Positions 1-64,000 of a stretch of 64,000 nt of DNA are shown one piece after another; position 1 is the first letter of the stretch, and each line of letters opens with the position of its first letter. The position numbers and the translations under genes are program-made. This DNA is from Fretibacterium sp. (GTDB lineage Bacteria; Synergistota; Synergistia; Synergistales; Aminobacteriaceae): contig JAILIX010000099.1 in assembly GCA_024695065.1 (NCBI GenBank), forward strand, positions 1 to 64,000, written 5' to 3'. The notes beneath the pieces are model-generated. The model was not told where the DNA came from. It saw nothing but the letters and a program-made list of their open reading frames with translations, and ran no database searches.

Positions 1-203
1 AGACCCGTTATAAGGGCAAGGTCGCCACAGAACATATCTACCTGGAGGATCACCCGGAGGTGGCCCGGCAGTACAGTGTACGCTACGTTCCCACTTTAAT
101 CTTCAGTGACGCGAAGGGTAATGAGTTCGCCCAGGAGGTTGGTTATAAGTCCCTTGAGGAGGTCCTCGCCATCTTTGCCAGGGGCGGGGTGAAGCTCAAG
201 TAG
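1..203 (+). CDS. Thioredoxin-like protein, C-terminal part
   Basis: The last 67 codons of a gene that begins before the window, read in the frame starting at base 3 and ending with TAG. The segment VRYVPTLIF has the cis-proline that follows the active site in thioredoxin-fold proteins, and the tail (GNEFAQEVGYKSLEEVLAIF) matches the last strand and helix of that fold. The CxxC active site, if present, lies upstream of the window, so whether it is a redox-active thioredoxin, a TlpA/DsbE-like protein or an inactive homologue cannot be decided. A strong terminator follows directly. Confidence 0.7.
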   Translation, partial: TRYKGKVATEHIYLEDHPEVARQYSVRYVPTLIFSDAKGNEFAQEVGYKSLEEVLAIFARGGVKLK

Positions 204-227
204 GTTCTCAAGTTTTCCGGACCGTCC

Positions 228-264
228 AGGGAGCAGGAGCGATTGCTTCTGCTCCCTCCTTTTT
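228..264 (+). terminator. Intrinsic terminator after the thioredoxin-like gene
   Basis: Arms AGGGAGCAG (228-236) and CTGCTCCCT (249-257) pair perfectly, the stem can extend inward through AGC/GCT, and a T-run follows at 260-264. It lies between two convergent genes. The T-run is on the plus side only, so it serves the thioredoxin-like gene. Confidence 0.85.
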
Positions 265-1459
265 AAAACTGGGCTGTACTCAGCAGGGCAGCCAGCTGGT
301 CCACCTGCGGGAGGACTTTGCTTCTGGCTATCTCGATATACCGCTTAATCTCTCCATCCGACAGGGGAGATGATATCGCAGGGGTCAGCGCGGCCCGCAG
401 CAGCGCAGCAGCGCGGATGACTTCCTCATGTTTCTGGATGATGTTCTCGTCCTCTGTCTCAAAATACGTACGCACCATGGTGTCCCAGAACTGTTTTGCC
501 TCTTCGGGATCGAGGCCCGTTGCGCTCTTCACGACCTCCTCAGGTTCGCTGACGTAGTTCATATAAGCAGTCCCAAGGTCAAAGATGGGGTTCCCGCAGC
601 TGATTCCCGCCATGTTGATTAACAGCAGCTCCGCAACCTGAACAAAGATATTCCGGCCATAGAAGTTCCCATACACGATTGTATTCACCGGCGGAATCGC
701 CTGAATCAGCCGGGTCAATGCTGACGTTTCCTCTGGCGTCAGCCAGGCCTCCATTTTTTTTGCCCAACCTTCATAGAGAGCCCCGGTCTCCGGCAGCAAT
801 CCGGAATCCGGCTCAGAGGAATGAACAATCTTCAAAAGCTTCCCCATATCCGCAGCGAACTTCTCCCGTTCCTCAAGGCTGGAGCTTATGATCGAGGCGA
901 TGGTATCCACCTGGACAAGTTCATAGAGCATCCCGTAGTGCCCTTTATACATCACAACATCATAGGCAATGATGGTGGGGATTCCGCACATAAATGCAAT
1001 CTGAGCGTACCTTCGTTCCTGTTCAATGGCCTCAAGGCTTTTTTCGTTGGAGTAGACCTTCAGGAGCGTATCGTCATCCATACGATAGATAGTGAGGGAA
1101 CTGTTGCCCCCAACTTTTCGCACATTCCTGTCAGAAATATCCTTCATGCCGCGTGAAACATCAAAGAGCTGGGAGAAACCTGTTACCTCCAGGATTTCGC
1201 TGACTCTCGGCGAGACGTTGACAATCCTTATCGGCACCTTCTCCTTTTTTCTCAGGCTCAGGAGTATGCGGAGCCCCGCGCTGGAGATATACTCCAACCC
1301 GCTGCAATCAAAGACGATCCTCCCCTCGGGATGCGCCTCGCGTTCCCGGGTAACCGTGCTCTCAAATTCTTTGACGGTCAGGGAGTCTACCCGGCCCACA
1401 ACAGTAAACACAAGCTGTTCATCCCTTACGGCAGCTTTCAGATTATATTTTCTTCCCAT
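263..1459 (-). CDS. STAS domain fused to APH-like pseudokinase (copy 1)
   Basis: Predicted 398-residue cytoplasmic regulator. Residues about 1-100 are a STAS anti-sigma-factor-antagonist domain with the motif YISSAGLR, where such proteins carry the phosphorylated serine. Residues about 115-330 resemble aminoglycoside/choline-type phosphotransferases: an N-lobe lysine is kept (LLKVY, near 135) and a helix-C-like glutamate is seen (IEQERRYA). The catalytic loop reads VYGNFYGRN instead of HGDxxxxN, and the metal site reads LINMAG instead of IDFGD, so both catalytic aspartates are asparagine. I infer a pseudokinase. The ATG at 1459 was preferred over 1486 because it follows the phosphatase stop by 7 bp, has GGGGAG upstream, and aligns with the start of the second copy. 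Likely partner: the adjacent phosphatase, which also carries a kinase-like ATPase domain. Confidence 0.8.
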   Translation of the reverse strand: MGRKYNLKAAVRDEQLVFTVVGRVDSLTVKEFESTVTREREAHPEGRIVFDCSGLEYISSAGLRILLSLRKKEKVPIRIVNVSPRVSEILEVTGFSQLFDVSRGMKDISDRNVRKVGGNSSLTIYRMDDDTLLKVYSNEKSLEAIEQERRYAQIAFMCGIPTIIAYDVVMYKGHYGMLYELVQVDTIASIISSSLEEREKFAADMGKLLKIVHSSEPDSGLLPETGALYEGWAKKMEAWLTPEETSALTRLIQAIPPVNTIVYGNFYGRNIFVQVAELLLINMAGISCGNPIFDLGTAYMNYVSEPEEVVKSATGLDPEEAKQFWDTMVRTYFETEDENIIQKHEEVIRAAALLRAALTPAISSPLSDGEIKRYIEIARSKVLPQVDQLAALLSTAQF

Positions 1460-1466
1460 CCCCCGC

Positions 1467-4067
1467 CTACTCCCCTTTCTCCTCAAAGCGCTTCGTCATC
1501 CTCAAAATGTTTTTGCCATCCTTATATTCGTAAAAAAGATTGTCCATGCTCCTCTTGACCATGTAGATGCCCAGACCGCCAATAGGCCGTTCCCCGGCTG
1601 AAAGGGTCACGTCGGGGTCAGGCTTGCTGAGAGGGTTGTAGGGAACGCCGCCGTCAGTGAAGGTGAGCGAAATCATCTTTCCCTGCCCGTCCTGCGGGGT
1701 CCCATCCAACAGCTCTACATTAATCATTACCATTCCTCCCTTTGGCGTATAGGCATAGCTCGTAATATTGACGAAGATTTCCTCCACCGCTACGTCAATC
1801 TGCATCTGCGCCCTGGGTGGACATTCCCAGGCATCTAAATATTTGTCTATAAAGAAGTGGACTTTTTCGAGCATTTCTGTCCGCGCCTCAACAGTTATCT
1901 CCCCGCTTTCTCCTACGGGTTCTTCTTCCAGTTCGTTTTGCGGTTCCTCCTTCAAGGGCTTTCCCCCCTCACCATAATATTGTAAAGCAAGCATCGTGAT
2001 ATCATCGAATTGCGGCTCGTTCCCGGCAAAGGCGTCAATCTCGTTTTTCATGGACACGAGAAGTTCCTCCACCGGCTCCGCACCATGGCGATTCAGCGCG
2101 TCGATCATCCGTTTGACGCCAAAGAGGTCGTCAGGCTCTTCGTTTGCTTCCTGGGGCAGTGCCCCTTCCGGCGTGGGGCAAATCGCATCCGTCACTCCGT
2201 CCGTATAAAGGAACAGACTGTCTCCCGGACGCAGCGCAAACCTGTCCTCATGGAAACGCAGGCCCTCCAGCGTAGCAACCGCGGGGTTGGTTCCCAGTTT
2301 CATCAGCCGATAAGCCCCACCGGCACGCTTAAGGACCGGATATTCATGTCCCGCGTTGGTGGAGGTGATCTTTCCTGTGGAAAGCTCCAGGATGCCCAGC
2401 CATACCGTCACGAAAACTTCAGAACTGCTTTCCTCGCAGAGCTGGTTGTTGATATCGGTCAATATCTCCGGGGGTGTCCCTCCCATCTGGGTGCGGTTCT
2501 TGATAAGCGTCTTGGCAATGGCCATAAAGAGCGCCGCCGGGACTCCCTTGCCCGCGACGTCGGCTATCACCAGCGCCAGGTGATCTTCATCAATCAGGAA
2601 ATAGTCATAGAAGTCCCCGCCCACCTCCTTGGCCGGTGTCATGGTGGCGTAAATCTCAAACTCCTGATGGTCCGGGAACGGCGGGAAGTTACGCGGCAGC
2701 AGGTCCGACTGAATCTGCGTCGCGATATCCATCTCGGCTCTGATGCGCTCCGCTTCGGCGGTGACAGCAAACATGTTTTGCACATAATTCTTCAGGGAAG
2801 CCGCCATGTTATTGAACCCTTCCGCCAGGTCTCCGATTTCGTCATCGTCGTAGATTTTGGCGCGGTATTCCAGGTTGCCCTCACTGATCTTCTCCACGTC
2901 CATCCGCAGCGCATCGATGGGGCCGGTCAGCCGTTCGGAGAGCTTACGGCTCCCCTTGGTGATCAGCACGATAAGCCATATCCCTGCCGCGAGGAAGAGC
3001 AGCATCATCATGATGACGTTGCGCTTCACGGAACGCACAGGGGCGAGAATATTCTTCTCATCAACGGAGATGCAGAACTTCCACTTTGTGCTGGCAATCG
3101 GGGTGTAAGCGTAATAAATCCCTCCCGGCGACAGGGAGACCCCTGTCTTGCCGGTGAGTATCCGGGCAATGATGCCGTTGGGATCGCCCGTGTCGTTCTG
3201 CTCATAGTAATAGTAATATAAATTGCGGTTATTCTCCTGATCGTCGATGGTTGAGGGGGCTATGATGTATCCCCTTCGGTCCACGAGGAATGAGTGAGCA
3301 TCATTTCCCATGTCCAGCTTAAGGAACGCGTGATACATGTCGGAAATCAGGATGTCCATGGCGACAACGCCTGCAAACTTATTCTCAGCGTCGTAGAACG
3401 GCGCCGCGCAGGTAATCGTCAGTCCCCGTCCATAAACGTCCTGATAAATCTCTGTAAAACAGTGGGTATTTGTGCCCTTCACCCGGCGATACCACATGGA
3501 GTTGAAGAAATTATAATAAGTCTCGCTGTCCCCCGCCTCGGGGACAGCCAGCTGAGACTGTGCATCGTAGGAGAGCATCAGCCCATTCTCTGTGGCAAGG
3601 TAGATTGTGGTGATGACGCCCTGATTTTCGAGCATAACGGGGTCCCACATTCTCTCCGTACCGCTCAGCAGAAGCATCTCATCCCACACATCCCCCACAG
3701 AGACCTCTCGGCTGCTCAGCGATCGCTGCATGGTGTTGCGGTTCGCATTTTCCGCGCGGGGGGGCAGGATCTCCCGGCCTCCGGAGACAGGGGGATTCAA
3801 ATAAATGTCATGGAGAAAGTTGGCCAGAGTACGGGCACAAGCGGCAAACTTCCCCAGCTCCGAGTCCACAAGATGGCCCTTGCTGACCACAATATCGTGC
3901 AGATTCTCCTCCATCTGGCGAGTCAGAGCAGCCTCGCTGTCCCGCTGGATAATCGCCATGCTGATAATCCCTCCGGCGCTGGTCAGCACCAGAGAGGACA
4001 GAGCGATGAGCAGCATCATCTGCTGGACTTTCTTTCGTATGGGAAGCCTTTTTTTCTTGATAAACAC
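1467..4067 (-). CDS. Membrane sensor phosphatase: Cache-like, HAMP, PP2C/SpoIIE and HATPase domains
   Basis: An 866-residue membrane signalling protein with a GTG start preceded by GAGG. In order: one membrane helix near the N-terminus (about 17-39), an extracytoplasmic sensor region resembling a double Cache domain (about 40-340), a second helix (about 348-370), HAMP (about 370-425), a PP2C/SpoIIE serine phosphatase (about 460-700; EVGGDFYDYF, DGVTDA and FDDITML supply the metal-binding aspartates), and a C-terminal RsbW-like HATPase (about 730-860; VAVEEIFVNITSYAY and GGLGIYMVK). Known relatives dephosphorylate STAS antagonists in partner switching, while RsbW-type ATPases phosphorylate them. 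Having both activities in one chain next to a STAS gene suggests a self-contained switch. The ligand is unknown. Confidence 0.87.
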   Translation of the reverse strand: MFIKKKRLPIRKKVQQMMLLIALSSLVLTSAGGIISMAIIQRDSEAALTRQMEENLHDIVVSKGHLVDSELGKFAACARTLANFLHDIYLNPPVSGGREILPPRAENANRNTMQRSLSSREVSVGDVWDEMLLLSGTERMWDPVMLENQGVITTIYLATENGLMLSYDAQSQLAVPEAGDSETYYNFFNSMWYRRVKGTNTHCFTEIYQDVYGRGLTITCAAPFYDAENKFAGVVAMDILISDMYHAFLKLDMGNDAHSFLVDRRGYIIAPSTIDDQENNRNLYYYYYEQNDTGDPNGIIARILTGKTGVSLSPGGIYYAYTPIASTKWKFCISVDEKNILAPVRSVKRNVIMMMLLFLAAGIWLIVLITKGSRKLSERLTGPIDALRMDVEKISEGNLEYRAKIYDDDEIGDLAEGFNNMAASLKNYVQNMFAVTAEAERIRAEMDIATQIQSDLLPRNFPPFPDHQEFEIYATMTPAKEVGGDFYDYFLIDEDHLALVIADVAGKGVPAALFMAIAKTLIKNRTQMGGTPPEILTDINNQLCEESSSEVFVTVWLGILELSTGKITSTNAGHEYPVLKRAGGAYRLMKLGTNPAVATLEGLRFHEDRFALRPGDSLFLYTDGVTDAICPTPEGALPQEANEEPDDLFGVKRMIDALNRHGAEPVEELLVSMKNEIDAFAGNEPQFDDITMLALQYYGEGGKPLKEEPQNELEEEPVGESGEITVEARTEMLEKVHFFIDKYLDAWECPPRAQMQIDVAVEEIFVNITSYAYTPKGGMVMINVELLDGTPQDGQGKMISLTFTDGGVPYNPLSKPDPDVTLSAGERPIGGLGIYMVKRSMDNLFYEYKDGKNILRMTKRFEEKGE

Positions 4068-4086
4068 GGACGAGCCTCTTTAATAC

Positions 4087-5274
4087 TTAAAATCTGGCGG
4101 AACTCAACATGATGGACAGGTAATCTGCCGCGGGGAGAAGGTCACGCCGGGCCTGGGCGATAAATCGTTCTGCCTCTCCGCCGGACATGGGCGTAGCCGC
4201 AGGAGAGAGCGCGGAACGCAGCAGGGCCGCCGCCTGTATCACATCCTCATGTTGCTTTATCACATTGGAATCCGTCGTCCCGAAGTAGGCGCGAATCATG
4301 ACATCCCAGAATTTCTTCGCCTGAATCGTCTTGATGCTGGGGTGCTGAGACAACTGTTCAATTTCAGCTATATGGGTCATGTAGATTGCTCCCAGTTCAA
4401 AAACAGGGTTTCCGCAGCTGATGCCCGCCATGTTGATGAGCAGCGGTTCTCCGTGCTGAATAAAGACGTTGCGGGGATGGAAGTTTCCATACACCACTGT
4501 CTCCGCCTCGGGGATGACATGAATCAGCCGGCACAGTTTTTCAATCTCCTGAGAATAAAGCCAGGGGCTCATTCTCCGCGCCCACCCCTCATAGATGGCC
4601 GAGGTCTTCGGCAGGATGCCAGGCTCCGGCGTAGCCTTGTGGATGTTTTTCAGGAGTTTGCCCATCTCCGCCGCATACTGGTCCATCTTCCACGGCGTGG
4701 CCTCTATCAGCGAGGCGACCGTCGTGGCTTTGACAAGCTCGTAGAGCATTCCGAGCCTGCCCTTGTAAGTGACGACATCGTAGGCAATGAGAGTGGGGAC
4801 CCCGCTCAGAAACGCGGCATGGGCGTACTTCCGTTCCTGCTCAATACCGTCGAGGTTCGTCCCCTCGGGGTAGACCTTCAACAGTGTATCATCCCCCATG
4901 CGGTAAACGGTGATGTTTCCGCTGTAGCCCATCTTCTGCACGTCCGCATCGGAGAGATCCCGCGGGGTTTTGAAGACCTCAAGGAGCCGGGAGAAGCCCG
5001 TTACATCCAGTGTCTCATGAACATCCGGCGAGACATTGATGAGACGGATGGGGGACCTTTCTTTTTTCTTCAGGCTCAGCAGAACGCGGAGCCCGGCGCT
5101 GGAGATATACTCCAGATCGCGGCAGTTAAAGACGACCTTTCCGTGGGGATATTTCCTGCGCTCCGTCACGACAGTATCCCCAAACTCCCTGATGCTCGAG
5201 CTGTCAATTCTGCCCTCGATGATGAAGCAAAGCTCCCTGTCCCCCACCGAGACGCTCATAGCATAGTTTTTCAT
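4087..5274 (-). CDS. STAS domain fused to APH-like pseudokinase (copy 2)
   Basis: A 395-residue paralogue of the protein at 263-1459 with the same architecture: STAS domain (YISSAGLR) at about 1-100, then a phosphotransferase-like domain with a kept lysine (LLKVY, near 132). The catalytic loop is VYGNFHPRN and the metal motif is LLINMAG, so the same Asp-to-Asn changes occur as in copy 1. Shared loss of both aspartates in two diverged copies argues that the change predates the duplication and is maintained. Its ATG overlaps the stop of the upstream phosphatase gene by four bases (ATGA), so the two are probably translationally coupled. Copy 1's phosphatase starts 20 bases downstream of this gene. 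Confidence 0.8.
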   Translation of the reverse strand: MKNYAMSVSVGDRELCFIIEGRIDSSSIREFGDTVVTERRKYPHGKVVFNCRDLEYISSAGLRVLLSLKKKERSPIRLINVSPDVHETLDVTGFSRLLEVFKTPRDLSDADVQKMGYSGNITVYRMGDDTLLKVYPEGTNLDGIEQERKYAHAAFLSGVPTLIAYDVVTYKGRLGMLYELVKATTVASLIEATPWKMDQYAAEMGKLLKNIHKATPEPGILPKTSAIYEGWARRMSPWLYSQEIEKLCRLIHVIPEAETVVYGNFHPRNVFIQHGEPLLINMAGISCGNPVFELGAIYMTHIAEIEQLSQHPSIKTIQAKKFWDVMIRAYFGTTDSNVIKQHEDVIQAAALLRSALSPAATPMSGGEAERFIAQARRDLLPAADYLSIMLSSARF

Positions 5275-7379
5275 CTTCTACTCCCCTTTCCCGCGGCCTC
5301 CCGCCCGTCTGCCAGTCCTCTTTTCCCATAATATTGCAACGCCAGCATGGTGATATCGTCAAACTGCGGCGCACCCCCGGCAAAGGCGTCCACCTCACGC
5401 TTTAAAGATACCAAAAGTCTCTCCACCGGCTCCACGCCGTGGCGGTTCAGTGCCTCGGTCATGCGGTTCCGACCATAAATCTCATATTCTGCATTCGTTG
5501 CTTCCACAACGCCGTCCGTGTAGAGGAAAAGGCTGTCTCCAGGGTTCATGAAGAAGGAGCTCTCGTAATATTTCATCCCCTCCATCGTGGCGACGGCAGG
5601 GTTGTTGACCGCCCGTTTGACCCTCTCATAAGTGCCCGTCTCCATGCGCCGGACGACCGGATACTCGTGCCCCGCGTTGCAGGCAACCACCTTCCCTGTC
5701 GAGATTTCGAGGATACCCAGCCACACCGTCACAAAAAGCTCCGTCCCGTTCTCCTCGCAAAGCTGGTTGTTGACGGCCTCCAATATCTCCGATGGTTTTC
5801 CCCCCATCTGGGCACGGTTCTTGATGAGCGTGCGGGTGATGACCATGAAAAGCGCGGCCGGCATCCCTTTGCCCGATACGTCTGCTATCACAAGCGCCAG
5901 GTGATCATTGTCGATAAAGAAAAAGTCGTAGAAGTCCCCGCCCACCTCTTTGGCTGGGGTCATGGTGGCATAAATGTCAAATTCCAGACGGTCCGGGAAC
6001 GGCGGGAAGGTGCAGGGCAGGAGGTCCACCTGGATCTGCGCGGCAACGTTCAGCTCCGTTCGGATACGCTCTCTCTCAGCCGCGATGGCAGCAAAATCCT
6101 GTATGTAATTCTTCAGGGAAGTTGCCATTCTGTTAAACTCATTCGCCAGGTCGCCCACCTCGTCGTTGTCATAGACATTGGCGCGGTAGTCCAGGTCTCC
6201 GTTACTGATCTTCTCCACATCCTTCTTCAGCGCGATGATAGGATATGTCAGGCGGTTGGAGAATTTTTTGCTTTCCATCGCAACCAGCCAGATGATTACG
6301 AGGAACGCAGCAAAGAACAGGACGGCCGTCATGACAACGCCGCGTTTTACGGACTCCATGGGGGCCAGAACCATAGATTCCGGAACACGGATGCAGAGCT
6401 TCCAGCCCGTGGCGGGTATTGTTGTGTACCCGTAATAGACCCTGTTCGGGGCCAGGGAAACCCCTGTCTTGCCCCGAAGGATCCGGCCGGCTACCTTATA
6501 GCCAATTTCCTTGGCGTAGCTGTAATAAATGTTTTTGACACTCGTCCCCCCGTTTTCCGTGGCCTCGAGGAGGTTGCCCTCCTTGTCCACCAAGAAGGCA
6601 AAGGCCCCCTCCCCCAGATCCATCTCCACAATAGCTTTATACAGGACTGAGACCTGGATATCCATGGCCACGACACCCGCAAACTCATTTTTCTCGTCGT
6701 AGACCGGGGCAGAGCAAGTGACAACAAGGCCCCGGCCAAAGGAGTCCCGGTAAACGTCCGTGAATCCGAGTTGTTTTGTCCTCATCACCCGGAGGTACCA
6801 GGGGGCGTTGAAGTAATCGTAATAGATCTCGGTATCCCCCTCCCTGGGGATTGCCATTTGGGAATACCGGTCATATGTGATGCCCACACCTTTCTTCGTC
6901 GCATAATAGACCGAGAGGATACTGCGAGCATCGCGAATCATGACGGGCCGCCACAGATGCTCCATGTGGGCCAGCAGAAGCAGCTCCTCCCGCACATCTT
7001 CCAGGGAGATATCCCGGTTTCTGAAGAGACGCTGCATGGCGTAGCGGTTCGCGTTCTTAATGTTGGGGGGCTGAATGAGATCCAGGCTCTCAGGGGCGGG
7101 ATGCCCACTGTAAAGTTCATGGAGATAGTTCGAAAAGATCTGGACCGCTATCACATACTTCCCAAGCTCCGTCTCCGCCATGGCAGCCCGGCTCGTCACG
7201 ATGGTGGTGAGGTTCTGTTCCATCTGTTTCCTCAGGGCTGTCTCGTTGTTTTTGTGGATACGCAGCATGCTGATGCCCCCCACGGCGATAGCCAGGGTCA
7301 GCGCAAACAGGGAGATGACCAGCACCATCCCACGGACTTTCTTACGAATAGGATGTCTTTGCCCATCCGTGTATTTCAT
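5271..7379 (-). CDS. Membrane sensor phosphatase: Cache-like, HAMP, PP2C/SpoIIE domains
   Basis: About 702 residues. Paralogue of the 866-residue phosphatase downstream: N-terminal membrane helix, extracytoplasmic sensor region of about 300 residues, second helix near 360, HAMP, and a PP2C/SpoIIE catalytic domain (EVGGDFYDFF near 480, DGVVEA near 623, FDDITML near 673). It ends soon after the phosphatase domain and lacks the C-terminal HATPase of its paralogue, so only one of the two cassettes encodes a kinase-like domain. The start at 7379 (MKYTDGQRHPIRKK) was chosen because it aligns with the paralogue and follows GGAGGAGGGG; a longer ORF reaches 7442. It is the first gene of a four-gene minus-strand operon. 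Its likely substrate is the coupled STAS-pseudokinase. Confidence 0.85.
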   Translation of the reverse strand: MKYTDGQRHPIRKKVRGMVLVISLFALTLAIAVGGISMLRIHKNNETALRKQMEQNLTTIVTSRAAMAETELGKYVIAVQIFSNYLHELYSGHPAPESLDLIQPPNIKNANRYAMQRLFRNRDISLEDVREELLLLAHMEHLWRPVMIRDARSILSVYYATKKGVGITYDRYSQMAIPREGDTEIYYDYFNAPWYLRVMRTKQLGFTDVYRDSFGRGLVVTCSAPVYDEKNEFAGVVAMDIQVSVLYKAIVEMDLGEGAFAFLVDKEGNLLEATENGGTSVKNIYYSYAKEIGYKVAGRILRGKTGVSLAPNRVYYGYTTIPATGWKLCIRVPESMVLAPMESVKRGVVMTAVLFFAAFLVIIWLVAMESKKFSNRLTYPIIALKKDVEKISNGDLDYRANVYDNDEVGDLANEFNRMATSLKNYIQDFAAIAAERERIRTELNVAAQIQVDLLPCTFPPFPDRLEFDIYATMTPAKEVGGDFYDFFFIDNDHLALVIADVSGKGMPAALFMVITRTLIKNRAQMGGKPSEILEAVNNQLCEENGTELFVTVWLGILEISTGKVVACNAGHEYPVVRRMETGTYERVKRAVNNPAVATMEGMKYYESSFFMNPGDSLFLYTDGVVEATNAEYEIYGRNRMTEALNRHGVEPVERLLVSLKREVDAFAGGAPQFDDITMLALQYYGKRGLADGREAAGKGSRR

Positions 7380-7727
7380 CTGCAGCACCACCCCTCCTCC
7401 AGGCATATCCCGCCGTGTCCACAACACACTTCTCTGGCTCATCCTGCGTACAGACGACGCTCAGCGCCTCTGTGTGTGACTTTATTCGCTCATCCAGGCC
7501 CTGCTGCGGGGAACCGGCCATGTCTGACACGCCGCCGCCCACAAGGACACAGTTCATATCCGGTATGCTTATGTTGACCTCTATCGCCGGGGCCTCCGCT
7601 TTGCAGTACACAAACTGCTTCAGCGGGGCCTCCCCGCCGTGCTCAGGGAAGGAATCCGCACCACCGTCCCGGAAGGGCGCTCATTTCTCAGCCGCGCAGA
7701 GAATTTCCCGCGGACGGGGCCCTCCAT
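7342..7727 (-). pseudogene. Degenerate or frameshifted small ORF, unknown family
   Basis: Covers the gap between the phosphatase and oxidoreductase genes. One minus-strand frame (about 7727 to 7620) begins MEGPVRGKFSARLRNE and stops. An overlapping frame, open from about 7690 to 7342 but with no good start, continues with protein-like sequence (VYCKAEAPAIEVNISIPD, then NCVLVGGGVSDMAGS). The two could be halves of one small gene of about 120 codons split by a frameshift; the last codons run into the next gene. I do not recognise the family. It may be chance coding. Confidence 0.3.
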
Positions 7728-7754
7728 GCAGCCCACGCTGATGACACTTCCCCC

Positions 7755-8750
7755 TCATGCCGGGTCATCCCCGGGGAACAGCAGCCCGGCCTTCTTCCTC
7801 GCACTTTCAATCACCGCAACGGCATCCAGCGTCACGGCCATATGTGCGGCAAGCGTCTCACAATCCTCCGCCAGCATCAGACGAGTCAGCTCCTTTACCT
7901 CGTAGTGCCAGCGGTCAGGAAGGGGCTGGTCGCTGAAGGTCTCGTCAGAGGTCTTCGTCACGACACGAACGCTTTTGATGCCGTTGGAGCCATCCTCAAT
8001 GTAAATATATCCCTTCTCCCCTTCAATCTGGAAGGAGTTGACGCCCAATGTGTCCTTAGCCGCGGCGTTCTGGGAGACAAAATCCGGGTAGCGCATCATC
8101 ATGACCCCGGAGGTGTCAGCCGCCCCACTGTAGATGTTGGGATAATAGACGGCCTCCTCCGGCCGGCCGAACAGCGCGATGTTCAGCAGGACGTTGTAGA
8201 AATTGATATCCATCAGGCACCCGCCGCCGAACTCCAGATTAAAAACGTTAGGCTTCTCGCCCCGCAGAAGGGCGTCGTAGCGGCTGGAGTACTGGCTGTA
8301 GCTGGACAGAATCAGGCGGACCCTCCCCACCTTCGGCAGTTCCCGAAGGAGGATGCGGAAGTTCGGCAGGAACATCGTGGGCGCTGCCTCCACCAGAAAC
8401 AGCCCCCGCTCCTTTGCCAGGGCAGCCAGCTCCCGTGCCTGTGTCAGCTTTGTCACAAAGGGCTTTTCACAAATGACATGCTTGCCCGCCAGCAGCGCGC
8501 GCCGGACCGGTTCGTAGTGCAGCAGATTGGGGGTTGCAATATACACTGTATTGACATCGCTGTCAGAGAACAGGCTTTCCCTGTCCGTGTAAACTTTTTT
8601 CGCGCCGTATTGAGCGGCCAGAGCCGCGCCCTTCTCCTGAGAGCGTGAATAAACGGCCTCCAGACGAATGCCATCTGTCAGGGCCACGTTGTCCAGGATG
8701 GAGTGAACGATGGCGCCGGAGCCTATCGTGCCAAGCTTTATCTGGTCCAT
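7755..8750 (-). CDS. Gfo/Idh/MocA family oxidoreductase
   Basis: A 331-residue NAD(P)-dependent dehydrogenase of the Gfo/Idh/MocA family. The N-terminal Rossmann fold has the GTIGSGAI dinucleotide loop, and the family signature CEKPF (GKHVICEKPF, near 95) contains the catalytic lysine. The C-terminal half is the usual alpha/beta substrate domain. Members act on sugars, inositols, bile pigments and other compounds, and the substrate cannot be read from sequence. The ATG start has GGAGG ten bases upstream and lies inside the end of the small upstream gene (13-bp overlap), so the two form an operon. No sugar kinase or transporter is next to it. Confidence 0.88.
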   Translation of the reverse strand: MDQIKLGTIGSGAIVHSILDNVALTDGIRLEAVYSRSQEKGAALAAQYGAKKVYTDRESLFSDSDVNTVYIATPNLLHYEPVRRALLAGKHVICEKPFVTKLTQARELAALAKERGLFLVEAAPTMFLPNFRILLRELPKVGRVRLILSSYSQYSSRYDALLRGEKPNVFNLEFGGGCLMDINFYNVLLNIALFGRPEEAVYYPNIYSGAADTSGVMMMRYPDFVSQNAAAKDTLGVNSFQIEGEKGYIYIEDGSNGIKSVRVVTKTSDETFSDQPLPDRWHYEVKELTRLMLAEDCETLAAHMAVTLDAVAVIESARKKAGLLFPGDDPA

Positions 8751-9076
8751 GACTTCGCGGCCTCCGTCACGGAGGCCCGGCTGATCATGCGGCGGCCCGC
8801 GATGTTTTTCTTTCCGTTGATGTGGACTCGAAGGTTGCAGGACATCCTCAGATGATTGTCCCAGCCGTTGGTCTTGAAGTCGTCAGGATGGCTTTTCAGG
8901 GCGAAGTTCGTTGCGGAGGGAATCCTGAGGCAGAGCGGCTCGTTGTCCGCGGACTGCGCGATATCCCCCTGACAGCGGGACAGGGACTTCACCTTGACAT
9001 CCGGACGCCTTTCCACGCAGGGAATGTGATACTCCCTGAAGCTGACACAAAACCCCACATAAGCGACGGTACTCAT
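8738..9076 (-). CDS. Hypothetical protein, 112 residues
   Basis: A small ORF with a clear ribosome binding site (GGGAGAAGG ending about six bases before the ATG). It overlaps the start of the oxidoreductase gene by 13 bp, which supports it being a real cotranscribed gene. The product is rich in polar and basic residues, has five cysteines, and shows no signal peptide or membrane segment. I recognise no family and assign no function. Confidence 0.5.
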   Translation of the reverse strand: MSTVAYVGFCVSFREYHIPCVERRPDVKVKSLSRCQGDIAQSADNEPLCLRIPSATNFALKSHPDDFKTNGWDNHLRMSCNLRVHINGKKNIAGRRMISRASVTEAAKSWTR

Positions 9077-9139
9077 CTCGACCTTCTCCCATCTGTCAAA
9101 TCGCTCTCGGCAAGAGCCTGCCCTCCCGGCACAGGTCTG

Positions 9140-9168
9140 TTGAGAATCGGATGTTTACTCTTTATTAT
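9140..9168 (+). promoter_or_regulatory. Candidate sigma-70 promoter
   Basis: TTGAGA (9140-9145), 17-bp spacer, TATTAT (9163-9168). Points toward the dehydratase operon but lies over 400 bp upstream of it. A better-placed candidate is at 9280. Confidence 0.4.
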
Positions 9169-9279
9169 AAGATTATATCAGACTCACGGGACACACGGTA
9201 CAGCAACTTCGGGGGGAGGGCCCTCAGGCCCCGGATTGGGGCCGTCATGAAAGTGAAACGGCCCATGTCCCTGTGGAAT

Positions 9280-9308
9280 TTGAGAAATCGCGTTTTTCCT
9301 GATATGAT
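9280..9308 (+). promoter_or_regulatory. Likely promoter of the dehydratase/yedF operon
   Basis: TTGAGA (9280-9285), 17-bp spacer, TATGAT (9303-9308). Transcription from about 9315 would give a leader of about 260 bases before the first large gene, containing two tiny ORFs and a small hairpin. Confidence 0.55.
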
Positions 9309-9331
9309 TATCCGGAAAAGGAGGGTGAGTC

Positions 9332-9450
9332 ATGCGGCTTTGCGGCTACACATGAGGAGCGGCACAGAATGCACGGGATGCATATTCCGGCAGGCTCCTT
9401 CTTCATGCTGCGAGGCCAGCCCTTTATACCCGCTGATTCTTTCTGCCTGA
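9332..9450 (+). other. Two overlapping small ORFs in the operon leader
   Basis: AAAAGGAGGG stands seven to nine bases before an ATG at 9332 that opens a seven-codon ORF (MRLCGYT). Its stop overlaps the ATG at 9352 of a 32-codon ORF containing CTGC and CC cysteine pairs and ending at 9450. The strong ribosome binding site in front of such a short ORF is unusual and could mark a leader peptide. It could also be the relic of a lost gene start. No homology is recognised. Confidence 0.3.
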
Positions 9451-9576
9451 ACAGGCATCCCTTATCCACAGACACAAGCTGTCTGCGTGCTTTTTGCCAG
9501 GTCGGTCATCAGACGCGCGCCTGAAGTCCAGGCCCGCCCTGTGAGCAATGGAATCCAGGATGAGGGGGATTTTGAT

Positions 9577-10722
9577 TTGCTTTCACTGCCCAAAAATTTT
9601 GAGACATTTGACGAAAAACGCAAGGCCTCGTTCATGGCACTTTACGAGGCAAAGCAGCGGGGCAAGAAGGTCGTCGGGACCTTTTGCTCCTACACGCCCA
9701 CGGAACTGATCTACGCCGCCGGGGCCATCCCCGTGGGGCTCTGCGGCAAGAGCGAGCAGGGCATCGCCGAGGCGGAGACCGTGCTGCCCAAAACGCTGTG
9801 CCCGCTGATCAAGGCCAGCTACGGGATGGCTTTGTCCGATCAATGCCCGTACTTCTTTTTCTCCGACGGCATTATGGCCGAGACAACCTGCGACGGCAAA
9901 AAGAAAATGTACGAGCTCATGAACGCCCTCAAGCCCGTGCATGTCCTGAACCTGCCTCAGGGCCGGGACCAGGCCATGGCGCTGGACTCCTGGACGGGGG
10001 AAATGCACGCGGCCGCGCACTGGCTGGAAGACCTCTTTGACGTGAAGATCACCGATGAGAAACTCCACGACGCGATTGTCTACCGCAACCGCGTCCGGCG
10101 GGCCCTCGTGGCCCTTTACGAGGTGGCGAAGGCCAGGCCGTCGCCGGTGTCCGGCTACGAGATCAGCACTGTGGCGGAGTCCGTGGACTTCCACTTCACC
10201 GATGATGATCTGGTGGAGAAGATAGAGAAGATCACCCGCGATTTTAAAGCCCGGGTCCGGGAGGACGCCGGGAACCGTCCCCGGGTGCTCATCACCGGCT
10301 GCCCCACGGCGGGCGTGCGTGAAAAGGTCATCCGCCGCCTGGAGGAGATGGGGGCGGATTACGTCTGCGCAGACAACTGCTCCGGCCCCCGGGCGCAGAA
10401 GTTCATGGTCGACGAGACGGGCGACCCGTACCGGGCTCTGGCGGAACGCTACCTGAAGATCAACTGCTCCGTCATGACGCCGAACACATCCCGTTTTGAC
10501 GACCTGCGCCATCTGGTGCCGGACTATCAGGTGGACGGCGTGATTGAGGTGGTGCTGCACGGGTGCCACACCTTCGCGGTGGAGGCGTGGAACACGATGA
10601 AGGTGGTTCAGGAGGAACTGGGACTGCCTTATCTCCGTCTGGACACGGACTTCTCAAAAGCCGATCAGGGACAGATTGAGACGCGGCTGGGCGCCTTCAT
10701 CGAGATGATGACGGCGGCGTAA
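9577..10722 (+). CDS. 2-hydroxyacyl-CoA dehydratase-family (HgdB/YjiM-like) component 1
   Basis: About 381 residues, related to the D-component of 2-hydroxyglutaryl-CoA dehydratase and to YjiM/double-cubane-cluster proteins, which carry iron-sulfur clusters and receive low-potential electrons from an ATP-driven activator. Conserved cysteine motifs include GTFC, GLC, LCPLIKASYG, QCPY and TTCDGKKK, with TGCPT, VCADNC and INCS in the C-terminal half. The open frame extends upstream to 9487, but a TTG at 9577 has GAGGGGG eight bases upstream and matches the usual family start (LPKNFETFDE). The activator and a second component follow in the same operon. The substrate is unknown; no CoA-transferase or acyl-CoA dehydrogenase accompanies it, so a double-cubane-type reductase is at least as likely as an amino-acid-fermenting dehydratase. 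Confidence 0.85.
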   Translation: MLSLPKNFETFDEKRKASFMALYEAKQRGKKVVGTFCSYTPTELIYAAGAIPVGLCGKSEQGIAEAETVLPKTLCPLIKASYGMALSDQCPYFFFSDGIMAETTCDGKKKMYELMNALKPVHVLNLPQGRDQAMALDSWTGEMHAAAHWLEDLFDVKITDEKLHDAIVYRNRVRRALVALYEVAKARPSPVSGYEISTVAESVDFHFTDDDLVEKIEKITRDFKARVREDAGNRPRVLITGCPTAGVREKVIRRLEEMGADYVCADNCSGPRAQKFMVDETGDPYRALAERYLKINCSVMTPNTSRFDDLRHLVPDYQVDGVIEVVLHGCHTFAVEAWNTMKVVQEELGLPYLRLDTDFSKADQGQIETRLGAFIEMMTAA

Positions 10723-10760
10723 AAACCGCGCCTGTGGGTCTGAGACCGCCGCCCGCCTGA

Positions 10761-10888
10761 AGGAGCTTCCTCCGCCGGCTTCGCCCGGCGCCTCCCCCAG
10801 GGAGGAAGGCGAAAGCCAGACGCCGCCCCGGGCCGGGGCCCCTTTCTGATTAAGGGGCCGGGAGAAGTTTCCCGGCAGGGCGGCGTCC
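10761..10888. repeat. GC-rich palindromic element
   Basis: Composite of inverted repeats between the first dehydratase component and yedF. CTTCCTCC (10766-10773) pairs with GGAGGAAG (10801-10808) around an internal GCCGG/CCGGC stem. GACGCCGCCC (10819-10828) pairs with GGGCGGCGTC (10878-10887), enclosing GGCCCCTT/AAGGGGCC (10837-10859). The layout looks like an intergenic palindromic repeat (REP or MITE-like). It could alternatively be a structured RNA or intra-operon attenuator. Confidence 0.55.
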
Positions 10889-10952
10889 GCCGGCAGCGGC
10901 ACAGACGGGAAAGCATTCAAATTTAAAACTTATTATATTGGAGGTTTTTAAT

Positions 10953-11537
10953 ATGGTAATCATCAACGCAATGGGCAAACTGTGCCCGGAACCGGTCATC
11001 ATGACCAAGGCTGAGCTGGACAAGGGAGCCACAGAGGTTCAGGTATCGGTGGACAACGACATCGCCGTTTCCAACGTCACGCGCCTGCTGGAGGGCCGGG
11101 GGTTTCAGGTTTTGCTCCAGAAGGACGGGGATGAGCGGAAGCTCACGGCGAAAAAGGTGGGCGACGGCCCCGCGGCAGGGACCGGCACTCAGAGCGCAGG
11201 GAAGCTCCTCTCCGTGCTGGTGACAGGGAAGACCCTTGGCAAGGAGGACAAGGAGCTGGGCGAGGTCCTGATCAAGGCCTTCCTGGGCACGCTCTCCAAG
11301 CTCACGATTCGCCCGGCAATCATCGCCTTCATGAACGAGGCCGTCAGGCTGACCCTGGCCGATTCCTCCGCCTGCGACCACATCAGGGACCTGGAGAAGG
11401 CCGGGACGAAGGTCCTTGTCTGCGGCACCTGCACAAACCACTTTGGCATCACAGACAAAGTGACCGTGGGCACCATCTCCAATATGTTTGAGATCATGGA
11501 GATGGTCACGGGGGCCGACAAGATTCTCACGATTTAA
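10953..11537 (+). CDS. yedF: YedF family protein (TusA-like plus DsrE-like)
   Basis: 194 residues. The N-terminal TusA/SirA-like domain has the motif LCPEP (cysteine 11) used by this family to carry sulfur or selenium. The C-terminal half is a DsrE-like domain with VLVCGTCTNHFG near 150. YedF proteins are associated by genome context with selenium metabolism, but no selenium gene (selA, selB, selD) is in this window. The ATG at 10953 was chosen over an upstream in-frame TTG (10938) because GGAGG sits eight bases before it. It stands between a dehydratase-like component and its ATPase activator, so a role in supplying or repairing sulfur or cluster chemistry for those enzymes is a reasonable guess, not an established fact. 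Confidence 0.85.
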   Translation: MVIINAMGKLCPEPVIMTKAELDKGATEVQVSVDNDIAVSNVTRLLEGRGFQVLLQKDGDERKLTAKKVGDGPAAGTGTQSAGKLLSVLVTGKTLGKEDKELGEVLIKAFLGTLSKLTIRPAIIAFMNEAVRLTLADSSACDHIRDLEKAGTKVLVCGTCTNHFGITDKVTVGTISNMFEIMEMVTGADKILTI

Positions 11538-11581
11538 CGAAAGGAGGGTGTCGGGGGGACCTTCCCTCTGACGTTGCCAAT

Positions 11582-12349
11582 TTGTTCTACGCAGGAATAG
11601 ACATCGGCTCCACGGCGGCGAAGGCCGTCCTGATGAACGGAGCGAAGGACGAGGTCCTGGCCCGGAAGCTCATGCCCAGCGGCTGGAACAGCCGGGAGAC
11701 GGCGGAGGAGCTTTTGCAGTGGCTCCTGTCTCTTGGGCACGAACGGGAGGAGATCCATGTAACGGCGACTGGGTACGGGCGGGTGTCCGTGCCCTACGCC
11801 GACAGCACCCTGACGGAAATCACCTGCCACGGCAAAGGGGCGGCGTTCCTGGGTGGGAACGACCTCACGGTGATTGACATCGGCGGGCAGGACACCAAGA
11901 TTATCGTCCTTAAAAACGGGCGCGTCATGGACTTCATCATGAACGACAAGTGCTCGGCGGGGACGGGGAAATTTCTTGAGGTGATGGCCAACCGGCTGGG
12001 GGTCACGCTGCCGGAGTTCTTTGCCATGGCGGAGCGGGGAAAGGATATCACCATCTCCTCCATGTGCACGGTCTTTGCCGAGTCGGAGATTGTGAGCCTC
12101 ATGGGTCAGGGCACGCCGCGGGAGGACATCGCCCGGGGCGCGGTGGGCTCCGTCGTCGTCAAGGTGGTGGCGCTGGCCGGGCGCAAGGGCGCGGGGACAC
12201 CGGGAATGGGAGACTGCTTCCTCACCGGCGGGTTCTGCGAAACGCCGCTGATGATTCACAAGCTGTCCGGGGCGCTGGGGGCCGGGGTCCGCACGCATCC
12301 GGACGCCCGCTTCGCCGGCGCCATTGGCGCGGCGCTGCTGGGGAAATAA
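11582..12349 (+). CDS. HgdC/YjiL-type ATPase activator of dehydratase-like enzymes
   Basis: 255 residues, an ASKHA-fold ATPase of the 2-hydroxyglutaryl-CoA dehydratase activator family. GIDIGSTAAKAV is the first phosphate-binding loop and DIGGQDTK the second. The cysteines in CSAGTG (near 124) and SSMC (near 161) match the two per subunit that bridge a [4Fe-4S] cluster in the dimer. It hydrolyses ATP to push an electron onto the partner component, here presumably one or both flanking HgdB-like proteins. The start is odd: the only in-frame start is TTG at 11582, with no Shine-Dalgarno at normal distance. AAGGAGGG at 11540-11547 lies about 34 bases upstream. Confidence 0.9.
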   Translation: MFYAGIDIGSTAAKAVLMNGAKDEVLARKLMPSGWNSRETAEELLQWLLSLGHEREEIHVTATGYGRVSVPYADSTLTEITCHGKGAAFLGGNDLTVIDIGGQDTKIIVLKNGRVMDFIMNDKCSAGTGKFLEVMANRLGVTLPEFFAMAERGKDITISSMCTVFAESEIVSLMGQGTPREDIARGAVGSVVVKVVALAGRKGAGTPGMGDCFLTGGFCETPLMIHKLSGALGAGVRTHPDARFAGAIGAALLGK

Positions 12350-12382
12350 GAACACCATACAAACTTTGAGGGAGGTTTTGTT

Positions 12383-13660
12383 ATGGCGGATTACCGAAAG
12401 ATGTGGGAAGACCTGGGGATGGACGTCAAGACTCATGACCTGCTTTGCGAGGCGCTGCCGGGGGCAGTGATTGAGGTCTACTTCTCCCAGGAGAACCGGC
12501 CGGTGGGCATGGACTACTTCAACGCGGTGGTGGCGGAAATTCATGGGCTCCGCCCCGCTGAGCTGGCGGAGCACAAGAAGAAGGGCGGCAAGGTGGTGGG
12601 GACGTTCTGTATCCACGTGCCGGACGAGGTGCCCATCGCCGCGGGAGCCATCGCCACAGGGCTCTGCAGCGGCTCTCAGTTCTGGGTTCCCGGCGGGGAG
12701 AAGAAGCTGCCGGCCGCCACCTGCCCGCTCATCAAGGCGTCGCTGGGCGCGCGCTTTGACCGCACCTGCCCGTTCTTCCGGCTGGCGGACATCTTCGTGG
12801 GAGAGACGACCTGCGACGGCAAGAAAAAAGCGTGGGAAATTCTGGCCGAGGATGCCCCCATGTACATCATGGACATCCCGCAGATGAAGCGGAAAAAGGA
12901 CTACGACCACTGGAAGGATGAGATTTTCGGGTACATCCGCAGGATGGAGGAGCTGACGGGCAGCACCGTCACGCCGGAGAAGCTGCACGAAGCCATTGTC
13001 CTGCTGAACAACAAGCGGAAGGCCCTTCAGCGTCTGGCGGAATTCCGCAAGCTGGAGAATATCCCCATCAGCGGCAAGGACGTGCTGCTCATCACTCAGA
13101 TTGCTTTCTACGACGACCCGGCGCGCCTCACGTCAAAGATCAATGCGCTCTGTGACGAACTGGACGAGCGCACCAGGCAGGGCGTCTCCGTGTTCAGGAA
13201 GGGAGCGAAGCGCATTCTTCTGACCGGCACGCCGCTGTCCATTCCCAACTGGAAGCTGCACCACATCGTCGAGAGCCTGGGCGGAGCCGTGGTGTGCGAG
13301 GAGATGTGCACAGGCATCCGCTATTACGAGGAGTGCGTTGACGAGAGCGGCAAGACGCTGGACGAGATGGTAACGGCCCTTACGGAACGCTACATGGGCG
13401 CCATCCACTGCGCCTGCTTCACACCGAACCACGAGCGCATTGACGACATCAAACGTCTGGTCCGGGAGTACAAGGCCGACGGCGTCATCGACGTGAACCT
13501 GAAGTTCTGCGGCATCTACGACACGGAGGGCTACTTCGTGGAGCGGGAGCTGAAGAACGCGGGCATCCCTGTGCTGGGCATCGAGACCGATTACACGGAT
13601 CAGGACGCCGAGCAGCTCAAGACGCGCATCGGGGCCTTTCTGGAAATGCTGGGCAACTGA
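12383..13660 (+). CDS. 2-hydroxyacyl-CoA dehydratase-family (HgdB/YjiM-like) component 2
   Basis: 425 residues, homologous to the gene at 9577 but clearly diverged. Shared cysteine motifs are GTFC, GLC, TCPLIKAS, TCPF and TTCDGKKK, with EEMC and HCAC in the C-terminal half and KFC near the end. Where component 1 has TGCPT this protein has TGTPL, so the two do not have identical cysteine sets. An extra N-terminal segment of about 70 residues precedes the region that aligns with component 1. The ATG is preceded by GGGAGG at good spacing, 33 bp after the activator gene. The two components might form a heterodimer, as the dehydratases do, or be separate enzymes sharing one activator. Confidence 0.87.
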   Translation: MADYRKMWEDLGMDVKTHDLLCEALPGAVIEVYFSQENRPVGMDYFNAVVAEIHGLRPAELAEHKKKGGKVVGTFCIHVPDEVPIAAGAIATGLCSGSQFWVPGGEKKLPAATCPLIKASLGARFDRTCPFFRLADIFVGETTCDGKKKAWEILAEDAPMYIMDIPQMKRKKDYDHWKDEIFGYIRRMEELTGSTVTPEKLHEAIVLLNNKRKALQRLAEFRKLENIPISGKDVLLITQIAFYDDPARLTSKINALCDELDERTRQGVSVFRKGAKRILLTGTPLSIPNWKLHHIVESLGGAVVCEEMCTGIRYYEECVDESGKTLDEMVTALTERYMGAIHCACFTPNHERIDDIKRLVREYKADGVIDVNLKFCGIYDTEGYFVERELKNAGIPVLGIETDYTDQDAEQLKTRIGAFLEMLGN

Positions 13661-13680
13661 GCAAACCTGCACAGCTGAAA

Positions 13681-13722
13681 CTGAGGGGGCGGGCGGAATT
13701 TTTTTCCGCCCGCCCCCCTCAG
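13681..13722. terminator. Strong hairpin terminator between convergent operons
   Basis: CTGAGGGGGCGGGCGG (13681-13696) pairs with the segment 13706-13722 around a T-rich loop, with one bulged base. It lies between the dehydratase operon (plus) and ftsK (minus) and can serve both. Confidence 0.8.
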
Positions 13723-13772
13723 CGGTTCCACACTCCGGAGGCTTTCGAAACACGCTGGTCCCCTGCCTGGCT

Positions 13773-16706
13773 CTAGTTGAAAAGTCCTCCGGATCGGGCG
13801 TTCTCCAGGGCATCATAGGCGCTTTCCTCATCCATCAGGATGTCACGCGGCTTGGTGCTGTTCGGTGTCTGGGGGCCAAGGATGCCCAGCTGCTCCATGG
13901 CAGTAATCAGACGCCCCGCCTTGGGGTACCCGATGCTCAGAAGCCGCTGAAGCCCGCTGGCCGATGTGATGCCCATCTCCATGACCGCATGGATAGCCTC
14001 ATCCATTTTGGGATCATCCACCGCACTGCTTCCGCCCCCGCCGCGGCTGCCGCCGCCGTCACTGCCCCCTCCGCCGGTCTCCTCAAACTCGACATATTCC
14101 GGCTCGCCAAAGACATTCTTCATGTAGTTCACCAGATCCAGGGTGCGCTCCTCCGTGATGAAGGGCGACTGGAGGCGCAGCGGCCGCCGGTAGCGCGTGC
14201 TGAGGAAGAGCATGTCTCCCCGGCCCAGCAGCTTGTCCGCCCCGCCGGAATCCAGAATGGTGCGGGAGTCCGTCTGTGACGGCACGGCAAACGCCACGCG
14301 GGCGGGCACATTGTTCTTCAGCAGACCCGTGATGACGTCCACCGAGGGACGCTGCGTCGCAAGGATAAGGTGGATGCCCGCGGCCCGCGCTTTCTGGGCC
14401 AGACGCACCAGCAGCCCCTCGACCTCCTTGCCCGCCGTGTACATCAGGTCGGCCAGCTCATCCACCACCACCACCACATTGGGCAGCCGGTCCTTGGGAA
14501 GGACCTTCTCGTTGTAGGAAGCGAGGGTACGGACCTGAGCGCGGGCAAAACTTGCCATGCGGGATTCCATCTCCTGCACAGCCCAGGTGAGAGCGTCAAT
14601 GGCCTTTCGCGGATCAGAGATGGGCTGGGCCATGAGGTGCGGCAGCCCCTCGTAGATGGCGAACTCCACCTGCTTGGGGTCAACGAGTATCAGGCGCAGC
14701 TCATCAGGGGTGCGGCGTGAGCACATCCCCAGAATACAGGCGTTGACAAAAACGCTCTTGCCCGACCCCGTGGTCCCCGCCACAAGAAGGTGAGGCATAT
14801 CCTCCAGTCCGCAGACCAGAAAGCGCGAGTCCACCTGCATCCCCATCGGGAGCGGGAGCCGTGCCTTTGTTCCCTGGAACGTCTCATCCTCCAGCGCCGC
14901 ACGCAGAGGAATAGACCGGCGGCGGGAGTTGGGAATTTCAATCCCCACATAGGGCATTCCGGGGATGGGGGCTTCGACGCGGACAGACACCACCGCCAGC
15001 GCCATGGTCAGCTCGTTGGTCAGACCCGACACCCGGTTGACCTTGGTGCCCGGGGCCAGCTCAATCTGGAACTGAATGACCGACGGCCCCACCACAATAT
15101 GGGCCACGGTGGCCTCAACGCCAAATTCTTTAAGCGTTGCAATGATAGCCTGGCCCTGAGTCTCCGCCACCGCCATCGCCTGCTCATCCCCCTCAGCCGG
15201 GGCTGAAGGCCCGAAGAGGTCCAGCGGCGGAGGGAAGGCTCCTTCCCCGGGAAGCGGGTTCTCCGGTTCCTCCTCAGGAGCTGTCTCAGCAGACACCGGC
15301 GTCTCCTCCGGAGGTTCTTCAGGAGGGGCAGAGGGCTGTTCATGCTGCTCCTCCGGCATCTGGGATTCAGCGGTTTCCCGGGGCTCCTCCGGCGGGCAGG
15401 ATGCCCTGGTCTCCACAGGGGAGGCTGTGCCGGCGGAGAGGTCGGGAGAGGGTGTTTCTTCACGGGCCGGCACAGCCGCACCAGTGGCTTCCGTGACCTC
15501 CTCCGAAGCCGCCGCGTCCGCCGTCGGCGCCTCCGTCACATCCGTGGCGACGTCCCGCGCCACAGGCTCCGGAACAGGCAATCTCCTTCCACGGGCTCGG
15601 GTATACTCATCCACAGGCCTCTTCAGCCGTTCCGGCAGGGAGAACTCTCCCGCCTCAATGGAGGAGAGAAGGTCATCCAGTATCTGCACGGCGGAGTGCC
15701 GGGAGGCTGCTGCCTCCGGGGCCGGAGAAAATGGAAGCGGTTCTTCCGGTTCACGGGCCGCGGGAGCTGTCTCCGGCTCTGACCTGTCCTCCTTCAGGGG
15801 CGGAATCGTCTCAGGCTCAGACCGGATATCCCCCACAGGCGGAACTGCCTCCGGAACAGACTGCTCTTCCGGCAGGGGCTGGAAGGATATTTCCGGCCCG
15901 GTCTGAGGCTCAGTCCCGGGTTCCGTCTGAGACACCTCCGGCTCTGATAAGGTCTCAGCCCCGTCCTCTGAGTCCCCGTTGTCTTCTTTATCCTGATTAT
16001 CCTGATTCTGCTTTTCATCATTTTTATAGTACAACGGCTTCAGCGGGTCAAAGGGGTTGCTGAAGGAAGTACGCTGCAGCAAAGGGACGTCGTCCCCTTG
16101 CTCCTCTGGCCGGGGCTCCCTCTCCCGGCCCCGATGGCGGGACTGCCGGTTCCGCGTGGGCTCACTCGTCTCCGTGTGCGGGGAGAGGAAGAGGGCAAAG
16201 GCACGCCACCCAAAGAAGAAGGCAGCCAGGAGGAAGGACGCCGCAGCGGACAGGATTGTCCCCAGAGCGCCAAGGTTCAGCAGGAAAAAGCGGGCCAGCA
16301 TTATACCTGTTTCACCGGGCTCGGAGAGGGCCCAGCCGGGATTCCAGCCTGTATACCGGGCAATCCCCAGCATGAAGGCCAGAGAAAAATAGAGCTGAAC
16401 CGTGCCAAGAATCTGCCCCAGCGGATGCGGCACGCGGGATCGGGCAAGCCGGGCCAGGCACAGGTATATCCAAAACAGCAGGGGGACAAGCAACGCTCCC
16501 CCCCAGGTTTCTCTCATCCGTTTTCCCCACTCGCGCCCCGTTTCTCCTGCCCAGGAAAAGTCAAGGAGGCCCAGGATGAGGTAGATGCCAAAGCCAATGG
16601 CCAAAAAGACAACCAGTTCCCCCCAGCTTCCACGGCGGCGGGGTTCTTCCTCCCTGTGCTGCTCCTCATCTCTGAGGAGTTCACGCTGTTGCTCACTGTT
16701 GCGCAT
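13773..16706 (-). CDS. ftsK: DNA translocase FtsK/SpoIIIE
   Basis: 977 residues. Four hydrophobic segments in the first 175 residues anchor it at the division septum. A long proline- and glutamate-rich linker (about 180-500) follows, then the motor domain: Walker A GTTGSGKS near 645, Walker B VVVVVDELADLM, and LATQRPSVDVITG. After a glycine-rich stretch, the C-terminal winged-helix gamma domain (about 905-965) is intact, so the protein should read oriented DNA motifs and move chromosome ends toward dif for XerCD resolution. The first two membrane spans and the linker are only loosely conserved in the family, as expected. It heads a minus-strand run of cell-envelope and DNA-repair genes. Confidence 0.95.
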   Translation of the reverse strand: MRNSEQQRELLRDEEQHREEEPRRRGSWGELVVFLAIGFGIYLILGLLDFSWAGETGREWGKRMRETWGGALLVPLLFWIYLCLARLARSRVPHPLGQILGTVQLYFSLAFMLGIARYTGWNPGWALSEPGETGIMLARFFLLNLGALGTILSAAASFLLAAFFFGWRAFALFLSPHTETSEPTRNRQSRHRGREREPRPEEQGDDVPLLQRTSFSNPFDPLKPLYYKNDEKQNQDNQDKEDNGDSEDGAETLSEPEVSQTEPGTEPQTGPEISFQPLPEEQSVPEAVPPVGDIRSEPETIPPLKEDRSEPETAPAAREPEEPLPFSPAPEAAASRHSAVQILDDLLSSIEAGEFSLPERLKRPVDEYTRARGRRLPVPEPVARDVATDVTEAPTADAAASEEVTEATGAAVPAREETPSPDLSAGTASPVETRASCPPEEPRETAESQMPEEQHEQPSAPPEEPPEETPVSAETAPEEEPENPLPGEGAFPPPLDLFGPSAPAEGDEQAMAVAETQGQAIIATLKEFGVEATVAHIVVGPSVIQFQIELAPGTKVNRVSGLTNELTMALAVVSVRVEAPIPGMPYVGIEIPNSRRRSIPLRAALEDETFQGTKARLPLPMGMQVDSRFLVCGLEDMPHLLVAGTTGSGKSVFVNACILGMCSRRTPDELRLILVDPKQVEFAIYEGLPHLMAQPISDPRKAIDALTWAVQEMESRMASFARAQVRTLASYNEKVLPKDRLPNVVVVVDELADLMYTAGKEVEGLLVRLAQKARAAGIHLILATQRPSVDVITGLLKNNVPARVAFAVPSQTDSRTILDSGGADKLLGRGDMLFLSTRYRRPLRLQSPFITEERTLDLVNYMKNVFGEPEYVEFEETGGGGSDGGGSRGGGGSSAVDDPKMDEAIHAVMEMGITSASGLQRLLSIGYPKAGRLITAMEQLGILGPQTPNSTKPRDILMDEESAYDALENARSGGLFN

Positions 16707-16739
16707 TTAATGTACAGACCTCCTCTTCATCACAGCCCG

Positions 16740-17828
16740 TCATGGTTTTCTGGCCTTTTTCACGTTGCGGAGATGTTCTGCGTAAGTCTTTGCAAAGTAG
16801 TGATATCCGTCTTTCCTGGCCACATAATAAAGATAATCATTGTTCCCCGGGCTGAAGGCCGCATCCCATGCCGCATCACCGGGGACACAAATCGGATGCG
16901 GAGGCAGCCCGGACACCCGGTAAGTGTTGTAGGGCGAGTCAATCTCCAGATCCCTGTTCAGCACCCGCGTCAGCTTGCGGCCCTTCAGTTTCCACGCGTA
17001 CACAACCGTCGCGTCAATCTGAAGGAGCATATCCTTCTTCAGCCGGTTGTGGATCACACCGGCCACTGTGCGGCTTTCACTGTCATGAAGCACCTCGCGC
17101 TCCACCATTGAGGCAATAATGGAATTCTCCAGGAGGGCATCCTTCCCAAGGATATCCGCTGAGACTCCCCATTGATTCCACCAGGCGGAGCTCGCCGCCC
17201 TCACCAGCGCCTGGGGCGTCCGCTCGACAACAAGGTATGTCTCCGGCCGCAGGAAGGAAATCCGGGAGGGCTCATCATCCGGCAGTTTCGCGCGCATCCC
17301 TTCAGGGTAATTCTTATCGTCCAGAATAGCCGCGCTCAGCGCGTCGGCCGGCCCCAAAGAAGACGCGGCCTGCACGCCGCTGCCTTCCTTCAGCTTTGGG
17401 TTCTCGTCCCCTGACAGGACCTCGCGCAGGGAGAAGATGTCCATACCCGGAAGGATTGTCATCTTCAGCAGGGCAGGACGCATTCCCCGCAGCTGCCGCG
17501 CCAGAATCCAGGGGTCAGAACGGATGACCTGATAACAGCCCGCACGTATCTTCCTGTCCAGACCGAAGCGGGTCATCCAGTAAATCAATCTGGAGACGGA
17601 CCCATCCAGCGCCCCCTGCGTCTCAAAAGCCTGGGCAGCCTGACGTCCATTCATCCCCGGCTCGATCATGACGGCGATTTTTTCACCGTTTTGGGGCAGA
17701 GGCATCATATCCTCCCACAGAGACTCCGGAATCCTGAAATAAAAAGAGAAAGCGGCAATCATCACCAGGCCCCAGAAGATTATCATCAGGATAACCCCAA
17801 TAAGAACGCTGCGTTTCAGCTTCATCAT
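16740..17828 (-). CDS. mltG: Endolytic murein transglycosylase MltG
   Basis: 362 residues with one N-terminal membrane helix (about 8-30) and a periplasmic YceG/MltG domain. The catalytic glutamate is in ASMVEREV near 240, followed by GVIHNRL. The conserved late motif LPPHPICVPG is a variant of the usual LPPGPIxNPG. MltG cleaves nascent glycan strands and so sets peptidoglycan chain length. It starts 21 bases after queA; two adjacent ATG codons are possible starts. Its place beside queA and a SpoIID-type lytic enzyme suggests co-expression of two glycan-cleaving enzymes. Confidence 0.93.
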   Translation of the reverse strand: MMKLKRSVLIGVILMIIFWGLVMIAAFSFYFRIPESLWEDMMPLPQNGEKIAVMIEPGMNGRQAAQAFETQGALDGSVSRLIYWMTRFGLDRKIRAGCYQVIRSDPWILARQLRGMRPALLKMTILPGMDIFSLREVLSGDENPKLKEGSGVQAASSLGPADALSAAILDDKNYPEGMRAKLPDDEPSRISFLRPETYLVVERTPQALVRAASSAWWNQWGVSADILGKDALLENSIIASMVEREVLHDSESRTVAGVIHNRLKKDMLLQIDATVVYAWKLKGRKLTRVLNRDLEIDSPYNTYRVSGLPPHPICVPGDAAWDAAFSPGNNDYLYYVARKDGYHYFAKTYAEHLRNVKKARKP

Positions 17829-17849
17829 ACCCCCCCACTCTGCTCAGGC

Positions 17850-18977
17850 TCACCGCCGGATAAACATTGCATCCCCAAAGGAGAAAAAACGGTATCCTTC
17901 CCGCACCGCCAGCCCATAGACCGAGAGCAAAGAGGAAACCGCCCCGGCCTTGTCCCCGCCGTTCAGGTTCGCCGCAAGGGCGGCCACCAGCATCAGAAGG
18001 GAGCTCTTTGGCAGGTGAAAATTGGTTATCAGAGCATCCACGACCTGAAAATGATACCCCGGGTAGATGTAAAGCCCCGTTTCCATGCTCCCCGCCCGCA
18101 CCTCTCCGCCGCCGGCGGCCATGGACTCCAGCGTCCGCACCGCCGTCGTCCCGGAGGCGATGACACGCCCGCCCCGGGCCCGGCACTCCCTCACCGCCTG
18201 CGCCGTCGCTTCGGGGATTTCACAGGGCTCTTTATGGATCACATGGCCGCGGATATCCTGTGACTTGACCGGCCGGAACGTCCCCAGCCCCACGTGAAGC
18301 GTCACCCACGCCCGGTGAACGCCCAGGGCGTCGATACGCTCCAGAAGCTCCGGCGTGAAGTGCAGGCTCGCCGTCGGAGCGGCCACGGAGCCGTCCCGCC
18401 GGGCAAAAACCGTCTGATAGGCCGTACGCCACTCATCCCCGCTGCCATGGATATAGGGCGGCAGGGGCACATGTCCGGAGGCGTTGAGAAAAGCCAGGAT
18501 ATCCGTCCCGGCGATGCGCACCTGACGTATCCCTCCGGGTTCTTCCCCTTCAATGTGAAGGCACCGGTCCCCCACGCGCACCACTGCCCCCGTGTGCAGC
18601 TTCCGTCCCGGACGGACCAGGGCCTGCCACAGACTGAAGTCCGCCCCCCCGGAGCAGGCCTCCTGCCGGGCAAGGGGCCGGAGCAGAAACACCTCCGCCT
18701 TTCCCCCGCCGGGCACGCGCGTCCCCAGAAGGCGGGCCGGAAGGACGCGGGTGTCGTTCAGGATCAAAAGATCCTCCGGCCTCAGACAGTCCACAATGTC
18801 CCGGAAATGCCGGTGCTGAATCTCCCCGGAGCTCACGCTCCAGACCATAAGACGGGAGGAGTCCCTCGGCTCGGCCGGCGTCTGGGCGATACGATCCTCC
18901 GGGAGGAGGTAATCATAGGAATTCAGGTCAAACAGCGCGTCCTCAGGGACCGCGTGCTCTGTCCGGGAAAGGCTCAT
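17850..18977 (-). CDS. queA: tRNA S-adenosylmethionine ribosyltransferase-isomerase QueA
   Basis: 375 residues. QueA transfers and rearranges the ribosyl group of S-adenosylmethionine onto preQ1-modified tRNA to make epoxyqueuosine. Family landmarks are YDYLLPEDRIAQTP near the start, LILNDTRVLPARL, SLHFTPELL, and GLGTFRPVK with IHKEPCEIP. The open frame runs further upstream, but the ATG at 18977 overlaps the stop of the SpoIID-like gene by four bases (ATGA) and gives nearly the normal family length. It is about 15 residues longer than usual at the N-terminus. No other queuosine gene is in the window. Confidence 0.93.
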   Translation of the reverse strand: MSLSRTEHAVPEDALFDLNSYDYLLPEDRIAQTPAEPRDSSRLMVWSVSSGEIQHRHFRDIVDCLRPEDLLILNDTRVLPARLLGTRVPGGGKAEVFLLRPLARQEACSGGADFSLWQALVRPGRKLHTGAVVRVGDRCLHIEGEEPGGIRQVRIAGTDILAFLNASGHVPLPPYIHGSGDEWRTAYQTVFARRDGSVAAPTASLHFTPELLERIDALGVHRAWVTLHVGLGTFRPVKSQDIRGHVIHKEPCEIPEATAQAVRECRARGGRVIASGTTAVRTLESMAAGGGEVRAGSMETGLYIYPGYHFQVVDALITNFHLPKSSLLMLVAALAANLNGGDKAGAVSSLLSVYGLAVREGYRFFSFGDAMFIRR

Positions 18978-20404
18978 TGGTAGCGCCTGACCGCAGTTCC
19001 CGGATAATAATATGTCAGAATGCGTTCCGCATTCCAACCGTTTTTGGCCAGCGCCATCGCACCCCACTGGGACAGACCGACGCCATGTCCCCAGCCTCTG
19101 CCGTAAAAGAGAAAAGTGTCCCCTGAACGGGCAACGGTAAAACCGCCCTTGCTGCTCTCTGGCGCAGAGGGAACAGGAAGAGACGGAACTGACTTTGAGG
19201 AACGCCTTTCCTTTTTCATGGCTGCAATGGGCGTTCTATTCGTCCGTTTGAGCCCAAGATTATAATAATCCCTTTTCTTCCCCGGGTTTGAAAGCATATC
19301 GATAATCTCCAGCGTTTGAAAGACGCCTTCTGCCGTCATCTGAGAGAGCAGTTTGGCCTCTTCAAGGCTCAGGCCGCCGGATTTGTCCTGCATCGGGGCC
19401 GGCTCCTGTCCAGCCGCGCGGGACCTGGACGCAGCGGCCTTTGATGAGGCCGCTGAAGCCGTGGGCGTCAGCATCGTACTCTTCAGAAGCGATGCTCCCA
19501 TCGACAGACGAAACTGGCTGGCTTTAAGGGTCCGGGTCCCCTTTGCGCCCACGAAGGTCATATTCACGGCGCGCCCTCCCCTATCCACCTCAGAGACACG
19601 CACCTCCGAAATCGGGGCGATATTTCCTCCCCCGGAGGTCTTTGCCACGGCCCTCTCCACCGTGCTTCGGGGAATCTTTGCGGACCAGGAGGAAACCGGC
19701 GATGTATACGCGATGGGCTCGGCGACTCCCGTAAGATAAGGAACCCTCTCCCCCCACACGTGGGCATTGTTTGCCGTGTACCCTCCGCTGTCGGAGTGGA
19801 AGGGAGTGAAGGCAAGCTGCTTTCCATAAGTCAGAACAAGATCTGCCGTGCTGGACACAGCCTTGTTTGTCTTTGCTGTCTCAACCCCGGCCCCGCGATA
19901 GACCTGGTCGCTCACCGTGTCTACAACGTCATAGCCTCTTTGGGCCCGATCCAGACTCTTCCTCAGAGCGTAGGTGCGCGAGATGATGGCCTGAGCCCGG
20001 AGCGCCTCGGCGGGCCAGGACGCTCCCACCTCAGCGGGCAGCACCCCGCAAAGGTACTGTTCAACATCCAGGACATTCAGCAGCCCGGCCTTCTGCGTCA
20101 CCATAAAAATGCCGCGGTACTGCCGGCCGTTGAAACGCAGTAGGCCCTGGCTCATGATGTGCACGGGCAGAGAAAAGGCTTTTCCTCCCACAATCACGCG
20201 GGCGCCAGTCACCTTCAGGGACGCGGACTTTCCCAGAGCAAAGGTATTCCCGCTGCTCGACAATGTCATCGTCCCGTCCGAGGCAATGGCATAATCTCCC
20301 GTCTGGGAGAGGCGGACATAGATGTTCCTGGCCCCGGCCGCAGGGGCCAGAAGGAGCCAGAACAAAAAAACAGCAAAAAACCGCCTTGACGCAGCTGCTT
20401 TCAT
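18974..20404 (-). CDS. SpoIID/LytB-domain lytic enzyme
   Basis: 476 residues with an N-terminal signal sequence (FFAVFLFWLLLAPAAGA). The SpoIID/LytB core is seen in VEQYLCGVLPAEVGASWP, EALRAQAIISRTYAL and PFHSDSGGYTA. The C-terminal GRGWGHGVGLSQWGA and ILTYYYPGT complete the domain. Between them is an insertion of about 100 residues, rich in serine, alanine and lysine. In spore formers SpoIID is a glycan-cleaving lytic transglycosylase of engulfment, but relatives occur widely in non-sporulating bacteria. No sporulation gene is present here, so a role in vegetative wall remodelling is likely. ATG 20404 was preferred to TTG 20416, which sits too close to the GGAGG. Confidence 0.88.
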   Translation of the reverse strand: MKAAASRRFFAVFLFWLLLAPAAGARNIYVRLSQTGDYAIASDGTMTLSSSGNTFALGKSASLKVTGARVIVGGKAFSLPVHIMSQGLLRFNGRQYRGIFMVTQKAGLLNVLDVEQYLCGVLPAEVGASWPAEALRAQAIISRTYALRKSLDRAQRGYDVVDTVSDQVYRGAGVETAKTNKAVSSTADLVLTYGKQLAFTPFHSDSGGYTANNAHVWGERVPYLTGVAEPIAYTSPVSSWSAKIPRSTVERAVAKTSGGGNIAPISEVRVSEVDRGGRAVNMTFVGAKGTRTLKASQFRLSMGASLLKSTMLTPTASAASSKAAASRSRAAGQEPAPMQDKSGGLSLEEAKLLSQMTAEGVFQTLEIIDMLSNPGKKRDYYNLGLKRTNRTPIAAMKKERRSSKSVPSLPVPSAPESSKGGFTVARSGDTFLFYGRGWGHGVGLSQWGAMALAKNGWNAERILTYYYPGTAVRRYQ

Positions 20405-20412
20405 CAGAAGTC

Positions 20413-21534
20413 TCAATCCTCCTCAAAGGGCAGGCGCAGTCCGTCCCGGAACTGAAGCTCAGAGGGAGCTGCCTTTCCAAGGTAGGCATAGGCGCCGGAG
20501 GTGGCGCGCCGTCCCCGCGGGGTCCGCTCAAGCAGCCCTTTCTGAATCAGATAGGGCTCGTAGATGTCCTCTATGGTCTGGGCATCTTCATTCAGCGCTG
20601 CGGCAATTGTCCCCAGCCCGACGGGCCCCCCGTCAAAGAGCTCAATGATTGTCCGCAGAATACGCCGGTCCCCCTCGTCCAGCCCCTGGGCGTCAATATC
20701 CAGCATATCCATCGCCCGTACGGCAATCTCCGCATCCACATCACCGGAGCCCTGAACGGCCGCCACATCCCGCACCCGTCTCAGGAGCCGAAGCACCACC
20801 CGGGGCGTCCCCCGGGCCCGGCTGGCGATTTGAAGGGCCGCTTCCTCCGACATCCGCACGTTCAGAACCTCCGCCGCGCGGAGGGCAATATGCGCCAGTT
20901 CCCCGGCCTCGTAGAGGTCAAGCTGCTCCGTGATGCCAAACCGCGCCCGAAGCGGCGAGGTCAGCAGTCCCAGCCGCGTCGTCGCCCCGCAGAGGGTAAA
21001 GCGCGGAAGGGTGAGGCCAATGGTCTTGGCCAGCGGCCCCTTGCCCACCACGATGTGCAGCATGAAGTCCTCCATCGCAGGGTAGAGAATCTCCTCCACC
21101 TGGGCCGGCATCCGGTGAATCTCATCGATAAACAGGACGTCGTTGCGCTCAACATTCGAAACGATGGCCGCCAGGTCCCCCGCGCGTTCAAGGGCCGGTC
21201 CCGTCGTCGTGCGGAGCTGGCCCCCCATCTCCTGGGCAATGATGCCGGCAAGGGTCGTCTTGCCCAGCCCAGGAGGGCCGTAAAAGAGGATATGATCCAG
21301 CGGCTCGCCCCGCCCTCTCGCGGCGTCGATGTAGATGCGCAGCTTTTTCCGCAGTTTCTCCTGGCCAATGAACTCCGACAGGGAGCGGGGCCGGACGGTC
21401 GCGTCCTCCGGCAGACGGGGCGCAGAGAATATCCGCGGGGACGGCTCTGACTCCGGATTGCTCACGCCCCGTGGCTGGGCCGAATCGTCCGCGCCATAGG
21501 TGTCATAAGGCTGAATGGGTTCGTTGTCTGCCAC
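20413..21534 (-). CDS. ruvB: Holliday junction branch migration helicase RuvB
   Basis: 373 residues, GTG start four bases after the ruvA stop. AAA+ motor: Walker [11 protein letters not shown], Walker B LFIDEIHR, sensor 1 GATTRLGLL, then PLRARFGI; the C-terminal winged helix includes [18 protein letters not shown]. RuvB hexamers drive branch migration of RuvA-bound Holliday junctions. The first 45 residues are a poorly conserved polar extension longer than in E. coli RuvB. Confidence 0.97.
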
Positions 21535-21537
21535 TTG

Positions 21538-22158
21538 TTACCGCCCTCCCTTATGGAGTTCCCTCAGCGCAAGTTTTAACATTTTTTCCTCATCCATGCG
21601 GTCGAAGTCCTCCCCCTGCGCCGCGCGCAGAAGCGCGAGGACCGAGCTCACATCCGCCTGGGGGAAGCCCAGGGACAGCAGCGCCTCCGCCACCGTGTCC
21701 GCGGCCCGTGAGGAAGCCAGCGCCGCCCCTCCCGCCGCGGGAACAGAGTCCGCCAGTCCCTCCGGCAGCAGGTTCCTCAGTTCGAAACACAGCCGGTCCG
21801 CCGTTTTTTTGCCAATCCCCGGCACGCGGGTGAAGGCCGCCGCGTCCGCCAGCGACACCGCCCGCAGCACCTCGTCCACTGAAAGCGCTGAGAGGATGGC
21901 CATGCCCGTCCGGCCGCCCACCCCTTTGATCGTCGTCACCCTGAGGAAGAGCTCCCGCTCCCGCTCCGAGGCAAAACCATAAAGCGCCACGCCCGCCTCC
22001 GATATCTGGAGGTAAACTGTCAGCCGGACGGTCTCCCCCACACGGCACAGCCCCATCGCGGCCCGTGAACACAGCACATCAAAGCCCAGGCCGTTCACGT
22101 CCAGCAGAACGGAGTTTCCTGACGCGTTCAGGACCTCGCCCCTCAGGGAACGGATCAC
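21538..22158 (-). CDS. ruvA: Holliday junction-binding protein RuvA
   Basis: 206 residues with a GTG start that overlaps the ruvC stop (GTGA). N-terminal OB fold, then two helix-hairpin-helix motifs (TTIKGVGGRTGMAILSAL and RVPGIGKKTADRL), and a C-terminal domain III with LLSLGFPQADV that contacts RuvB. The tetramer holds the four-way junction open for RuvB and RuvC. Gene order yebC-ruvC-ruvA-ruvB is the classical cluster. Confidence 0.97.
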   Translation of the reverse strand: MIRSLRGEVLNASGNSVLLDVNGLGFDVLCSRAAMGLCRVGETVRLTVYLQISEAGVALYGFASERERELFLRVTTIKGVGGRTGMAILSALSVDEVLRAVSLADAAAFTRVPGIGKKTADRLCFELRNLLPEGLADSVPAAGGAALASSRAADTVAEALLSLGFPQADVSSVLALLRAAQGEDFDRMDEEKMLKLALRELHKGGR

Positions 22159-22700
22159 GGCAGGCTCCCGGTCCTCTCCAGCGCCAGCCCCGTGATGGCG
22201 GCGGCCAGAGCGTCGGCTGTGTCATCCGGCTTCGGGACCGTGTCGAGGTCAAGGAAACGCTGCACCATCCGCTGCACCTGCGTCTTGTCCGCCCCTCCTG
22301 TGCCGCAGAGAGCCAGTTTAATCTGGTTCGGCTTCGGCTCGAGGACCGGAAGGCCGTGCTGCGCCGACAGGAGCATCACAATCCCCCTGGCCTGCCAGAC
22401 GTACTCCGCCGTCGTGGTGTTGTGCCCGAAGAACAGACGCTCCACGGACATAAAATCCGGCCCGTCCCCGCCCTCCGGGGAAACAATCTGCTCTCCCAGC
22501 TCCTCATAAATCTGAAGAAGCCTCTGGGTGAAGGGCAGCTTTGGGCTTGTCTCAATACAGCCATAGCGCAGGGCACGAAGGCGGGAGCCGGACTGCTCCA
22601 CCACCCCGTACCCCACGCGGGCCAGCCCCGGATCGACGCCAAGACAAACCCTCCCCCTGGGGGAAGGGACCTCAGAGTCCTGCCGGGAAAGGGGAGGCAC
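22155..22700 (-). CDS. ruvC: Holliday junction resolvase RuvC
   Basis: About 181 residues. The catalytic acids are seen in LGVDPGLARVGYG (first Asp), SVERLFFGHN (Glu) and KPDDTADALAAAI (paired Asp). It cleaves symmetric strands at Holliday junctions. The open frame continues upstream inside yebC, but that part is a shadow of yebC. GTG at 22700, eight bases after the yebC stop, gives the usual family length; its Shine-Dalgarno (GGGGGA) is unusually close, so the exact start is uncertain. Confidence 0.93.
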   Translation of the reverse strand: MPPLSRQDSEVPSPRGRVCLGVDPGLARVGYGVVEQSGSRLRALRYGCIETSPKLPFTQRLLQIYEELGEQIVSPEGGDGPDFMSVERLFFGHNTTTAEYVWQARGIVMLLSAQHGLPVLEPKPNQIKLALCGTGGADKTQVQRMVQRFLDLDTVPKPDDTADALAAAITGLALERTGSLP

Positions 22701-22707
22701 TCCCCCG

Positions 22708-23463
22708 TTATTCAGCGTCAAGCTGGGACGCAACCTCGTCCGGAATGTCGACGTTTGAGTAGACGTTCTGGACGTCGTCGTGCTCCTCCAGTGCGTCGAG
22801 GAGGCGCATAACCTTGCGCGCCGACTCCACATCCGACACCGTGACAGGCGTCTTGGCAATCTGTGAGACCTCCGCGCTCTCCACCACGTATTTGGCCGCC
22901 TCAAGGGCCTTCTGAAGCCCGTCCAGGTCGCTGGGCTCACAGTAAACCGTGAAGCCGCCGTCGGAGGCCTCCATGTCCGACATCCCCGCATCAAGGCCGC
23001 AGGCCATCAACTCGTCCTCGTCCAGGCCTTCGCCCTTGACCTCGATGACGCCCCGCCGGTCGAACATCCATGCCACACTGCCGCCCTCGCCCATCTGACC
23101 GCCGTTGCGGGTCAGGAGGGCGCGGATCTCCGGCGTCGTGCGGTTGCGGTTGTCCGTCATCACATCCACCAGCACGGCGACGCCTGCGGGCCCGCGGACC
23201 TCGTAGGTCAGCTCGTCATAGCTCACATCGCCCAGTTCACCCGTGCCGCGCTTTATGGCGCGGGTAATGTTGTCCATGGGGACGCTGACGGCCTTGGCGC
23301 GCTCGATGGCGGTCTTGAGACGCATATTCATGCCGGGGTCGCCGCCGCCCTCTTTGGCCGCAATGATGATGGCGCGGACCAGTTTCTGGAAGAGGTTGCC
23401 CCTCTTGGCGTCCTGCGCCGCCTTACGGTGTTTGATGTTCGCCCATTTGGAATGTCCTGACAA
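22708..23463 (-). CDS. yebC: YebC/PmpR (TACO1) family protein
   Basis: 251 residues, TTG start behind GAGGTGA. The N-terminal signature SGHSKWANIKHRKAAQDAKR and the acidic C-terminal domain (DEVASQLDAE) are typical. The family was annotated as transcription regulators; recent work links bacterial and mitochondrial members to relief of ribosome stalling at proline-rich stretches. It heads the yebC-ruvCAB operon. A TATAAT-like box lies about 65 bp upstream (23529-23534 on the minus strand), without a convincing -35. Confidence 0.95.
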   Translation of the reverse strand: MSGHSKWANIKHRKAAQDAKRGNLFQKLVRAIIIAAKEGGGDPGMNMRLKTAIERAKAVSVPMDNITRAIKRGTGELGDVSYDELTYEVRGPAGVAVLVDVMTDNRNRTTPEIRALLTRNGGQMGEGGSVAWMFDRRGVIEVKGEGLDEDELMACGLDAGMSDMEASDGGFTVYCEPSDLDGLQKALEAAKYVVESAEVSQIAKTPVTVSDVESARKVMRLLDALEEHDDVQNVYSNVDIPDEVASQLDAE

Positions 23464-23555
23464 AATAAATCACCTCAAAAAAATTTCAGCTTGTCGTCAG
23501 GGGAAAATGCCCCCTAAAGAACTTTACTATTATAAAGTATAATTTCTTCCCGCGG

Positions 23556-24290
23556 TCACAGAATCCGGCATACAGGCACCGGACGGCGCTTATGGCCGCT
23601 TCTGCGCCGGAGTTCCTCGATGCGGTCCCGGACCCTTGGCTCCGCTTCGCCTGTCAGCAGATAACGGTCCAGATCTTCGTAGGAGAAGCCCATCTCCCCC
23701 TCATCCGTCTGCCCTTCCCACAGGCCGGCGGTGGGGGCCTTCACGATAATCCGCTCCGGCACGTCCAGAACTCTGGCTGCGGCCCGGACCTCCGTTTTAA
23801 ACAGGTCCGCCAGAGGCCAGAGGTCCGACGCAGAATCACCGTACTTGGTGAAATACCCCGTCTCGTACTCAGAACGGTTGCTCGTTCCGCAGACCAGCAG
23901 GTTCTCTGTCTGTGCCGCGGCGTAGAGCGTGGACATCCGCAGCCGGGCCTTGAGGTTCGCGCCCGCCATCCGGGAAAGGGTGACCTTCGCCCTCTCCAGT
24001 TCACCGGACAACGCATCAAAAGCCGCTGTCAGGTCCACCGTCCGGCAGGGAATGTCCAGAGCTTCCGCCGTGAGAAGGGCGTCCTCCGCGTCCACAGAGG
24101 CACTGTGGCAGGGCAGGATAAGGGCCAGCATATCATGGCCGAAGACACGTCTGCCCAGCGCGGCCACGACGGCGGAGTCCACGCCGCCAGACAGGCCGAC
24201 AGCAATTCCCTTTGCTCCGGCCTTTTCCACCTCGGCCCTCAGCCATTCCTCAACACACTCCACAATTCTTTCCCCATCGCGAAAACTCAA
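23556..24290 (-). CDS. nadE: NH3-dependent NAD+ synthetase
   Basis: 244 residues. The ATP-pyrophosphatase loop LSGGVDSAVV lies near residue 33, and GTSNRSEYETGYFTKYGD plus PTAGLWEGQTDEGEMG are the NadE signatures for NaAD and ATP binding. No glutaminase (nitrilase) domain is present, so ammonia is the nitrogen donor. It makes NAD+ from nicotinic acid adenine dinucleotide. TTG at 24290 was chosen because GGGAGGGAG precedes it by about five bases; a TTG at 24308 has no ribosome binding site. Confidence 0.95.
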   Translation of the reverse strand: MSFRDGERIVECVEEWLRAEVEKAGAKGIAVGLSGGVDSAVVAALGRRVFGHDMLALILPCHSASVDAEDALLTAEALDIPCRTVDLTAAFDALSGELERAKVTLSRMAGANLKARLRMSTLYAAAQTENLLVCGTSNRSEYETGYFTKYGDSASDLWPLADLFKTEVRAAARVLDVPERIIVKAPTAGLWEGQTDEGEMGFSYEDLDRYLLTGEAEPRVRDRIEELRRRSGHKRRPVPVCRIL

Positions 24291-24324
24291 GCGGCTCCCT
24301 CCCCGCAAAACTCAGTGATATTTT

Positions 24325-24352
24325 ATTATAACGCACCCTGTCCTTTCCTGAA
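24325..24352 (-). promoter_or_regulatory. Candidate nadE promoter
   Basis: On the minus strand TTCAGG (24352-24347), 16-bp spacer, TATAAT (24330-24325). The -10 is perfect, the -35 weak. It lies about 35 bp before the nadE start. Confidence 0.4.
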
Positions 24353-24411
24353 CAGACAGACCGGAACGTCCTCCATCCGCAGGCTTGTCCTCCCGCCGTG
24401 AAAAATTAAAC

Positions 24412-24439
24412 TTGCGCGCTGGCCGACAAGCTGTAAAAT
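24412..24439 (+). promoter_or_regulatory. Promoter of the first TRAP transporter operon
   Basis: TTGCGC (24412-24417), 16-bp spacer, TAAAAT (24434-24439), about 65 bp before dctP. A small CCGGA/TCCGG hairpin lies in the leader. Confidence 0.5.
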
Positions 24440-24504
24440 ATGAATAAGAGGTTCCGGACAACACTCCGGGATGAATCTATATTTCTTAAGGAGGCTGTAT
24501 CGTT

Positions 24505-25491
24505 ATGAAGAAGTTGTTTGCCCTGTTCCTGATTCTGGTGGTGGCGCTGAGCGCTTCCGCAGCCGTGGCGGCACCTGTGAAGCTGACCTACGCCGAAGTC
24601 AACCCTGTGAAGGGTACGATTGTCGGTCAGGTTGCCCTGTCCTTCAAGCAGAAGGTTGAAGAGCTTTCCGGCGGCGAGATCGTGATCGATATCCAGGACA
24701 GCGGCGTGCTGGGTTCTGAGGCTCAGGTCCTTGACGGCATCCTGGGCGGCGGCGACACCGTGGACATCTCCCGCATCTCCGCGTTTGCTCTGACCAGCTA
24801 CGGCTGCCAGAAGGCCATGTTGCTTTCCATACCCTACACCTTCGTGAGCCGCGAGCATTTCTGGAAGTTCGCCAACAGCCCTCTGGCTGCTGAGTTTCTG
24901 GCTGAGCCCCAGACCATCGGTCTGCCGCTGCGCGGCATTTGCTACGGTGAGGAGGGCTTCCGTCACTTCTTCCTTAAAGATGCTGTCAGCGGAATCAAGG
25001 ACCTCAAGGGCAGGAAGATCCGCGTCTCTGACGACCCCGTCATGACGGGCATGGTCCGCGACCTCGGCGCCAGCCCCACGGTCGTCTCCTTCACGGAGCT
25101 TTACAGCGCCCTTCAGACCGGCGTGACCGACGGTGCGGAGCAGCCCATCGCCAACTACAAGTCCAACTCCTTCCAGGAGGTTGCCCCCTACCTGCTGCTT
25201 GACGGCCACACCCTGGGCGCCATTCAGATCGTCGTGGCGGACACCGGCTGGAACAAGCTGAACGATAAGCAGCGCGGCTGGCTCATGGAGGCCGGCAAGT
25301 ACGTGCAGCAGGAGAACGCGAAGATCTCCGCCGCCGCTGAGGAGAAGGTCCTCGATGAACTGAAGGCCGCCGGAATCCACGTTATCGAAGTTCCGGACAA
25401 GACTCCCTGGGTTGAGGCCTGCCAGAACACCATCAAGGCCAACACCGCCAGCCAGGCCGAGCTCTACAAGCAGCTCGTCGATATGCAGTAG
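24505..25491 (+). CDS. dctP: TRAP transporter solute-binding protein DctP (system 1)
   Basis: 328 residues with a cleavable signal peptide (KKLFALFLILVVALSASAAVA) and a periplasmic DctP/TAXI-type fold. LKGRKIRVSDDP holds the conserved arginine that pairs with the substrate carboxylate in this family, and LYSALQTGVTDGAEQP is a family signature. It binds a small organic acid and delivers it to DctQM for sodium-coupled import; the substrate is not readable from sequence. The ATG follows TAAGGAGG. A terminator separates it from dctQ, which would give excess binding protein over membrane parts. Confidence 0.93.
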   Translation: MKKLFALFLILVVALSASAAVAAPVKLTYAEVNPVKGTIVGQVALSFKQKVEELSGGEIVIDIQDSGVLGSEAQVLDGILGGGDTVDISRISAFALTSYGCQKAMLLSIPYTFVSREHFWKFANSPLAAEFLAEPQTIGLPLRGICYGEEGFRHFFLKDAVSGIKDLKGRKIRVSDDPVMTGMVRDLGASPTVVSFTELYSALQTGVTDGAEQPIANYKSNSFQEVAPYLLLDGHTLGAIQIVVADTGWNKLNDKQRGWLMEAGKYVQQENAKISAAAEEKVLDELKAAGIHVIEVPDKTPWVEACQNTIKANTASQAELYKQLVDMQ

Positions 25492-25522
25492 TACCCGCTT
25501 CGTAAAACATCCATGAGCACGG

Positions 25523-25564
25523 GGCGCAGGGAGCTGATACAGATGTATCCCCCTGCGCCTTTTT
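25523..25564 (+). terminator. Terminator/attenuator between dctP and dctQ
   Basis: GGCGCAGGG (25523-25531) pairs with CCCTGCGCC (25551-25559), with inner GATAC/GTATC pairing, followed by TTTTT. Partial readthrough would express dctQM at a lower level than dctP. Confidence 0.85.
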
Positions 25565-25636
25565 GAAACTCAGACCTGGTGGCTTCAGGGGGCCATTTTC
25601 CCCTGAGTTTAGCATCGGAAAGGAGCGAATGACGCC

Positions 25637-26170
25637 GTGCCCGGCATCTTTAAGACACTGGAGAAACTTCGCCCGGTCTATGACTGGACGGACAAGATTA
25701 TTATGTTTATCTGCAAACTGCTCCTGATTGGCGACATCGCCATCACGACAATGGCGGTGACGGGGCGCTATGTCTCCTTTATCCCCGACCCTGCATGGAG
25801 CGAACAGATGGTTCTGACCCTCATGGTTTATATGGCGGTGCTCTCCGCAACGCTGGCCATCCGCCGGCGCGCCCACATCCGCATGACCGCCTTCGACAAG
25901 TACCTCCCCCGGAAATTGGTCAACACACTGGACCTGATAGCCGATCTCTCTGTGCTGGGGCTGGGCGTTGTCATGCTTGTGTACGGCATAAAGGTCTGCA
26001 ACTCCCCCCTGGCCCGCTTCGGCAAGTACGAGTCCCTTCCGCAGCTGAGCCGCGTGTGGATGTACCTTCCTGTGCCCATTGCGGGAGCCGGGATGATTAT
26101 CTTCGAGCTGGAGCAGGTCTTTCAGCGTCTGGAGTCCTTTTTCTCTGTCGAAAATAAGGAGGCCGCATGA
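25637..26170 (+). CDS. dctQ: TRAP transporter small permease DctQ (system 1)
   Basis: 177 residues with four predicted membrane helices (about 22-42, 54-76, 95-115, 135-158), the normal layout of DctQ. SEQMVLTLMVYMAVLSATLAI with RRRAHIRM is the conserved DctQ region. GTG start behind AAGGAGC. The stop overlaps the start of dctM (ATGATGA), so the two membrane subunits are translated together. Confidence 0.92.
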   Translation: MPGIFKTLEKLRPVYDWTDKIIMFICKLLLIGDIAITTMAVTGRYVSFIPDPAWSEQMVLTLMVYMAVLSATLAIRRRAHIRMTAFDKYLPRKLVNTLDLIADLSVLGLGVVMLVYGIKVCNSPLARFGKYESLPQLSRVWMYLPVPIAGAGMIIFELEQVFQRLESFFSVENKEAA

Positions 26171-27486
26171 TGACCGGGGAGCTGATGAGTGTTGAAAATT
26201 TTGCCACCCTTGTCCTGCTGGGAAGCTTCTTCGCCATGATTCTGCTGCGTTTCCCCATCGCCTACGCCGTGGGGCTCTCCACCGTGTTCTGTCTGCTGGC
26301 TCAGGGTCAGGCCCTTGTCACCATGCCCCAGCAGATGGTGAAGGGAATCTGGTCCTTCAGCCTCATGGCTGTGCCTTTCTTCATCACCATGGGCGTCCTC
26401 ATGGGGACAGGCGGCATTTCAGATAAGCTGATTGCCCTTGCCAACTCCCTGGTGGGCTGGATGCGCGGCGGGCTGGCGATGGTGAACATCGTGGCGTCGT
26501 ACTTCTTCGGCGGCATCTCCGGATCCGCTTCGGCAGACACGGCTTCACTGGGGTCCATCCTCATCCCCATGATGGTGGATCAGGGCTACGATGCGGACTT
26601 CTCCACAGCCGTCACCATCACATCGTCCTGCGAAGGGCTGCTGGTGCCGCCCAGCCACAACATGGTCATCTACGCGACAACGGCGGGCGGGGTGTCCGTC
26701 GGGGCGCTGTTCATGGCGGGCTACCTGCCCGGCGCACTGCTGGCCATCTCGCTGATGGTGGGGTCCTATATCATTTCCGTCAAGCGCAACTATCCCAAGG
26801 GCGAGCCCTTCAGCCTGCTCAACTTCTTCAGGCAGCTTGCAAAATCCTTCTGGGCTCTGGCAGCGGTGCTGATTGTCGTTGTGGGCGTGGTGGGCGGCGT
26901 GTTCACGGCCACGGAGTCCGCAGCCATCGCGGTGGTGTACTCCCTGTTCGTGTCCGTGTTCATCTACCGGGGACTGAACTGGCGCGGCGTGTGGAGGGCG
27001 CTGGATACCTGCGTCGAGACGCTGGCGATTGTACTTATCCTGATTGCCACCTCAGCGGCTTTCGGCTACTGTCTGACCACGCTTCACGTGCCGGCAAAGG
27101 CGGCTGCGCTCATCACGACCGTGTCGCAGAACCCCGTTGTTGTGGCTCTGCTGCTGAACCTCATTCTTCTGGTGCTTGGCTGCATCATGGACATGGCGCC
27201 GATTATCCTTATCGCAACGCCCATCCTTCTGCCCGTGGCACAGTCTATCGGCATCACCACCGTGCAGTTCGGCATCATGGTCATCCTGAACTGCGGGATT
27301 GGCCTTCTGACGCCGCCGGTGGGCGCAGTGCTGTTCATCGGGTCGGCGGTGGCGAAGCTGCCCATGGAAAAGGTGGTCAAGGCGACGCTGCCCTTCTATC
27401 TGTGCATGCTGATTACGCTGATGCTGCTGACCTTTGTGCCGGCAATCAGCCTGTGGCTGCCGGCGATGTTCGGCTACGCGATGTAG
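26167..27486 (+). CDS. dctM: TRAP transporter large permease DctM (system 1)
   Basis: 439 residues, about 12 membrane helices. Signatures include FGGISGSASADTASLGSILIPMM and LLTPPVGAVLFIGSAVAKLP, the two sodium- and substrate-site loops of DctM. It forms the elevator-type transport core with DctQ and accepts substrate from DctP. Length and motifs are normal. A zinc-ribbon membrane gene follows after 21 bp in the same operon. Confidence 0.94.
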   Translation: MMTGELMSVENFATLVLLGSFFAMILLRFPIAYAVGLSTVFCLLAQGQALVTMPQQMVKGIWSFSLMAVPFFITMGVLMGTGGISDKLIALANSLVGWMRGGLAMVNIVASYFFGGISGSASADTASLGSILIPMMVDQGYDADFSTAVTITSSCEGLLVPPSHNMVIYATTAGGVSVGALFMAGYLPGALLAISLMVGSYIISVKRNYPKGEPFSLLNFFRQLAKSFWALAAVLIVVVGVVGGVFTATESAAIAVVYSLFVSVFIYRGLNWRGVWRALDTCVETLAIVLILIATSAAFGYCLTTLHVPAKAAALITTVSQNPVVVALLLNLILLVLGCIMDMAPIILIATPILLPVAQSIGITTVQFGIMVILNCGIGLLTPPVGAVLFIGSAVAKLPMEKVVKATLPFYLCMLITLMLLTFVPAISLWLPAMFGYAM

Positions 27487-27507
27487 CCCCGCAAGGAGGA
27501 ATCGTTC

Positions 27508-28110
27508 ATGAAGTGCGCAACCTGCGGGGCCCCGATTGAGGCTGGGATGGAGAAGTGCCCCTACTGCGGCTCAACCACGAGTTACGGAGAGACGCTTCTG
27601 GAGGAGAAGATCCGCCGGAAAGAGAACGCGGAACGGCAGAAGCGGATTGAGAATCTTCCCAGGATGAAGTTCGTCTCCGGCGCGTTCATTCCGCTTCTCT
27701 ATTTCTTCACGCTATGCTGGTACGCGCCCATCTGGTATGGACTGAGGATGCGCTCGCTGAACGCGCTGAACCCGCCCCACGCTCTGCCCGCGTGGGCCGT
27801 GGGGCTGTACAATCTGACGTGGCTGGCCATCATCATCCTCTCCGGCTGGGAGGAACAGTTTGGGCTTACCCCGGAGCAGGGGAAATTTATCTTGAATTCC
27901 CTGCTGGGGGTGGCGACGGCACTCTCCATGTGGCTGGCCCTCCTGACCCGGAGCATCCTTCAGAGCTACGCGGCAAAGTTTCTGGAGGGCAACATCGCGG
28001 TCCACACGGTCGCCCCGTCGAACGTCCTCCTTCTCCTTTTCGGGCCCATGTACCTTCAGTACCAGATCAACAATATGATTTCAATGGAGCTCCTGGCCCC
28101 GCAGATATAA
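27508..28110 (+). CDS. Zinc-ribbon membrane protein of unknown function
   Basis: 200 residues, ATG behind AAGGAGGAA. The N-terminus is a zinc ribbon (CATC, 17 residues, CPYC), followed by a charged helix (EEKIRRKENAERQKRIE) and then three or four hydrophobic segments (about 53-78, 92-115, 126-155, 170-195). It is cotranscribed with the TRAP genes. I recognise no specific family beyond the zinc ribbon; a role in regulating or assembling the transporter is possible but unproven. Confidence 0.65.
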   Translation: MKCATCGAPIEAGMEKCPYCGSTTSYGETLLEEKIRRKENAERQKRIENLPRMKFVSGAFIPLLYFFTLCWYAPIWYGLRMRSLNALNPPHALPAWAVGLYNLTWLAIIILSGWEEQFGLTPEQGKFILNSLLGVATALSMWLALLTRSILQSYAAKFLEGNIAVHTVAPSNVLLLLFGPMYLQYQINNMISMELLAPQI

Positions 28111-28132
28111 CGAAAGTTATAAGGGAAAGGAA

Positions 28133-28160
28133 AAAAGCGGCCCTTTTTCAGGGCCGCTTT
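28133..28160. terminator. Bidirectional terminator containing the nagB stop codon
   Basis: AAAGCGGCCCT (28134-28144) and AGGGCCGCTTT (28150-28160) form a perfect stem with T/A runs on both sides. The nagB stop codon (28148-28150) lies in the loop, so the hairpin ends both the TRAP operon and the PTS operon. Confidence 0.9.
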
Positions 28161-28891
28161 GCTTTTGAGTACGCCGCCTCATCCGCAACCAGCGTCACAT
28201 CATCGTGGAGCTGCAGAATCGACCCCGGCACTTCCGGCGTCACGGGCCCGAAAAAGACCTTCTGAACGGCGTCCGCCTTATCCTCGCCGGAAACCGCCAC
28301 AAGGATCTTCCGTGCCCGGAGAATGGAGCGGATGCCCATCGTATAGGCCTGTGTGGGCATCGTTTCCCCCCCGGTCTCAAAGAAACGGTGGTTGGCCTCC
28401 AGCGTGCTGGCCGTGAGATCCACGCAGTGAACGTCCTTTTCAAAGACGCCTCCCGGTTCGTTGAACCCGATATGGCCGTTCCGCCCCAGCCCCAGGAGCT
28501 GCAGATCCGGCGCGCCGAGGGAGGCAAGCAGCGCATTATAGGCCCGGCAGGCCTCCCCGCTGTCCGCAATGCGCCCGTCGGGCATGTGGGTGTTCTCGCT
28601 CTTCAGGTTCACACGGTCAAAGAGATGACTGCGCATATAATGAATATAGCTCTGTCCGCTCTCAGCCCCCAGCCCCTTGTATTCGTCCAGATTCACCGTC
28701 ACAACCTCCGAGAAGTCCAAATCCCCCTTCTCGTACCACTCCACAAGCTGATCATAGATGCCGATGGGGGTGGAACCCGTCGCCAGTCCCAGTATGCAGT
28801 CCGGTTTCAGAATAATCTGAGCGGAAATAATATTGGCTGCGCGGCGGCTCATCTCCGCGTAATCCTTCGTGACATAAATTCTCATATTCAT
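28148..28891 (-). CDS. nagB: Glucosamine-6-phosphate deaminase
   Basis: 247 residues. NagB converts glucosamine 6-phosphate to fructose 6-phosphate and ammonia. Landmarks: LGLATGSTPIGIYDQL (phosphate loop), VTVNLDEYKGL (catalytic Asp), LLGLGRNGHIGFNEPG (catalytic His) and the YTMGIRSIL region. It is the last gene of the GlcNAc phosphotransferase operon, six bases after ptsI. The E. coli allosteric extension is absent, as in most short NagB proteins. No nagA is present nearby. Confidence 0.95.
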   Translation of the reverse strand: MNMRIYVTKDYAEMSRRAANIISAQIILKPDCILGLATGSTPIGIYDQLVEWYEKGDLDFSEVVTVNLDEYKGLGAESGQSYIHYMRSHLFDRVNLKSENTHMPDGRIADSGEACRAYNALLASLGAPDLQLLGLGRNGHIGFNEPGGVFEKDVHCVDLTASTLEANHRFFETGGETMPTQAYTMGIRSILRARKILVAVSGEDKADAVQKVFFGPVTPEVPGSILQLHDDVTLVADEAAYSKAKRP

Positions 28892-28897
28892 CAGGAC

Positions 28898-30553
28898 CTA
28901 TTCCTCCTGTATCAGAGCCTGCCCCACGGGCCTGGAGAGGTCGAGGCTCCGTATAATCCTTCGGAGAGGCAGGACGCTCCCGGGGTTGACAGAGAGCTCG
29001 TCCACGCCCATCCTGAGGAACGTCTCCGTCAGAGACGTGTCCGCCCCCAGCTCGCCGCAGATGCCCACCCAGATGTTGTGCCTGCGGGCAGCCTCGACGG
29101 TCATGCGGATCAGCCGCAGCACCGCCGGGTGGTGAGGGTCGGAGAAGGGCTCCAGCTTCGCGTTCTGCCGGTCGATGGCGCAGGTGTACTGAGTCAGGTC
29201 GTTCGTGCCCAGGGAGAAGAAGTCCACTTCCTCCGCCAGCTCATCCGCACACAGCGCCGCGGCGGGCGTCTCAATCATAATCCCCACCTCAAAGGGACTG
29301 ATCTTAACCCCATCGCCCTCCAGCTCGCGCCGGCACTCCTCCAGAATTTCCCTGCATTCCCGCACCTCCCGGAGGCTGATGATCATGGGAAACATGATGC
29401 CCAGTCTGCCGAAGGCCGAGGCGCGCAGAAGCGCACGAAGCTGCCTCCTGAAGAAATCCCTCCGGGTCAGGCAGATGCGGATGGCCCGGTAACCCAGCGC
29501 GGGGTTCTCCTCCCTGTCCAGATTCATGTAGCCGATGGTCTTGTCCGCCCCGATATCACAGGTGCGGATGATGACCTGCCTGGGAGCCAGGGTCTTCAGA
29601 ACGCGCTTATAGGCCTCGAACTGCTGGTCTTCCGTGGGGTCCGTCCGGCTGTTGAGGTAGACGAACTCCGAGCGGAAGAGCCCTACACCCTCCGCGTCGT
29701 TTGCCAGCACCGCGTCCACGTCGTCCGGTCCCCCGATATTGGCGAAGACCCTGACACTGCGGCCGTCCATCGTGGTGCTGGAGGCGCCCATGAGCTGCCG
29801 GAGCAGGGCCTCCTTCTCCAGGTCCCTGCTCCGCCGCCCGGTGAAGGACTCAACGAGGTCCTGCGTCGGCTCAATGTACAGGCAGGCGTTGTATCCATCC
29901 AGAATGGCAAACTTTCCATCCCAGTCCTCCGAGATGTCCCTGCACTGAATGAGGGCCGGCAGGTTCATGCTCCGGGCCAGAATCGCCGTGTGGCTGCTGG
30001 CGCTGCCCTCCCTCGTGACAAACCCCAGCAGAAGGGACTTATCCAGCTTCACCGTCTCCGAGGGCGTGAGGTCCTCCGCCACAAGGATGAAGGGCTCCGT
30101 CCCCTGCTCATTGTCCGTATCCCTGCCCAGCAGAACGTCCAGCATCGCGTTCTTCAGGTCAACCACGTCGGCGCTGCGGGCCTGAAAATAAGGGTCCTCC
30201 ATGTCGCGGAACATCTGCGCCGCGTTGTCGAAAGCCTCCTGCACCGCGTACCCGGCCCTGTGCCGCTGCTTCAGAATAATCTCAGTGCAGGCTTCGACCA
30301 AATCCTCGTCGTCCAGCATCAGTTCATGGGCCTCAAAGATAGCCGCGCTTTCCTCGCCCGCACTCTGCCGCGCCCTCTCGTAAAGGACGCGCTGCTGTTC
30401 CTGAACCCGGATCCGCGCCTGCTCAAACCGGGCCAGTTCCGCTGCTGTGTCCTCCGTCAGCGAATCGTCAATGTCACAGACAGAAGCGCGGCAGATGCGT
30501 ATCCTGCCTATCGCAATTCCCTCTGCGGCCTTTATCCCGCCAGCCGTTCTCAT
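28898..30553 (-). CDS. ptsI: PTS enzyme I
   Basis: 551 residues, slightly shorter than the usual 570. Phosphoenolpyruvate-protein phosphotransferase. The active-site histidine is in GSASSHTAILARSMNLPA near residue 190. The PEP-binding barrel shows GLFRSEFVYL, GYRAIRICL and FFSLGTNDLTQY, and the C-terminal cysteine region reads VGICGELGAD. ATG 30553 was chosen over the longer frame because it aligns with the family start (GIKAAEGIAIG). It phosphorylates the HPr encoded 15 bp upstream. Having general PTS proteins in the sugar operon suggests this may be the organism's main or only PTS. Confidence 0.95.
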   Translation of the reverse strand: MRTAGGIKAAEGIAIGRIRICRASVCDIDDSLTEDTAAELARFEQARIRVQEQQRVLYERARQSAGEESAAIFEAHELMLDDEDLVEACTEIILKQRHRAGYAVQEAFDNAAQMFRDMEDPYFQARSADVVDLKNAMLDVLLGRDTDNEQGTEPFILVAEDLTPSETVKLDKSLLLGFVTREGSASSHTAILARSMNLPALIQCRDISEDWDGKFAILDGYNACLYIEPTQDLVESFTGRRSRDLEKEALLRQLMGASSTTMDGRSVRVFANIGGPDDVDAVLANDAEGVGLFRSEFVYLNSRTDPTEDQQFEAYKRVLKTLAPRQVIIRTCDIGADKTIGYMNLDREENPALGYRAIRICLTRRDFFRRQLRALLRASAFGRLGIMFPMIISLREVRECREILEECRRELEGDGVKISPFEVGIMIETPAAALCADELAEEVDFFSLGTNDLTQYTCAIDRQNAKLEPFSDPHHPAVLRLIRMTVEAARRHNIWVGICGELGADTSLTETFLRMGVDELSVNPGSVLPLRRIIRSLDLSRPVGQALIQEE

Positions 30554-30567
30554 GCTCCAGGCGTCCT

Positions 30568-30825
30568 TTACAGGTTCTCTTTCAGGAACTTCTCGACGGC
30601 AGACGCGCACGCCTCCTCGTCATCGCCCTCAACCTGCACGGTGACCGTGTCCCCCTGTTTGATGCCCATGCCCATGAGCTTCATCAGGGCCCCGACCCTG
30701 GCGCTCCTGCCGTCCCTGATAAAGGTGGTTGTGCTGCTGAACTTTTTGGCCTCCCTGCCGAGAAGCCCCGCAGGGCGCGCGTGAAGCCCCAGTGGATCTG
30801 TGATGGTGTAAGTAAATTCCTTCAT
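30568..30825 (-). CDS. ptsH: Phosphocarrier HPr with Ala at the regulatory Ser46 position
   Basis: 85 residues. The phosphorylated histidine is His15 in GLHARPA. In Gram-positive HPr the regulatory serine 46 lies in KSIMGVMSLGI; here the aligned segment is GALMKLMGMGI, with alanine 46. So it can relay phosphate from enzyme I to EIIA but should not be a substrate of HPr kinase. This fits a lineage without CcpA-type catabolite control through HPr-Ser-P. Confidence 0.95.
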   Translation of the reverse strand: MKEFTYTITDPLGLHARPAGLLGREAKKFSSTTTFIRDGRSARVGALMKLMGMGIKQGDTVTVQVEGDDEEACASAVEKFLKENL

Positions 30826-30868
30826 GACGGTATCTCCCTTTTGCTCACTCTGTCAGGAGGAAGCAAGG

Positions 30869-31348
30869 CTAAAGGATCCCCTCGCCGAACTTCACTCCGT
30901 CGTAATCGCCGCTGTTGGTCAGCAGAACGGCCACTGTCTCCGGGTGTCCGGCCGCCTTTATCTTGCCTCGGTCGAAGGTCATGATTTTCTGCCCCATCTT
31001 CACTCTGTCGCCCTCCCGGACAAGGGGCTCAAAGCCGTCGCCTTTCATCGCCACGGTGTCCATGCCCACATGGATCAGCAAATCCATGCCGCCGGGCCCG
31101 GCAATGCCGATGGCGTGCCGGCTGTCCGCCACAAAAGAGACCTCACCGTCAAAGGGGGCATAGATCACATTGTCCTCCGGCTCAATGCCCACCCCCTGCC
31201 CCAGCGTGCCGGCGGCAAAAACGGGGTCGCCAATCTCCGTGTAGGGGATAACCTTGCCCAAAACGGGCTGGCCCACCTTCCCGGCGGAACAGAGGATGAC
31301 CGGGGTCATCACCATCTCCTCCACACATTTTCGATAATCCAGCGCCAT
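30869..31348 (-). CDS. PTS glucose/GlcNAc-type EIIA
   Basis: 159 residues, EIIA-Glc superfamily (Crr-like). The active-site histidine is in MDLLIHVGMDTV near 91, with the supporting histidine in SRHAIGI. It takes phosphate from HPr and passes it to the EIIB domain of the EIICB gene upstream, which lacks its own EIIA. The ORF extends to 31429, but ATG 31348 aligns with family starts and has AGGGGGA upstream. Confidence 0.93.
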   Translation of the reverse strand: MALDYRKCVEEMVMTPVILCSAGKVGQPVLGKVIPYTEIGDPVFAAGTLGQGVGIEPEDNVIYAPFDGEVSFVADSRHAIGIAGPGGMDLLIHVGMDTVAMKGDGFEPLVREGDRVKMGQKIMTFDRGKIKAAGHPETVAVLLTNSGDYDGVKFGEGIL

Positions 31349-31364
31349 GAGGATCCCCCTTTTT

Positions 31365-32225
31365 TTACATAAGATCAAGTTCCGCAAAGGCCCGGAACAG
31401 GCCGTTTTCATCGACGGGCGGACACACAAGGTCCGCCATCTTCTTCAGGGCCCTTGCGCCGTTGCCCATACAGACGCTTGTGCCGACGGCCTGCATCATT
31501 TCCACGTCGTTCATGCTGTCACCAAAGCCAACGGTATCCTCCCGCGGGACACCAAATTTTTCACGGATTATCTCCACTCCCCGCCCCTTGTCGAACTTCC
31601 GGTTGATGAGCTCGCTGTTGATGATTCCCCCCCGCTCCTTCCATTCCTGGATGACGAAATGAAAATCCTTCTCCAGCTGAGCCATGGCCGCTTTCAGCTG
31701 TTCCAGCTTCAGGCACAGCACCACGACCTTGTAAATGGGGCTCCCGTCGTACCTGGACATGGGAAGCAGGCCCAGGTTGTCCACCAAAATCCGCCGCCAC
31801 CGCTCAATCTCGCTGTTGCCCTCCGGCTGTCCGGATTCAGCCCCCTCATTCCTCGGAGACGAGAGAAGTTCCTTCAGGTTTTCGTCGCCCCAGGCGCCGT
31901 CCTTTGCCTCAATGGTGCAGAAGACGCCGCTTCGGTGCAGGATTTTTAACGCGACATCCCGCTGTCCGTCCGTCATGGGACAGTCGAACAGAATCTGCTC
32001 ATCCCGGCCCGTCCCGACAGCCACATACCCCCCCGCACAGGAGACCATACCGTCAAAGCCATACTTCAGAAGGGGTTTCAGCATATACGGGTTGCGCCCC
32101 GTGCAGAGGAATACCTTGTTCCCTTTTTCCCGCGCTTTTTTGATCGCCGCAGCCGCACTCTCCGGAGGGTCATTCTCCCCGGGACGGGTCAGCGTCCCGT
32201 CAATATCCAGAAAAATAAGCTTCAA
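31365..32225 (-). CDS. HAD-superfamily Cof-type phosphatase
   Basis: 286 residues, TTG start behind AGAGGGGG. HAD motifs: FLDIDGTLT (nucleophile Asp), FLCTGR (motif II) and GFGDSMNDVEMM (motif IV), with a Cof-type C2 cap between. Such enzymes dephosphorylate sugar phosphates and other small phosphates. Sitting between EIICB and EIIA, it may limit toxic sugar-phosphate accumulation during GlcNAc uptake; that is inference from position. Confidence 0.9.
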   Translation of the reverse strand: MKLIFLDIDGTLTRPGENDPPESAAAAIKKAREKGNKVFLCTGRNPYMLKPLLKYGFDGMVSCAGGYVAVGTGRDEQILFDCPMTDGQRDVALKILHRSGVFCTIEAKDGAWGDENLKELLSSPRNEGAESGQPEGNSEIERWRRILVDNLGLLPMSRYDGSPIYKVVVLCLKLEQLKAAMAQLEKDFHFVIQEWKERGGIINSELINRKFDKGRGVEIIREKFGVPREDTVGFGDSMNDVEMMQAVGTSVCMGNGARALKKMADLVCPPVDENGLFRAFAELDLM

Positions 32226-32269
32226 TCCATCCCCCTCTTACCCGCCTGTATCCAGTTCACGGAATGTGA

Positions 32270-32306
32270 ATAAAAAGGCGCGGAGCAGGGGCTCCAGGGG
32301 AGCCCC
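32270..32306 (-). terminator. Hairpin between EIICB and the HAD gene, possible attenuator
   Basis: GGGGCTCC (32288-32295) pairs with GGAGCCCC (32299-32306). On the minus strand a T-run (TTTTTATT) follows about 11 bases later near 32275. It could reduce readthrough from the permease gene into the rest of the operon. Confidence 0.4.
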
Positions 32307-32337
32307 CCACTCCAGGCCTTCCTTAAAACAAGGTGAC

Positions 32338-33774
32338 TCAGATCATCTTCCTCAGTTCGTCATGGACAAACTGCACCTTTGTCCCCACCACGACCTGAAC
32401 GCTGGTCTTGGAAGGACGGAAAACCCCCGGCACACCGGCGGACCTGATTTTCTTCTCGTCCACCTGGGTGTAATCGTTGACCTCGGCGCGGATACGCGTG
32501 GCGCAATAGTCAAACTCCTTCAGATTTGCCTTTCCGCCCAGCCCCTCAAGGATGATGGCGGCCATGGCCGTGAAGTCGTCGTTCCCCAGCTTGACGTGTT
32601 TCTCCGCCTCAAAGTCATCATCCTCACGGCCCGGCGTCTTGAGGTTGAAGGCCGTGATGACGCCGCGGAACACGAAATAATAGACCACAGCAAAACCAAG
32701 ACCAATGGGGATGATGAGAAGCGGGTTGACCGCCATGGGGGCCTTGAAGCTCAGAATGTAGTCCACCATACCGGCGCTGAAGTTGAAGCCGCAGCGCACG
32801 GGCAGCCAGGCGCAAAGCGCGGCGGAAACACCCGTGAGAATCGCGTGGACAATGTAGAGCACGGGAGCCATGAACATGAAGGAGAACTCCAGCGGCTCCG
32901 TGATGCCCGTGAAGAACGACGCCAGTGCACCCGCCACCATGAGGCTCGCGACGACCTTTTTGCGCTCGGGACGGGCTGTGTGATACATCGCCAGAGCGCC
33001 CGCCACAAGGCCGAACATCATCACGGGGAAGAAGCCGGTCATGTACATTCCCGTCACGCCCAGCGTTCCCGTGCCGGCCCAGAAGTTGCCCAGGTCGTTG
33101 ATGCCCGCCGTGTCAAACCAGAAGACGGCGTTCAGCGCGTGATGAAGGCCAAAGGGAATCAGAGCGCGGTTGAGCATGGCGTAGAGCCCAGCTCCCACGG
33201 GCCCCATGCCAAGGATAGAGATGCCGAACTGAACCAGGGAGTTGTAGACCACCGGCCACACATAGTACAGCACGATGGAGGCCACAATGGAGGCCAGCGC
33301 CGTCACGATGGCGACGCAGCGCCGCCCGCTGAAGAAAGCCAGCCAGTCTGGAAGGCGGGCATTCTTGAAGCGGTTATAGCAGCCTGCTCCGAGAAGACCG
33401 GCAAAGATACCGATAAAGGCGTTCTGAATTTTGCCGAAGGCCGCCGGGACCTGGGATACCTCCACGCCGCGGTACATGGCCACCGCGCCGCTGGACAGCA
33501 GCGTCGTGATCATGAGCCAGGAGACGAGGCCCGCCAGGGCGGAGGTGCCGTCCTTGTCCGACGCCATGCCGATGGACACGCCGATGGCGAAGAGGATGGG
33601 AATCTGGTCGATGATGGCAGACGCGGCCTTGATGCAGAACGCCGCATAGAGGCTGTTGGCTCCCCAGCCCGTGGGGTCGAGCCAGTAGCCGATGCCGTAG
33701 AGAATGCCCGCCGCCGGCAGACAGGCGACCGGGAGCATTAACGACTTGCCAATACGCTGAAGGTACTTCATCAT
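32338..33774 (-). CDS. nagE: PTS N-acetylglucosamine-type EIICB permease
   Basis: 478 residues. The N-terminal EIIC domain has about 10 membrane segments with signatures LPVACLPAAGILYGIGYWLD, GLHHALNAVFWFDTAG and GITEPLEFSFMFMAP. The C-terminal EIIB domain (about 405-478) has the phosphorylated cysteine in FDYCATRIRAEV near 424. It imports and phosphorylates the sugar, taking phosphate from the separate EIIA. The GlcNAc assignment rests on motif resemblance plus nagB in the operon. Start ATGATG behind GGGAGG. Confidence 0.92.
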   Translation of the reverse strand: MMKYLQRIGKSLMLPVACLPAAGILYGIGYWLDPTGWGANSLYAAFCIKAASAIIDQIPILFAIGVSIGMASDKDGTSALAGLVSWLMITTLLSSGAVAMYRGVEVSQVPAAFGKIQNAFIGIFAGLLGAGCYNRFKNARLPDWLAFFSGRRCVAIVTALASIVASIVLYYVWPVVYNSLVQFGISILGMGPVGAGLYAMLNRALIPFGLHHALNAVFWFDTAGINDLGNFWAGTGTLGVTGMYMTGFFPVMMFGLVAGALAMYHTARPERKKVVASLMVAGALASFFTGITEPLEFSFMFMAPVLYIVHAILTGVSAALCAWLPVRCGFNFSAGMVDYILSFKAPMAVNPLLIIPIGLGFAVVYYFVFRGVITAFNLKTPGREDDDFEAEKHVKLGNDDFTAMAAIILEGLGGKANLKEFDYCATRIRAEVNDYTQVDEKKIRSAGVPGVFRPSKTSVQVVVGTKVQFVHDELRKMI

Positions 33775-33830
33775 AACGCAATTCCTCCCTATCGGATTGA
33801 ATTCAGCAGGGGGAAGCCCCCTGAAACCCT

Positions 33831-33863
33831 ACAAAGACAGGGGGCCTGTCTCGGCCCCCTGTC
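33831..33863 (-). terminator. Terminator after the dipeptide-type binding protein
   Basis: GACAGGGGGCC (33836-33846) pairs with GGCCCCCTGTC (33853-33863), followed on the minus strand by TTTGT. It separates the binding-protein transcript from the PTS operon. A second small hairpin (AGGGGG AAG CCCCCT) lies at 33808-33822. Confidence 0.75.
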
Positions 33864-33880
33864 TTGATCACTGACGGAGA

Positions 33881-35380
33881 TTACTCCTCGAAATAGACGT
33901 TGCGGAAGGAGTGGACCTCAAACGGGTCAACCTGGAACCCCTTGACGACCTTGCGGACACCGGCGGTTCCCACTTCGTTGTGCAGGTAAATCATCGGAAG
34001 CTGCTCGTTGATGTAGAGCTGCATTTCCTTATAGACCTTCGCGCGCTCCTCACCGTCCGGCAGACTGCGGCCCTTGGCCAGCAGTGAATCCAGCTTCTTG
34101 TCATCAAACGTGGTGTAGTTGGTGCCGGCGTTGGACTCCAGCAGCCCCGCCACAGCGTAGTCCGGATCAGGCACGGAAAGTCCCCAGCCCAGCAGGAACA
34201 CGTCATGTGACCTCTGCTGAAGGGCCTGAAGGTACGCGCCCCACTCCTGCTGGACGATCTCGGTCTTGATGCCGAGCTCCGCCAGCTGAGCCTGGATGAT
34301 CTGGGCCATGTCCACGCGCTCCTTGCGCTCGTTGGAACGGATGACGAAGCTGAGGGACGAAGGATCGACGCCGGCCTCTGCAAAGAGCTTCTTCGCCTTC
34401 TCCACGTCGCGCTCGTGAACAGGCAGCTCGCCGTCAATGGAGTACTTCGTCACGGATGGAATGAGCGAACGGGGGCTCTTGCCCAGACCGCGGAACACCG
34501 CCGCCTCAATCCGCACTGTGTCCAGAGCCGCGAAAATAGCCTGACGCACTCTCACATCGTCAAAGGGCTTCTTGTGAACGTTGAAGCCCATGTAGGTGGT
34601 GGAGGGCAGGACGACGCGCTGAAGCTCCAGCTCCGGGTTTTCTTCGATGCGGGACACCTCGATGGGGGGAACGGGGTAGGCGATGTCGACAGCGCCGGTC
34701 TCCAGCTCGATGGTGCGGTTCGTGGGCTCCGGGATGGAGCGGACAGTCAGGGTCTTGTACTTCGCCTTCTCGCCCCAGTAGTCATCGAAGCGCTCGAAGG
34801 TGTAGTGGTCACCCTTCGCCCACTCCTTGAACTTGAACGGCCCTGTGCCGACGGGGTTCATGCCGTAGTCATCGCCCGCGGCCTCGACGGCCTTCTTGTT
34901 GACGATGTTGCCCCAGCTGTGGACCAGGGAGGAGAAGAAGGGGAAATTGACCTTCTTCAGGTGCAGGATGATGGTGTAGTCATCCACGATCTCCACGTTG
35001 TCCAGGTCCTGAGAGTAGGTGTGGATGTGGCTCCCGGCAGGGGTGTTGGCCCGCTCAAGGGAGAACTTCACGTCCTCGGCCTTCATCTCCTCGCCATTGT
35101 GGAACTTGACGCCCTTGCGCAGGACCATCTTGTAATCCTTGTCGGTCAGGAACTCCCAGCTCTCAGCCAGGCCGGGACGAATCGTGCCGTCGGGATTCAG
35201 GAAGATCAGCGTGTCATAGATGTGCGAGCACGCGCGGGAGGTCGGGTAGTCGTTGTGCCCGATGGGGTCCAGCGTCGTGGGGTCGTACTGGTCGGCCACG
35301 ACGAGGGTGTCCTTCGCCGCGAACGCCGCGCCGCACAGCGCCAGCGTCAAAACCAAAGCCGCGATAAAGCTCTTTCTCAA
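33881..35380 (-). CDS. ABC transporter substrate-binding protein, family 5 (DppA/OppA-like)
   Basis: 499 residues with an N-terminal signal peptide (RKSFIAALVLTLALCGAAFA) and the SBP family 5 fold. Motifs: TLDPIGHNDYPTSRACSHIYDTL near the start, NGEEMKAEDVKFSLERA, NPVGTGPFKFKEW and GFNVHKKPFDDVRVRQA. Relatives bind peptides, glutathione or nickel chelates. No permease or ATPase gene is adjacent, so it must share a transporter encoded elsewhere. TTG 35380 was chosen because AAGGAGAGG precedes it by six bases; the ORF is open to 35443. It follows the amidohydrolase gene by 81 bp on the same strand. Confidence 0.9.
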   Translation of the reverse strand: MRKSFIAALVLTLALCGAAFAAKDTLVVADQYDPTTLDPIGHNDYPTSRACSHIYDTLIFLNPDGTIRPGLAESWEFLTDKDYKMVLRKGVKFHNGEEMKAEDVKFSLERANTPAGSHIHTYSQDLDNVEIVDDYTIILHLKKVNFPFFSSLVHSWGNIVNKKAVEAAGDDYGMNPVGTGPFKFKEWAKGDHYTFERFDDYWGEKAKYKTLTVRSIPEPTNRTIELETGAVDIAYPVPPIEVSRIEENPELELQRVVLPSTTYMGFNVHKKPFDDVRVRQAIFAALDTVRIEAAVFRGLGKSPRSLIPSVTKYSIDGELPVHERDVEKAKKLFAEAGVDPSSLSFVIRSNERKERVDMAQIIQAQLAELGIKTEIVQQEWGAYLQALQQRSHDVFLLGWGLSVPDPDYAVAGLLESNAGTNYTTFDDKKLDSLLAKGRSLPDGEERAKVYKEMQLYINEQLPMIYLHNEVGTAGVRKVVKGFQVDPFEVHSFRNVYFEE

Positions 35381-35461
35381 AACAATCCTCTCCTTATTGA
35401 GAATTTTTCTATCCCAAAGGAAGCCCCGGCAGAGCCCCCTCAAGGTCCCAAAAATTTCTTT

Positions 35462-36631
35462 CTAACGATGCCAGACGGACTCGCCGTCAATCAGAGTCGC
35501 CACAACCCGAGTGCGGGCGTCCAGCGGGTCTCCGTCCCACACGGCAAGGTCCGCGTCCCTGCCCGTCTCGATAGTTCCCATGCGCCTCTCAAGTCCAAGG
35601 TGCTCCGCTGCATAGACCGTCAGGCTCCTCAGCGCCTCGTCAGGCGGCAGTCCCGCCTTCACGGCCAGAGCCGCGGAAACGACGGCATGCTCAATGGGAA
35701 TGACGGGGTGGTCGGTGATGAGGCAGAAGTGAACACCCGCCCTCCACAGGGCCGCAGGCGTGTCCCAGGACTTATTCTTCAGTTCTATTTTACACCGTGA
35801 GGAGAGTGTGGGGCCCACAGCGGCATAAACTTTCTTCTCCGCCAGCCAGGGCGCGATGAGCCGCCCCTCCGTGCAGTGCTCAATAGTGTATTTCAGATGG
35901 AACTCCTCCGCAATGCGCACCGCCGTCTGGATATCGTCCAGACGGTGGCAGTGGACGCGAAGCGGCATCTCGCGCTTCAGCACAGCGGCAAGGGCCTCCA
36001 TCCCAAGATCCCGCTCAAAGGGCTCCTCTTTTTTCTGCGCGTCCTCTTCCTTGGCAAGGTAGTTCCGGGCCTGAACAAACGCGCTGCGCATCAGCGCCGC
36101 GTTGCCCATGCGCGTGGTGGGCAGTTTCTCTTTCGGTTTGTAGACGCTCACGGGGTTCTCCCCCAGCGCCGCTTTCATGCCGGAGGCGGGGATAACGGCC
36201 ATGCGCTCCACGATATCGGGTTTTGTCTTCAGGGTCATCCCCTGCCCTCCGATGACGTTGGCGCTGCCAGGCAGAGCCTGCACACACGTCACGCCGCCGG
36301 ACAACGCATCGTTAAAGGCTGTGTCCTGGGGGTAGAGCGCATCCAGCACACGGAGCTGCGGCGTGACGGGATCGGACATATCATTGTCGTCCACCAGAGC
36401 TTCCGGGAAATCCTCGGGGCAGACTCCAATGTGAGTGTGCGCATCAATAAGCCCCGGGGTCACACGAAAACCGGAGAGATCGACACACTCCACGCCATTC
36501 GTGTCAAAAACGCCGCCCACCTGCGCAATTTTTCCATCCCTGATGAGGATGTCCCGTTGTTCAAAACCGTTGTCGGTCTTTCTGCCGGTCCAGACCAAGG
36601 CACCTTTAAGCCAGCGCATTGTACGCTGCAA
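35462..36631 (-). CDS. Amidohydrolase (imidazolonepropionase-related)
   Basis: 389 residues, metal-dependent amidohydrolase TIM barrel. Metal ligands: PGLIDAHTHIG (HxH), RVHCHRLDD (His), YTIEHCTEG (His) and ITDHPVIP (Asp), followed by the C-terminal GTIETGRDADLAVWDGDPLD of this superfamily. It differs from NagA, so it does not fill the gap in the GlcNAc pathway. With the peptide-type binding protein downstream, a role in hydrolysing an imported amide or dipeptide is plausible. TTG 36631 has GGGAGGGG seven bases upstream; ATG 36619 is the alternative. Confidence 0.87.
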   Translation of the reverse strand: MQRTMRWLKGALVWTGRKTDNGFEQRDILIRDGKIAQVGGVFDTNGVECVDLSGFRVTPGLIDAHTHIGVCPEDFPEALVDDNDMSDPVTPQLRVLDALYPQDTAFNDALSGGVTCVQALPGSANVIGGQGMTLKTKPDIVERMAVIPASGMKAALGENPVSVYKPKEKLPTTRMGNAALMRSAFVQARNYLAKEEDAQKKEEPFERDLGMEALAAVLKREMPLRVHCHRLDDIQTAVRIAEEFHLKYTIEHCTEGRLIAPWLAEKKVYAAVGPTLSSRCKIELKNKSWDTPAALWRAGVHFCLITDHPVIPIEHAVVSAALAVKAGLPPDEALRSLTVYAAEHLGLERRMGTIETGRDADLAVWDGDPLDARTRVVATLIDGESVWHR

Positions 36632-36654
36632 GGCAGATCCCCTCCCTGAAGAAA

Positions 36655-36702
36655 AGAAAAACTCCGTTTCCGGCCATTTTGAAAAAGATGGTAGAAACGG
36701 AG
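36655..36702 (-). terminator. Terminator downstream of tRNA-Glu
   Basis: On the minus strand CTCCGTTTC (36702-36694) pairs with GAAACGGAG (36670-36662), followed by TTTTTCTTTT. It ends the tRNA transcript just before the amidohydrolase gene. Confidence 0.8.
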
Positions 36703-36710
36703 ATACATTC

Positions 36711-36786
36711 TGGTAGCCCCAACGAGATTCGAACTCGTGTTTTAGCCTTGAGAGGGCTACGACCTAGGCCGCTAGTCGATGGGGCC
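36711..36786 (-). tRNA. tRNA-Glu (anticodon CTC)
   Basis: A 76-base cloverleaf on the minus strand. The acceptor stem is GGCCCCA/TGGGGCT (one G-T pair). The anticodon stem is TAGCC/GGCTA with loop CTCTCAA, giving anticodon CUC for GAG. The T-arm is CGAG TTCGAAT CTCG, and CCA is encoded. A perfect-spacing promoter lies upstream and a terminator downstream, so it is an independent single-tRNA unit. Confidence 0.96.
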
Positions 36787-36849
36787 GTTGAAAGTCAAAG
36801 AGGAATTTTCCACGTTTCCCAGAAGCCTTTCCTCTTCTCAACGAAGGAA

Positions 36850-36878
36850 ATATTACCACAGGTTCCCAAATCGTGCAA
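36850..36878 (-). promoter_or_regulatory. tRNA-Glu promoter
   Basis: On the minus strand TTGCAC (36878-36873), 17-bp spacer, TAATAT (36855-36850). It lies about 64 bp before the tRNA and directly after the dctM stop codon. Confidence 0.75.
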
Positions 36879-36885
36879 GCCCCGT

Positions 36886-38181
36886 TTACAGACCTATCAT
36901 TTCCGGGATGACCGTCGTCAGCGCCGGAAAGGTAATGACAATGAACTGCACGGCCAGCGCCACCAGAATGAAGGGCCATATCTTGCGGAACAGCTCTCCG
37001 ATGGGGATTTTTCCGATGGCTGCAACGATGTAGTTGCACGCGCCCACCGGAGGCGTGATCAGGGCAATGGTGACATTCAGGGTCATGACGACACCGAAGT
37101 GGAAGGGGTCAATCCCGGCTCTGACGGCGAGGGGCGCGAAGATAGGCGTGAGCAGCGTGAGAACCGCCACCTCCTCCATAAACATACCGACAATAAACAC
37201 GATGGCGGAGAGGGTGATCAGCAGGAGCCACGGGCGCTCCAGAAGCCCCGCCCCGATGACGAAATCGCTGAACATCTGCGTCACGCGCTCATACTTGAGG
37301 TACCACCCCACCACGGAGGCCGCGCCCATGATCAGGAAAATCGCGCTGGAGCTGCGCACAGCCTCATACAGCGACTGGCCCAGGCCCCTGAGGGTGAGCT
37401 GGCGCGTGACGAGGAACCCCACGCCGATGCAGTACAGACAGGCCAGCGCGCCGGACTCCGTGGGCGTCACAATGCCCAGGACAATTCCCCCAATGATGAT
37501 GACAGGGGCTGCCAGCGCCAGGACAGAACGCCGGAGAATGCGCCATTTAGCGCGTCTGACGGCGGCCGTATCCATGATGGGAACGTTGTACCTGCGCGAG
37601 TAGTACCAGTTCATAATCATAAAGGCAAGGCCCAGAATGAAGCCTGGAATCACCCCCGCGGCAAACAGCCCGCCGATGGAGGAGTTGGTGAGCGAAGCGT
37701 AGATAATCATGAACACACTGGGGGGGATGATGGGGCCGATCAGGGAACTTCCCGCCGTCAGCCCCGCGGCGTAGGCCCGGGGAAAACCCTCCTTCTCCAT
37801 GGCAGGAATGAGGATGGAACCCAGGGCGGAGGCGTCGGCGGCCGCGCTTCCGTTGACCCCGGCGAACACCACACTCCCCACGACATTGACATAGCCCAGC
37901 CCTCCCCGCACGGAACCCACGATAAGGCGGCTGAAGTCCAGCAGCCGGTCCGTGAGCCCGGACCGGTTCATCAGAATGCCCGTCAGGATAAAGAAGGGCA
38001 TCGCCATGAGCGTGAAGCCGTCCATCCCGCCATAGAACTGCTGAGGGATGACGCGCAGCAGGCCCAGGGGATCCGGCGTCCCAAGGATGCCCAGCAGACC
38101 GGTCATGAGGAGCGCCGCGTAGAGCGGAACCCCGATGAGCATCTGCCCCAGAAAAGTGAAGAACAGGATAATGTCGTACAT
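36886..38181 (-). CDS. dctM: TRAP transporter large permease DctM (system 2)
   Basis: 431 residues, about 12 membrane helices. Signatures: VVFAGVNGSAAADASALGSI, SSLIGPIIPPSVFMIIYA and ALITPPVGACNYIVAAIGKIP. It is paralogous to the system-1 protein but clearly different in sequence, so the substrates probably differ. The start overlaps the dctQ stop by one base (TAATG). Confidence 0.94.
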   Translation of the reverse strand: MYDIILFFTFLGQMLIGVPLYAALLMTGLLGILGTPDPLGLLRVIPQQFYGGMDGFTLMAMPFFILTGILMNRSGLTDRLLDFSRLIVGSVRGGLGYVNVVGSVVFAGVNGSAAADASALGSILIPAMEKEGFPRAYAAGLTAGSSLIGPIIPPSVFMIIYASLTNSSIGGLFAAGVIPGFILGLAFMIMNWYYSRRYNVPIMDTAAVRRAKWRILRRSVLALAAPVIIIGGIVLGIVTPTESGALACLYCIGVGFLVTRQLTLRGLGQSLYEAVRSSSAIFLIMGAASVVGWYLKYERVTQMFSDFVIGAGLLERPWLLLITLSAIVFIVGMFMEEVAVLTLLTPIFAPLAVRAGIDPFHFGVVMTLNVTIALITPPVGACNYIVAAIGKIPIGELFRKIWPFILVALAVQFIVITFPALTTVIPEMIGL

Positions 38182-38663
38182 TATTTCCTGTCCTTCCTGC
38201 GCTCAAAGCGGCTCGCGACAAGGACAATCAGCAGCATCCCCATCCCGGCGGGCACCGCCATCAGAGGAACAGCGCGGGGAATCTTGAGGGCCATCGTCCT
38301 CATGGTCCAGCTGCCCATGACGTTCTGCACGCCGTAGACGATGAGGACAACAAGCACCACCGCCTCAATGAGGAATGAGATAAAACGGCAAAAAGCCCGC
38401 CAACGGGGGGGAAGAACATTGACCACAAAATCGATGGACATATTGTCCCCCGCCGCGAAGGCAGACGAAGCCCCGATGAGCACGAAGCCCACCATTGAAA
38501 AGCGTGCCAGCTCCTCCGTCCATACGAGGGATACCCCCGCTGTCTGCCGGGCAATGACGCCAACGGTGATGTCCGCGATATTGAGCACGAGAAAGCAGCA
38601 GCCGGCCACTGCGCTGAGCCGCACGATAAAGCGGCTCAGCCTGCTGAAAAAAGCTTCCATCAC
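38181..38663 (-). CDS. dctQ: TRAP transporter small permease DctQ (system 2)
   Basis: 160 residues with four membrane helices and the DctQ signature VSLVWTEELARFSMVGFVLIG with AGDNMSIDFVV. It overlaps the end of dctP (ATGA) and the start of dctM. Unlike system 1, no terminator separates the binding-protein gene from the membrane genes. Confidence 0.92.
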   Translation of the reverse strand: MMEAFFSRLSRFIVRLSAVAGCCFLVLNIADITVGVIARQTAGVSLVWTEELARFSMVGFVLIGASSAFAAGDNMSIDFVVNVLPPRWRAFCRFISFLIEAVVLVVLIVYGVQNVMGSWTMRTMALKIPRAVPLMAVPAGMGMLLIVLVASRFERRKDRK

Positions 38664-39694
38664 CTGACTTCAGTCGCCTTATTCGCGGCCTCCGCGCCGC
38701 GCTGGGCCATCTCAAGCCACTGGGGGTCCTCCACGCGCTTCTTCAGCCACTCGACGTAGCCGGGCTGGCCGATGGTACGGAACATATCCATTTCCTCCGC
38801 GTTGGGAGCGTAGACCTGCATTCCCTTTCTCCGGCATTCCTCGACCTGCTCTGAGTCCTGGGACTCAATGCGCTTGCGCGTGAGGGCGTTGGCCTCCTTC
38901 GCGGCCTCCACCACCGCCGTGCGCTCAGCATCGGTGAGCGAGTCGTAGAGCGCGCCGTTCATCAGCAGGAACTGATCGGAATACTGGATATTGGCCAGCG
39001 TCATGTACTTCTGGACCTCCGTCAGGCTGCCCAGCAGAACATAGAACGCCGGGTTCATCTGGCCATCCACAACGCCTGTCTTGAGCGCCATGTAAAGTTC
39101 CCCCCAGGGGATTGGCGTGCCGTTGGCGCCAAAGGCATTGAAGATCGCGATTTGCCCCTCGTCCATGCCGCGGAACTTCAGCCCGGCAAAGTCCCTGGGG
39201 CTGTGGATTTCCCGTTTGGAGTTCGTGAAGGCCAGAAACCCGCCGTCCTCCACGACCTCCAGCATGACGCAGCCCGTGCGTTCCCGGAACAGGGCTTTCA
39301 GCTTTGTCATGTACTCACTGGTGTCAAAGAAGATATGAGCGGCCTCAAAACTGTTGAACATAAAGGGGATGGAGGACGGGTAGAGCTCCGGCAGAACGGT
39401 CCCCAGGGCAGCGAAGGACGCAATGTCCGCCAGCGGCTGATTGAGCCCCTGCTTCATGATGAGCTCCATGCGCTGCTCCTCGGAGCCAAGCTGCTCGTCG
39501 GGATAGACCTCGAACGTCAGAGAACCCTTCGTCTTCTCCGAAGCGCGGGTGATGAACTCCCTGACAAAGTAGTGCTGGATGTTGGACTCAGCATCCGCGG
39601 GCCCCTGGTGGGATATCTTGATGGTCGTCGCAGCCTGGGACGCCCCCGCTCCCAGCAGTCCTGCCAGGACCCATACACACAATAATTTTTTCAT
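38660..39694 (-). CDS. dctP: TRAP transporter solute-binding protein DctP (system 2)
   Basis: 344 residues with a signal peptide (KKLLCVWVLAGLLGAGASQA). DctP features: ISHQGPADAESNIQHYFVREF, FAGLKFRGMDEGQI (the arginine expected to contact the carboxylate), and LYMALKTGVVDGQMNP. ATG 39694 has AGGAGG seven bases upstream; the frame is open to 39748. The rhodanese gene lies just upstream. Confidence 0.93.
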   Translation of the reverse strand: MKKLLCVWVLAGLLGAGASQAATTIKISHQGPADAESNIQHYFVREFITRASEKTKGSLTFEVYPDEQLGSEEQRMELIMKQGLNQPLADIASFAALGTVLPELYPSSIPFMFNSFEAAHIFFDTSEYMTKLKALFRERTGCVMLEVVEDGGFLAFTNSKREIHSPRDFAGLKFRGMDEGQIAIFNAFGANGTPIPWGELYMALKTGVVDGQMNPAFYVLLGSLTEVQKYMTLANIQYSDQFLLMNGALYDSLTDAERTAVVEAAKEANALTRKRIESQDSEQVEECRRKGMQVYAPNAEEMDMFRTIGQPGYVEWLKKRVEDPQWLEMAQRGAEAANKATEVR

Positions 39695-39750
39695 CCTGAA
39701 ACCTCCTAAAAAATTTTTCCGGCTTATTATAACGGAAAACTGAAACAACG

Positions 39751-40233
39751 CTACTTTCCCAGCTCGTGGTCCTCCGGCAGCAGCTTGTTGGCAGGGTCCC
39801 TGACCCAGCCCAGCGTGCCCTCCTTGTAGGACTTTATCATGGAAGCATCAAACTCAAATTCCTTCACCAGAGCCTCGGCAAAACTGCTGGACAAAAGCCC
39901 TGCATTGCAGTAGAGGATGAGCGTGACGTCCTTCCTCAGTCCGGATTTCTTCAGCAGTTCTTCGGCATTCCTGAGTTCCAGTCTGGAACCGGGGAAATTG
40001 ACCGCTCCGGCGATATGTCCGCCGGGAGCCCCATCAAACGGGGATTTGCCATTGAAAACATCCTCGTCACGGACGTCCACCAACAGAAATCCGGGCTTGC
40101 CTGTGTGCTCCTTCACATAAGCCGCGTTCACTTCCTCAAAGTGAGGCTCCATCCAGTAGAACACGAATACACAAAGAACTGCCCCCAGGAACAGGACAAC
40201 GCTGGCTGTGATAAGATGAATTCGTGTGCTCAT
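39751..40233 (-). CDS. Membrane-anchored rhodanese-domain protein
   Basis: 160 residues. One N-terminal membrane helix (about 8-28), then a rhodanese fold with FLLVDVRDEDVFNG and HIAGAVNFPG. The active-site loop is LYCNAGLLSSS, with the cysteine near 108 present. Such domains carry sulfane sulfur or act as single-domain sulfurtransferases; here it would face the periplasm. It follows the cupin gene by two bases, so the pair is probably an operon that may extend into the TRAP genes downstream. Confidence 0.85.
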   Translation of the reverse strand: MSTRIHLITASVVLFLGAVLCVFVFYWMEPHFEEVNAAYVKEHTGKPGFLLVDVRDEDVFNGKSPFDGAPGGHIAGAVNFPGSRLELRNAEELLKKSGLRKDVTLILYCNAGLLSSSFAEALVKEFEFDASMIKSYKEGTLGWVRDPANKLLPEDHELGK

Positions 40234-40235
40234 GA

Positions 40236-40607
40236 TTACAGGTTGGAGTACCCGGGCTCGTTGTAAATCAGTGCCATGAACTCAAGGTCTGCGTCGGAGT
40301 TGTTCTCAAGGCTGTGCCACTGTCCGACCTCAATCACGCAGACATCGCCGGGGCGGACCCGCGTGACCGTTCTGGCGACACCGTCCGGGCTCTCCGTGAA
40401 GTCCCCCTCGCCTTTCAGGATGTAATAGGGCTCCGTATCGCGCACATGCTGATGCCACCCGACGCTGGACTTTGGCGGCAGCACAACCCGGGCATACAGA
40501 CGGCCGTGCCCCAGCAGTTCCTCCTTCGATACAATATGGTGGACATGGGCAGGACCCGTTCCCCCTGCAAGCCCCTGAACCTCGACGACATTCTCTCTTC
40601 TGACCAA
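40236..40607 (-). CDS. Cupin-domain protein
   Basis: About 123 residues forming a single cupin barrel. Motif 1 is WHQHVRDTEPYYILKGEGDF (two His and a Glu); motif 2 is PGDVCVIEVGQWHSLEN (His). These would bind one metal ion. The start is uncertain: TTG 40607 is preceded by AAGGAGGAG at ideal spacing, while ATG 40652 has only a weak site. Function is unknown; small cupins of this type include sugar isomerases, dioxygenases and sensors. Confidence 0.83.
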   Translation of the reverse strand: MVRRENVVEVQGLAGGTGPAHVHHIVSKEELLGHGRLYARVVLPPKSSVGWHQHVRDTEPYYILKGEGDFTESPDGVARTVTRVRPGDVCVIEVGQWHSLENNSDADLEFMALIYNEPGYSNL

Positions 40608-40659
40608 GATGTCCTCCTCCTTGTTTTCCTGACCGGCCGGTGCCGATACCATTCTTTCA

Positions 40660-40689
40660 ATTATATCTTATAAAAGAAGGCATGGATAA
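40660..40689 (-). promoter_or_regulatory. Candidate promoter of the cupin/rhodanese operon
   Basis: On the minus strand TTATCC (40689-40684), 18-bp spacer, TATAAT (40665-40660). The -10 is perfect, the -35 poor. Placement fits a start at TTG 40607 with a leader of about 45 bases. Confidence 0.4.
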
Positions 40690-40740
40690 TATCCGGGCTC
40701 CTGAATCGGAACAAACGGGGCCACCCTGTACATATTATTG

Positions 40741-40746
40741 TATAAT
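40741..40746 (+). promoter_or_regulatory. Candidate -10 element of the nnrD operon
   Basis: TATAAT preceded directly by TTG, 46 bp before the nnrD ATG. No convincing -35 is seen at normal spacing. Confidence 0.35.
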
Positions 40747-40791
40747 GAGAGAAATAATTTCGTCAGCACGGAATTTTGGGAGGCGAACGTC

Positions 40792-41673
40792 ATGACCGGC
40801 ACATCGGCAGGGAACCCGCTGAGCGGGGCAGAGAACATTATCAGACTTTTGCCGCGCCGTCCTCTGGATATGCACAAGGGAGACCGGGGACGTCTGCTTG
40901 TGGCCGGAGGCTCCGGACATTATCCCGGCGCGCCCTCCCTCTCTGCACTCGGAGCTTTGCGGAGCGGCGCGGGGGTGGTGACTCTGCTCTCCCTGCCTCA
41001 GGTGTGCGCCGCCTGCGCGGCCCGGCTGCCGGAGGCTGTCTTCTGGCCCGCGGAGAACGTGGGAGACTGGCTTGACCTGGCTCTTGACGGGGCGCCCTCT
41101 AACGCCGCAGCCGTTGTCGGGCCCGGTCTGGAACGCTCAGAGGAGGCGCAGGACTTTGTGACAGGGATGTGGAAGAGATGGCCTCATCCCCTGCTGGTGG
41201 ACGGCGACGGACTCTTTGCTCTGGCAGAGAAAGGGAAGGACCTGCCTCCCCGTGAAGACACCCTTCTGACGCCCCATGAGGGAGAGGCCGCCCGACTTCT
41301 GGGCACGACGCCCGGGGCCGTCTGTTCCGGCCGTGAGGAGGCAGTGAGGGCTCTGGCAGACCGCTGGGGGGGCACGGTGCTGCTCAAGGGACACGGGACG
41401 CTCATCGCACGCAGAGGGGACAAAATCATTCACCGTCTGGACTGGGGCGGACCGGAACTGGCTGTGCCTGGATCCGGCGACGTGCTCTCCGGCTGTATCG
41501 GGGCTCTGCTGGCCGCCGGGCTGAACCCGCTGGACGCAGCCCGGCTGGGCGGGGCATTGCATGGGATGGCCGGGGAACGGCTTGCCGGGGACGGAGTCGA
41601 CGGCGTGCTGGCCTCGGAGATTGCCGGGGCCCTTCGGGCAGTCCTCCACGGGCTGAGGAGGCTGGCCGTATGA
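40792..41673 (+). CDS. nnrD: ADP/ATP-dependent NAD(P)H-hydrate dehydratase
   Basis: 293 residues, ribokinase-like fold of the YjeF C-terminal family. Motifs: GRLLVAGGSGHYPGAPSL, ALRSGAGVVTL, DGDGLFAL, LTPHEGEAARLLG and VPGSGDVLSGCIGALLAAG with the catalytic Asp. It repairs hydrated NAD(P)H. In many bacteria it is fused to the NnrE epimerase; that domain is absent here. ATG 40792 follows GGGAGG by eight bases. First gene of an overlapping four-gene operon with tsaE and tsaB. Confidence 0.93.
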   Translation: MTGTSAGNPLSGAENIIRLLPRRPLDMHKGDRGRLLVAGGSGHYPGAPSLSALGALRSGAGVVTLLSLPQVCAACAARLPEAVFWPAENVGDWLDLALDGAPSNAAAVVGPGLERSEEAQDFVTGMWKRWPHPLLVDGDGLFALAEKGKDLPPREDTLLTPHEGEAARLLGTTPGAVCSGREEAVRALADRWGGTVLLKGHGTLIARRGDKIIHRLDWGGPELAVPGSGDVLSGCIGALLAAGLNPLDAARLGGALHGMAGERLAGDGVDGVLASEIAGALRAVLHGLRRLAV

Positions 41674-41975
41674 CCTCCCTGTCCGGGCCGGGAAAAGGTC
41701 CACGCCCGCGGCGGCAGCGCGTGGACTGGGACGCTGAAATCCAAAAGACGGAGCGCATCCGGCGCAGGGGGCTGATCATGAGCGGAGTGAGTTTCGCCGT
41801 CGCCTCCGCGTTTATCATTGGCGTGTGGCGCATGGGTGGAGAGGATATCGCCCTCCCCCGCAAGGTGATTTCCGTCCTCTGTCTTGCCGCAGCCTGTCTG
41901 GTGTTCCGTGCCGTTTTAAAGCACCGCGCCCATATGAAAAACCGGACAAAGACAGGGACGGGAGCTCAGGAATGA
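41670..41975 (+). CDS. Small membrane protein, 101 residues
   Basis: Overlaps nnrD and tsaE by four bases at each end (ATGA), so it is surely translated as part of the operon. A basic N-terminal tail of about 35 residues is followed by two hydrophobic segments (about 36-52 and 66-80) and a basic C-terminus. I recognise no family. It could be a small inner-membrane protein with both ends in the cytoplasm. Confidence 0.7.
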   Translation: MTSLSGPGKGPRPRRQRVDWDAEIQKTERIRRRGLIMSGVSFAVASAFIIGVWRMGGEDIALPRKVISVLCLAAACLVFRAVLKHRAHMKNRTKTGTGAQE

Positions 41976-42508
41976 CCCACCCTTTCACTTTGCTTTCTTC
42001 CTCCGGCGAGGCCACACGGAGTCTGGGCGAAGCTCTGGGCCGTGCGCTGGAACCTGGAGCGGTGGTTCTGCTGGACGGAGATTTGGGGACGGGCAAGACT
42101 GTCCTGGTCCGGGGGGCGGGCGGCGCGCTGGGGGCCTCCGGTGTACGGAGCCCGTCGTTTACCCTTGTCAACGAGTATCGGACCAAAGGCGGTCTGCTCT
42201 TGGTGCACGCGGACCTTTACCGTCTGGAGACGGAGGGGGTGGAGGCCCTTGACCTGGAGGATTATCTGGCGCCGGGAGACGCGGCGCTGCTGGTGGAGTG
42301 GCCGGAACGATGGGCTTTCCCTCCTGAGGACGCGCTGAGGCTGGAACTGCGGGTACCGGATGAGCCCGGCGGCGAATGGCTCCGGAGGGTAACCTTCCGC
42401 CCCGGCGGCCCGCAGGCTGAGGGGGTAGCGGCGCGCGTGCTGGCCGCCGTGGAGGCCGGGGACTGTCCCGGCGTGAAGAGGGTCATGGAGGCGGAAGATG
42501 AGTGTTGA
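41972..42508 (+). CDS. tsaE: tRNA threonylcarbamoyladenosine biosynthesis ATPase TsaE
   Basis: 178 residues. P-loop LDGDLGTGKTVLVRG, then SPSFTLVNEY and HADLYRLE, and the Walker B-like LLVEWPERW. TsaE works with TsaB and TsaD to form the t6A modification at position 37 of ANN-reading tRNAs. ATG 41972 overlaps the stop of the small membrane gene; the longer upstream frame is a shadow. tsaB overlaps its end by 11 bases. The window also encodes MtaB, which methylthiolates t6A. Confidence 0.95.
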   Translation: MTHPFTLLSSSGEATRSLGEALGRALEPGAVVLLDGDLGTGKTVLVRGAGGALGASGVRSPSFTLVNEYRTKGGLLLVHADLYRLETEGVEALDLEDYLAPGDAALLVEWPERWAFPPEDALRLELRVPDEPGGEWLRRVTFRPGGPQAEGVAARVLAAVEAGDCPGVKRVMEAEDEC

Positions 42509-43133
42509 CGGGCTTTTGGCGGTGGATTGCAGTCTCCGGCTGACGGGGGTGGCCCTGGCCTGTGAGGGACGCGCGGCCGCGTCGGAGACACAGGACCTGG
42601 GCCGGCGGCAGTCGGCGGAACTGCCCCTGATTGCGGAACGCCTCCTGAGGGAGGCAGGCTGGACCTGGGGGGATATCAGACGCATAGCCGTGACCCGGGG
42701 GCCCGGCTACTTCACAGGCATCCGCGTCGGGGCGGCCTACGCCTCGGCCCTGGCCTACGGGCTGGGGGTTCCCCTTGTCCCCGTTTCCTCGCTGGAGCTG
42801 CTGGCCCTGTCCCGCCCGGAGGACACAGGAGACAGTGTGCTTGTTCTGGTCTACGCGGGGCATGGTGCCGTCTATGCCTCGTCATTCGGAGTGGAGACGG
42901 CGTTGCCTCAGGGGGAGTATACAGGCCCCGAGATCGCAGCGTGGTTATCCTCTCATCCGGGGGTTCCCGCCATTTCCGACGCCCCGGACCGGGCGCTGAA
43001 TGCCATTGGGCTGGACCTGTCCGTCACGTGTGTCCGCCCCGACGCGGCACGCCTGGCCGAGGCTGCATGGTCAGGCAGACCTGCCGTCCATCCCTCAGAG
43101 CTCCGCATCACATACTGCCGCGCTCCGGGATAG
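42498..43133 (+). CDS. tsaB: tRNA threonylcarbamoyladenosine biosynthesis protein TsaB
   Basis: 211 residues, ASKHA-like fold related to TsaD. Motifs: LLAVDCSLRLTGVAL and VTRGPGYFTGIRVG (usual RGPGSFTGLRIG), then GVPLVPVSSLELLA. It forms the scaffold heterodimer with TsaD. Last gene of the nnrD-tsaE-tsaB operon. TsaD itself is not in the window. Confidence 0.95.
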   Translation: MSVDGLLAVDCSLRLTGVALACEGRAAASETQDLGRRQSAELPLIAERLLREAGWTWGDIRRIAVTRGPGYFTGIRVGAAYASALAYGLGVPLVPVSSLELLALSRPEDTGDSVLVLVYAGHGAVYASSFGVETALPQGEYTGPEIAAWLSSHPGVPAISDAPDRALNAIGLDLSVTCVRPDAARLAEAAWSGRPAVHPSELRITYCRAPG

Positions 43134-43156
43134 GTCTCCGCACAGCATTCTTTCCT

Positions 43157-44077
43157 TTATTGCCAGCCGTCAATGAAGAAGTCTTGCAGATTGTCTCTGG
43201 TGATGATCAGCGTCGGTATCCAGGTATGCTTTTCAACTTTTTTACTGCCCAGAACTTTGTTGGCCTCCGCGACGGCGGTGTGGGCAATGCCCCGGGCAGA
43301 TTGTGCCGCCGTTCCTGTCATCAGGCCGTCTCTGACCGCCCTCTTGGCCTCCGGGGAGCCGTTCACGCCATAAATCAGCACACGCCCCTCCATACCGGCT
43401 TCCTTCAGGACCGGGACTGCCCACAGGGCCACGGTGTCGCTGATGCACATAACAGCCGCAAGGTCCGGGAACTCCCGGATGATGTCCCGCATGGCGGCCT
43501 CCGCAGTCTCCCGTTTACCCAGGGTATCCGCCCTGGCCGCGATGGAGAAGCCGGTATTCATTCCGATGACCCTCTCGAACTCCGTGATGCGTTCAAGGTC
43601 GCTTTTTAAAGTCGAGTTTCCCAGAACGGCAATCTTGCCGCCCTCCACGCGGTGCAGCAGGTCCTCGGCGCATAACCGGCCCGCCGACTTGTTATCGGAA
43701 GCAACAGTACAGGCCACGAGGTTCTCATCATGGATGGGCGCGTCCAGATTAATGACCGGAATCCCCGCCTCCCTGCAGGCCAAAAGCGCCGGGGTTACCC
43801 CCTCCCCGTCCACAGGAATCAGAAAGAGGGCGTCGATGCCCCGGGCAATCAGCTCGCTGATCTGGGCAATCTGCTTTGCCTGATCCCGTTCCGAGTTCAG
43901 GGTGATCACCGTATCCCCATTGATTTCAAGAACCGCCCTGATTGTGTCATTCATCGCGGTGAAAAACGGGCTGTCTGTTGTGCAGCAGACGCCAAACGTT
44001 CTGCCCTCCGCAAAAACCCCCGTGGTCATGCTCAGAACGAGCACGGCTGCCAGACACAATGCAACTGCTTTTTTCAT
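43157..44077 (-). CDS. Periplasmic sugar-binding protein (RbsB-like), orphan
   Basis: 306 residues with a signal peptide (KKAVALCLAAVLVLSMTTGVFA) and the type I periplasmic-binding fold (Peripla_BP_4): FFTAMNDTIRAVLE near the N-terminus, then SELIARGIDALFLIPVDGEGV, IPVINLDAPI and the AVMCISDTVALWAV region. Relatives bind ribose, autoinducer-2 or other sugars. No RbsA or RbsC homologue is nearby, so it either shares another ABC transporter or acts as a sensor protein. ATG 44077 has AAAGGAGG ten bases upstream. A palindrome lies in its upstream region, shared with the HD gene. Confidence 0.88.
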   Translation of the reverse strand: MKKAVALCLAAVLVLSMTTGVFAEGRTFGVCCTTDSPFFTAMNDTIRAVLEINGDTVITLNSERDQAKQIAQISELIARGIDALFLIPVDGEGVTPALLACREAGIPVINLDAPIHDENLVACTVASDNKSAGRLCAEDLLHRVEGGKIAVLGNSTLKSDLERITEFERVIGMNTGFSIAARADTLGKRETAEAAMRDIIREFPDLAAVMCISDTVALWAVPVLKEAGMEGRVLIYGVNGSPEAKRAVRDGLMTGTAAQSARGIAHTAVAEANKVLGSKKVEKHTWIPTLIITRDNLQDFFIDGWQ

Positions 44078-44125
44078 GAACTGCTGCCTCCTTTGGAGCT
44101 TCATCCAGGTTTGATTCATCCTGTT

Positions 44126-44150
44126 ATTGTAATGTAAAGAACGTTACAAT
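44126..44150. promoter_or_regulatory. Candidate operator palindrome between divergent genes
   Basis: ATTGTAATG (44126-44134) and CGTTACAAT (44142-44150) form an inverted repeat with 8 of 9 matching positions and a 7-base spacer. It lies in the 107-bp gap between the sugar-binding gene (minus) and the HD gene (plus), where both promoters must lie. The size fits a dimeric repressor site. Confidence 0.5.
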
Positions 44151-44184
44151 ATTGCCAGTATAGCATGACAGGAGGCGGAACAGA

Positions 44185-44688
44185 GTGATCCTTCAGCACG
44201 CGAAACTCATTGGGGCCATGGCCCGCTACAACAGGGGCGATGCGGCGCGCATCCAGCATTCCATCAAGGTCCACGATCTCTCGGCCGTGACAGGAACGCT
44301 GGAGGGGCTGGACGAGGAGACGCAGTTCATCCTGGAGACGGCGGCAATCCTCCATGATGTCGGCATCCGGAGGAGCCTTGAGAAGTACGGCTCCTACACG
44401 TGGAAGACCCAGGAGGATGAGGGGCCGGCAGAGGCAGAGAAGCTGATGCGGGAGACGGGAGGCTACAGCGAGGCGCAGATCGGGCGCGTGAAATACCTTA
44501 TCGCCCACCATCACACCTACGACAAAACGGACGGCCCTGACTACCGGATTCTGCTGGAGGCAGACCTGCTCGTCAATCTCCACGAGTCGCAAAACAAAAA
44601 GAAGTACGAGGCTCTTATCCCCAGGGTATTCCGCACGGCCACGGGCCTTGAGCTGTTAAACACTATGTTTGAGCGCGGGGAAGCGTAA
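44185..44688 (+). CDS. HD-domain phosphohydrolase
   Basis: 167 residues. HD metal-site motifs: RIQHSIKVH (His), AAILHDVGI (His-Asp), IAHHHTYD (His) and LLEADLLVNLHE (Asp). GTG start with GGAGG nine bases upstream. Small HD proteins of this size hydrolyse nucleotides or phosphoesters; the substrate is unknown. Confidence 0.88.
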   Translation: MILQHAKLIGAMARYNRGDAARIQHSIKVHDLSAVTGTLEGLDEETQFILETAAILHDVGIRRSLEKYGSYTWKTQEDEGPAEAEKLMRETGGYSEAQIGRVKYLIAHHHTYDKTDGPDYRILLEADLLVNLHESQNKKKYEALIPRVFRTATGLELLNTMFERGEA

Positions 44689-44742
44689 ACAGGATAGCTC
44701 TCCCTGACCGGGATTCTTCAGAACGGCGGGTCTGCCGCCACA

Positions 44743-44780
44743 AAAAATGAGATTGCCCGGAGAAGGACAATCTCATTTTT
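44743..44780. terminator. Bidirectional terminator
   Basis: AAAAATGAGATTG (44743-44755) pairs with CAATCTCATTTTT (44768-44780). It separates the HD gene (plus) from the first iron-type ABC operon (minus). Confidence 0.9.
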
Positions 44781-44867
44781 GCCGGTTTTTTCAATGATGG
44801 CCGCAGGCCCGCGTCACAGACGGAAGTCCCCAGGGGGCCGGCAGGGAGAACTTTTTCGCCGGCTTCT

Positions 44868-45932
44868 TTAAGACAAGATCTTCGTCTGGTCCACGCCGTC
44901 GTCGTCAAACACAAGATATTCGTCGAAGTCCAGCCACAGCGGGGATCCCACGTCAATCTGCCCGTAGGTATGCCCGGCGGCAATAACACGGAGGGCAATC
45001 CCGTCCATGTCCACGCGGCAGTCATTGGTGTCCCCAAGATAGTACGCCTGAGACAGGGTGCCGCGCAAAATACCCTTGTCCGTCCGCATCGTCATGTTCT
45101 CAGGCCGGACCGCCACGACAACAGGGCCGCGCTTCTCCCCGCTGTAGGCCATGCCCTGTCCGCCGGGGAACTCAATCCGCCCCCCGGAGGCAACCCCGTG
45201 AATAAAGTTTATCTTCCCCACAAAGTCCGCCACAAACTGATTGGCAGGGCTGCGGTAGATGTTCATGGGGCTGTCCATCTGCTGCACAGCGCCTTTGTTG
45301 AACACGATAACCCGATCGCTCATGGCCATGGCCTCCGTCTGGTCGTGGGTGACATAGACAACGGTGATTCCAAAGCGTTTCTGAACGTCCTTGATTTCAA
45401 ACCGCATGGATTCCCGCAGCTTAGCGTCAAGGTTGCTCAGCGGCTCGTCGAGGAGCAGGACCCGGGGACTGCACACCAGCGCCCGGCCCAGTGCCACACG
45501 CTGCTGCTGGCCGCCGGAGAGTTCGTTCGGCATCCGTTCGATGTACTGCGAAAGGTGCACGGCCTCCAGGATATCCGCCACACGCTGTTTTATCTCCGCG
45601 CGGGGCACCCGTTGAATTTTGAGGGGATAAGCCACATTTTCAAACACGTTCATATGCGGCCACACGGCGTAGGACTGAAAGACCATGCCAATCCCCCGCC
45701 GGTTGGGAGGGATGAACTTCCCCCCGCTGCTGACGGTTGTGTCATCAATTTTAATCTCGCCCGTTGTGGGTTTCTCAAAACCGGCGATCATGCGCAGCAT
45801 CGTCGTCTTGCCACAGCCGGAGGGCCCCAGCAGCGTGACGAACTCGCGGTCTTTAAACACGCTGCTGAACTTCTGAATGACCTGCACGCTGCCGTAGGAT
45901 TTCGTTACATCCGTAAGGGTTATGGAGGACAT
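44868..45932 (-). CDS. ABC transporter ATPase, FbpC/PotA type (system 1)
   Basis: 354 residues. Walker A LLGPSGCGKTT, Q-loop VFQSYAVWPH, signature NELSGGQQQRVALGRAL, Walker B LLLDEPLSNLDAK, and H-loop VYVTHDQTEA. A C-terminal TOBE-like regulatory region follows (about 240-354). It powers the adjoining double permease. The likely start is ATG 45932 (SSITLTDVTKSYG) behind AAGGAG; an in-frame TTG is at 45956. Iron(III), polyamine, thiamine or phosphonate are all possible substrates for this subclass. Confidence 0.93.
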   Translation of the reverse strand: MSSITLTDVTKSYGSVQVIQKFSSVFKDREFVTLLGPSGCGKTTMLRMIAGFEKPTTGEIKIDDTTVSSGGKFIPPNRRGIGMVFQSYAVWPHMNVFENVAYPLKIQRVPRAEIKQRVADILEAVHLSQYIERMPNELSGGQQQRVALGRALVCSPRVLLLDEPLSNLDAKLRESMRFEIKDVQKRFGITVVYVTHDQTEAMAMSDRVIVFNKGAVQQMDSPMNIYRSPANQFVADFVGKINFIHGVASGGRIEFPGGQGMAYSGEKRGPVVVAVRPENMTMRTDKGILRGTLSQAYYLGDTNDCRVDMDGIALRVIAAGHTYGQIDVGSPLWLDFDEYLVFDDDGVDQTKILS

Positions 45933-45959
45933 GGGTTCACTCGCTCCTTCGTTCAATCA

Positions 45960-47678
45960 TTAAATCGAAAACTCACCCCTGGTGAGCCTGTTCAGAATCC
46001 AGTTGACAATCACAACCATCCCCAGAATGCCCGTGGCGATGGCCGAGGCCGTCTGCTGGCTGTGGTACGTCTGGTAGGTGAACAGTTCGTAACCAATGGT
46101 TTTCGTGTCCGTGGAATACAGCAGCGTGGACATGGTGAGTTCATAGAAGCTGGGCATGAAGATGAGGAACCACCCGGCCACCACCGACGGTGCGATGAGC
46201 GGCAGGGTCACGTCCCGGAAGCCGCGCTGCCACTCCGCACCGGAGATCAGCGCCGCCTCCTCCAGCGAGGGGTGAATCTGGCTCATGGCCGACACCACCG
46301 TCCGCATTCCCATCAGCAGGTACTTCACCATGTAGGCCACAATCATAATGGTCAGCGTATTGTAGATGTTGATCCCGAACCGGCCGGACATCGTCATAAT
46401 AAGCGCCAGAGCGATAACGACGCTGGGCGTGCCGCTGCCAACGGTAATGAGGAAGTCCGGGATGTGGCGGCCTTTCGCCCGGGTGCGGGTCAGGAGCCAG
46501 GCCATGACACAGGAGATAACAATGCCCGCCGTGGCCGCGACAGAGGCAGAGATGAGGCTGTTCTTCACCGTGTCCAAAATCCCCTTGCGGGTGAACAGAA
46601 TGCGCCAGTAGCGCGTCGTGAAGTTCGCGGCCGTGAGCGGCTTGCCCAGATTCGTTGTGAACGAGGTCATAGCCACTGTGGCAAAGGGAATCACCACGAC
46701 AATAAGCGCGAAGGCCGACACCATCAGAGTCACCGGCAGGCGCCATTTGCCCAGCTCCACAATGTTGGGCCGGGTGGACTTGCCGGACACGGTGATATAC
46801 TGCTTTTTGCCGCATATAAACGTCGAGACGTACAGCACCAGGTTGGCGATAATCATCAGGGACACCGCCAGAGTCGTAGCGTCCGTCAGGCCCTCCGCCG
46901 AGCCCACGTACACATAATCAATGATTCGCGTCGTCACAGTGTCAATCTGCCCCGGCGCCCCGATGATAGACGGAATGCCGTAGCATGAAGCCGCGGAGAC
47001 AAACACCAGAAGCCCCGCCGCCACAATGGAGGGCAGCATGATGGGGAACGTCACGGTCATCACAGTCTTCAAAGGTGAAGCGCCGGAAATCTTCGACGCC
47101 TCCTCCAGCGAGGGGTCCATCTTCTCCATAGCGCGGGAGATCGTGATGAAGGCGTAGGGGTAGTAGAACGTCGTCAAAACCCACACCAGCCCGCCGATGC
47201 TGTAGATATTGAACGGGTTCCCTGACAGACCGAAGAGGTTCGCCAGGAACACGTTGAGGGTACCCACCCGTGGGTTGAGCAGCCGAAGCCACGCCATGGC
47301 CCCCACATAGGGCGGCACCATGTAGGTCATCACAAACAGCGTGCGGAAAAACTTCCGCCCGTACATATCCGTCCGGCCCACCAGCCACGCCAGCGGGAAG
47401 GCGATCATCACGCCGAAGACCATGGACAGCCCGGCCGTGACGAGGGTGTTGCGCAGCGCGTTCCAATTCAGCGGGTAGGTATAAATCCTCTTGAAAGTCT
47501 CCAGCGTGAAGCCGTTTTCCCCGAAGAACGAGCGAAAGACCAGATAGGCCATGGGAAAGACGTTGAACACCAGCAGGAAAGCCACAATAGCAGCAATCAA
47601 CATCGCCTTCACGTCGAGATGGAAGCCCTTATTATCCTGAAGCGAAGCCTGAACCGGCACGGAACCAGCCCCTTTCAT
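45960..47678 (-). CDS. ABC transporter fused double permease, FbpB type (system 1)
   Basis: 572 residues with two complete MetI-type permease modules in one chain, about 12 membrane helices. Each module has its EAA loop for contacting the ATPase: SLEEASKISGASPLKTVMTVTFP and SLEEAALISGAEWQRGFRDVTLP. Fused permeases of this kind are typical of iron(III) importers. It lies 27 bp upstream of the ATPase gene and 66 bp downstream of the binding-protein gene, from which a perfect hairpin separates it. Confidence 0.93.
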   Translation of the reverse strand: MKGAGSVPVQASLQDNKGFHLDVKAMLIAAIVAFLLVFNVFPMAYLVFRSFFGENGFTLETFKRIYTYPLNWNALRNTLVTAGLSMVFGVMIAFPLAWLVGRTDMYGRKFFRTLFVMTYMVPPYVGAMAWLRLLNPRVGTLNVFLANLFGLSGNPFNIYSIGGLVWVLTTFYYPYAFITISRAMEKMDPSLEEASKISGASPLKTVMTVTFPIMLPSIVAAGLLVFVSAASCYGIPSIIGAPGQIDTVTTRIIDYVYVGSAEGLTDATTLAVSLMIIANLVLYVSTFICGKKQYITVSGKSTRPNIVELGKWRLPVTLMVSAFALIVVVIPFATVAMTSFTTNLGKPLTAANFTTRYWRILFTRKGILDTVKNSLISASVAATAGIVISCVMAWLLTRTRAKGRHIPDFLITVGSGTPSVVIALALIMTMSGRFGINIYNTLTIMIVAYMVKYLLMGMRTVVSAMSQIHPSLEEAALISGAEWQRGFRDVTLPLIAPSVVAGWFLIFMPSFYELTMSTLLYSTDTKTIGYELFTYQTYHSQQTASAIATGILGMVVIVNWILNRLTRGEFSI

Positions 47679-47698
47679 CCTATATCCGCACGGGACAA

Positions 47699-47728
47699 GA
47701 AGACGGCTCCGCAGGCGGAGCCGTCTTC
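47699..47728 (-). terminator. Perfect hairpin between binding-protein and permease genes (system 1)
   Basis: GAAGACGGCTCCG (47699-47711) pairs over all 13 bases with CGGAGCCGTCTTC (47716-47728) around a four-base loop, 16 bp after the binding-protein stop. The U-tract on the minus strand is weak (TTGT), so it may stabilise the upstream mRNA or act as a partial terminator. Confidence 0.7.
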
Positions 47729-47744
47729 GCTGATTACAGGTTTG

Positions 47745-48758
47745 TTACATCTTGTTCTTCACGCGCTCCTCAAAGTTCGTCCGCAGATCGGAACGCTCCT
47801 TCAGGCAGTTCTCCCAGCTCACCGGCATGGCGCTCTTCACGATCTCAGCCGTGTTGATGGAATCGTAGGGAATCGCGGGCGGCTCCTTCAGCACAGAGTG
47901 CATCCAGCCCTTGACGATATAGCCCTGACCCTCCGGGGAAAGGAACCAGTCCGTCAGTTCCTCGCAGATCTTCGAGTTGCTGTGGGCGCTCCAGCCGTCC
48001 TTAACCGTCATGATGGGCGAGGGGACACAGATGACACCGTCAGTGGGGTAAATGACCTCGAGAGCGCTGCCTTCCTCCTCGCGCTTCTTCAGCACAGACT
48101 CCTCAAGAATCATGACCATCTTGCACTCGCCCGTCTCCAGCTTCGTCAGAGCCACGGAGCCGGACTCCACCATCACACGGTTCGCGGCCAGCTTGTCGAA
48201 GTACTCGTAGCCGTACTTGTCCTTCAGGGCAGAGACGGCCACCAGCGCCGTTCCGGACGTCAGAGGGTTGGACATGGATATAAAGCCCTTCATGGCCTCG
48301 CTGTAAGCGAAGTCCTTAAACGACTGGGGCAGGTCTTCCTTCTTGAACTTCTCCGGGTTGTAGGCCAGGATCATATTCAGGTTCCGCACGGGGTACCAGT
48401 AACCCTCGGGATCATACTCCAGGGCCAGGTTCTTCGCCGCCGGGGTAACGTAAGGATGCAGAAGGCCAAGTTCCTTCAGCTCAAGGGCATAGGACGGGTC
48501 GGCCACCATCAGCATATCGCAGCCCAGCTTCTTCGTGTCACGCTCAGCCGCTATCTTCGCCTGAAGCGTGCCCGTACCGCCATAGAAGAACTCCACGTCG
48601 TAGTCCGGGAACTTCTCGTGCAGGACCTCCGTCATGGCCTCGATGATGTCCTCATACATCGAGGTGTAGATTGTCACCTTCGGCTTGTCCGCCGCGCCCG
48701 CCATGCAGACACAGGACAAAACCAGCACCGCTGCCAGAACCACCACCAGTTTCTTCAT
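47745..48758 (-). CDS. ABC transporter substrate-binding protein, FbpA-like (system 1)
   Basis: 337 residues with a signal peptide (KKLVVVLAAVLVLSCVCMAGA) and a type II periplasmic-binding fold like iron(III)-binding FbpA/AfuA: VTIYTSMYEDIIEAM at the start, FYGGTGTLQAKIAAE, CDMLMVADPSYALEL and DGVICVPSPIMTVK. The tyrosine pairs that coordinate iron in FbpA cannot be assigned with certainty, so substrate is open. It is the first gene of the operon; ATG behind GAGGAGG. Confidence 0.9.
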   Translation of the reverse strand: MKKLVVVLAAVLVLSCVCMAGAADKPKVTIYTSMYEDIIEAMTEVLHEKFPDYDVEFFYGGTGTLQAKIAAERDTKKLGCDMLMVADPSYALELKELGLLHPYVTPAAKNLALEYDPEGYWYPVRNLNMILAYNPEKFKKEDLPQSFKDFAYSEAMKGFISMSNPLTSGTALVAVSALKDKYGYEYFDKLAANRVMVESGSVALTKLETGECKMVMILEESVLKKREEEGSALEVIYPTDGVICVPSPIMTVKDGWSAHSNSKICEELTDWFLSPEGQGYIVKGWMHSVLKEPPAIPYDSINTAEIVKSAMPVSWENCLKERSDLRTNFEERVKNKM

Positions 48759-48834
48759 CCCAAAAGCCTCCTCACAGATTTGTTGACAAAATTACGATAA
48801 GGTAAGCATACCACAAACAGTGGAGTTCGTAAAA

Positions 48835-50523
48835 TCACAACGTGGCCGACAGGACCTCCTCCATTGAAGTGATCCCCGCCAGGACCGCGTTGATTCCCGA
48901 CCGGCGGAGGGTCTTCATTCCCCGCTGAATGGCTGTCTGGCGCAGGGCAGTGACCCCGGCCCCGTCGAGGATCATGCGTCGGAGGACGTCATCCATAACC
49001 ATAATCTCATAGATGCCGCGCCGCCCCCTGTATCCGCTGCGGCACTCGCTGCACCCCCGCGGACGGAAGGCATGGGTTCCCACAGGAATGCCGTTCAGCT
49101 CACAGGTGCGGGCATCGAGCTCATACTCCTCACGGCAGTGGGGACAGAGACACCGCACCAGACGCTGGGCAATCACCCCCGTCAGGGAAGCGGCCGCCAT
49201 AAAGGGGGGAATGCCCATGTCAATGATGCGCGTGACGGCGCTTGGAGCGTCGTTGGTGTGCAGCGTTGAGAACACAAAGTGCCCCGTCAGAGCGGCCCTG
49301 ATTGCGATTTGGGCCGTCTCCTGGTCCCGGATCTCCCCCACCATGATCTTGTCCGGGTCCTGACGCAGAATGGATCGCAGAACATGGCCAAAGGTCAGCC
49401 CGGTTTTCTCACTGATCTGAACCTGATTGATCCCCGCAATGGAGTACTCCACGGGGTCCTCAACGGTAACAATGTTGATCTTCGGATTGTTGATCCTCTG
49501 AAGGATGGCATAAAGGGTCGTGGACTTTCCGCTGCCCGTCGGGCCTGTCACCAGCAGAATGCCCCAGGGTATGCCGCAGAACACCTCCAGCTTCTCCCTG
49601 TCATCCGCCTCAAGCCCCAGCCGGTCCATGCCCATCAGGGCCCTCTTCCTGTCCAGAATGCGCAGCTCGACCTTCTCTCCGTTTATGGTGGGCAGAGTGC
49701 TGACACGCAGGTCAATGCGCCGGCCTTCGTCGTTGACCCAGATGCGTCCATCCTGAGGCATGCGTTTTTCGGCGATATCCATGCCGCCCATGATTTTGAG
49801 ACGGGACACCATAGCCCCCTGAAGCCATGAAGGGTAATCAGACACAGTGCAGAGCAGCCCGTCAACACGAAACCGCACACAGCCTCTCCCCTCCTGAACC
49901 TCAAGATGGATATCCGACGCCCCCTCCTGAATGGCCTGCTGAATGATTCCATTGACAAGCTGTATCATGGGCGCGTCGCCGGAGACAGAGGCGTCATCCC
50001 GGCTCCATTGAAGGATTCCCTGCCTGTTGGCAGCGTCAGTGATCGCTCCCTCCAGATTGTCATGAAAACTGTAGAGACGGTCGATATTCTCCCGGATATC
50101 CTCCTGCGTCACGACACCAATCCTGAGCTTACAGCCCGAGAGCATCTGCACCTCATCCAGAGCCGCCAGATCCAGAGGGTCGGACATGACTATGAACAGT
50201 TCTCTCTCCCCCCTGAGGGACAGAGGAACCAGTTTCAGGCGTTTTGCCGTTGAGTGGGGAATCAGGCAGATGGCCTCCGGTTCTGAATAAAGGTTGGACA
50301 GAGAATAAAACTGCAGCCCCAGCTGGACGGACAGCGCCTCGGCCAGATGTTTTTCCGTAATCACGCCCCTGGAGATCAGAATCTCACCGATCCTTTTTCT
50401 GGCCTTTGGGTTCTGATTCTGCCACCGGAGCGCGCCGTCCAGCTGCTCCCGGGTGATGACTCCTTCCCGGATCAGAATTTCGCCCAGCCGCAGCCGTTGG
50501 TCCTTCCTCTGAAAATTATCCAT
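48835..50523 (-). CDS. GspE/PilB-family secretion or pilus assembly ATPase, isolated
   Basis: 562 residues. Two MshEN-type N-terminal modules (LGEILIREGVITREQL and IGEILISRGVITEKHL) are followed by the catalytic core: GASDIHLEV, Walker A TGPTGSGKSTT near 332, Asp box VTVEDPVEY, Walker B IMVGEIRDQETAQIA and His box STLHTNDAPSAVTR. The zinc site has CLCPHC and GCSEC. Enzymes of this class power type IV pilus extension or type II secretion and may bind c-di-GMP through the N-terminal modules. No pilC, pilT, pilin or secretin gene is nearby. The flanking genes are transport and metabolism, so its machine is encoded elsewhere. Confidence 0.93.
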   Translation of the reverse strand: MDNFQRKDQRLRLGEILIREGVITREQLDGALRWQNQNPKARKRIGEILISRGVITEKHLAEALSVQLGLQFYSLSNLYSEPEAICLIPHSTAKRLKLVPLSLRGERELFIVMSDPLDLAALDEVQMLSGCKLRIGVVTQEDIRENIDRLYSFHDNLEGAITDAANRQGILQWSRDDASVSGDAPMIQLVNGIIQQAIQEGASDIHLEVQEGRGCVRFRVDGLLCTVSDYPSWLQGAMVSRLKIMGGMDIAEKRMPQDGRIWVNDEGRRIDLRVSTLPTINGEKVELRILDRKRALMGMDRLGLEADDREKLEVFCGIPWGILLVTGPTGSGKSTTLYAILQRINNPKINIVTVEDPVEYSIAGINQVQISEKTGLTFGHVLRSILRQDPDKIMVGEIRDQETAQIAIRAALTGHFVFSTLHTNDAPSAVTRIIDMGIPPFMAAASLTGVIAQRLVRCLCPHCREEYELDARTCELNGIPVGTHAFRPRGCSECRSGYRGRRGIYEIMVMDDVLRRMILDGAGVTALRQTAIQRGMKTLRRSGINAVLAGITSMEEVLSATL

Positions 50524-50686
50524 CCTTCTGCTTCTCCACCCGTTTTCTCCGTGTATTTATCAGGATTTTCATCCGCGCACCCGGAATATTATTTCTCAGG
50601 GGCCTCAGCATATTATCATATAATTTTAAAATCAAGGAATCCTCTGAACCCCCAGCCCGCCCCGGAAAAGGCAGCTCCTGGAAATA

Positions 50687-50714
50687 TTGACAAGGGGGTC
50701 AAAAATTATACAAT
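50687..50714 (+). promoter_or_regulatory. Promoter of the class II aldolase gene
   Basis: TTGACA (50687-50692), 16-bp spacer, TACAAT (50709-50714), about 75 bp before the aldolase start. The -35 is perfect consensus. The 265-bp region otherwise shows only AT-rich sequence upstream of the ATPase gene. Confidence 0.65.
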
Positions 50715-50788
50715 AGCAGTTATCTGATCCGTTCAGCAGCTCATCGTGCGGAGGAACCAGTCAATTTCAGGAAAGGATCGTTTGCCTT

Positions 50789-51673
50789 ATGCTTGTTAAT
50801 ATGAAGGAGATGCTGCTCAACGCCGACCGTGATGGCTATGCGGTCATGGCGGTCAACAGCGTGAACATGGAAATGGCGCGCGCAGTCATTGAGGCTGCCA
50901 ACGAGGAGCACTCCCCCATCATAGTCCAGATGGGACGCAGTCAGATGGCCAAGCTCGCCCACCCGGAGGACATCCTGCCCATGATTATCGCCATGGCAAA
51001 GCGTGCTGATGTCCCTGTCTGCCTCAACCTCGACCACGGCCCCGATTTTAAGACGGAGGTTGACGCAATTCACCGCGGCTTCACCAACGTAATGATTGAC
51101 GCTTCGTCGCTGCCCTATGAGGAGAACGTGCGCCGTACGCGCATCATTGCAGACCTCGCTCACGCCAGCGGAATCACCGTTGAGGCGGAGCTTGGGCACG
51201 TTGGCCAGGCGGCGGACGGCGACGGCCGCACGGCGGATATGTACACCAACGTCGCGCAGGCGGTGGATTTTGTGCAGAAGACAGGCGTGGACGCACTTGC
51301 GGTGGCTATCGGGACAGCCCACGGAAAATACCCGAAGGGTTTTGTCCCCAGACTGGACTTCCAGCGCCTCGCCGAGCTCAAGGCCGCGCTGAAAATGCCC
51401 CTCGTCCTCCACGGCGGCTCCGGCTCAGGCGACGAAAATATCCGCAAGGCAGTGGCCGGCGGCATCAACAAGATCAACGTCTGCACCGACGCGTTCCACG
51501 CGGCGGAACTGGCGATGAAGGCAAAGTGGGAGATGGAGCCCGACACGGACTATCTGAACATCATGATGACAGCCGAGGCCGCCATCAAGCAGTTTGTTAA
51601 GGACTATATCCGCATGATAGGCTCCAACAACCGCTATATTTTCGATTTCTCCGACAACGGCAGCAGGGAGTGA
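50789..51673 (+). CDS. Class II ketose-bisphosphate aldolase
   Basis: 294 residues, zinc-dependent TIM-barrel aldolase (FbaA/GatY/KbaY superfamily). Asp82 and His83 in LNLDHGPDF, EAELGHVG, the His in IGTAHGKYP and the His in LVLHGGSGSGD supply catalysis and zinc ligands; NKINVCTD binds the phosphate. It splits fructose or tagatose 1,6-bisphosphate; sequence alone does not separate these. It is a single-gene unit with its own promoter and terminator. Confidence 0.92.
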   Translation: MLVNMKEMLLNADRDGYAVMAVNSVNMEMARAVIEAANEEHSPIIVQMGRSQMAKLAHPEDILPMIIAMAKRADVPVCLNLDHGPDFKTEVDAIHRGFTNVMIDASSLPYEENVRRTRIIADLAHASGITVEAELGHVGQAADGDGRTADMYTNVAQAVDFVQKTGVDALAVAIGTAHGKYPKGFVPRLDFQRLAELKAALKMPLVLHGGSGSGDENIRKAVAGGINKINVCTDAFHAAELAMKAKWEMEPDTDYLNIMMTAEAAIKQFVKDYIRMIGSNNRYIFDFSDNGSRE

Positions 51674-51737
51674 GGCTTTCCTCACCGCAGGCACCCTACC
51701 TTCACGCGGAGACACGACGGATTTTTCGCTTAGAAAA

Positions 51738-51768
51738 AAAGCGGCAGAGAAAATTTCTCTGCCGCTTT
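51738..51768. terminator. Bidirectional terminator after the aldolase
   Basis: AAAGCGGCAGAGA (51738-51750) pairs with TCTCTGCCGCTTT (51756-51768) with A/T runs on both sides, between the aldolase (plus) and the second iron-type ABC operon (minus). Confidence 0.9.
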
Positions 51769-51833
51769 CGTTTACTGAAAAAAGGAGTCCGCGGGAGTGT
51801 CCCGCGGACAAGCGTCTGCCCTCTCAGGAGAGA

Positions 51834-52973
51834 CTAAAGAATCTCCAGACTTCCAAGGGCAAAGCGCTCCGTGCTGTCCTTGTCGAAAAGGACTGCATAG
51901 TCGCCCTCAAACTGGAAGCGGACCATAGAGTCCATAGTGTAGTCAATGCGGCCAAAGGCCACCGCCGAGAGCGTGATGCCCCGGGTGTCGAGGGCCAGCA
52001 CCGTGTCCATGCCGGTCGGCAGCGAGGAGATCACCTTCCCCTCAATGCCGCCTTCGTCAACAATCTTGACCATCTCCGGACGGATGCCCAGCACGCAGCG
52101 CCCCCCCTCAAAAGCCGTGATGCGCCCGGCCCCCTTCAGGTCCCCCTCCGCGGGGTGAAAAACCACATCGAAAGACGCCGCTTTCAGTTCAATGCCTCCG
52201 TCCGCCTGAGGGGTTCCGGTGCATTCCACAAAATTCATGGCCGGATTGCCCATAAAGTCGGCGCAGAACATATTGCACGGCTCGCCGTACAGCTCCAGCG
52301 GGGGGCAGTACTGCTGCAAAACGCCGGTTTTCATCAGGCATATCTTGCTGGAAAGCGTCATCGCCTCTGACTGATCGTGGGTCACGTAGACAAAGGTGGC
52401 GCCTGTGGTCATGTGAAGCCGCTTGAGCTCGGCGCGCATGTCGTTGCGCAGTTTGGCGTCGAGGTTGGAAAGCGGCTCGTCCATCAGCAGGGCGCGGGGA
52501 TTCGGCGCAAGCGTGCGGGCAATGGCCACACGCTGCTGCTGGCCGCCGGAAAGCTCTGCGGGGTAACGGTCCACGTACTCCGCAATGCGCATGATCCCGC
52601 AGATTTCCCGCACGCGGCTCTCAATTTTCGTTTTCTCCCACTTCATGTTTTCAAGGCCAAAGGCAATGTTCTGACGCACGGTCATGTGCGGCCAGAGGGC
52701 GTAGTTCTGGAACAGGAACCCCACCCCGCGTTTGTCCGGCGACACATTGATGCCCTTTTCCGCTGAGAAGACGCACTTGTCGTCAAAATAGATATCGCCC
52801 TCTGTGGGCATCTCCAGCCCGGCAATCATGCGCAGTGTTGTGGTCTTTCCACAGCCGGAGGGGCCCAGCAGGGACACAAAATCGCCGTCCTCAATGGTGA
52901 GGTTCAGCCCGTCCACCGCCCTGGCGCCCTTTGAAAACTGCTTTGTCACATTGACTAATCTTATGCAAGGCAT
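51834..52973 (-). CDS. ABC transporter ATPase, FbpC/PotA type (system 2)
   Basis: 379 residues. Walker A LLGPSGCGKTT, Q-loop LFQNYALWPH, signature AELSGGQQQRVAIARTL, Walker B LLMDEPLSNLDAK, H-loop VYVTHDQSEA, and a longer TOBE-type C-terminal region (about 245-379). Paralogous to the ATPase at 44868. ATG 52973 has GGGAGG seven bases upstream; the upstream extension to 53021 overlaps the permease gene. Confidence 0.93.
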   Translation of the reverse strand: MPCIRLVNVTKQFSKGARAVDGLNLTIEDGDFVSLLGPSGCGKTTTLRMIAGLEMPTEGDIYFDDKCVFSAEKGINVSPDKRGVGFLFQNYALWPHMTVRQNIAFGLENMKWEKTKIESRVREICGIMRIAEYVDRYPAELSGGQQQRVAIARTLAPNPRALLMDEPLSNLDAKLRNDMRAELKRLHMTTGATFVYVTHDQSEAMTLSSKICLMKTGVLQQYCPPLELYGEPCNMFCADFMGNPAMNFVECTGTPQADGGIELKAASFDVVFHPAEGDLKGAGRITAFEGGRCVLGIRPEMVKIVDEGGIEGKVISSLPTGMDTVLALDTRGITLSAVAFGRIDYTMDSMVRFQFEGDYAVLFDKDSTERFALGSLEIL

Positions 52974-53007
52974 AGGAATCCTCCCTATTCTGTCTGTTTT
53001 TGCCGCA

Positions 53008-54804
53008 CTACTTTCCGCCAACGCCCTTTTCGATGGACGCGCCTGTCAGTCTCTCCACCACAAAGTTCATCACGAGCACGATGAAGATAATCAGCAGGTT
53101 GATTGCGTTGCCGTACTGCGCCCAGCCCTTTTCATCGTAGAAGAAAAGCAGCGTGGTCAGCACACGGTTGTTTGCCGTAACGAGGATGACGAACAGGCTC
53201 AGCTCTCTCATGCACGAGACAAAGGGCAGCAGATAGCCGGACACAATGGTCGATTTCTCGATGGGAACGATAATCCGTGTCATTCGTTTGATCCAGGGCA
53301 CACCAAGGATTATCCCCGCCTCCTCAATCTCCGGCGAGAGCTGGAGCATCGAGTTGACGCCGCTTCGCGAGGCCATCGGCAGATATTTGACCGTGCCGAT
53401 CAGCGCCAGGATCGTGAAGGTGCCGTAGAGCGGCGGGATAATGCCGCGCTGCTGGGAGAACATCGAAAGGTAAATCGCCGCGAATGCCATTGACGGAATC
53501 AGATACGGGATGAAGGTCAGATTCTCCACAACCCGGCTGAGGAGACTGCCCCTCCTGCGCACGATGGAATAGCCCGCAAGGAACCCCACGGTGCCCGCTC
53601 CCACAGCGCACGCGAAGGAGAGTTTGAGCGAGTTGAACAGCGTGTTCCAGACGTCCGCGTTGAGCAATATGCCCGCTTTGTCCTGATAGTCGTTGCCGCC
53701 CTTGGAAATACCAATCCAAAAATCGAGGGTCATGTTGGAGAAGTGGTAGTTGCCGTCCGTCAGAATCAGCGACTGGAGGACAAATGAGATAAGCGGAACC
53801 AGCGACATGCACATCACAACGAGGCCCACAAAAAGAGAAATCGGCGTGCGGATGCGGCCAAGGCGGAACAGAGAGATGTTCGCGCTCTTGCCGGTCACGG
53901 TGGCGTAGGACTTCCGCGTGCCGATAATGTACTGATTCATAAGCATGATAATAATCGAAAGCACGATCATCAAAATAGCGATGATATAGCCCACGCCGGG
54001 GTTTGTCCCCTGAATGGTCGAATACATCTCCGTGGTCAGCACGTAGTAGCGCACGGGCAGCCCGAGAAACTGCGGCACGGCAAAGGAGCTCATGCTGCTG
54101 GAAAAGACAAGAATGATGGTGCTCATCACGGCGGGCATGACCATCGGGATTGTGATGCGCGTAAACATGCGGGCCTTCGTGGTGTTGAGAATGATGGCCG
54201 CTTCCTCAAGGTTTGCGTCCATATTCCGCAGCACTCCCCCGATGAGGATATACGCAAAGGGAGCGTAGTGCAGGCCCGTGGTCAGGATAATCGGGAACGG
54301 GCCGTAGGCAAACCAGTTTGGAATTGCAATGCCGGTCAGCGCCGTGAATATCCCCGGCGCACCGCCGACCACGGCGTTTTTGAAAAAGTTCCGCCATGCC
54401 AGCGCCAGTGTCCAGGACGGCATGATGTAGGGGAAAATAAACAATTTTGTGAGTGTCCCCTTCCACATCATGTCCGTACGGGTGACCAGCCACGCAAAGC
54501 CGCCGCCAATCAGTATCGCCACAAGGCAGGTGAACACGGAGGTATAGAGACTGTGCCACAGCGGCGTCCAGATGAGTATCTTGCTGTAGTTGCTGAAGAA
54601 CGCGCGTATCCAGTGATACAGCGTGAAACTCCCCACCGCCTGCCCTATGCGCGACTTCTCCGAGGGGTGGACCACAAAGGCGTCCTTCACTATCGAGAAC
54701 AGAGGCAGCACGACAAGGTAGGTCAGCGACAGCAGAAGCAAAATCAGGAGAATATTATAGGGTTTGCTCAGAAAAGTTTTGACGTTGTTCCATTTTCTGT
54801 TCAT
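53008..54804 (-). CDS. ABC transporter fused double permease, FbpB type (system 2)
   Basis: 598 residues, two MetI-type permease modules with about 12 membrane helices. EAA-type loops are NLEEAAIILNTTKARMFTRITIP and EIEEAGIILGVPWIKRMTRIIVP. Same architecture as the system-1 permease but clearly diverged. ATG preceded by GGGAGA. It lies between its binding-protein and ATPase genes in the same order as system 1. Confidence 0.93.
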   Translation of the reverse strand: MNRKWNNVKTFLSKPYNILLILLLLSLTYLVVLPLFSIVKDAFVVHPSEKSRIGQAVGSFTLYHWIRAFFSNYSKILIWTPLWHSLYTSVFTCLVAILIGGGFAWLVTRTDMMWKGTLTKLFIFPYIMPSWTLALAWRNFFKNAVVGGAPGIFTALTGIAIPNWFAYGPFPIILTTGLHYAPFAYILIGGVLRNMDANLEEAAIILNTTKARMFTRITIPMVMPAVMSTIILVFSSSMSSFAVPQFLGLPVRYYVLTTEMYSTIQGTNPGVGYIIAILMIVLSIIIMLMNQYIIGTRKSYATVTGKSANISLFRLGRIRTPISLFVGLVVMCMSLVPLISFVLQSLILTDGNYHFSNMTLDFWIGISKGGNDYQDKAGILLNADVWNTLFNSLKLSFACAVGAGTVGFLAGYSIVRRRGSLLSRVVENLTFIPYLIPSMAFAAIYLSMFSQQRGIIPPLYGTFTILALIGTVKYLPMASRSGVNSMLQLSPEIEEAGIILGVPWIKRMTRIIVPIEKSTIVSGYLLPFVSCMRELSLFVILVTANNRVLTTLLFFYDEKGWAQYGNAINLLIIFIVLVMNFVVERLTGASIEKGVGGK

Positions 54805-54889
54805 AGACGGTCTCCCTTATGGCGGATTTTGCCCGAACGGGGAGGTTCGGGAGCTTTTTTCCCTGAGCTTCAGTGATACCTGCATGAAA

Positions 54890-54926
54890 GTATGTAAGGG
54901 GACAGCTTTGCCATCCCCCTACATAC
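54890..54926 (-). terminator. Hairpin between binding-protein and permease genes (system 2)
   Basis: AGTATGTA plus GGGGA (54889-54901) pairs with TCCCC plus TACATACT (54914-54928), a long stem with one offset base, about 35 bp after the binding-protein stop. No long U-tract follows, so it may stabilise mRNA or attenuate. Confidence 0.6.
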
Positions 54927-54962
54927 TCTGTGTCTTCAAATGTTGCGAATGCCTGACATCGT

Positions 54963-56156
54963 TTACTTGATAATCTTGATGAAGTCCTCAACATCCGCGC
55001 GGTTCGCGGACGCAAAGACAGGATCCTCCTGAATGAGAATCTTCTTCCAGGTGGTCACAGGAGAATCGCCCTTGGCCACAGGGAGGGACTGGTTGCCGGA
55101 ATAGTCGCCAAAGCGGCCTGTCATGCCAACGTAGACGGATCCGTCACGCTGAACGGTTTTCCCGTCGCCCTGCCAGCCGTCCTCTGTGAAAAGCCAGATC
55201 AGGAATGCCTTAGCCAGTTCGGGGTTGTCGGCATTTGCGGTGAGCAGGCCATAAATCGGGTAAATGAAACCGGCGATCGGAGACATCTTCTCCACATAGT
55301 TGAGGGTGAAATTGCCGGGCTTCAATTTGCTGTCCTTGCGGTTCTTGACGTACTTATTCAGGGTAATGAGCGCCGACCACTTTGTCGGGGCCTCCTGCTC
55401 CGGGTTTCCGATTGCCTTGGCAATGTTGCCGTCGGAATCGCCCGCGACAAGGCCGTTCTTATACATCATCTTAATCCACTGATAGCCGGCATTCGGGCAG
55501 TCATCATCCAGTTTGATGTCAGTGCCGTAATACTCCTTGTATGCCTTCTCAAGCAGCGCCGCATTCTCCCCGGAGGTCAGCATCACCAGGAAATTCATGT
55601 TGACGCCTTCCTTCTCGGGGTCCTTCATCTGGAGAGTGCCGGCATACTTGGGATCCGTGCAGTACCAGATATTGCTCAGCTCACCCTCAGGGACATAGTC
55701 CGTGTTGTAGATGAACACCTTATTGCAGTAGTCCCACACCAGCAGGGGGCTGCAGTCCGCGCCAACCCTGTCGAGTATCTCCTTGTTGTACCAGTTGTAG
55801 ACAAAGCCTTCCTCCACCAGCTCGGAAAACGTGCGCGCGCCGTCCTGGATGAAGATGATGTCCGCACCGGGGACTTTGCTGGCAACCTCCGTGGCGACCT
55901 GAGTGATCTGATTGTTGTCGCCAATCTGGATGCCCTCCACATTATTGATGTCAATGCCAAACTTGTTGGCAAATGCCTCCAGCGCGCTGACGAGGACCGA
56001 ATGCGTGGTGTAGGCAGTCAGCTTGTTGCCGTTGGCCTTGCCGGCTGCAAGCAGCTCATCAAAGGTAGCCGTGTCGGGCAGGCTGGCGGGGGCGGCATAC
56101 GCCGCGACACTGAACGCCATCACAAAACAGCAAATCAACGACAGGAACTTTTTCAT
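54963..56156 (-). CDS. ABC transporter substrate-binding protein, iron type (system 2)
   Basis: 397 residues with a signal peptide (KKFLSLICCFVMAFSVAAYA) and a type II periplasmic-binding fold: LTAYTTHSVLVSALEAFANK, VPGADIIFIQDGARTF, LLVWDYCNKVFIYNTDYVPE and PKYAGTLQMKDPE. It resembles family 1 binding proteins of the iron(III)/thiamine/phosphonate group; substrate not determined. ATG 56156 follows GAGAGGAAG; the track of open codons continues to 56225. Confidence 0.9.
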   Translation of the reverse strand: MKKFLSLICCFVMAFSVAAYAAPASLPDTATFDELLAAGKANGNKLTAYTTHSVLVSALEAFANKFGIDINNVEGIQIGDNNQITQVATEVASKVPGADIIFIQDGARTFSELVEEGFVYNWYNKEILDRVGADCSPLLVWDYCNKVFIYNTDYVPEGELSNIWYCTDPKYAGTLQMKDPEKEGVNMNFLVMLTSGENAALLEKAYKEYYGTDIKLDDDCPNAGYQWIKMMYKNGLVAGDSDGNIAKAIGNPEQEAPTKWSALITLNKYVKNRKDSKLKPGNFTLNYVEKMSPIAGFIYPIYGLLTANADNPELAKAFLIWLFTEDGWQGDGKTVQRDGSVYVGMTGRFGDYSGNQSLPVAKGDSPVTTWKKILIQEDPVFASANRADVEDFIKIIK

Positions 56157-56563
56157 ACTATACTTCCTCTCTCTTAAAAAAATTTTTGTAAAAAAGCCAG
56201 AAACAATAGTCAAATTAAAGCACATTCCTTTTGATTATGCAAGGTTGTTTCTCAGGCCCTGAATGCACGTCTCCGGCGGCACAGTCCCTGCCTGCATACC
56301 GGTTCTGCCCCGGTCAGATATCAGGGAACAGGGGGCAGCACTGAATGAGCGTTTTATCCTGAACCTGGCCGCTATCCCTTCATCCATGATTTTTGGGGGC
56401 TTTGCTGTGAGAATGCGGTCTGGATGTATTTAAGCCTTACTGCCTTTTATCGCAGCTTATCGCTGAAGCAGCGGTGTGCGGAACCTGCCGGCGTATGCCG
56501 GCAGGCTGGCGTTGACAGCGGTGTTTTTTCACAAAAGCCCCACGTCTGTATGTACGGAGTGCC
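56157..56563. other. Intergenic region between ABC system 2 and the subtilase remnant
   Basis: About 400 bp without a convincing gene. The part near 56160-56230 is AT-rich and should hold the system-2 promoter. A perfect hairpin CCTGCCGGC / GCCGGCAGG with a four-base loop lies at 56485-56506, downstream of the subtilase remnant, without a U-tract. Small open frames here have no ribosome binding site. Confidence 0.5.
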
Positions 56564-57392
56564 TCAGGAGACTTTCTCAAGCAGGGCCGATGCGCCCAAC
56601 AGAGCAAGGCCGTAAAGCCCCGCCAGCCCCATATCGCGCCCGCTGTGGCTGCTGCTTCCGTAAGCGGTTTCCTCCCTGATCATCTGCGGCAGGAGAGCAT
56701 ACACAGCCTTCACGTCCAGGAATCCGCAGCGTGACGTGTCATTCTTCGTCTGATGGTCAGGCCCCTTACAGACCGCTGTGTCCCTGTCGTTCCTGCAGCA
56801 GTTTCCGTTGGCCCCGTTCGGAAGAGCCTTCCTGATCTGTGCGCCCGCCGCACTGGGCCAGGCGGACTTCAGGAGTACTGCGGCACCGTTCACATGCGGC
56901 GCAGCCATAGATGTTCCATTCCAGATCACGCAGGGGACATTCTCCCCGACCTTCTCAGAAGGGTCATCACAACTGTAATCCAGCAACATGGGGCTGACGA
57001 TGCCGACGCCAGGAGCCGCAATGTCCACATAGATTCCGCCAAAACTGGAAAAGGAGGAGCGTACTATATTCCCTGAAACATCACGGCTGGCCGCCGCCAC
57101 AACAATCATGTTCTCTATGTTGCGGAAGGAGGCGGGATAGATGCAGTTGCCTTTTGTATAATTGAAATATTTTTCATCATCGCAGATGGCAGGGCAGCCA
57201 ACCCTCTGAGCGTCATTGCCAGCTGCTACGCAGATGCCGACGCCAAGGTCGCTCACTCCCTTTAACGCATTTCAGCAGAGACTCCTCCGTCACAGGCACC
57301 TCAGGGAAAGGGTTTTTGAAAATCACCAGCACGTCCCCCGTAACGGTCTGTGCTGCCCAGGCTCTACCGGCAATTGTCAACAGGCGTACCAT
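56564..57392 (-). pseudogene. Subtilisin-like (S8) peptidase remnant with internal deletion and frameshift
   Basis: The upstream part (57392 to about 57260) opens with MVRLLTIAGRAWAA, which looks like the end of a signal peptide, then QTVTGDVLVIFKNPF, resembling the start of a propeptide. The frame changes near 57255, and the downstream frame opens at the oxyanion-hole segment ICVAAGNDAQ and runs to the catalytic serine in NGTSMAAPHVNGAAVLL. The catalytic Asp and His regions, normally 100-200 residues upstream, are missing, so the peptidase cannot work. The C-terminus ends in a glycine-rich hydrophobic stretch (GLAGLYGLALLGASALL) followed by EK, like a sorting or membrane-anchor tail, which suggests the ancestor was surface exposed. 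The ATG has no ribosome binding site. Confidence 0.78.
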
Positions 57393-57419
57393 ATAGTATA
57401 CTCAGAAAACAGTTGGGAT

Positions 57420-57467
57420 GTACACAAAAGAACATACTTAAGAAAAAATACCCCATGTTTTGTGTAC
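57420..57467. repeat. Perfect inverted repeat upstream of the integrase gene
   Basis: GTACACAAAA (57420-57429) and TTTTGTGTAC (57458-57467), 28 bases apart and about 45 bp before the integrase start. It may be an operator or arm-type binding site of the integrase or an associated factor. Confidence 0.55.
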
Positions 57468-57512
57468 CTTGGTGTGGAAAGAGAAGGCTTATATGCTGAG
57501 GGGGAGAGCAAA

Positions 57513-58700
57513 GTGAAGCGAAAATTATTGACAGAGGCGACTGCGAAGAAGGCAAAGCCGGGGAAGAAACGTTATACCCTCAGTGACGGAGAGGGATTCG
57601 GTTTGGAGGTAATGCCCACCGGTTCAAAGATGTGGCGGCTGCGCTATTTTGTTGATGGAAAACGAAAACTTATCACCATGGGGGAGTATTCTGCCATGAC
57701 TTTTGAGGAGGCTCACCAAAAAGCGGAGGAACTGCGGTCAAAGCTGCAGCGCCCTGTTTCGCGTGTACGTACCCGCAAAGCCAGACAGGCAGATACGTTT
57801 CATGCTTTAGTTGAGAAATGGATATCCAGTCAGGGCACGCAATGGAGTGCTGCATATGAGAAAAAAATACGCCAGCTGCTGGAAGCACACCTGCTGCCTG
57901 TTTTTGGGGAGTGGAAATTCGGCAGTATCACGGCGTCGGAGCTTTGGACGATTCTGCGCCGCGTTGCAAACGACTCGGGCCTTGAAACGGCAGAAGCAGC
58001 ATGCAGGATATTTGGAGAGATTGCCCGTTTTGGGATGGAAACAGGGGTGTGCGAGTCTGACATTTCTTCCTCCCTGACTGATTTCTTTCCCGCCCGGGAG
58101 CAAAAACTCCTTTCGCCTGTGGCGGAGCCTGAAACGAAGCAGAAATCTTTAAAGCAGCTTTTGGAGGCAGTCTCAAAGTACAGGGGAAAGACTCCCATTG
58201 TAAGAGCGGTTCTTTGGTTTTCGCTCTATACCCTGTGCCAGCCTGGAGAGGTGCGGTGCGCAGAGTGGAAGGAGATCGACCTGGAAAAGGGAATCTGGAG
58301 GATGCCGGAGGAGAAAAAAGCCGCCCGCAAGGCCTGTTTCGTCCCCCTGTCCCGTCAGGCTGCAGAAATGCTGAAGTCGCTGAGACTGCTGACGGGGGGA
58401 TGGAAATGGGTGTTTCCGTCCTTCAGCCGCACCAATTGTCCTGTGAATGTGCTCTCCATCTATCAGGTGCTTCGGATGACGGACTTCGCAGAAAATGAGT
58501 CGTCCCCGGGCAGTCTTCGCTCACTGGAATCGGCAATGCTCAAAAATATGGGCTACGGGAAGGACATGATTGAAGCGGCACTGTCCCATGTCCAGCCGGA
58601 GGCGTGGGGAAAATCCGCTTCCGGCAAAAAATGGGAAAAGCAGGTTGAAATGATGCAGGCATGGGCAGACCGGCTGGATGAGCTGGCAGATGAGCCCTGA
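57513..58700 (+). CDS. P4-type tyrosine integrase with substituted catalytic residues
   Basis: 395 residues. The N-terminal arm-binding domain (DUF4102-like: LSDGEGFGLEVMPTGSKMWR, ITMGEYSAMTFEEA) is followed by a SAM-like core-binding domain (about 95-200) and a C-terminal catalytic-type domain. Family consensus is RPGE for the first arginine, HxxR, LxH and a tyrosine. Here the motifs read CQPGEVR (Arg to Gln), GSLR (His to Gly, Arg kept), LSHV (His kept) and KSASGKKW where AAY is expected (Tyr to Ser). It should bind DNA but not recombine. GTG 57513 has GAGGGGGA upstream; the open frame to 57216 overlaps the subtilase remnant. No tRNA or cargo genes flank it. Confidence 0.8.
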   Translation: MKRKLLTEATAKKAKPGKKRYTLSDGEGFGLEVMPTGSKMWRLRYFVDGKRKLITMGEYSAMTFEEAHQKAEELRSKLQRPVSRVRTRKARQADTFHALVEKWISSQGTQWSAAYEKKIRQLLEAHLLPVFGEWKFGSITASELWTILRRVANDSGLETAEAACRIFGEIARFGMETGVCESDISSSLTDFFPAREQKLLSPVAEPETKQKSLKQLLEAVSKYRGKTPIVRAVLWFSLYTLCQPGEVRCAEWKEIDLEKGIWRMPEEKKAARKACFVPLSRQAAEMLKSLRLLTGGWKWVFPSFSRTNCPVNVLSIYQVLRMTDFAENESSPGSLRSLESAMLKNMGYGKDMIEAALSHVQPEAWGKSASGKKWEKQVEMMQAWADRLDELADEP

Positions 58701-58822
58701 GGGGCGGGGAAGGCCGGCCCCGGGCAGAAATTCCCTCAGCACTGCCGGCAGTATTCCTTTGCCCTGCACAGTCCTGAGCCTGTAAATCCAGGGTGTAAAA
58801 TAAGCGGCGGGAAGGAGCTGTG

Positions 58823-60019
58823 ATGGATATGGAGAGGACAAACATCAGAGACGAGGCGCGGGCGCTGAACGCCCAGCTGGTTGAGTGGCGGCGCCACCTG
58901 CACAGACACCCCGAGCTGGGGTTCGACACGCAGAACACCGCGGCCTTTGCCGCGGAGCAGCTTGCGGCCATGGGAGTGTCGGAAATCAAAACCGGCGTGG
59001 GACGCGGCGGGCTCACAGCCGTCATTCAGGGAGAGAAACCGGGCGGTGTGCTGGGTCTGCGGGCCGATATGGACGCGCTTCCCATTCAGGAGGAGACCGG
59101 GCTGCCCTTCGCCTCGACTGAGGAAGGCCGGATGCACGCCTGCGGACACGACGCCCACACCGCGATGCTGCTGGGCACGGCAAGGCTCCTCTCACAGCAC
59201 AGGGCGGAGCTGAAGGGGGCAGTCAAGCTCATCTTCCAGCCTGCCGAGGAAATCGGAGCCGGCGCAGTGGCAATGATCCGGGACGGCGCTCTGGAAAACC
59301 CGAAGGTTGACGCCATCGCGGGACTTCACACCGGCAACTTCTGGACCGGCGCGTCAGCAGGAGAAATAGGATACAGCAGCGGTGCACTCATGGCTTCCGC
59401 GGACAGCTTCACTCTCTCCATCACGGGGACCGGCGGGCATGGAGCCCAGCCTGACCGCGCGGTGGACCCCATTGCCGTTGCCTGCCAGATTTACTCCACA
59501 TTGCAGACCATCGTAAGCCGTGAGGTTCCTCCCGCCCAGGCGGCCGTGATTACGGTGGGGACTATTCAGGCCGGCAGCGCCGCCAACATCATCCCCCCCA
59601 CCTGCACCATGCAGGGCACCATCCGGGCCCTCTCGCCGGAGACGCGAACGAATATCCAGAACCGAATCCGGGATATCGCCAAAGGCGTGGCTGAAGCCAT
59701 GCGGGCCAGCGCGTCCGTAAAGTTCAGCTACGGCCCCCCGCCCGTTGTCTGCGACCCCGGCATGACGGCGAAGCTCCTCCGCGCGGCGGGCACTATTGTG
59801 GGCCCGGAGCACGTCAGGCCCGTCGATGCCCCCACAATGGTGGGCGAGGATATGGCGTTCTTTTTGGAAAAGGTGCCCGGCGTGTTCTTCTGGCACCCCT
59901 CCGCCCTGAAGGAAGGGGAGAATTACCCCCACCATCACCCAAAGTTCACCATCAGCGAGGAAGTTCTCTGGACGGGCGCAGGCACGATGACAGAGCTTGC
60001 TCTGACCTGGCAGGAATAA
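58823..60019 (+). CDS. M20-family amidohydrolase (hippurate hydrolase/N-acyl amino acid type)
   Basis: 398 residues, M20D metallopeptidase-like. Metal ligands: MHACGHDAHTAML (Cys and two His), QPAEEIGAGA (catalytic Glu pair), IAGLHTG (His) and the C-terminal YPHHHPKF (His). The dimerisation lid domain spans about 180-290 (GTGGHGAQPDRAVDP). Relatives hydrolyse N-acyl or aminoacyl amides such as hippurate, indole-acetyl amino acids or N-acetyl amino acids. Starts at ATG 58823; GTG 58820 is too close to AAGGAG. It converges with the Hsp70-like gene with only one base between stops. Confidence 0.92.
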   Translation: MDMERTNIRDEARALNAQLVEWRRHLHRHPELGFDTQNTAAFAAEQLAAMGVSEIKTGVGRGGLTAVIQGEKPGGVLGLRADMDALPIQEETGLPFASTEEGRMHACGHDAHTAMLLGTARLLSQHRAELKGAVKLIFQPAEEIGAGAVAMIRDGALENPKVDAIAGLHTGNFWTGASAGEIGYSSGALMASADSFTLSITGTGGHGAQPDRAVDPIAVACQIYSTLQTIVSREVPPAQAAVITVGTIQAGSAANIIPPTCTMQGTIRALSPETRTNIQNRIRDIAKGVAEAMRASASVKFSYGPPPVVCDPGMTAKLLRAAGTIVGPEHVRPVDAPTMVGEDMAFFLEKVPGVFFWHPSALKEGENYPHHHPKFTISEEVLWTGAGTMTELALTWQE

Positions 60020-60020
60020 T

Positions 60021-61169
60021 TCACCTCACAGCCTGTTCCAGGTCGTGGACAAGACCACTGATAATCCGCAGCAGCCCGGCGTCAGGCGGAGAGCTCTCCG
60101 CCCGCTGAAACAGAAGCTGCAGGCGGTCCTGCTGGGGACGGGTCAAAAGCGTCTCAAGTTCAAGGAGGGAAAGCTTGAGCTCACGAAGCTGCTGAGCCCC
60201 ATCCCTGCCCGATTCGGAGAAGGCGGACTGCCCCTCGGGGGAAAATCCTCCACTGCCGGCCCAGACTGCCGCTCCACGGACGACCGCATCCTCCGTCCCA
60301 TGGAGCAGGTGTCTGGGTTTGGGGCCCTCCCGCCGAAGGATAGTCTTAAGCAGAGGAATGACGGCTGAACCGCCGGTTGAAATCAGGTGGTCTGGAGAGT
60401 ATGTTTTCCACAGCCGCCACACTGTGTGAATAATCCGCCGGAGTGAAAAACGGATGAGACACTCCAGATCTTCCCGGTAAATCGTCAGCTCAGGGGAAGG
60501 CCAGTCTGCCGGCGCAAGGGACACTCCACTTTCAAGGACAGGGGGTGTCCAGCGGATGGATTTCACTTTTGAGAGCTCTATCTTGATTTTCTCCGCCTCA
60601 TGAACCAGCCCAATCTGCCGCAGTTCACCTTTTCTCAGCGACAGCCGCAGCCGTGCCTGCAGCCACGCCGCCAGCGCCTCATCATAATCCCTGCCGCCGG
60701 GGAGCCCCGCCTCCACACTCTCCAGAACATGCCAGGCACCATGTCTGTAATCCACCACGGAAAGAACGGTCCCGGCACCAAAGTCCAGCACAAGGCTGCG
60801 CCCCCTGCAGCCCAGAGCCAGAGCGGCAGCGCAGGGCTCCGGGATAACCGCCGCCCTTGTTACCCCCGCAGCGTTTGCGGACCGCACCACAATCCCCTTC
60901 TGCTCCTCAGTGAGCCCCACAGGGACCGCCAGCACACAGGAGACGACAAAATCGTTCAGACAGACCTCCGCATCTTCGCGCAGAGTCAGGATAAGAGGCG
61001 TGATAAGGTCAGGCAGGGCATGCCTCGCGCTGTTTTTCCACTTCATGGCGGAGGGCATATCGGATTCTTTCAGGCGGTTGGGAATCAGCTTCACGATTTT
61101 ATCAGGCCCCGCAAAGGCAACGCTGGCTCTGTGCGTCCCAAGGTTCATTCCCACAGCAGCACCCTTCAC
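60021..61169 (-). CDS. Hsp70-like ATPase lacking a substrate-binding domain
   Basis: 382 residues, actin/Hsp70 fold. Recognisable DnaK elements: AVPVGLTEEQKGIVVRSANAAG and IPEPCAAALALGCR (equivalent to NEPTAAALAYG), the phosphate loop VLDFGAGTVLSVVD (equivalent to DLGGGTFDVS), and ISTGGSAVIPLLK (equivalent to GGSSRIPxV). The first phosphate loop is degenerate (VGMNLGTHRASVAF). The protein ends soon after the ATPase domain with a helical tail of about 60 residues, so the beta-sandwich substrate domain and lid are missing. GTG start overlaps the mtaB stop. It is not the housekeeping DnaK; its role is unknown. Confidence 0.8.
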   Translation of the reverse strand: MKGAAVGMNLGTHRASVAFAGPDKIVKLIPNRLKESDMPSAMKWKNSARHALPDLITPLILTLREDAEVCLNDFVVSCVLAVPVGLTEEQKGIVVRSANAAGVTRAAVIPEPCAAALALGCRGRSLVLDFGAGTVLSVVDYRHGAWHVLESVEAGLPGGRDYDEALAAWLQARLRLSLRKGELRQIGLVHEAEKIKIELSKVKSIRWTPPVLESGVSLAPADWPSPELTIYREDLECLIRFSLRRIIHTVWRLWKTYSPDHLISTGGSAVIPLLKTILRREGPKPRHLLHGTEDAVVRGAAVWAGSGGFSPEGQSAFSESGRDGAQQLRELKLSLLELETLLTRPQQDRLQLLFQRAESSPPDAGLLRIISGLVHDLEQAVR

Positions 61170-62506
61170 AGCACATCCCCCTCAAGACGGCCCTCTTCCG
61201 CAGAGCGCACCCGAATGCGCACAGTCTCGTTGGGCACAAGGTCTCTGTCCCCGATGTTCCACATTGCCTCAAGGAAATGCAGGGTGTGCCCGCGGCCCCG
61301 GCCCTCGCACTCCTGTTCCTCAGCCAGCACGTCCAGCTCCTGGCCCACAAAGCCCCCCGCGTAGTTCCTCAGCAGCTCGTCGCCCAGAGTCATCGCCCGG
61401 CTCACACGCTCGTCCTGCACATCAGGCGGAACAGCCCCCGGCAGCTCCGCCGCCGCTGTACCCGGCCGCAGGGAAAAGGGGAAAACATGAACCCGCCCCA
61501 TCCCAACCCGGCGCATGACAGAAAGCGTATTCTGAAACGCTGTCTCTCCTTCACCGGGAAATCCCACAAGGATGTCACTGGAGATATGCAGGGCCTTCCC
61601 CAGCCGGGCACGCGCCGTGTCACAGACACGGGCAAACTCCTCCGCCGTATAGCCCCGCCGCATGAGGGCCAGAATGCCATCGTCCCCGCTCTGCAGGGGC
61701 AGATGAAGGTGCGGACAGAACACCGGACTGTCTGCCAGAGCGTCAAGCAACGCCTCATCCAGTGAAAAGGGTTCAAGGGATCCCATCCTCAGCCGCTCAA
61801 GCCCCTCGACCCCCGACAGAGCACGGACCAGCTCCGCCAGAGAAGAGCCCGTGTCGCGGCCATAGGTCCCCAGGTGAATCCCCGTCAGGACCACCTCGCG
61901 GCAGCCTCCCTCCACAAGGCGGCGCGCCTCCTTCAGAACATTCTCAACGGGACGGCTGACCGGACGCCCCCTCAGGAAGGGAATAATGCAGTAGGTGCAG
62001 AAATGGGAACAGCCGTCCTGCACCTTAACGAAAGCCCGCGTGTGCAGGCCGGTATCCCGGAGAGGCATCTCCTCCCATCCTTCAATGGGAGGGAGCAGAC
62101 GAAGATCCTGAAAAGGACGTTCTCCTCTGTATGGAAGGGCGCCCGCCATCATCTCCAGCGCAGCCGGAAGGCGGGACTTGCCGCGGCTGCCCACCAGGAG
62201 ATCCACACCAAGGGTCCGGGCCTCACCGGCATCCACCGACTGGGCCCAGCAGCCGCAGACGGCCACCAGCCCCTCCTCCCCTACGGCGCGGCGGGCCCGG
62301 CGGACACACTGTCGGCACTTGCGGTCAGCCTCCGCCGTTACGGAACAGGTGACAAGCACAGCCGCCTCAGCCTCCGCCGGCTCACGGACCACCGACGCGC
62401 CCATCGCCTCAAGGGCGCCGGTCAGAAAGTCCCCCTCACAGAGGTTTGATCGGCACCCAAGGACGTGAATCCAGACCTTGAGGCCCTTAAGCCCCATTCT
62501 GACCAT
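61166..62506 (-). CDS. mtaB: tRNA (t6A37) methylthiotransferase MtaB
   Basis: 446 residues, radical SAM methylthiotransferase. N-terminal cluster cysteines: VLGCRSNLCEGD, VLVTCSVT and AVCGCWAQ. The radical SAM triad is QDGCSHFCTYCIIPFLRG, and a C-terminal TRAM domain (about 380-446) binds RNA. The cysteine spacing and LGCRSN form point to the MtaB (t6A to ms2t6A) rather than the MiaB branch. ATG 62506 is seven bases after the prmA stop with GAGGCGA upstream. tsaB and tsaE for the precursor t6A lie elsewhere in the window. Confidence 0.93.
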   Translation of the reverse strand: MVRMGLKGLKVWIHVLGCRSNLCEGDFLTGALEAMGASVVREPAEAEAAVLVTCSVTAEADRKCRQCVRRARRAVGEEGLVAVCGCWAQSVDAGEARTLGVDLLVGSRGKSRLPAALEMMAGALPYRGERPFQDLRLLPPIEGWEEMPLRDTGLHTRAFVKVQDGCSHFCTYCIIPFLRGRPVSRPVENVLKEARRLVEGGCREVVLTGIHLGTYGRDTGSSLAELVRALSGVEGLERLRMGSLEPFSLDEALLDALADSPVFCPHLHLPLQSGDDGILALMRRGYTAEEFARVCDTARARLGKALHISSDILVGFPGEGETAFQNTLSVMRRVGMGRVHVFPFSLRPGTAAAELPGAVPPDVQDERVSRAMTLGDELLRNYAGGFVGQELDVLAEEQECEGRGRGHTLHFLEAMWNIGDRDLVPNETVRIRVRSAEEGRLEGDVL

Positions 62507-62513
62507 ATTCGCC

Positions 62514-63413
62514 TCAGGCATGGGCCCTTCTGGCCCGGCAGCCCCACCAATCGCCGGCACGGAGCTCCCGTTCCACCGTCAGCCCCGACGTTGACAGGGC
62601 GGAGAGAAAGACTCCCCGCTCCATTTCCGTCATGCCGGAGAAAACTGCGCACCCCTTGGGCTTCAGAACCCGCTTCACGTCAGGCAGCATGGTCAGGTTA
62701 GGTGTCAGGAGGATATTGGCAGTGAGAACGTTCGCCTGAATCTCCACCCCGTTCAGCAGATTGCCAACGTCAATGTCACAGACATTGGCGCTGATCGCGT
62801 TCAGGTTCATGTTGCGGCGGACCTCATCCAGCGTCGTGGGGTCAAGGTCGCGGGCGACGGCATGAGACGCGCCGAGCTTCAGGGCAGCAATAAAGAGGAT
62901 TCCCGTCCCCGTGCCGACATCCAGAATCGTGTCCCCCTGCCGGACCGCATCCTCCAGCAGCTCAAGGGCAATCCGGGTGCTCTCATGGTAGCCTGTCCCA
63001 AAGGCCGAGGAGGGGTAAATATAAATGGGAATCCGCCCATCTTCCGCCTTGTTCTTGTGCCAGGGGGCCATGACCGTGAGGGAACGCCCCACATTCACCG
63101 GGGGGAAGGACTCCAGATGCTGTGTGCTCCAGGACTGGTTCTCCGTCTTCTGTTTGCGGAGCACCGTGATTCCCTCAAAAGAAGGGAGAAGAGTTTTCAA
63201 CCGCTCCAGCAGAGCGTCAATATCCTGCGAGCCCAGATAATCGGCACGCAGCACCAGCTTGCCATCCTCCTCCAGGAACTCTGAGCCGATCGCACCGCTT
63301 ATTGCCCCCAGAGTCAGGAGACGCTCCTCGTCCCAGGAACGGTTCTCACCGGGGGTAAGTCCAAAATCGACGGTCCACCAATAGTTTGCCGCGGCTCCCT
63401 CAAAAGGCTCCAT
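62514..63413 (-). CDS. prmA: Ribosomal protein L11 methyltransferase
   Basis: 299 residues. PrmA signatures: SSAFGTGYHESTRIALELL (family AFGTGxHxTT), the SAM loop ILDVGTGTGILFIAALKLGA, and VLTANILLTPNL (NI motif). It methylates L11 at several amino groups. Start directly abuts the stop of the PHP gene upstream. The usual GxGSGIL loop is GTGTGIL here, a common variation. Confidence 0.92.
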   Translation of the reverse strand: MEPFEGAAANYWWTVDFGLTPGENRSWDEERLLTLGAISGAIGSEFLEEDGKLVLRADYLGSQDIDALLERLKTLLPSFEGITVLRKQKTENQSWSTQHLESFPPVNVGRSLTVMAPWHKNKAEDGRIPIYIYPSSAFGTGYHESTRIALELLEDAVRQGDTILDVGTGTGILFIAALKLGASHAVARDLDPTTLDEVRRNMNLNAISANVCDIDVGNLLNGVEIQANVLTANILLTPNLTMLPDVKRVLKPKGCAVFSGMTEMERGVFLSALSTSGLTVERELRAGDWWGCRARRAHA

Positions 63414-64000
63414 TTATAATGTCCTCCTTGCATGGATAAAGTCCATCACCCTCCGGGCTGACGTGTTCAGGACCTGTTCCTCCGGAAAGCCTATCTCGTC
63501 CAGCAGCGCTGCAGCCCGCGCAGAATCTCCCACCCTCCAGCAGGTGTGCGCATCAGAATCTACCGAGACGAAAGCCCCGCAGCGGGCGCAGGCCGCCATC
63601 AGACGCTTCGCGTTCTCAAGGTGCCTCGGGCTGATGTCGAAGGCATGGTGCTCGTTGAGCTCAACGACCTTGCCCCGCGCGGCCCACACAGGCACGACAG
63701 CCTCCACATCAAAGGGATAATCCGGGGATTCAGGATGCCCGATCATGTCAATCCGGGGGTTCTCCGCCAGGGCCAGATACAGCTCTGTGTAGTCGCAGCC
63801 CTCCTCAGGGATGAGAATGTTCTCATGAAGGCTGGCGATACGCCATTCAAGCCGCTCCAGCAACCCCCCGGGCATATCCAGCTTTCCCTGTCTGTCCAGG
63901 ACGTTGATCTCCACTCCACGCAGAACAGTGACCTCTCCAATCTGCCGCGGCAGCGCTCTCAGATTGGAAAAATGAAGAATCTGACAGCTTCCGGGCATAG
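63414..64000 (-). CDS. PHP-domain phosphatase (YcdX-like), N-terminus outside the window
   Basis: About 195 codons are visible and the frame continues past the window edge. PHP-family landmarks: LRGVEINVLDRQG, DMIGHPESPDYPFD and ELNEHHAFD, and a final metal motif SVDSDAHTCWRVGD. The expected first motif (HxHT, near the N-terminus) would lie upstream of base 64000. Such trinuclear-metal phosphatases act on small phosphates; the substrate is unknown. First visible gene of a minus-strand operon with prmA, mtaB and the Hsp70-like gene. Confidence 0.85.
   Translation of the reverse strand, partial: MPGSCQILHFSNLRALPRQIGEVTVLRGVEINVLDRQGKLDMPGGLLERLEWRIASLHENILIPEEGCDYTELYLALAENPRIDMIGHPESPDYPFDVEAVVPVWAARGKVVELNEHHAFDISPRHLENAKRLMAACARCGAFVSVDSDAHTCWRVGDSARAAALLDEIGFPEEQVLNTSARRVMDFIHARRTL

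Follow-up and report, generated by a model that had tools for sequence, protein, structure and literature searches.

Tyrosine recombinases that can no longer catalyze recombination but are kept as DNA-binding proteins are already known, with MrpR, TnsF and GinC as examples. MrpR, the repressor of prophage SP-beta, has the fold of a dead tyrosine recombinase, and its authors suspect that such proteins have been recruited as transcription factors more often than thought (PMC10516654). Dead subunits with the recombinase fold also occur in multi-recombinase elements, namely GinC of GInt (PMC10214605) and TnsF of Tn6022-like transposons (PMC10293859). A regulatory role has been described for IntS of the E. 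coli prophage KplE1, which represses its own promoter, and that promoter overlaps the arm-type repeat region (PMC2951348). The dead recombinases with a retained role that we found in the literature (MrpR, TnsF, GinC) all reside within mobile elements, whereas the integrase described here lies outside one.

The window, by which we mean the whole 64,000-nucleotide stretch of Fretibacterium sp. DNA that was analyzed, encodes a P4-type (arm-binding) tyrosine integrase. The preliminary description had reported an intact frame of 395 codons, and we found no internal stop downstream of the GTG start. This start codon aligns with that of the nearest relative, L032, and is preceded by a purine-rich stretch that may serve as a ribosome-binding site. 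Pfam returned Arm-DNA-bind_3 (E 2.6e-18), the central domain Phage_int_M (1.4e-16) and Phage_integrase (1.1e-8), all scoring above the curated cut-offs and in the order typical of P4-type integrases. Sequence matches in the PDB were arm domains from P4-like integrases and a core-binding domain from a CPS-53 integrase. GC content by codon position was uninformative for this gene. Coordinates are collected in Table 1.

Table 1. Features in and around the window integrase gene (window positions).
Feature	Position	Strand	Remarks
P4-type (arm-binding) tyrosine integrase gene	57513..58700	+	395 aa, GTG start, unbroken frame
Arm-DNA-binding domain, residues ~6-85	57528..57767	+	net charge +7; K/R columns kept except R68H
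Core-binding domain, residues ~94-198	57792..58106	+	net charge -4 vs +5.4 in relatives
Catalytic domain, residues ~208-392	58134..58688	+	Q243, A270, C275, G333, R336, H359, S368/A369
Promoter-like TTGTCA-17-TATACT	57374..57402	+	upstream of integrase; consensus match only
Arm-type inverted repeat GTACACAAAA / TTTTGTGTAC	57420..57467		perfect, 28 bp between arms
Subtilase pseudogene	56564..57397	-	5'-truncated, internally deleted, frame changed; divergent neighbor of integrase
2.5-kb segment without counterpart at either edge in sister species	56277..58793		synteny comparison
M20 amidohydrolase gene	58820..60019	+	codirectional with integrase, 119 bp downstream

Catalytic residues were read from an alignment of the window integrase with 35 full-length family and order homologs. 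Four of the six are missing from the set R, K, H, R, H/W, Y that defines the enzyme: Gln243 stands in place of Arg1 and Ala270 in place of the beta-hairpin Lys, the His of HxxR is Gly333, and the Tyr position is held by Ser368 (pairwise against L032) or Ala369 (family alignment). Arg2 of the HxxR motif (Arg336) and the third catalytic His (His359) are kept, and Cys275 replaces the His before VPL. The preliminary description had listed the changes of Arg1 to Gln, the HxxR His to Gly and Tyr to Ser, all of which reappear in our alignments (Ser in the pairwise one); it had missed the loss of Lys. This is not the usual state of the P4-type family, since all six residues are kept in 143 of the 147 other full-length homologs, one is missing in 4/147, and Tyr is missing in 0/147. 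Single catalytic changes in full-length integrases were R2 to K in L033 and the replacement of Lys by R (L129), E (L149) or G (L183). Judged from the aligned residues, the loss of catalysis in the window integrase is firm, and it is the only full-length integrase predicted to be catalytically dead among the 148 proteins examined.

Structure prediction, which had been proposed earlier as a check, gave a confident AlphaFold2 model (mean pLDDT 85.9, from a 36-sequence alignment). Most of the arm domain was predicted with high confidence; the weak stretches were mainly the inter-domain linkers, residues ~326-330 and the surroundings of the lost Tyr. Foldseek matched the whole chain to lambda Int and Tn1549 Int and, at 1.1-1.4 A, the predicted arm domain to its P4-like counterparts 3jtz and 3rmp; the MrpR entry 8A0A was not among the Foldseek matches listed. 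The low whole-chain TM-scores probably reflect the arrangement of the domains in the model. The net charge of the arm domain (+7) is that of its relatives (6.9, sd 2.3), and all of its K/R columns but one are preserved. The core-binding domain, at -4, lies outside the range of its relatives (0 to 10; 5.4, sd 1.9). Since the charge of the arm domain is kept and that of the core-binding domain is inverted, binding to arm sites is plausible and binding to core sites is not. The good arm-binding signature claimed in the preliminary description therefore stands for the arm domain, whereas the net charge of the core-binding domain is inverted.

The 2.5-kb segment unmatched in the sister species holds only the integrase and the remains of a subtilase. 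The solute-binding-protein block on one side of it ends at 56276 and is found on another contig in the sister species; on the other side, positions 58793-63998 are collinear with the sister species (80% nucleotide identity), a match that breaks off shortly ahead of the M20 gene. The subtilase remnant had been noted before, and we confirm it as a Peptidase_S8 pseudogene, with its C-terminal part at 57256-56564 (minus strand) and an N-terminal piece, truncated at its 5' end and lying in a different frame, that extends up to ~57397. Intact relatives of this subtilase occur elsewhere in the genus. The suggestion that the remnant records a past insertion or deletion agrees with the synteny breakpoint, but integration at this place finds no backing in attachment-site repeats, because a search around the locus returned only scattered 13-14 bp matches, none of them att-like. 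Neither a tRNA nor element boundaries were found at the locus, and where a mobile element would have att sites, usually a tRNA, and cargo, a core genome gene follows 119 bp downstream. The integrase and this M20 gene run in the same direction across that short gap, and the plus strand between them (58700-58820) has no terminator-like site, so a joint transcript is possible. Part of a -10-like region of the M20 gene is still conserved by eye in the sister species.

The DNA upstream of the integrase carries the arm-type repeats and promoter seen with other integrases of this type, with the inverted repeat GTACACAAAA/TTTTGTGTAC sitting between the promoter-like site and the start codon. The paired site occurs only once as a pair in the whole genome, leaving no second target through which a regulon might be controlled. 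A half-site with the neighboring base pattern and one mismatch had one further genome match. Many active relatives have an inverted repeat within ~120 bp upstream of int, each with its own motif, and most have a tRNA ~200-400 bp upstream. This layout recurs among the P4-type integrases of Synergistota (e.g., L003, L064, L034, L037, L043): a tRNA, then an inverted repeat with ~30-45 bp spacing at most ~120 bp from the start codon, in a lineage-specific motif that often contains CCGTA.

The nearest relative, L032, comes from a genome of the same family, the Synergistaceae MAG RGIG3311 (goat reticulum), and L105 is the public record of the same contig. It resembles the window integrase in sequence (42% identity), in its position in the tree (the two are grouped with an SH-aLRT support of 98) and in arm repeats that share, by eye, the core ACACAAAA with the window inverted repeat. 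It differs in that all six catalytic residues are present, a tRNA-Ser adjoins the gene, and its branch is much shorter (0.70 vs 1.96 for the window integrase, the longest end branch in the 37-protein tree). No ortholog and no equally dead homolog turned up in the 83 family genomes, the 188 phylum genomes, GTDB contigs or IMG/VR, and none of these held a relative closer than 42%; the window integrase is a singleton. Several other loci came up in these searches. In the window's own genome, an arm-domain-only integrase fragment, L065, lies beside a tRNA-Ala (G000:C104:1231-1554, minus strand). L009 (G025:C31:11351-13479) is a tandem pair of P4-type integrase frames, and at L092 (G003:C107) CRISPR-like repeats (GTTTCCATACCTTAACA...) at positions ~150-330 immediately precede an intact P4-type integrase.

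The main rival to a retained DNA-binding protein is a functionless, decaying pseudogene whose frame is open by chance and whose promoter and arm repeats remain from the lost element. We hold this to be possible, if somewhat doubtful. The gene is stranded beside the subtilase pseudogene at a synteny breakpoint, and having so plain a pseudogene for a neighbor marks the locus as a place of decay, which counts against a retained function. About 35% of the near-invariant residues still present in L032 are gone from the window integrase, and this loss is similar across the three domains and depends little on the level of conservation above 50% identity, as would be expected under relaxed selection. 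In L024, an active relative on a long branch, 3% of the most conserved class is gone. By BLOSUM62, the conservativeness of the changes was not clearly different from neutral, and the protein was noticed in the first place because its frame is open, which is a selection bias. On the other hand, with four of six catalytic and ~35% of near-invariant residues lost, the loss of catalysis is old. In a simulation of neutral point mutation from five starting sequences, 26-40% amino-acid change brought ~4-12 stops on average, giving a Poisson probability of ~1e-2 to 1e-5 for the zero stops observed, before frameshifts are counted. Hydrophobic positions tell against decay as well. Among 74 columns that are hydrophobic in at least 95% of homologs, the residue has changed at 31 in the window integrase and has left the hydrophobic class at only one, against a neutral expectation of 9-11 (P < 0.01). 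The extent of change after inactivation is itself an estimate, and P was 0.017 when it was about halved. Class losses in active homologs (0-4) are at the same level as those in the window integrase (2/75). Hydrophobic classes are thus far better kept than neutral change allows, and purifying selection on the fold after loss of the active site is moderately supported; old neutral decay is unlikely to have left the frame open and the hydrophobic core intact. Of the two alternatives named in the preliminary description, recent death is hard to reconcile with a loss this old, and recruitment as a DNA-binding protein would be the better supported. Whether selection has favored the arm domain is a separate matter. 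By branch length relative to the family mean, this domain evolves more slowly than the rest of the protein, which is suggestive only; acceleration relative to the sister branch L032 is similar in all domains, and since neither that comparison nor the conserved-residue counts show preferential conservation of the arm domain, we do not claim it.

Selection could also have acted on the frame alone. If int precedes M20 in one transcript, int RNA that is interrupted or left untranslated would lower M20 expression, and this polarity might keep the frame open while the protein itself is idle. The arrangement of the two genes described above and the breakpoint at the M20 promoter region are in keeping with this, but polarity would explain neither the kept hydrophobic classes nor the charge of the arm domain, and the M20 gene may have its own promoter, given its partly conserved -10-like region. 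We regard this explanation as unlikely. Less probable again is that the window integrase serves as the non-catalytic subunit of a multi-recombinase element that is still mobile. Such subunits exist in GInt and Tn6022-like transposons (PMC10214605, PMC10293859), but the neighbors here are the subtilase pseudogene and the M20 hydrolase, with no element boundaries and no partner recombinase or transposon genes next door, and the genome has no second integrase of the P4-type family apart from a 45-residue fragment elsewhere. It is barely conceivable that the protein is still active in recombination with an unusual set of catalytic residues. Arg2 and the third His remain and the loss of Arg1 is tolerated by some integrases, but Lys and the HxxR His are lost as well. 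The preliminary description had left room for a realignment that would place a Tyr in the active site; no Tyr occurs anywhere C-terminal of His359, so realignment cannot supply the nucleophile, and an alternative Tyr is ruled out.

Our preferred reading, to which we assign a probability of about 0.5, is that the window integrase is a non-catalytic, arm-site-binding relic whose fold has been kept by selection and which probably represses its own gene. Its ancestor would have been an integrase encoded by a mobile element associated with a tRNA. The cargo, the tRNA and the att repeats are now absent, and the residue losses show that DNA cleavage has gone. The polypeptide and its fold would have been kept by selection afterwards, for which the evidence is statistical and of moderate strength. 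The N-terminal domain would bind arm-type sites, with core sites no longer engaged. Because the inverted repeat that separates its own promoter from the start codon is the only target recognized, the protein probably represses its own transcription; both this and arm-site binding are what we infer. The codirectional M20 gene may be repressed too, and a block on incoming elements that carry the same arm motif is possible. A more far-reaching version, in which the stranded integrase has become an arm-site transcription factor for an int-M20 operon and/or a blocker of elements with the same arm motif, seems to us improbable. If true, the transcription factor would parallel MrpR through its arm domain, and would do so outside mobile elements. 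A dead recombinase that lies outside an element, with a conserved fold, an inverted charge in the core-binding domain and arm sites still in place, would show an integrase reduced to its regulatory half, and further cases could be sought with a cheap sequence test: catalytic residues lost, hydrophobic classes kept.

By sequence, the window integrase is homologous to P4-type integrases yet lacks their enzymatic and element-level characteristics, and its likeness to each described system is partial. With TnsF and GinC it shares an inactivated tyrosine-recombinase domain that would be retained for a role other than cleavage by itself; those two belong to mobile elements that also carry partner genes, whereas the window integrase stands alone. 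It is like IntS (KplE1, CPS-53) in its three-domain layout, its predicted fold, and the promoter and arm-type repeats that closely precede the gene. It differs from IntS in having lost Arg1, Lys, His and Tyr, in its acidic core-binding domain, and in having no tRNA, att repeats or cargo. The likeness to MrpR, which we draw from its description, lies in a tyrosine-recombinase fold (predicted for the window integrase) from which most catalytic residues have been lost. MrpR, however, lacks an arm domain and retains Lys and Tyr; it operates in a prophage, and its DNA binding is proven. The most likely role of the window integrase resembles that of the autoregulatory half of IntS, or that of an MrpR counterpart acting through an arm domain.
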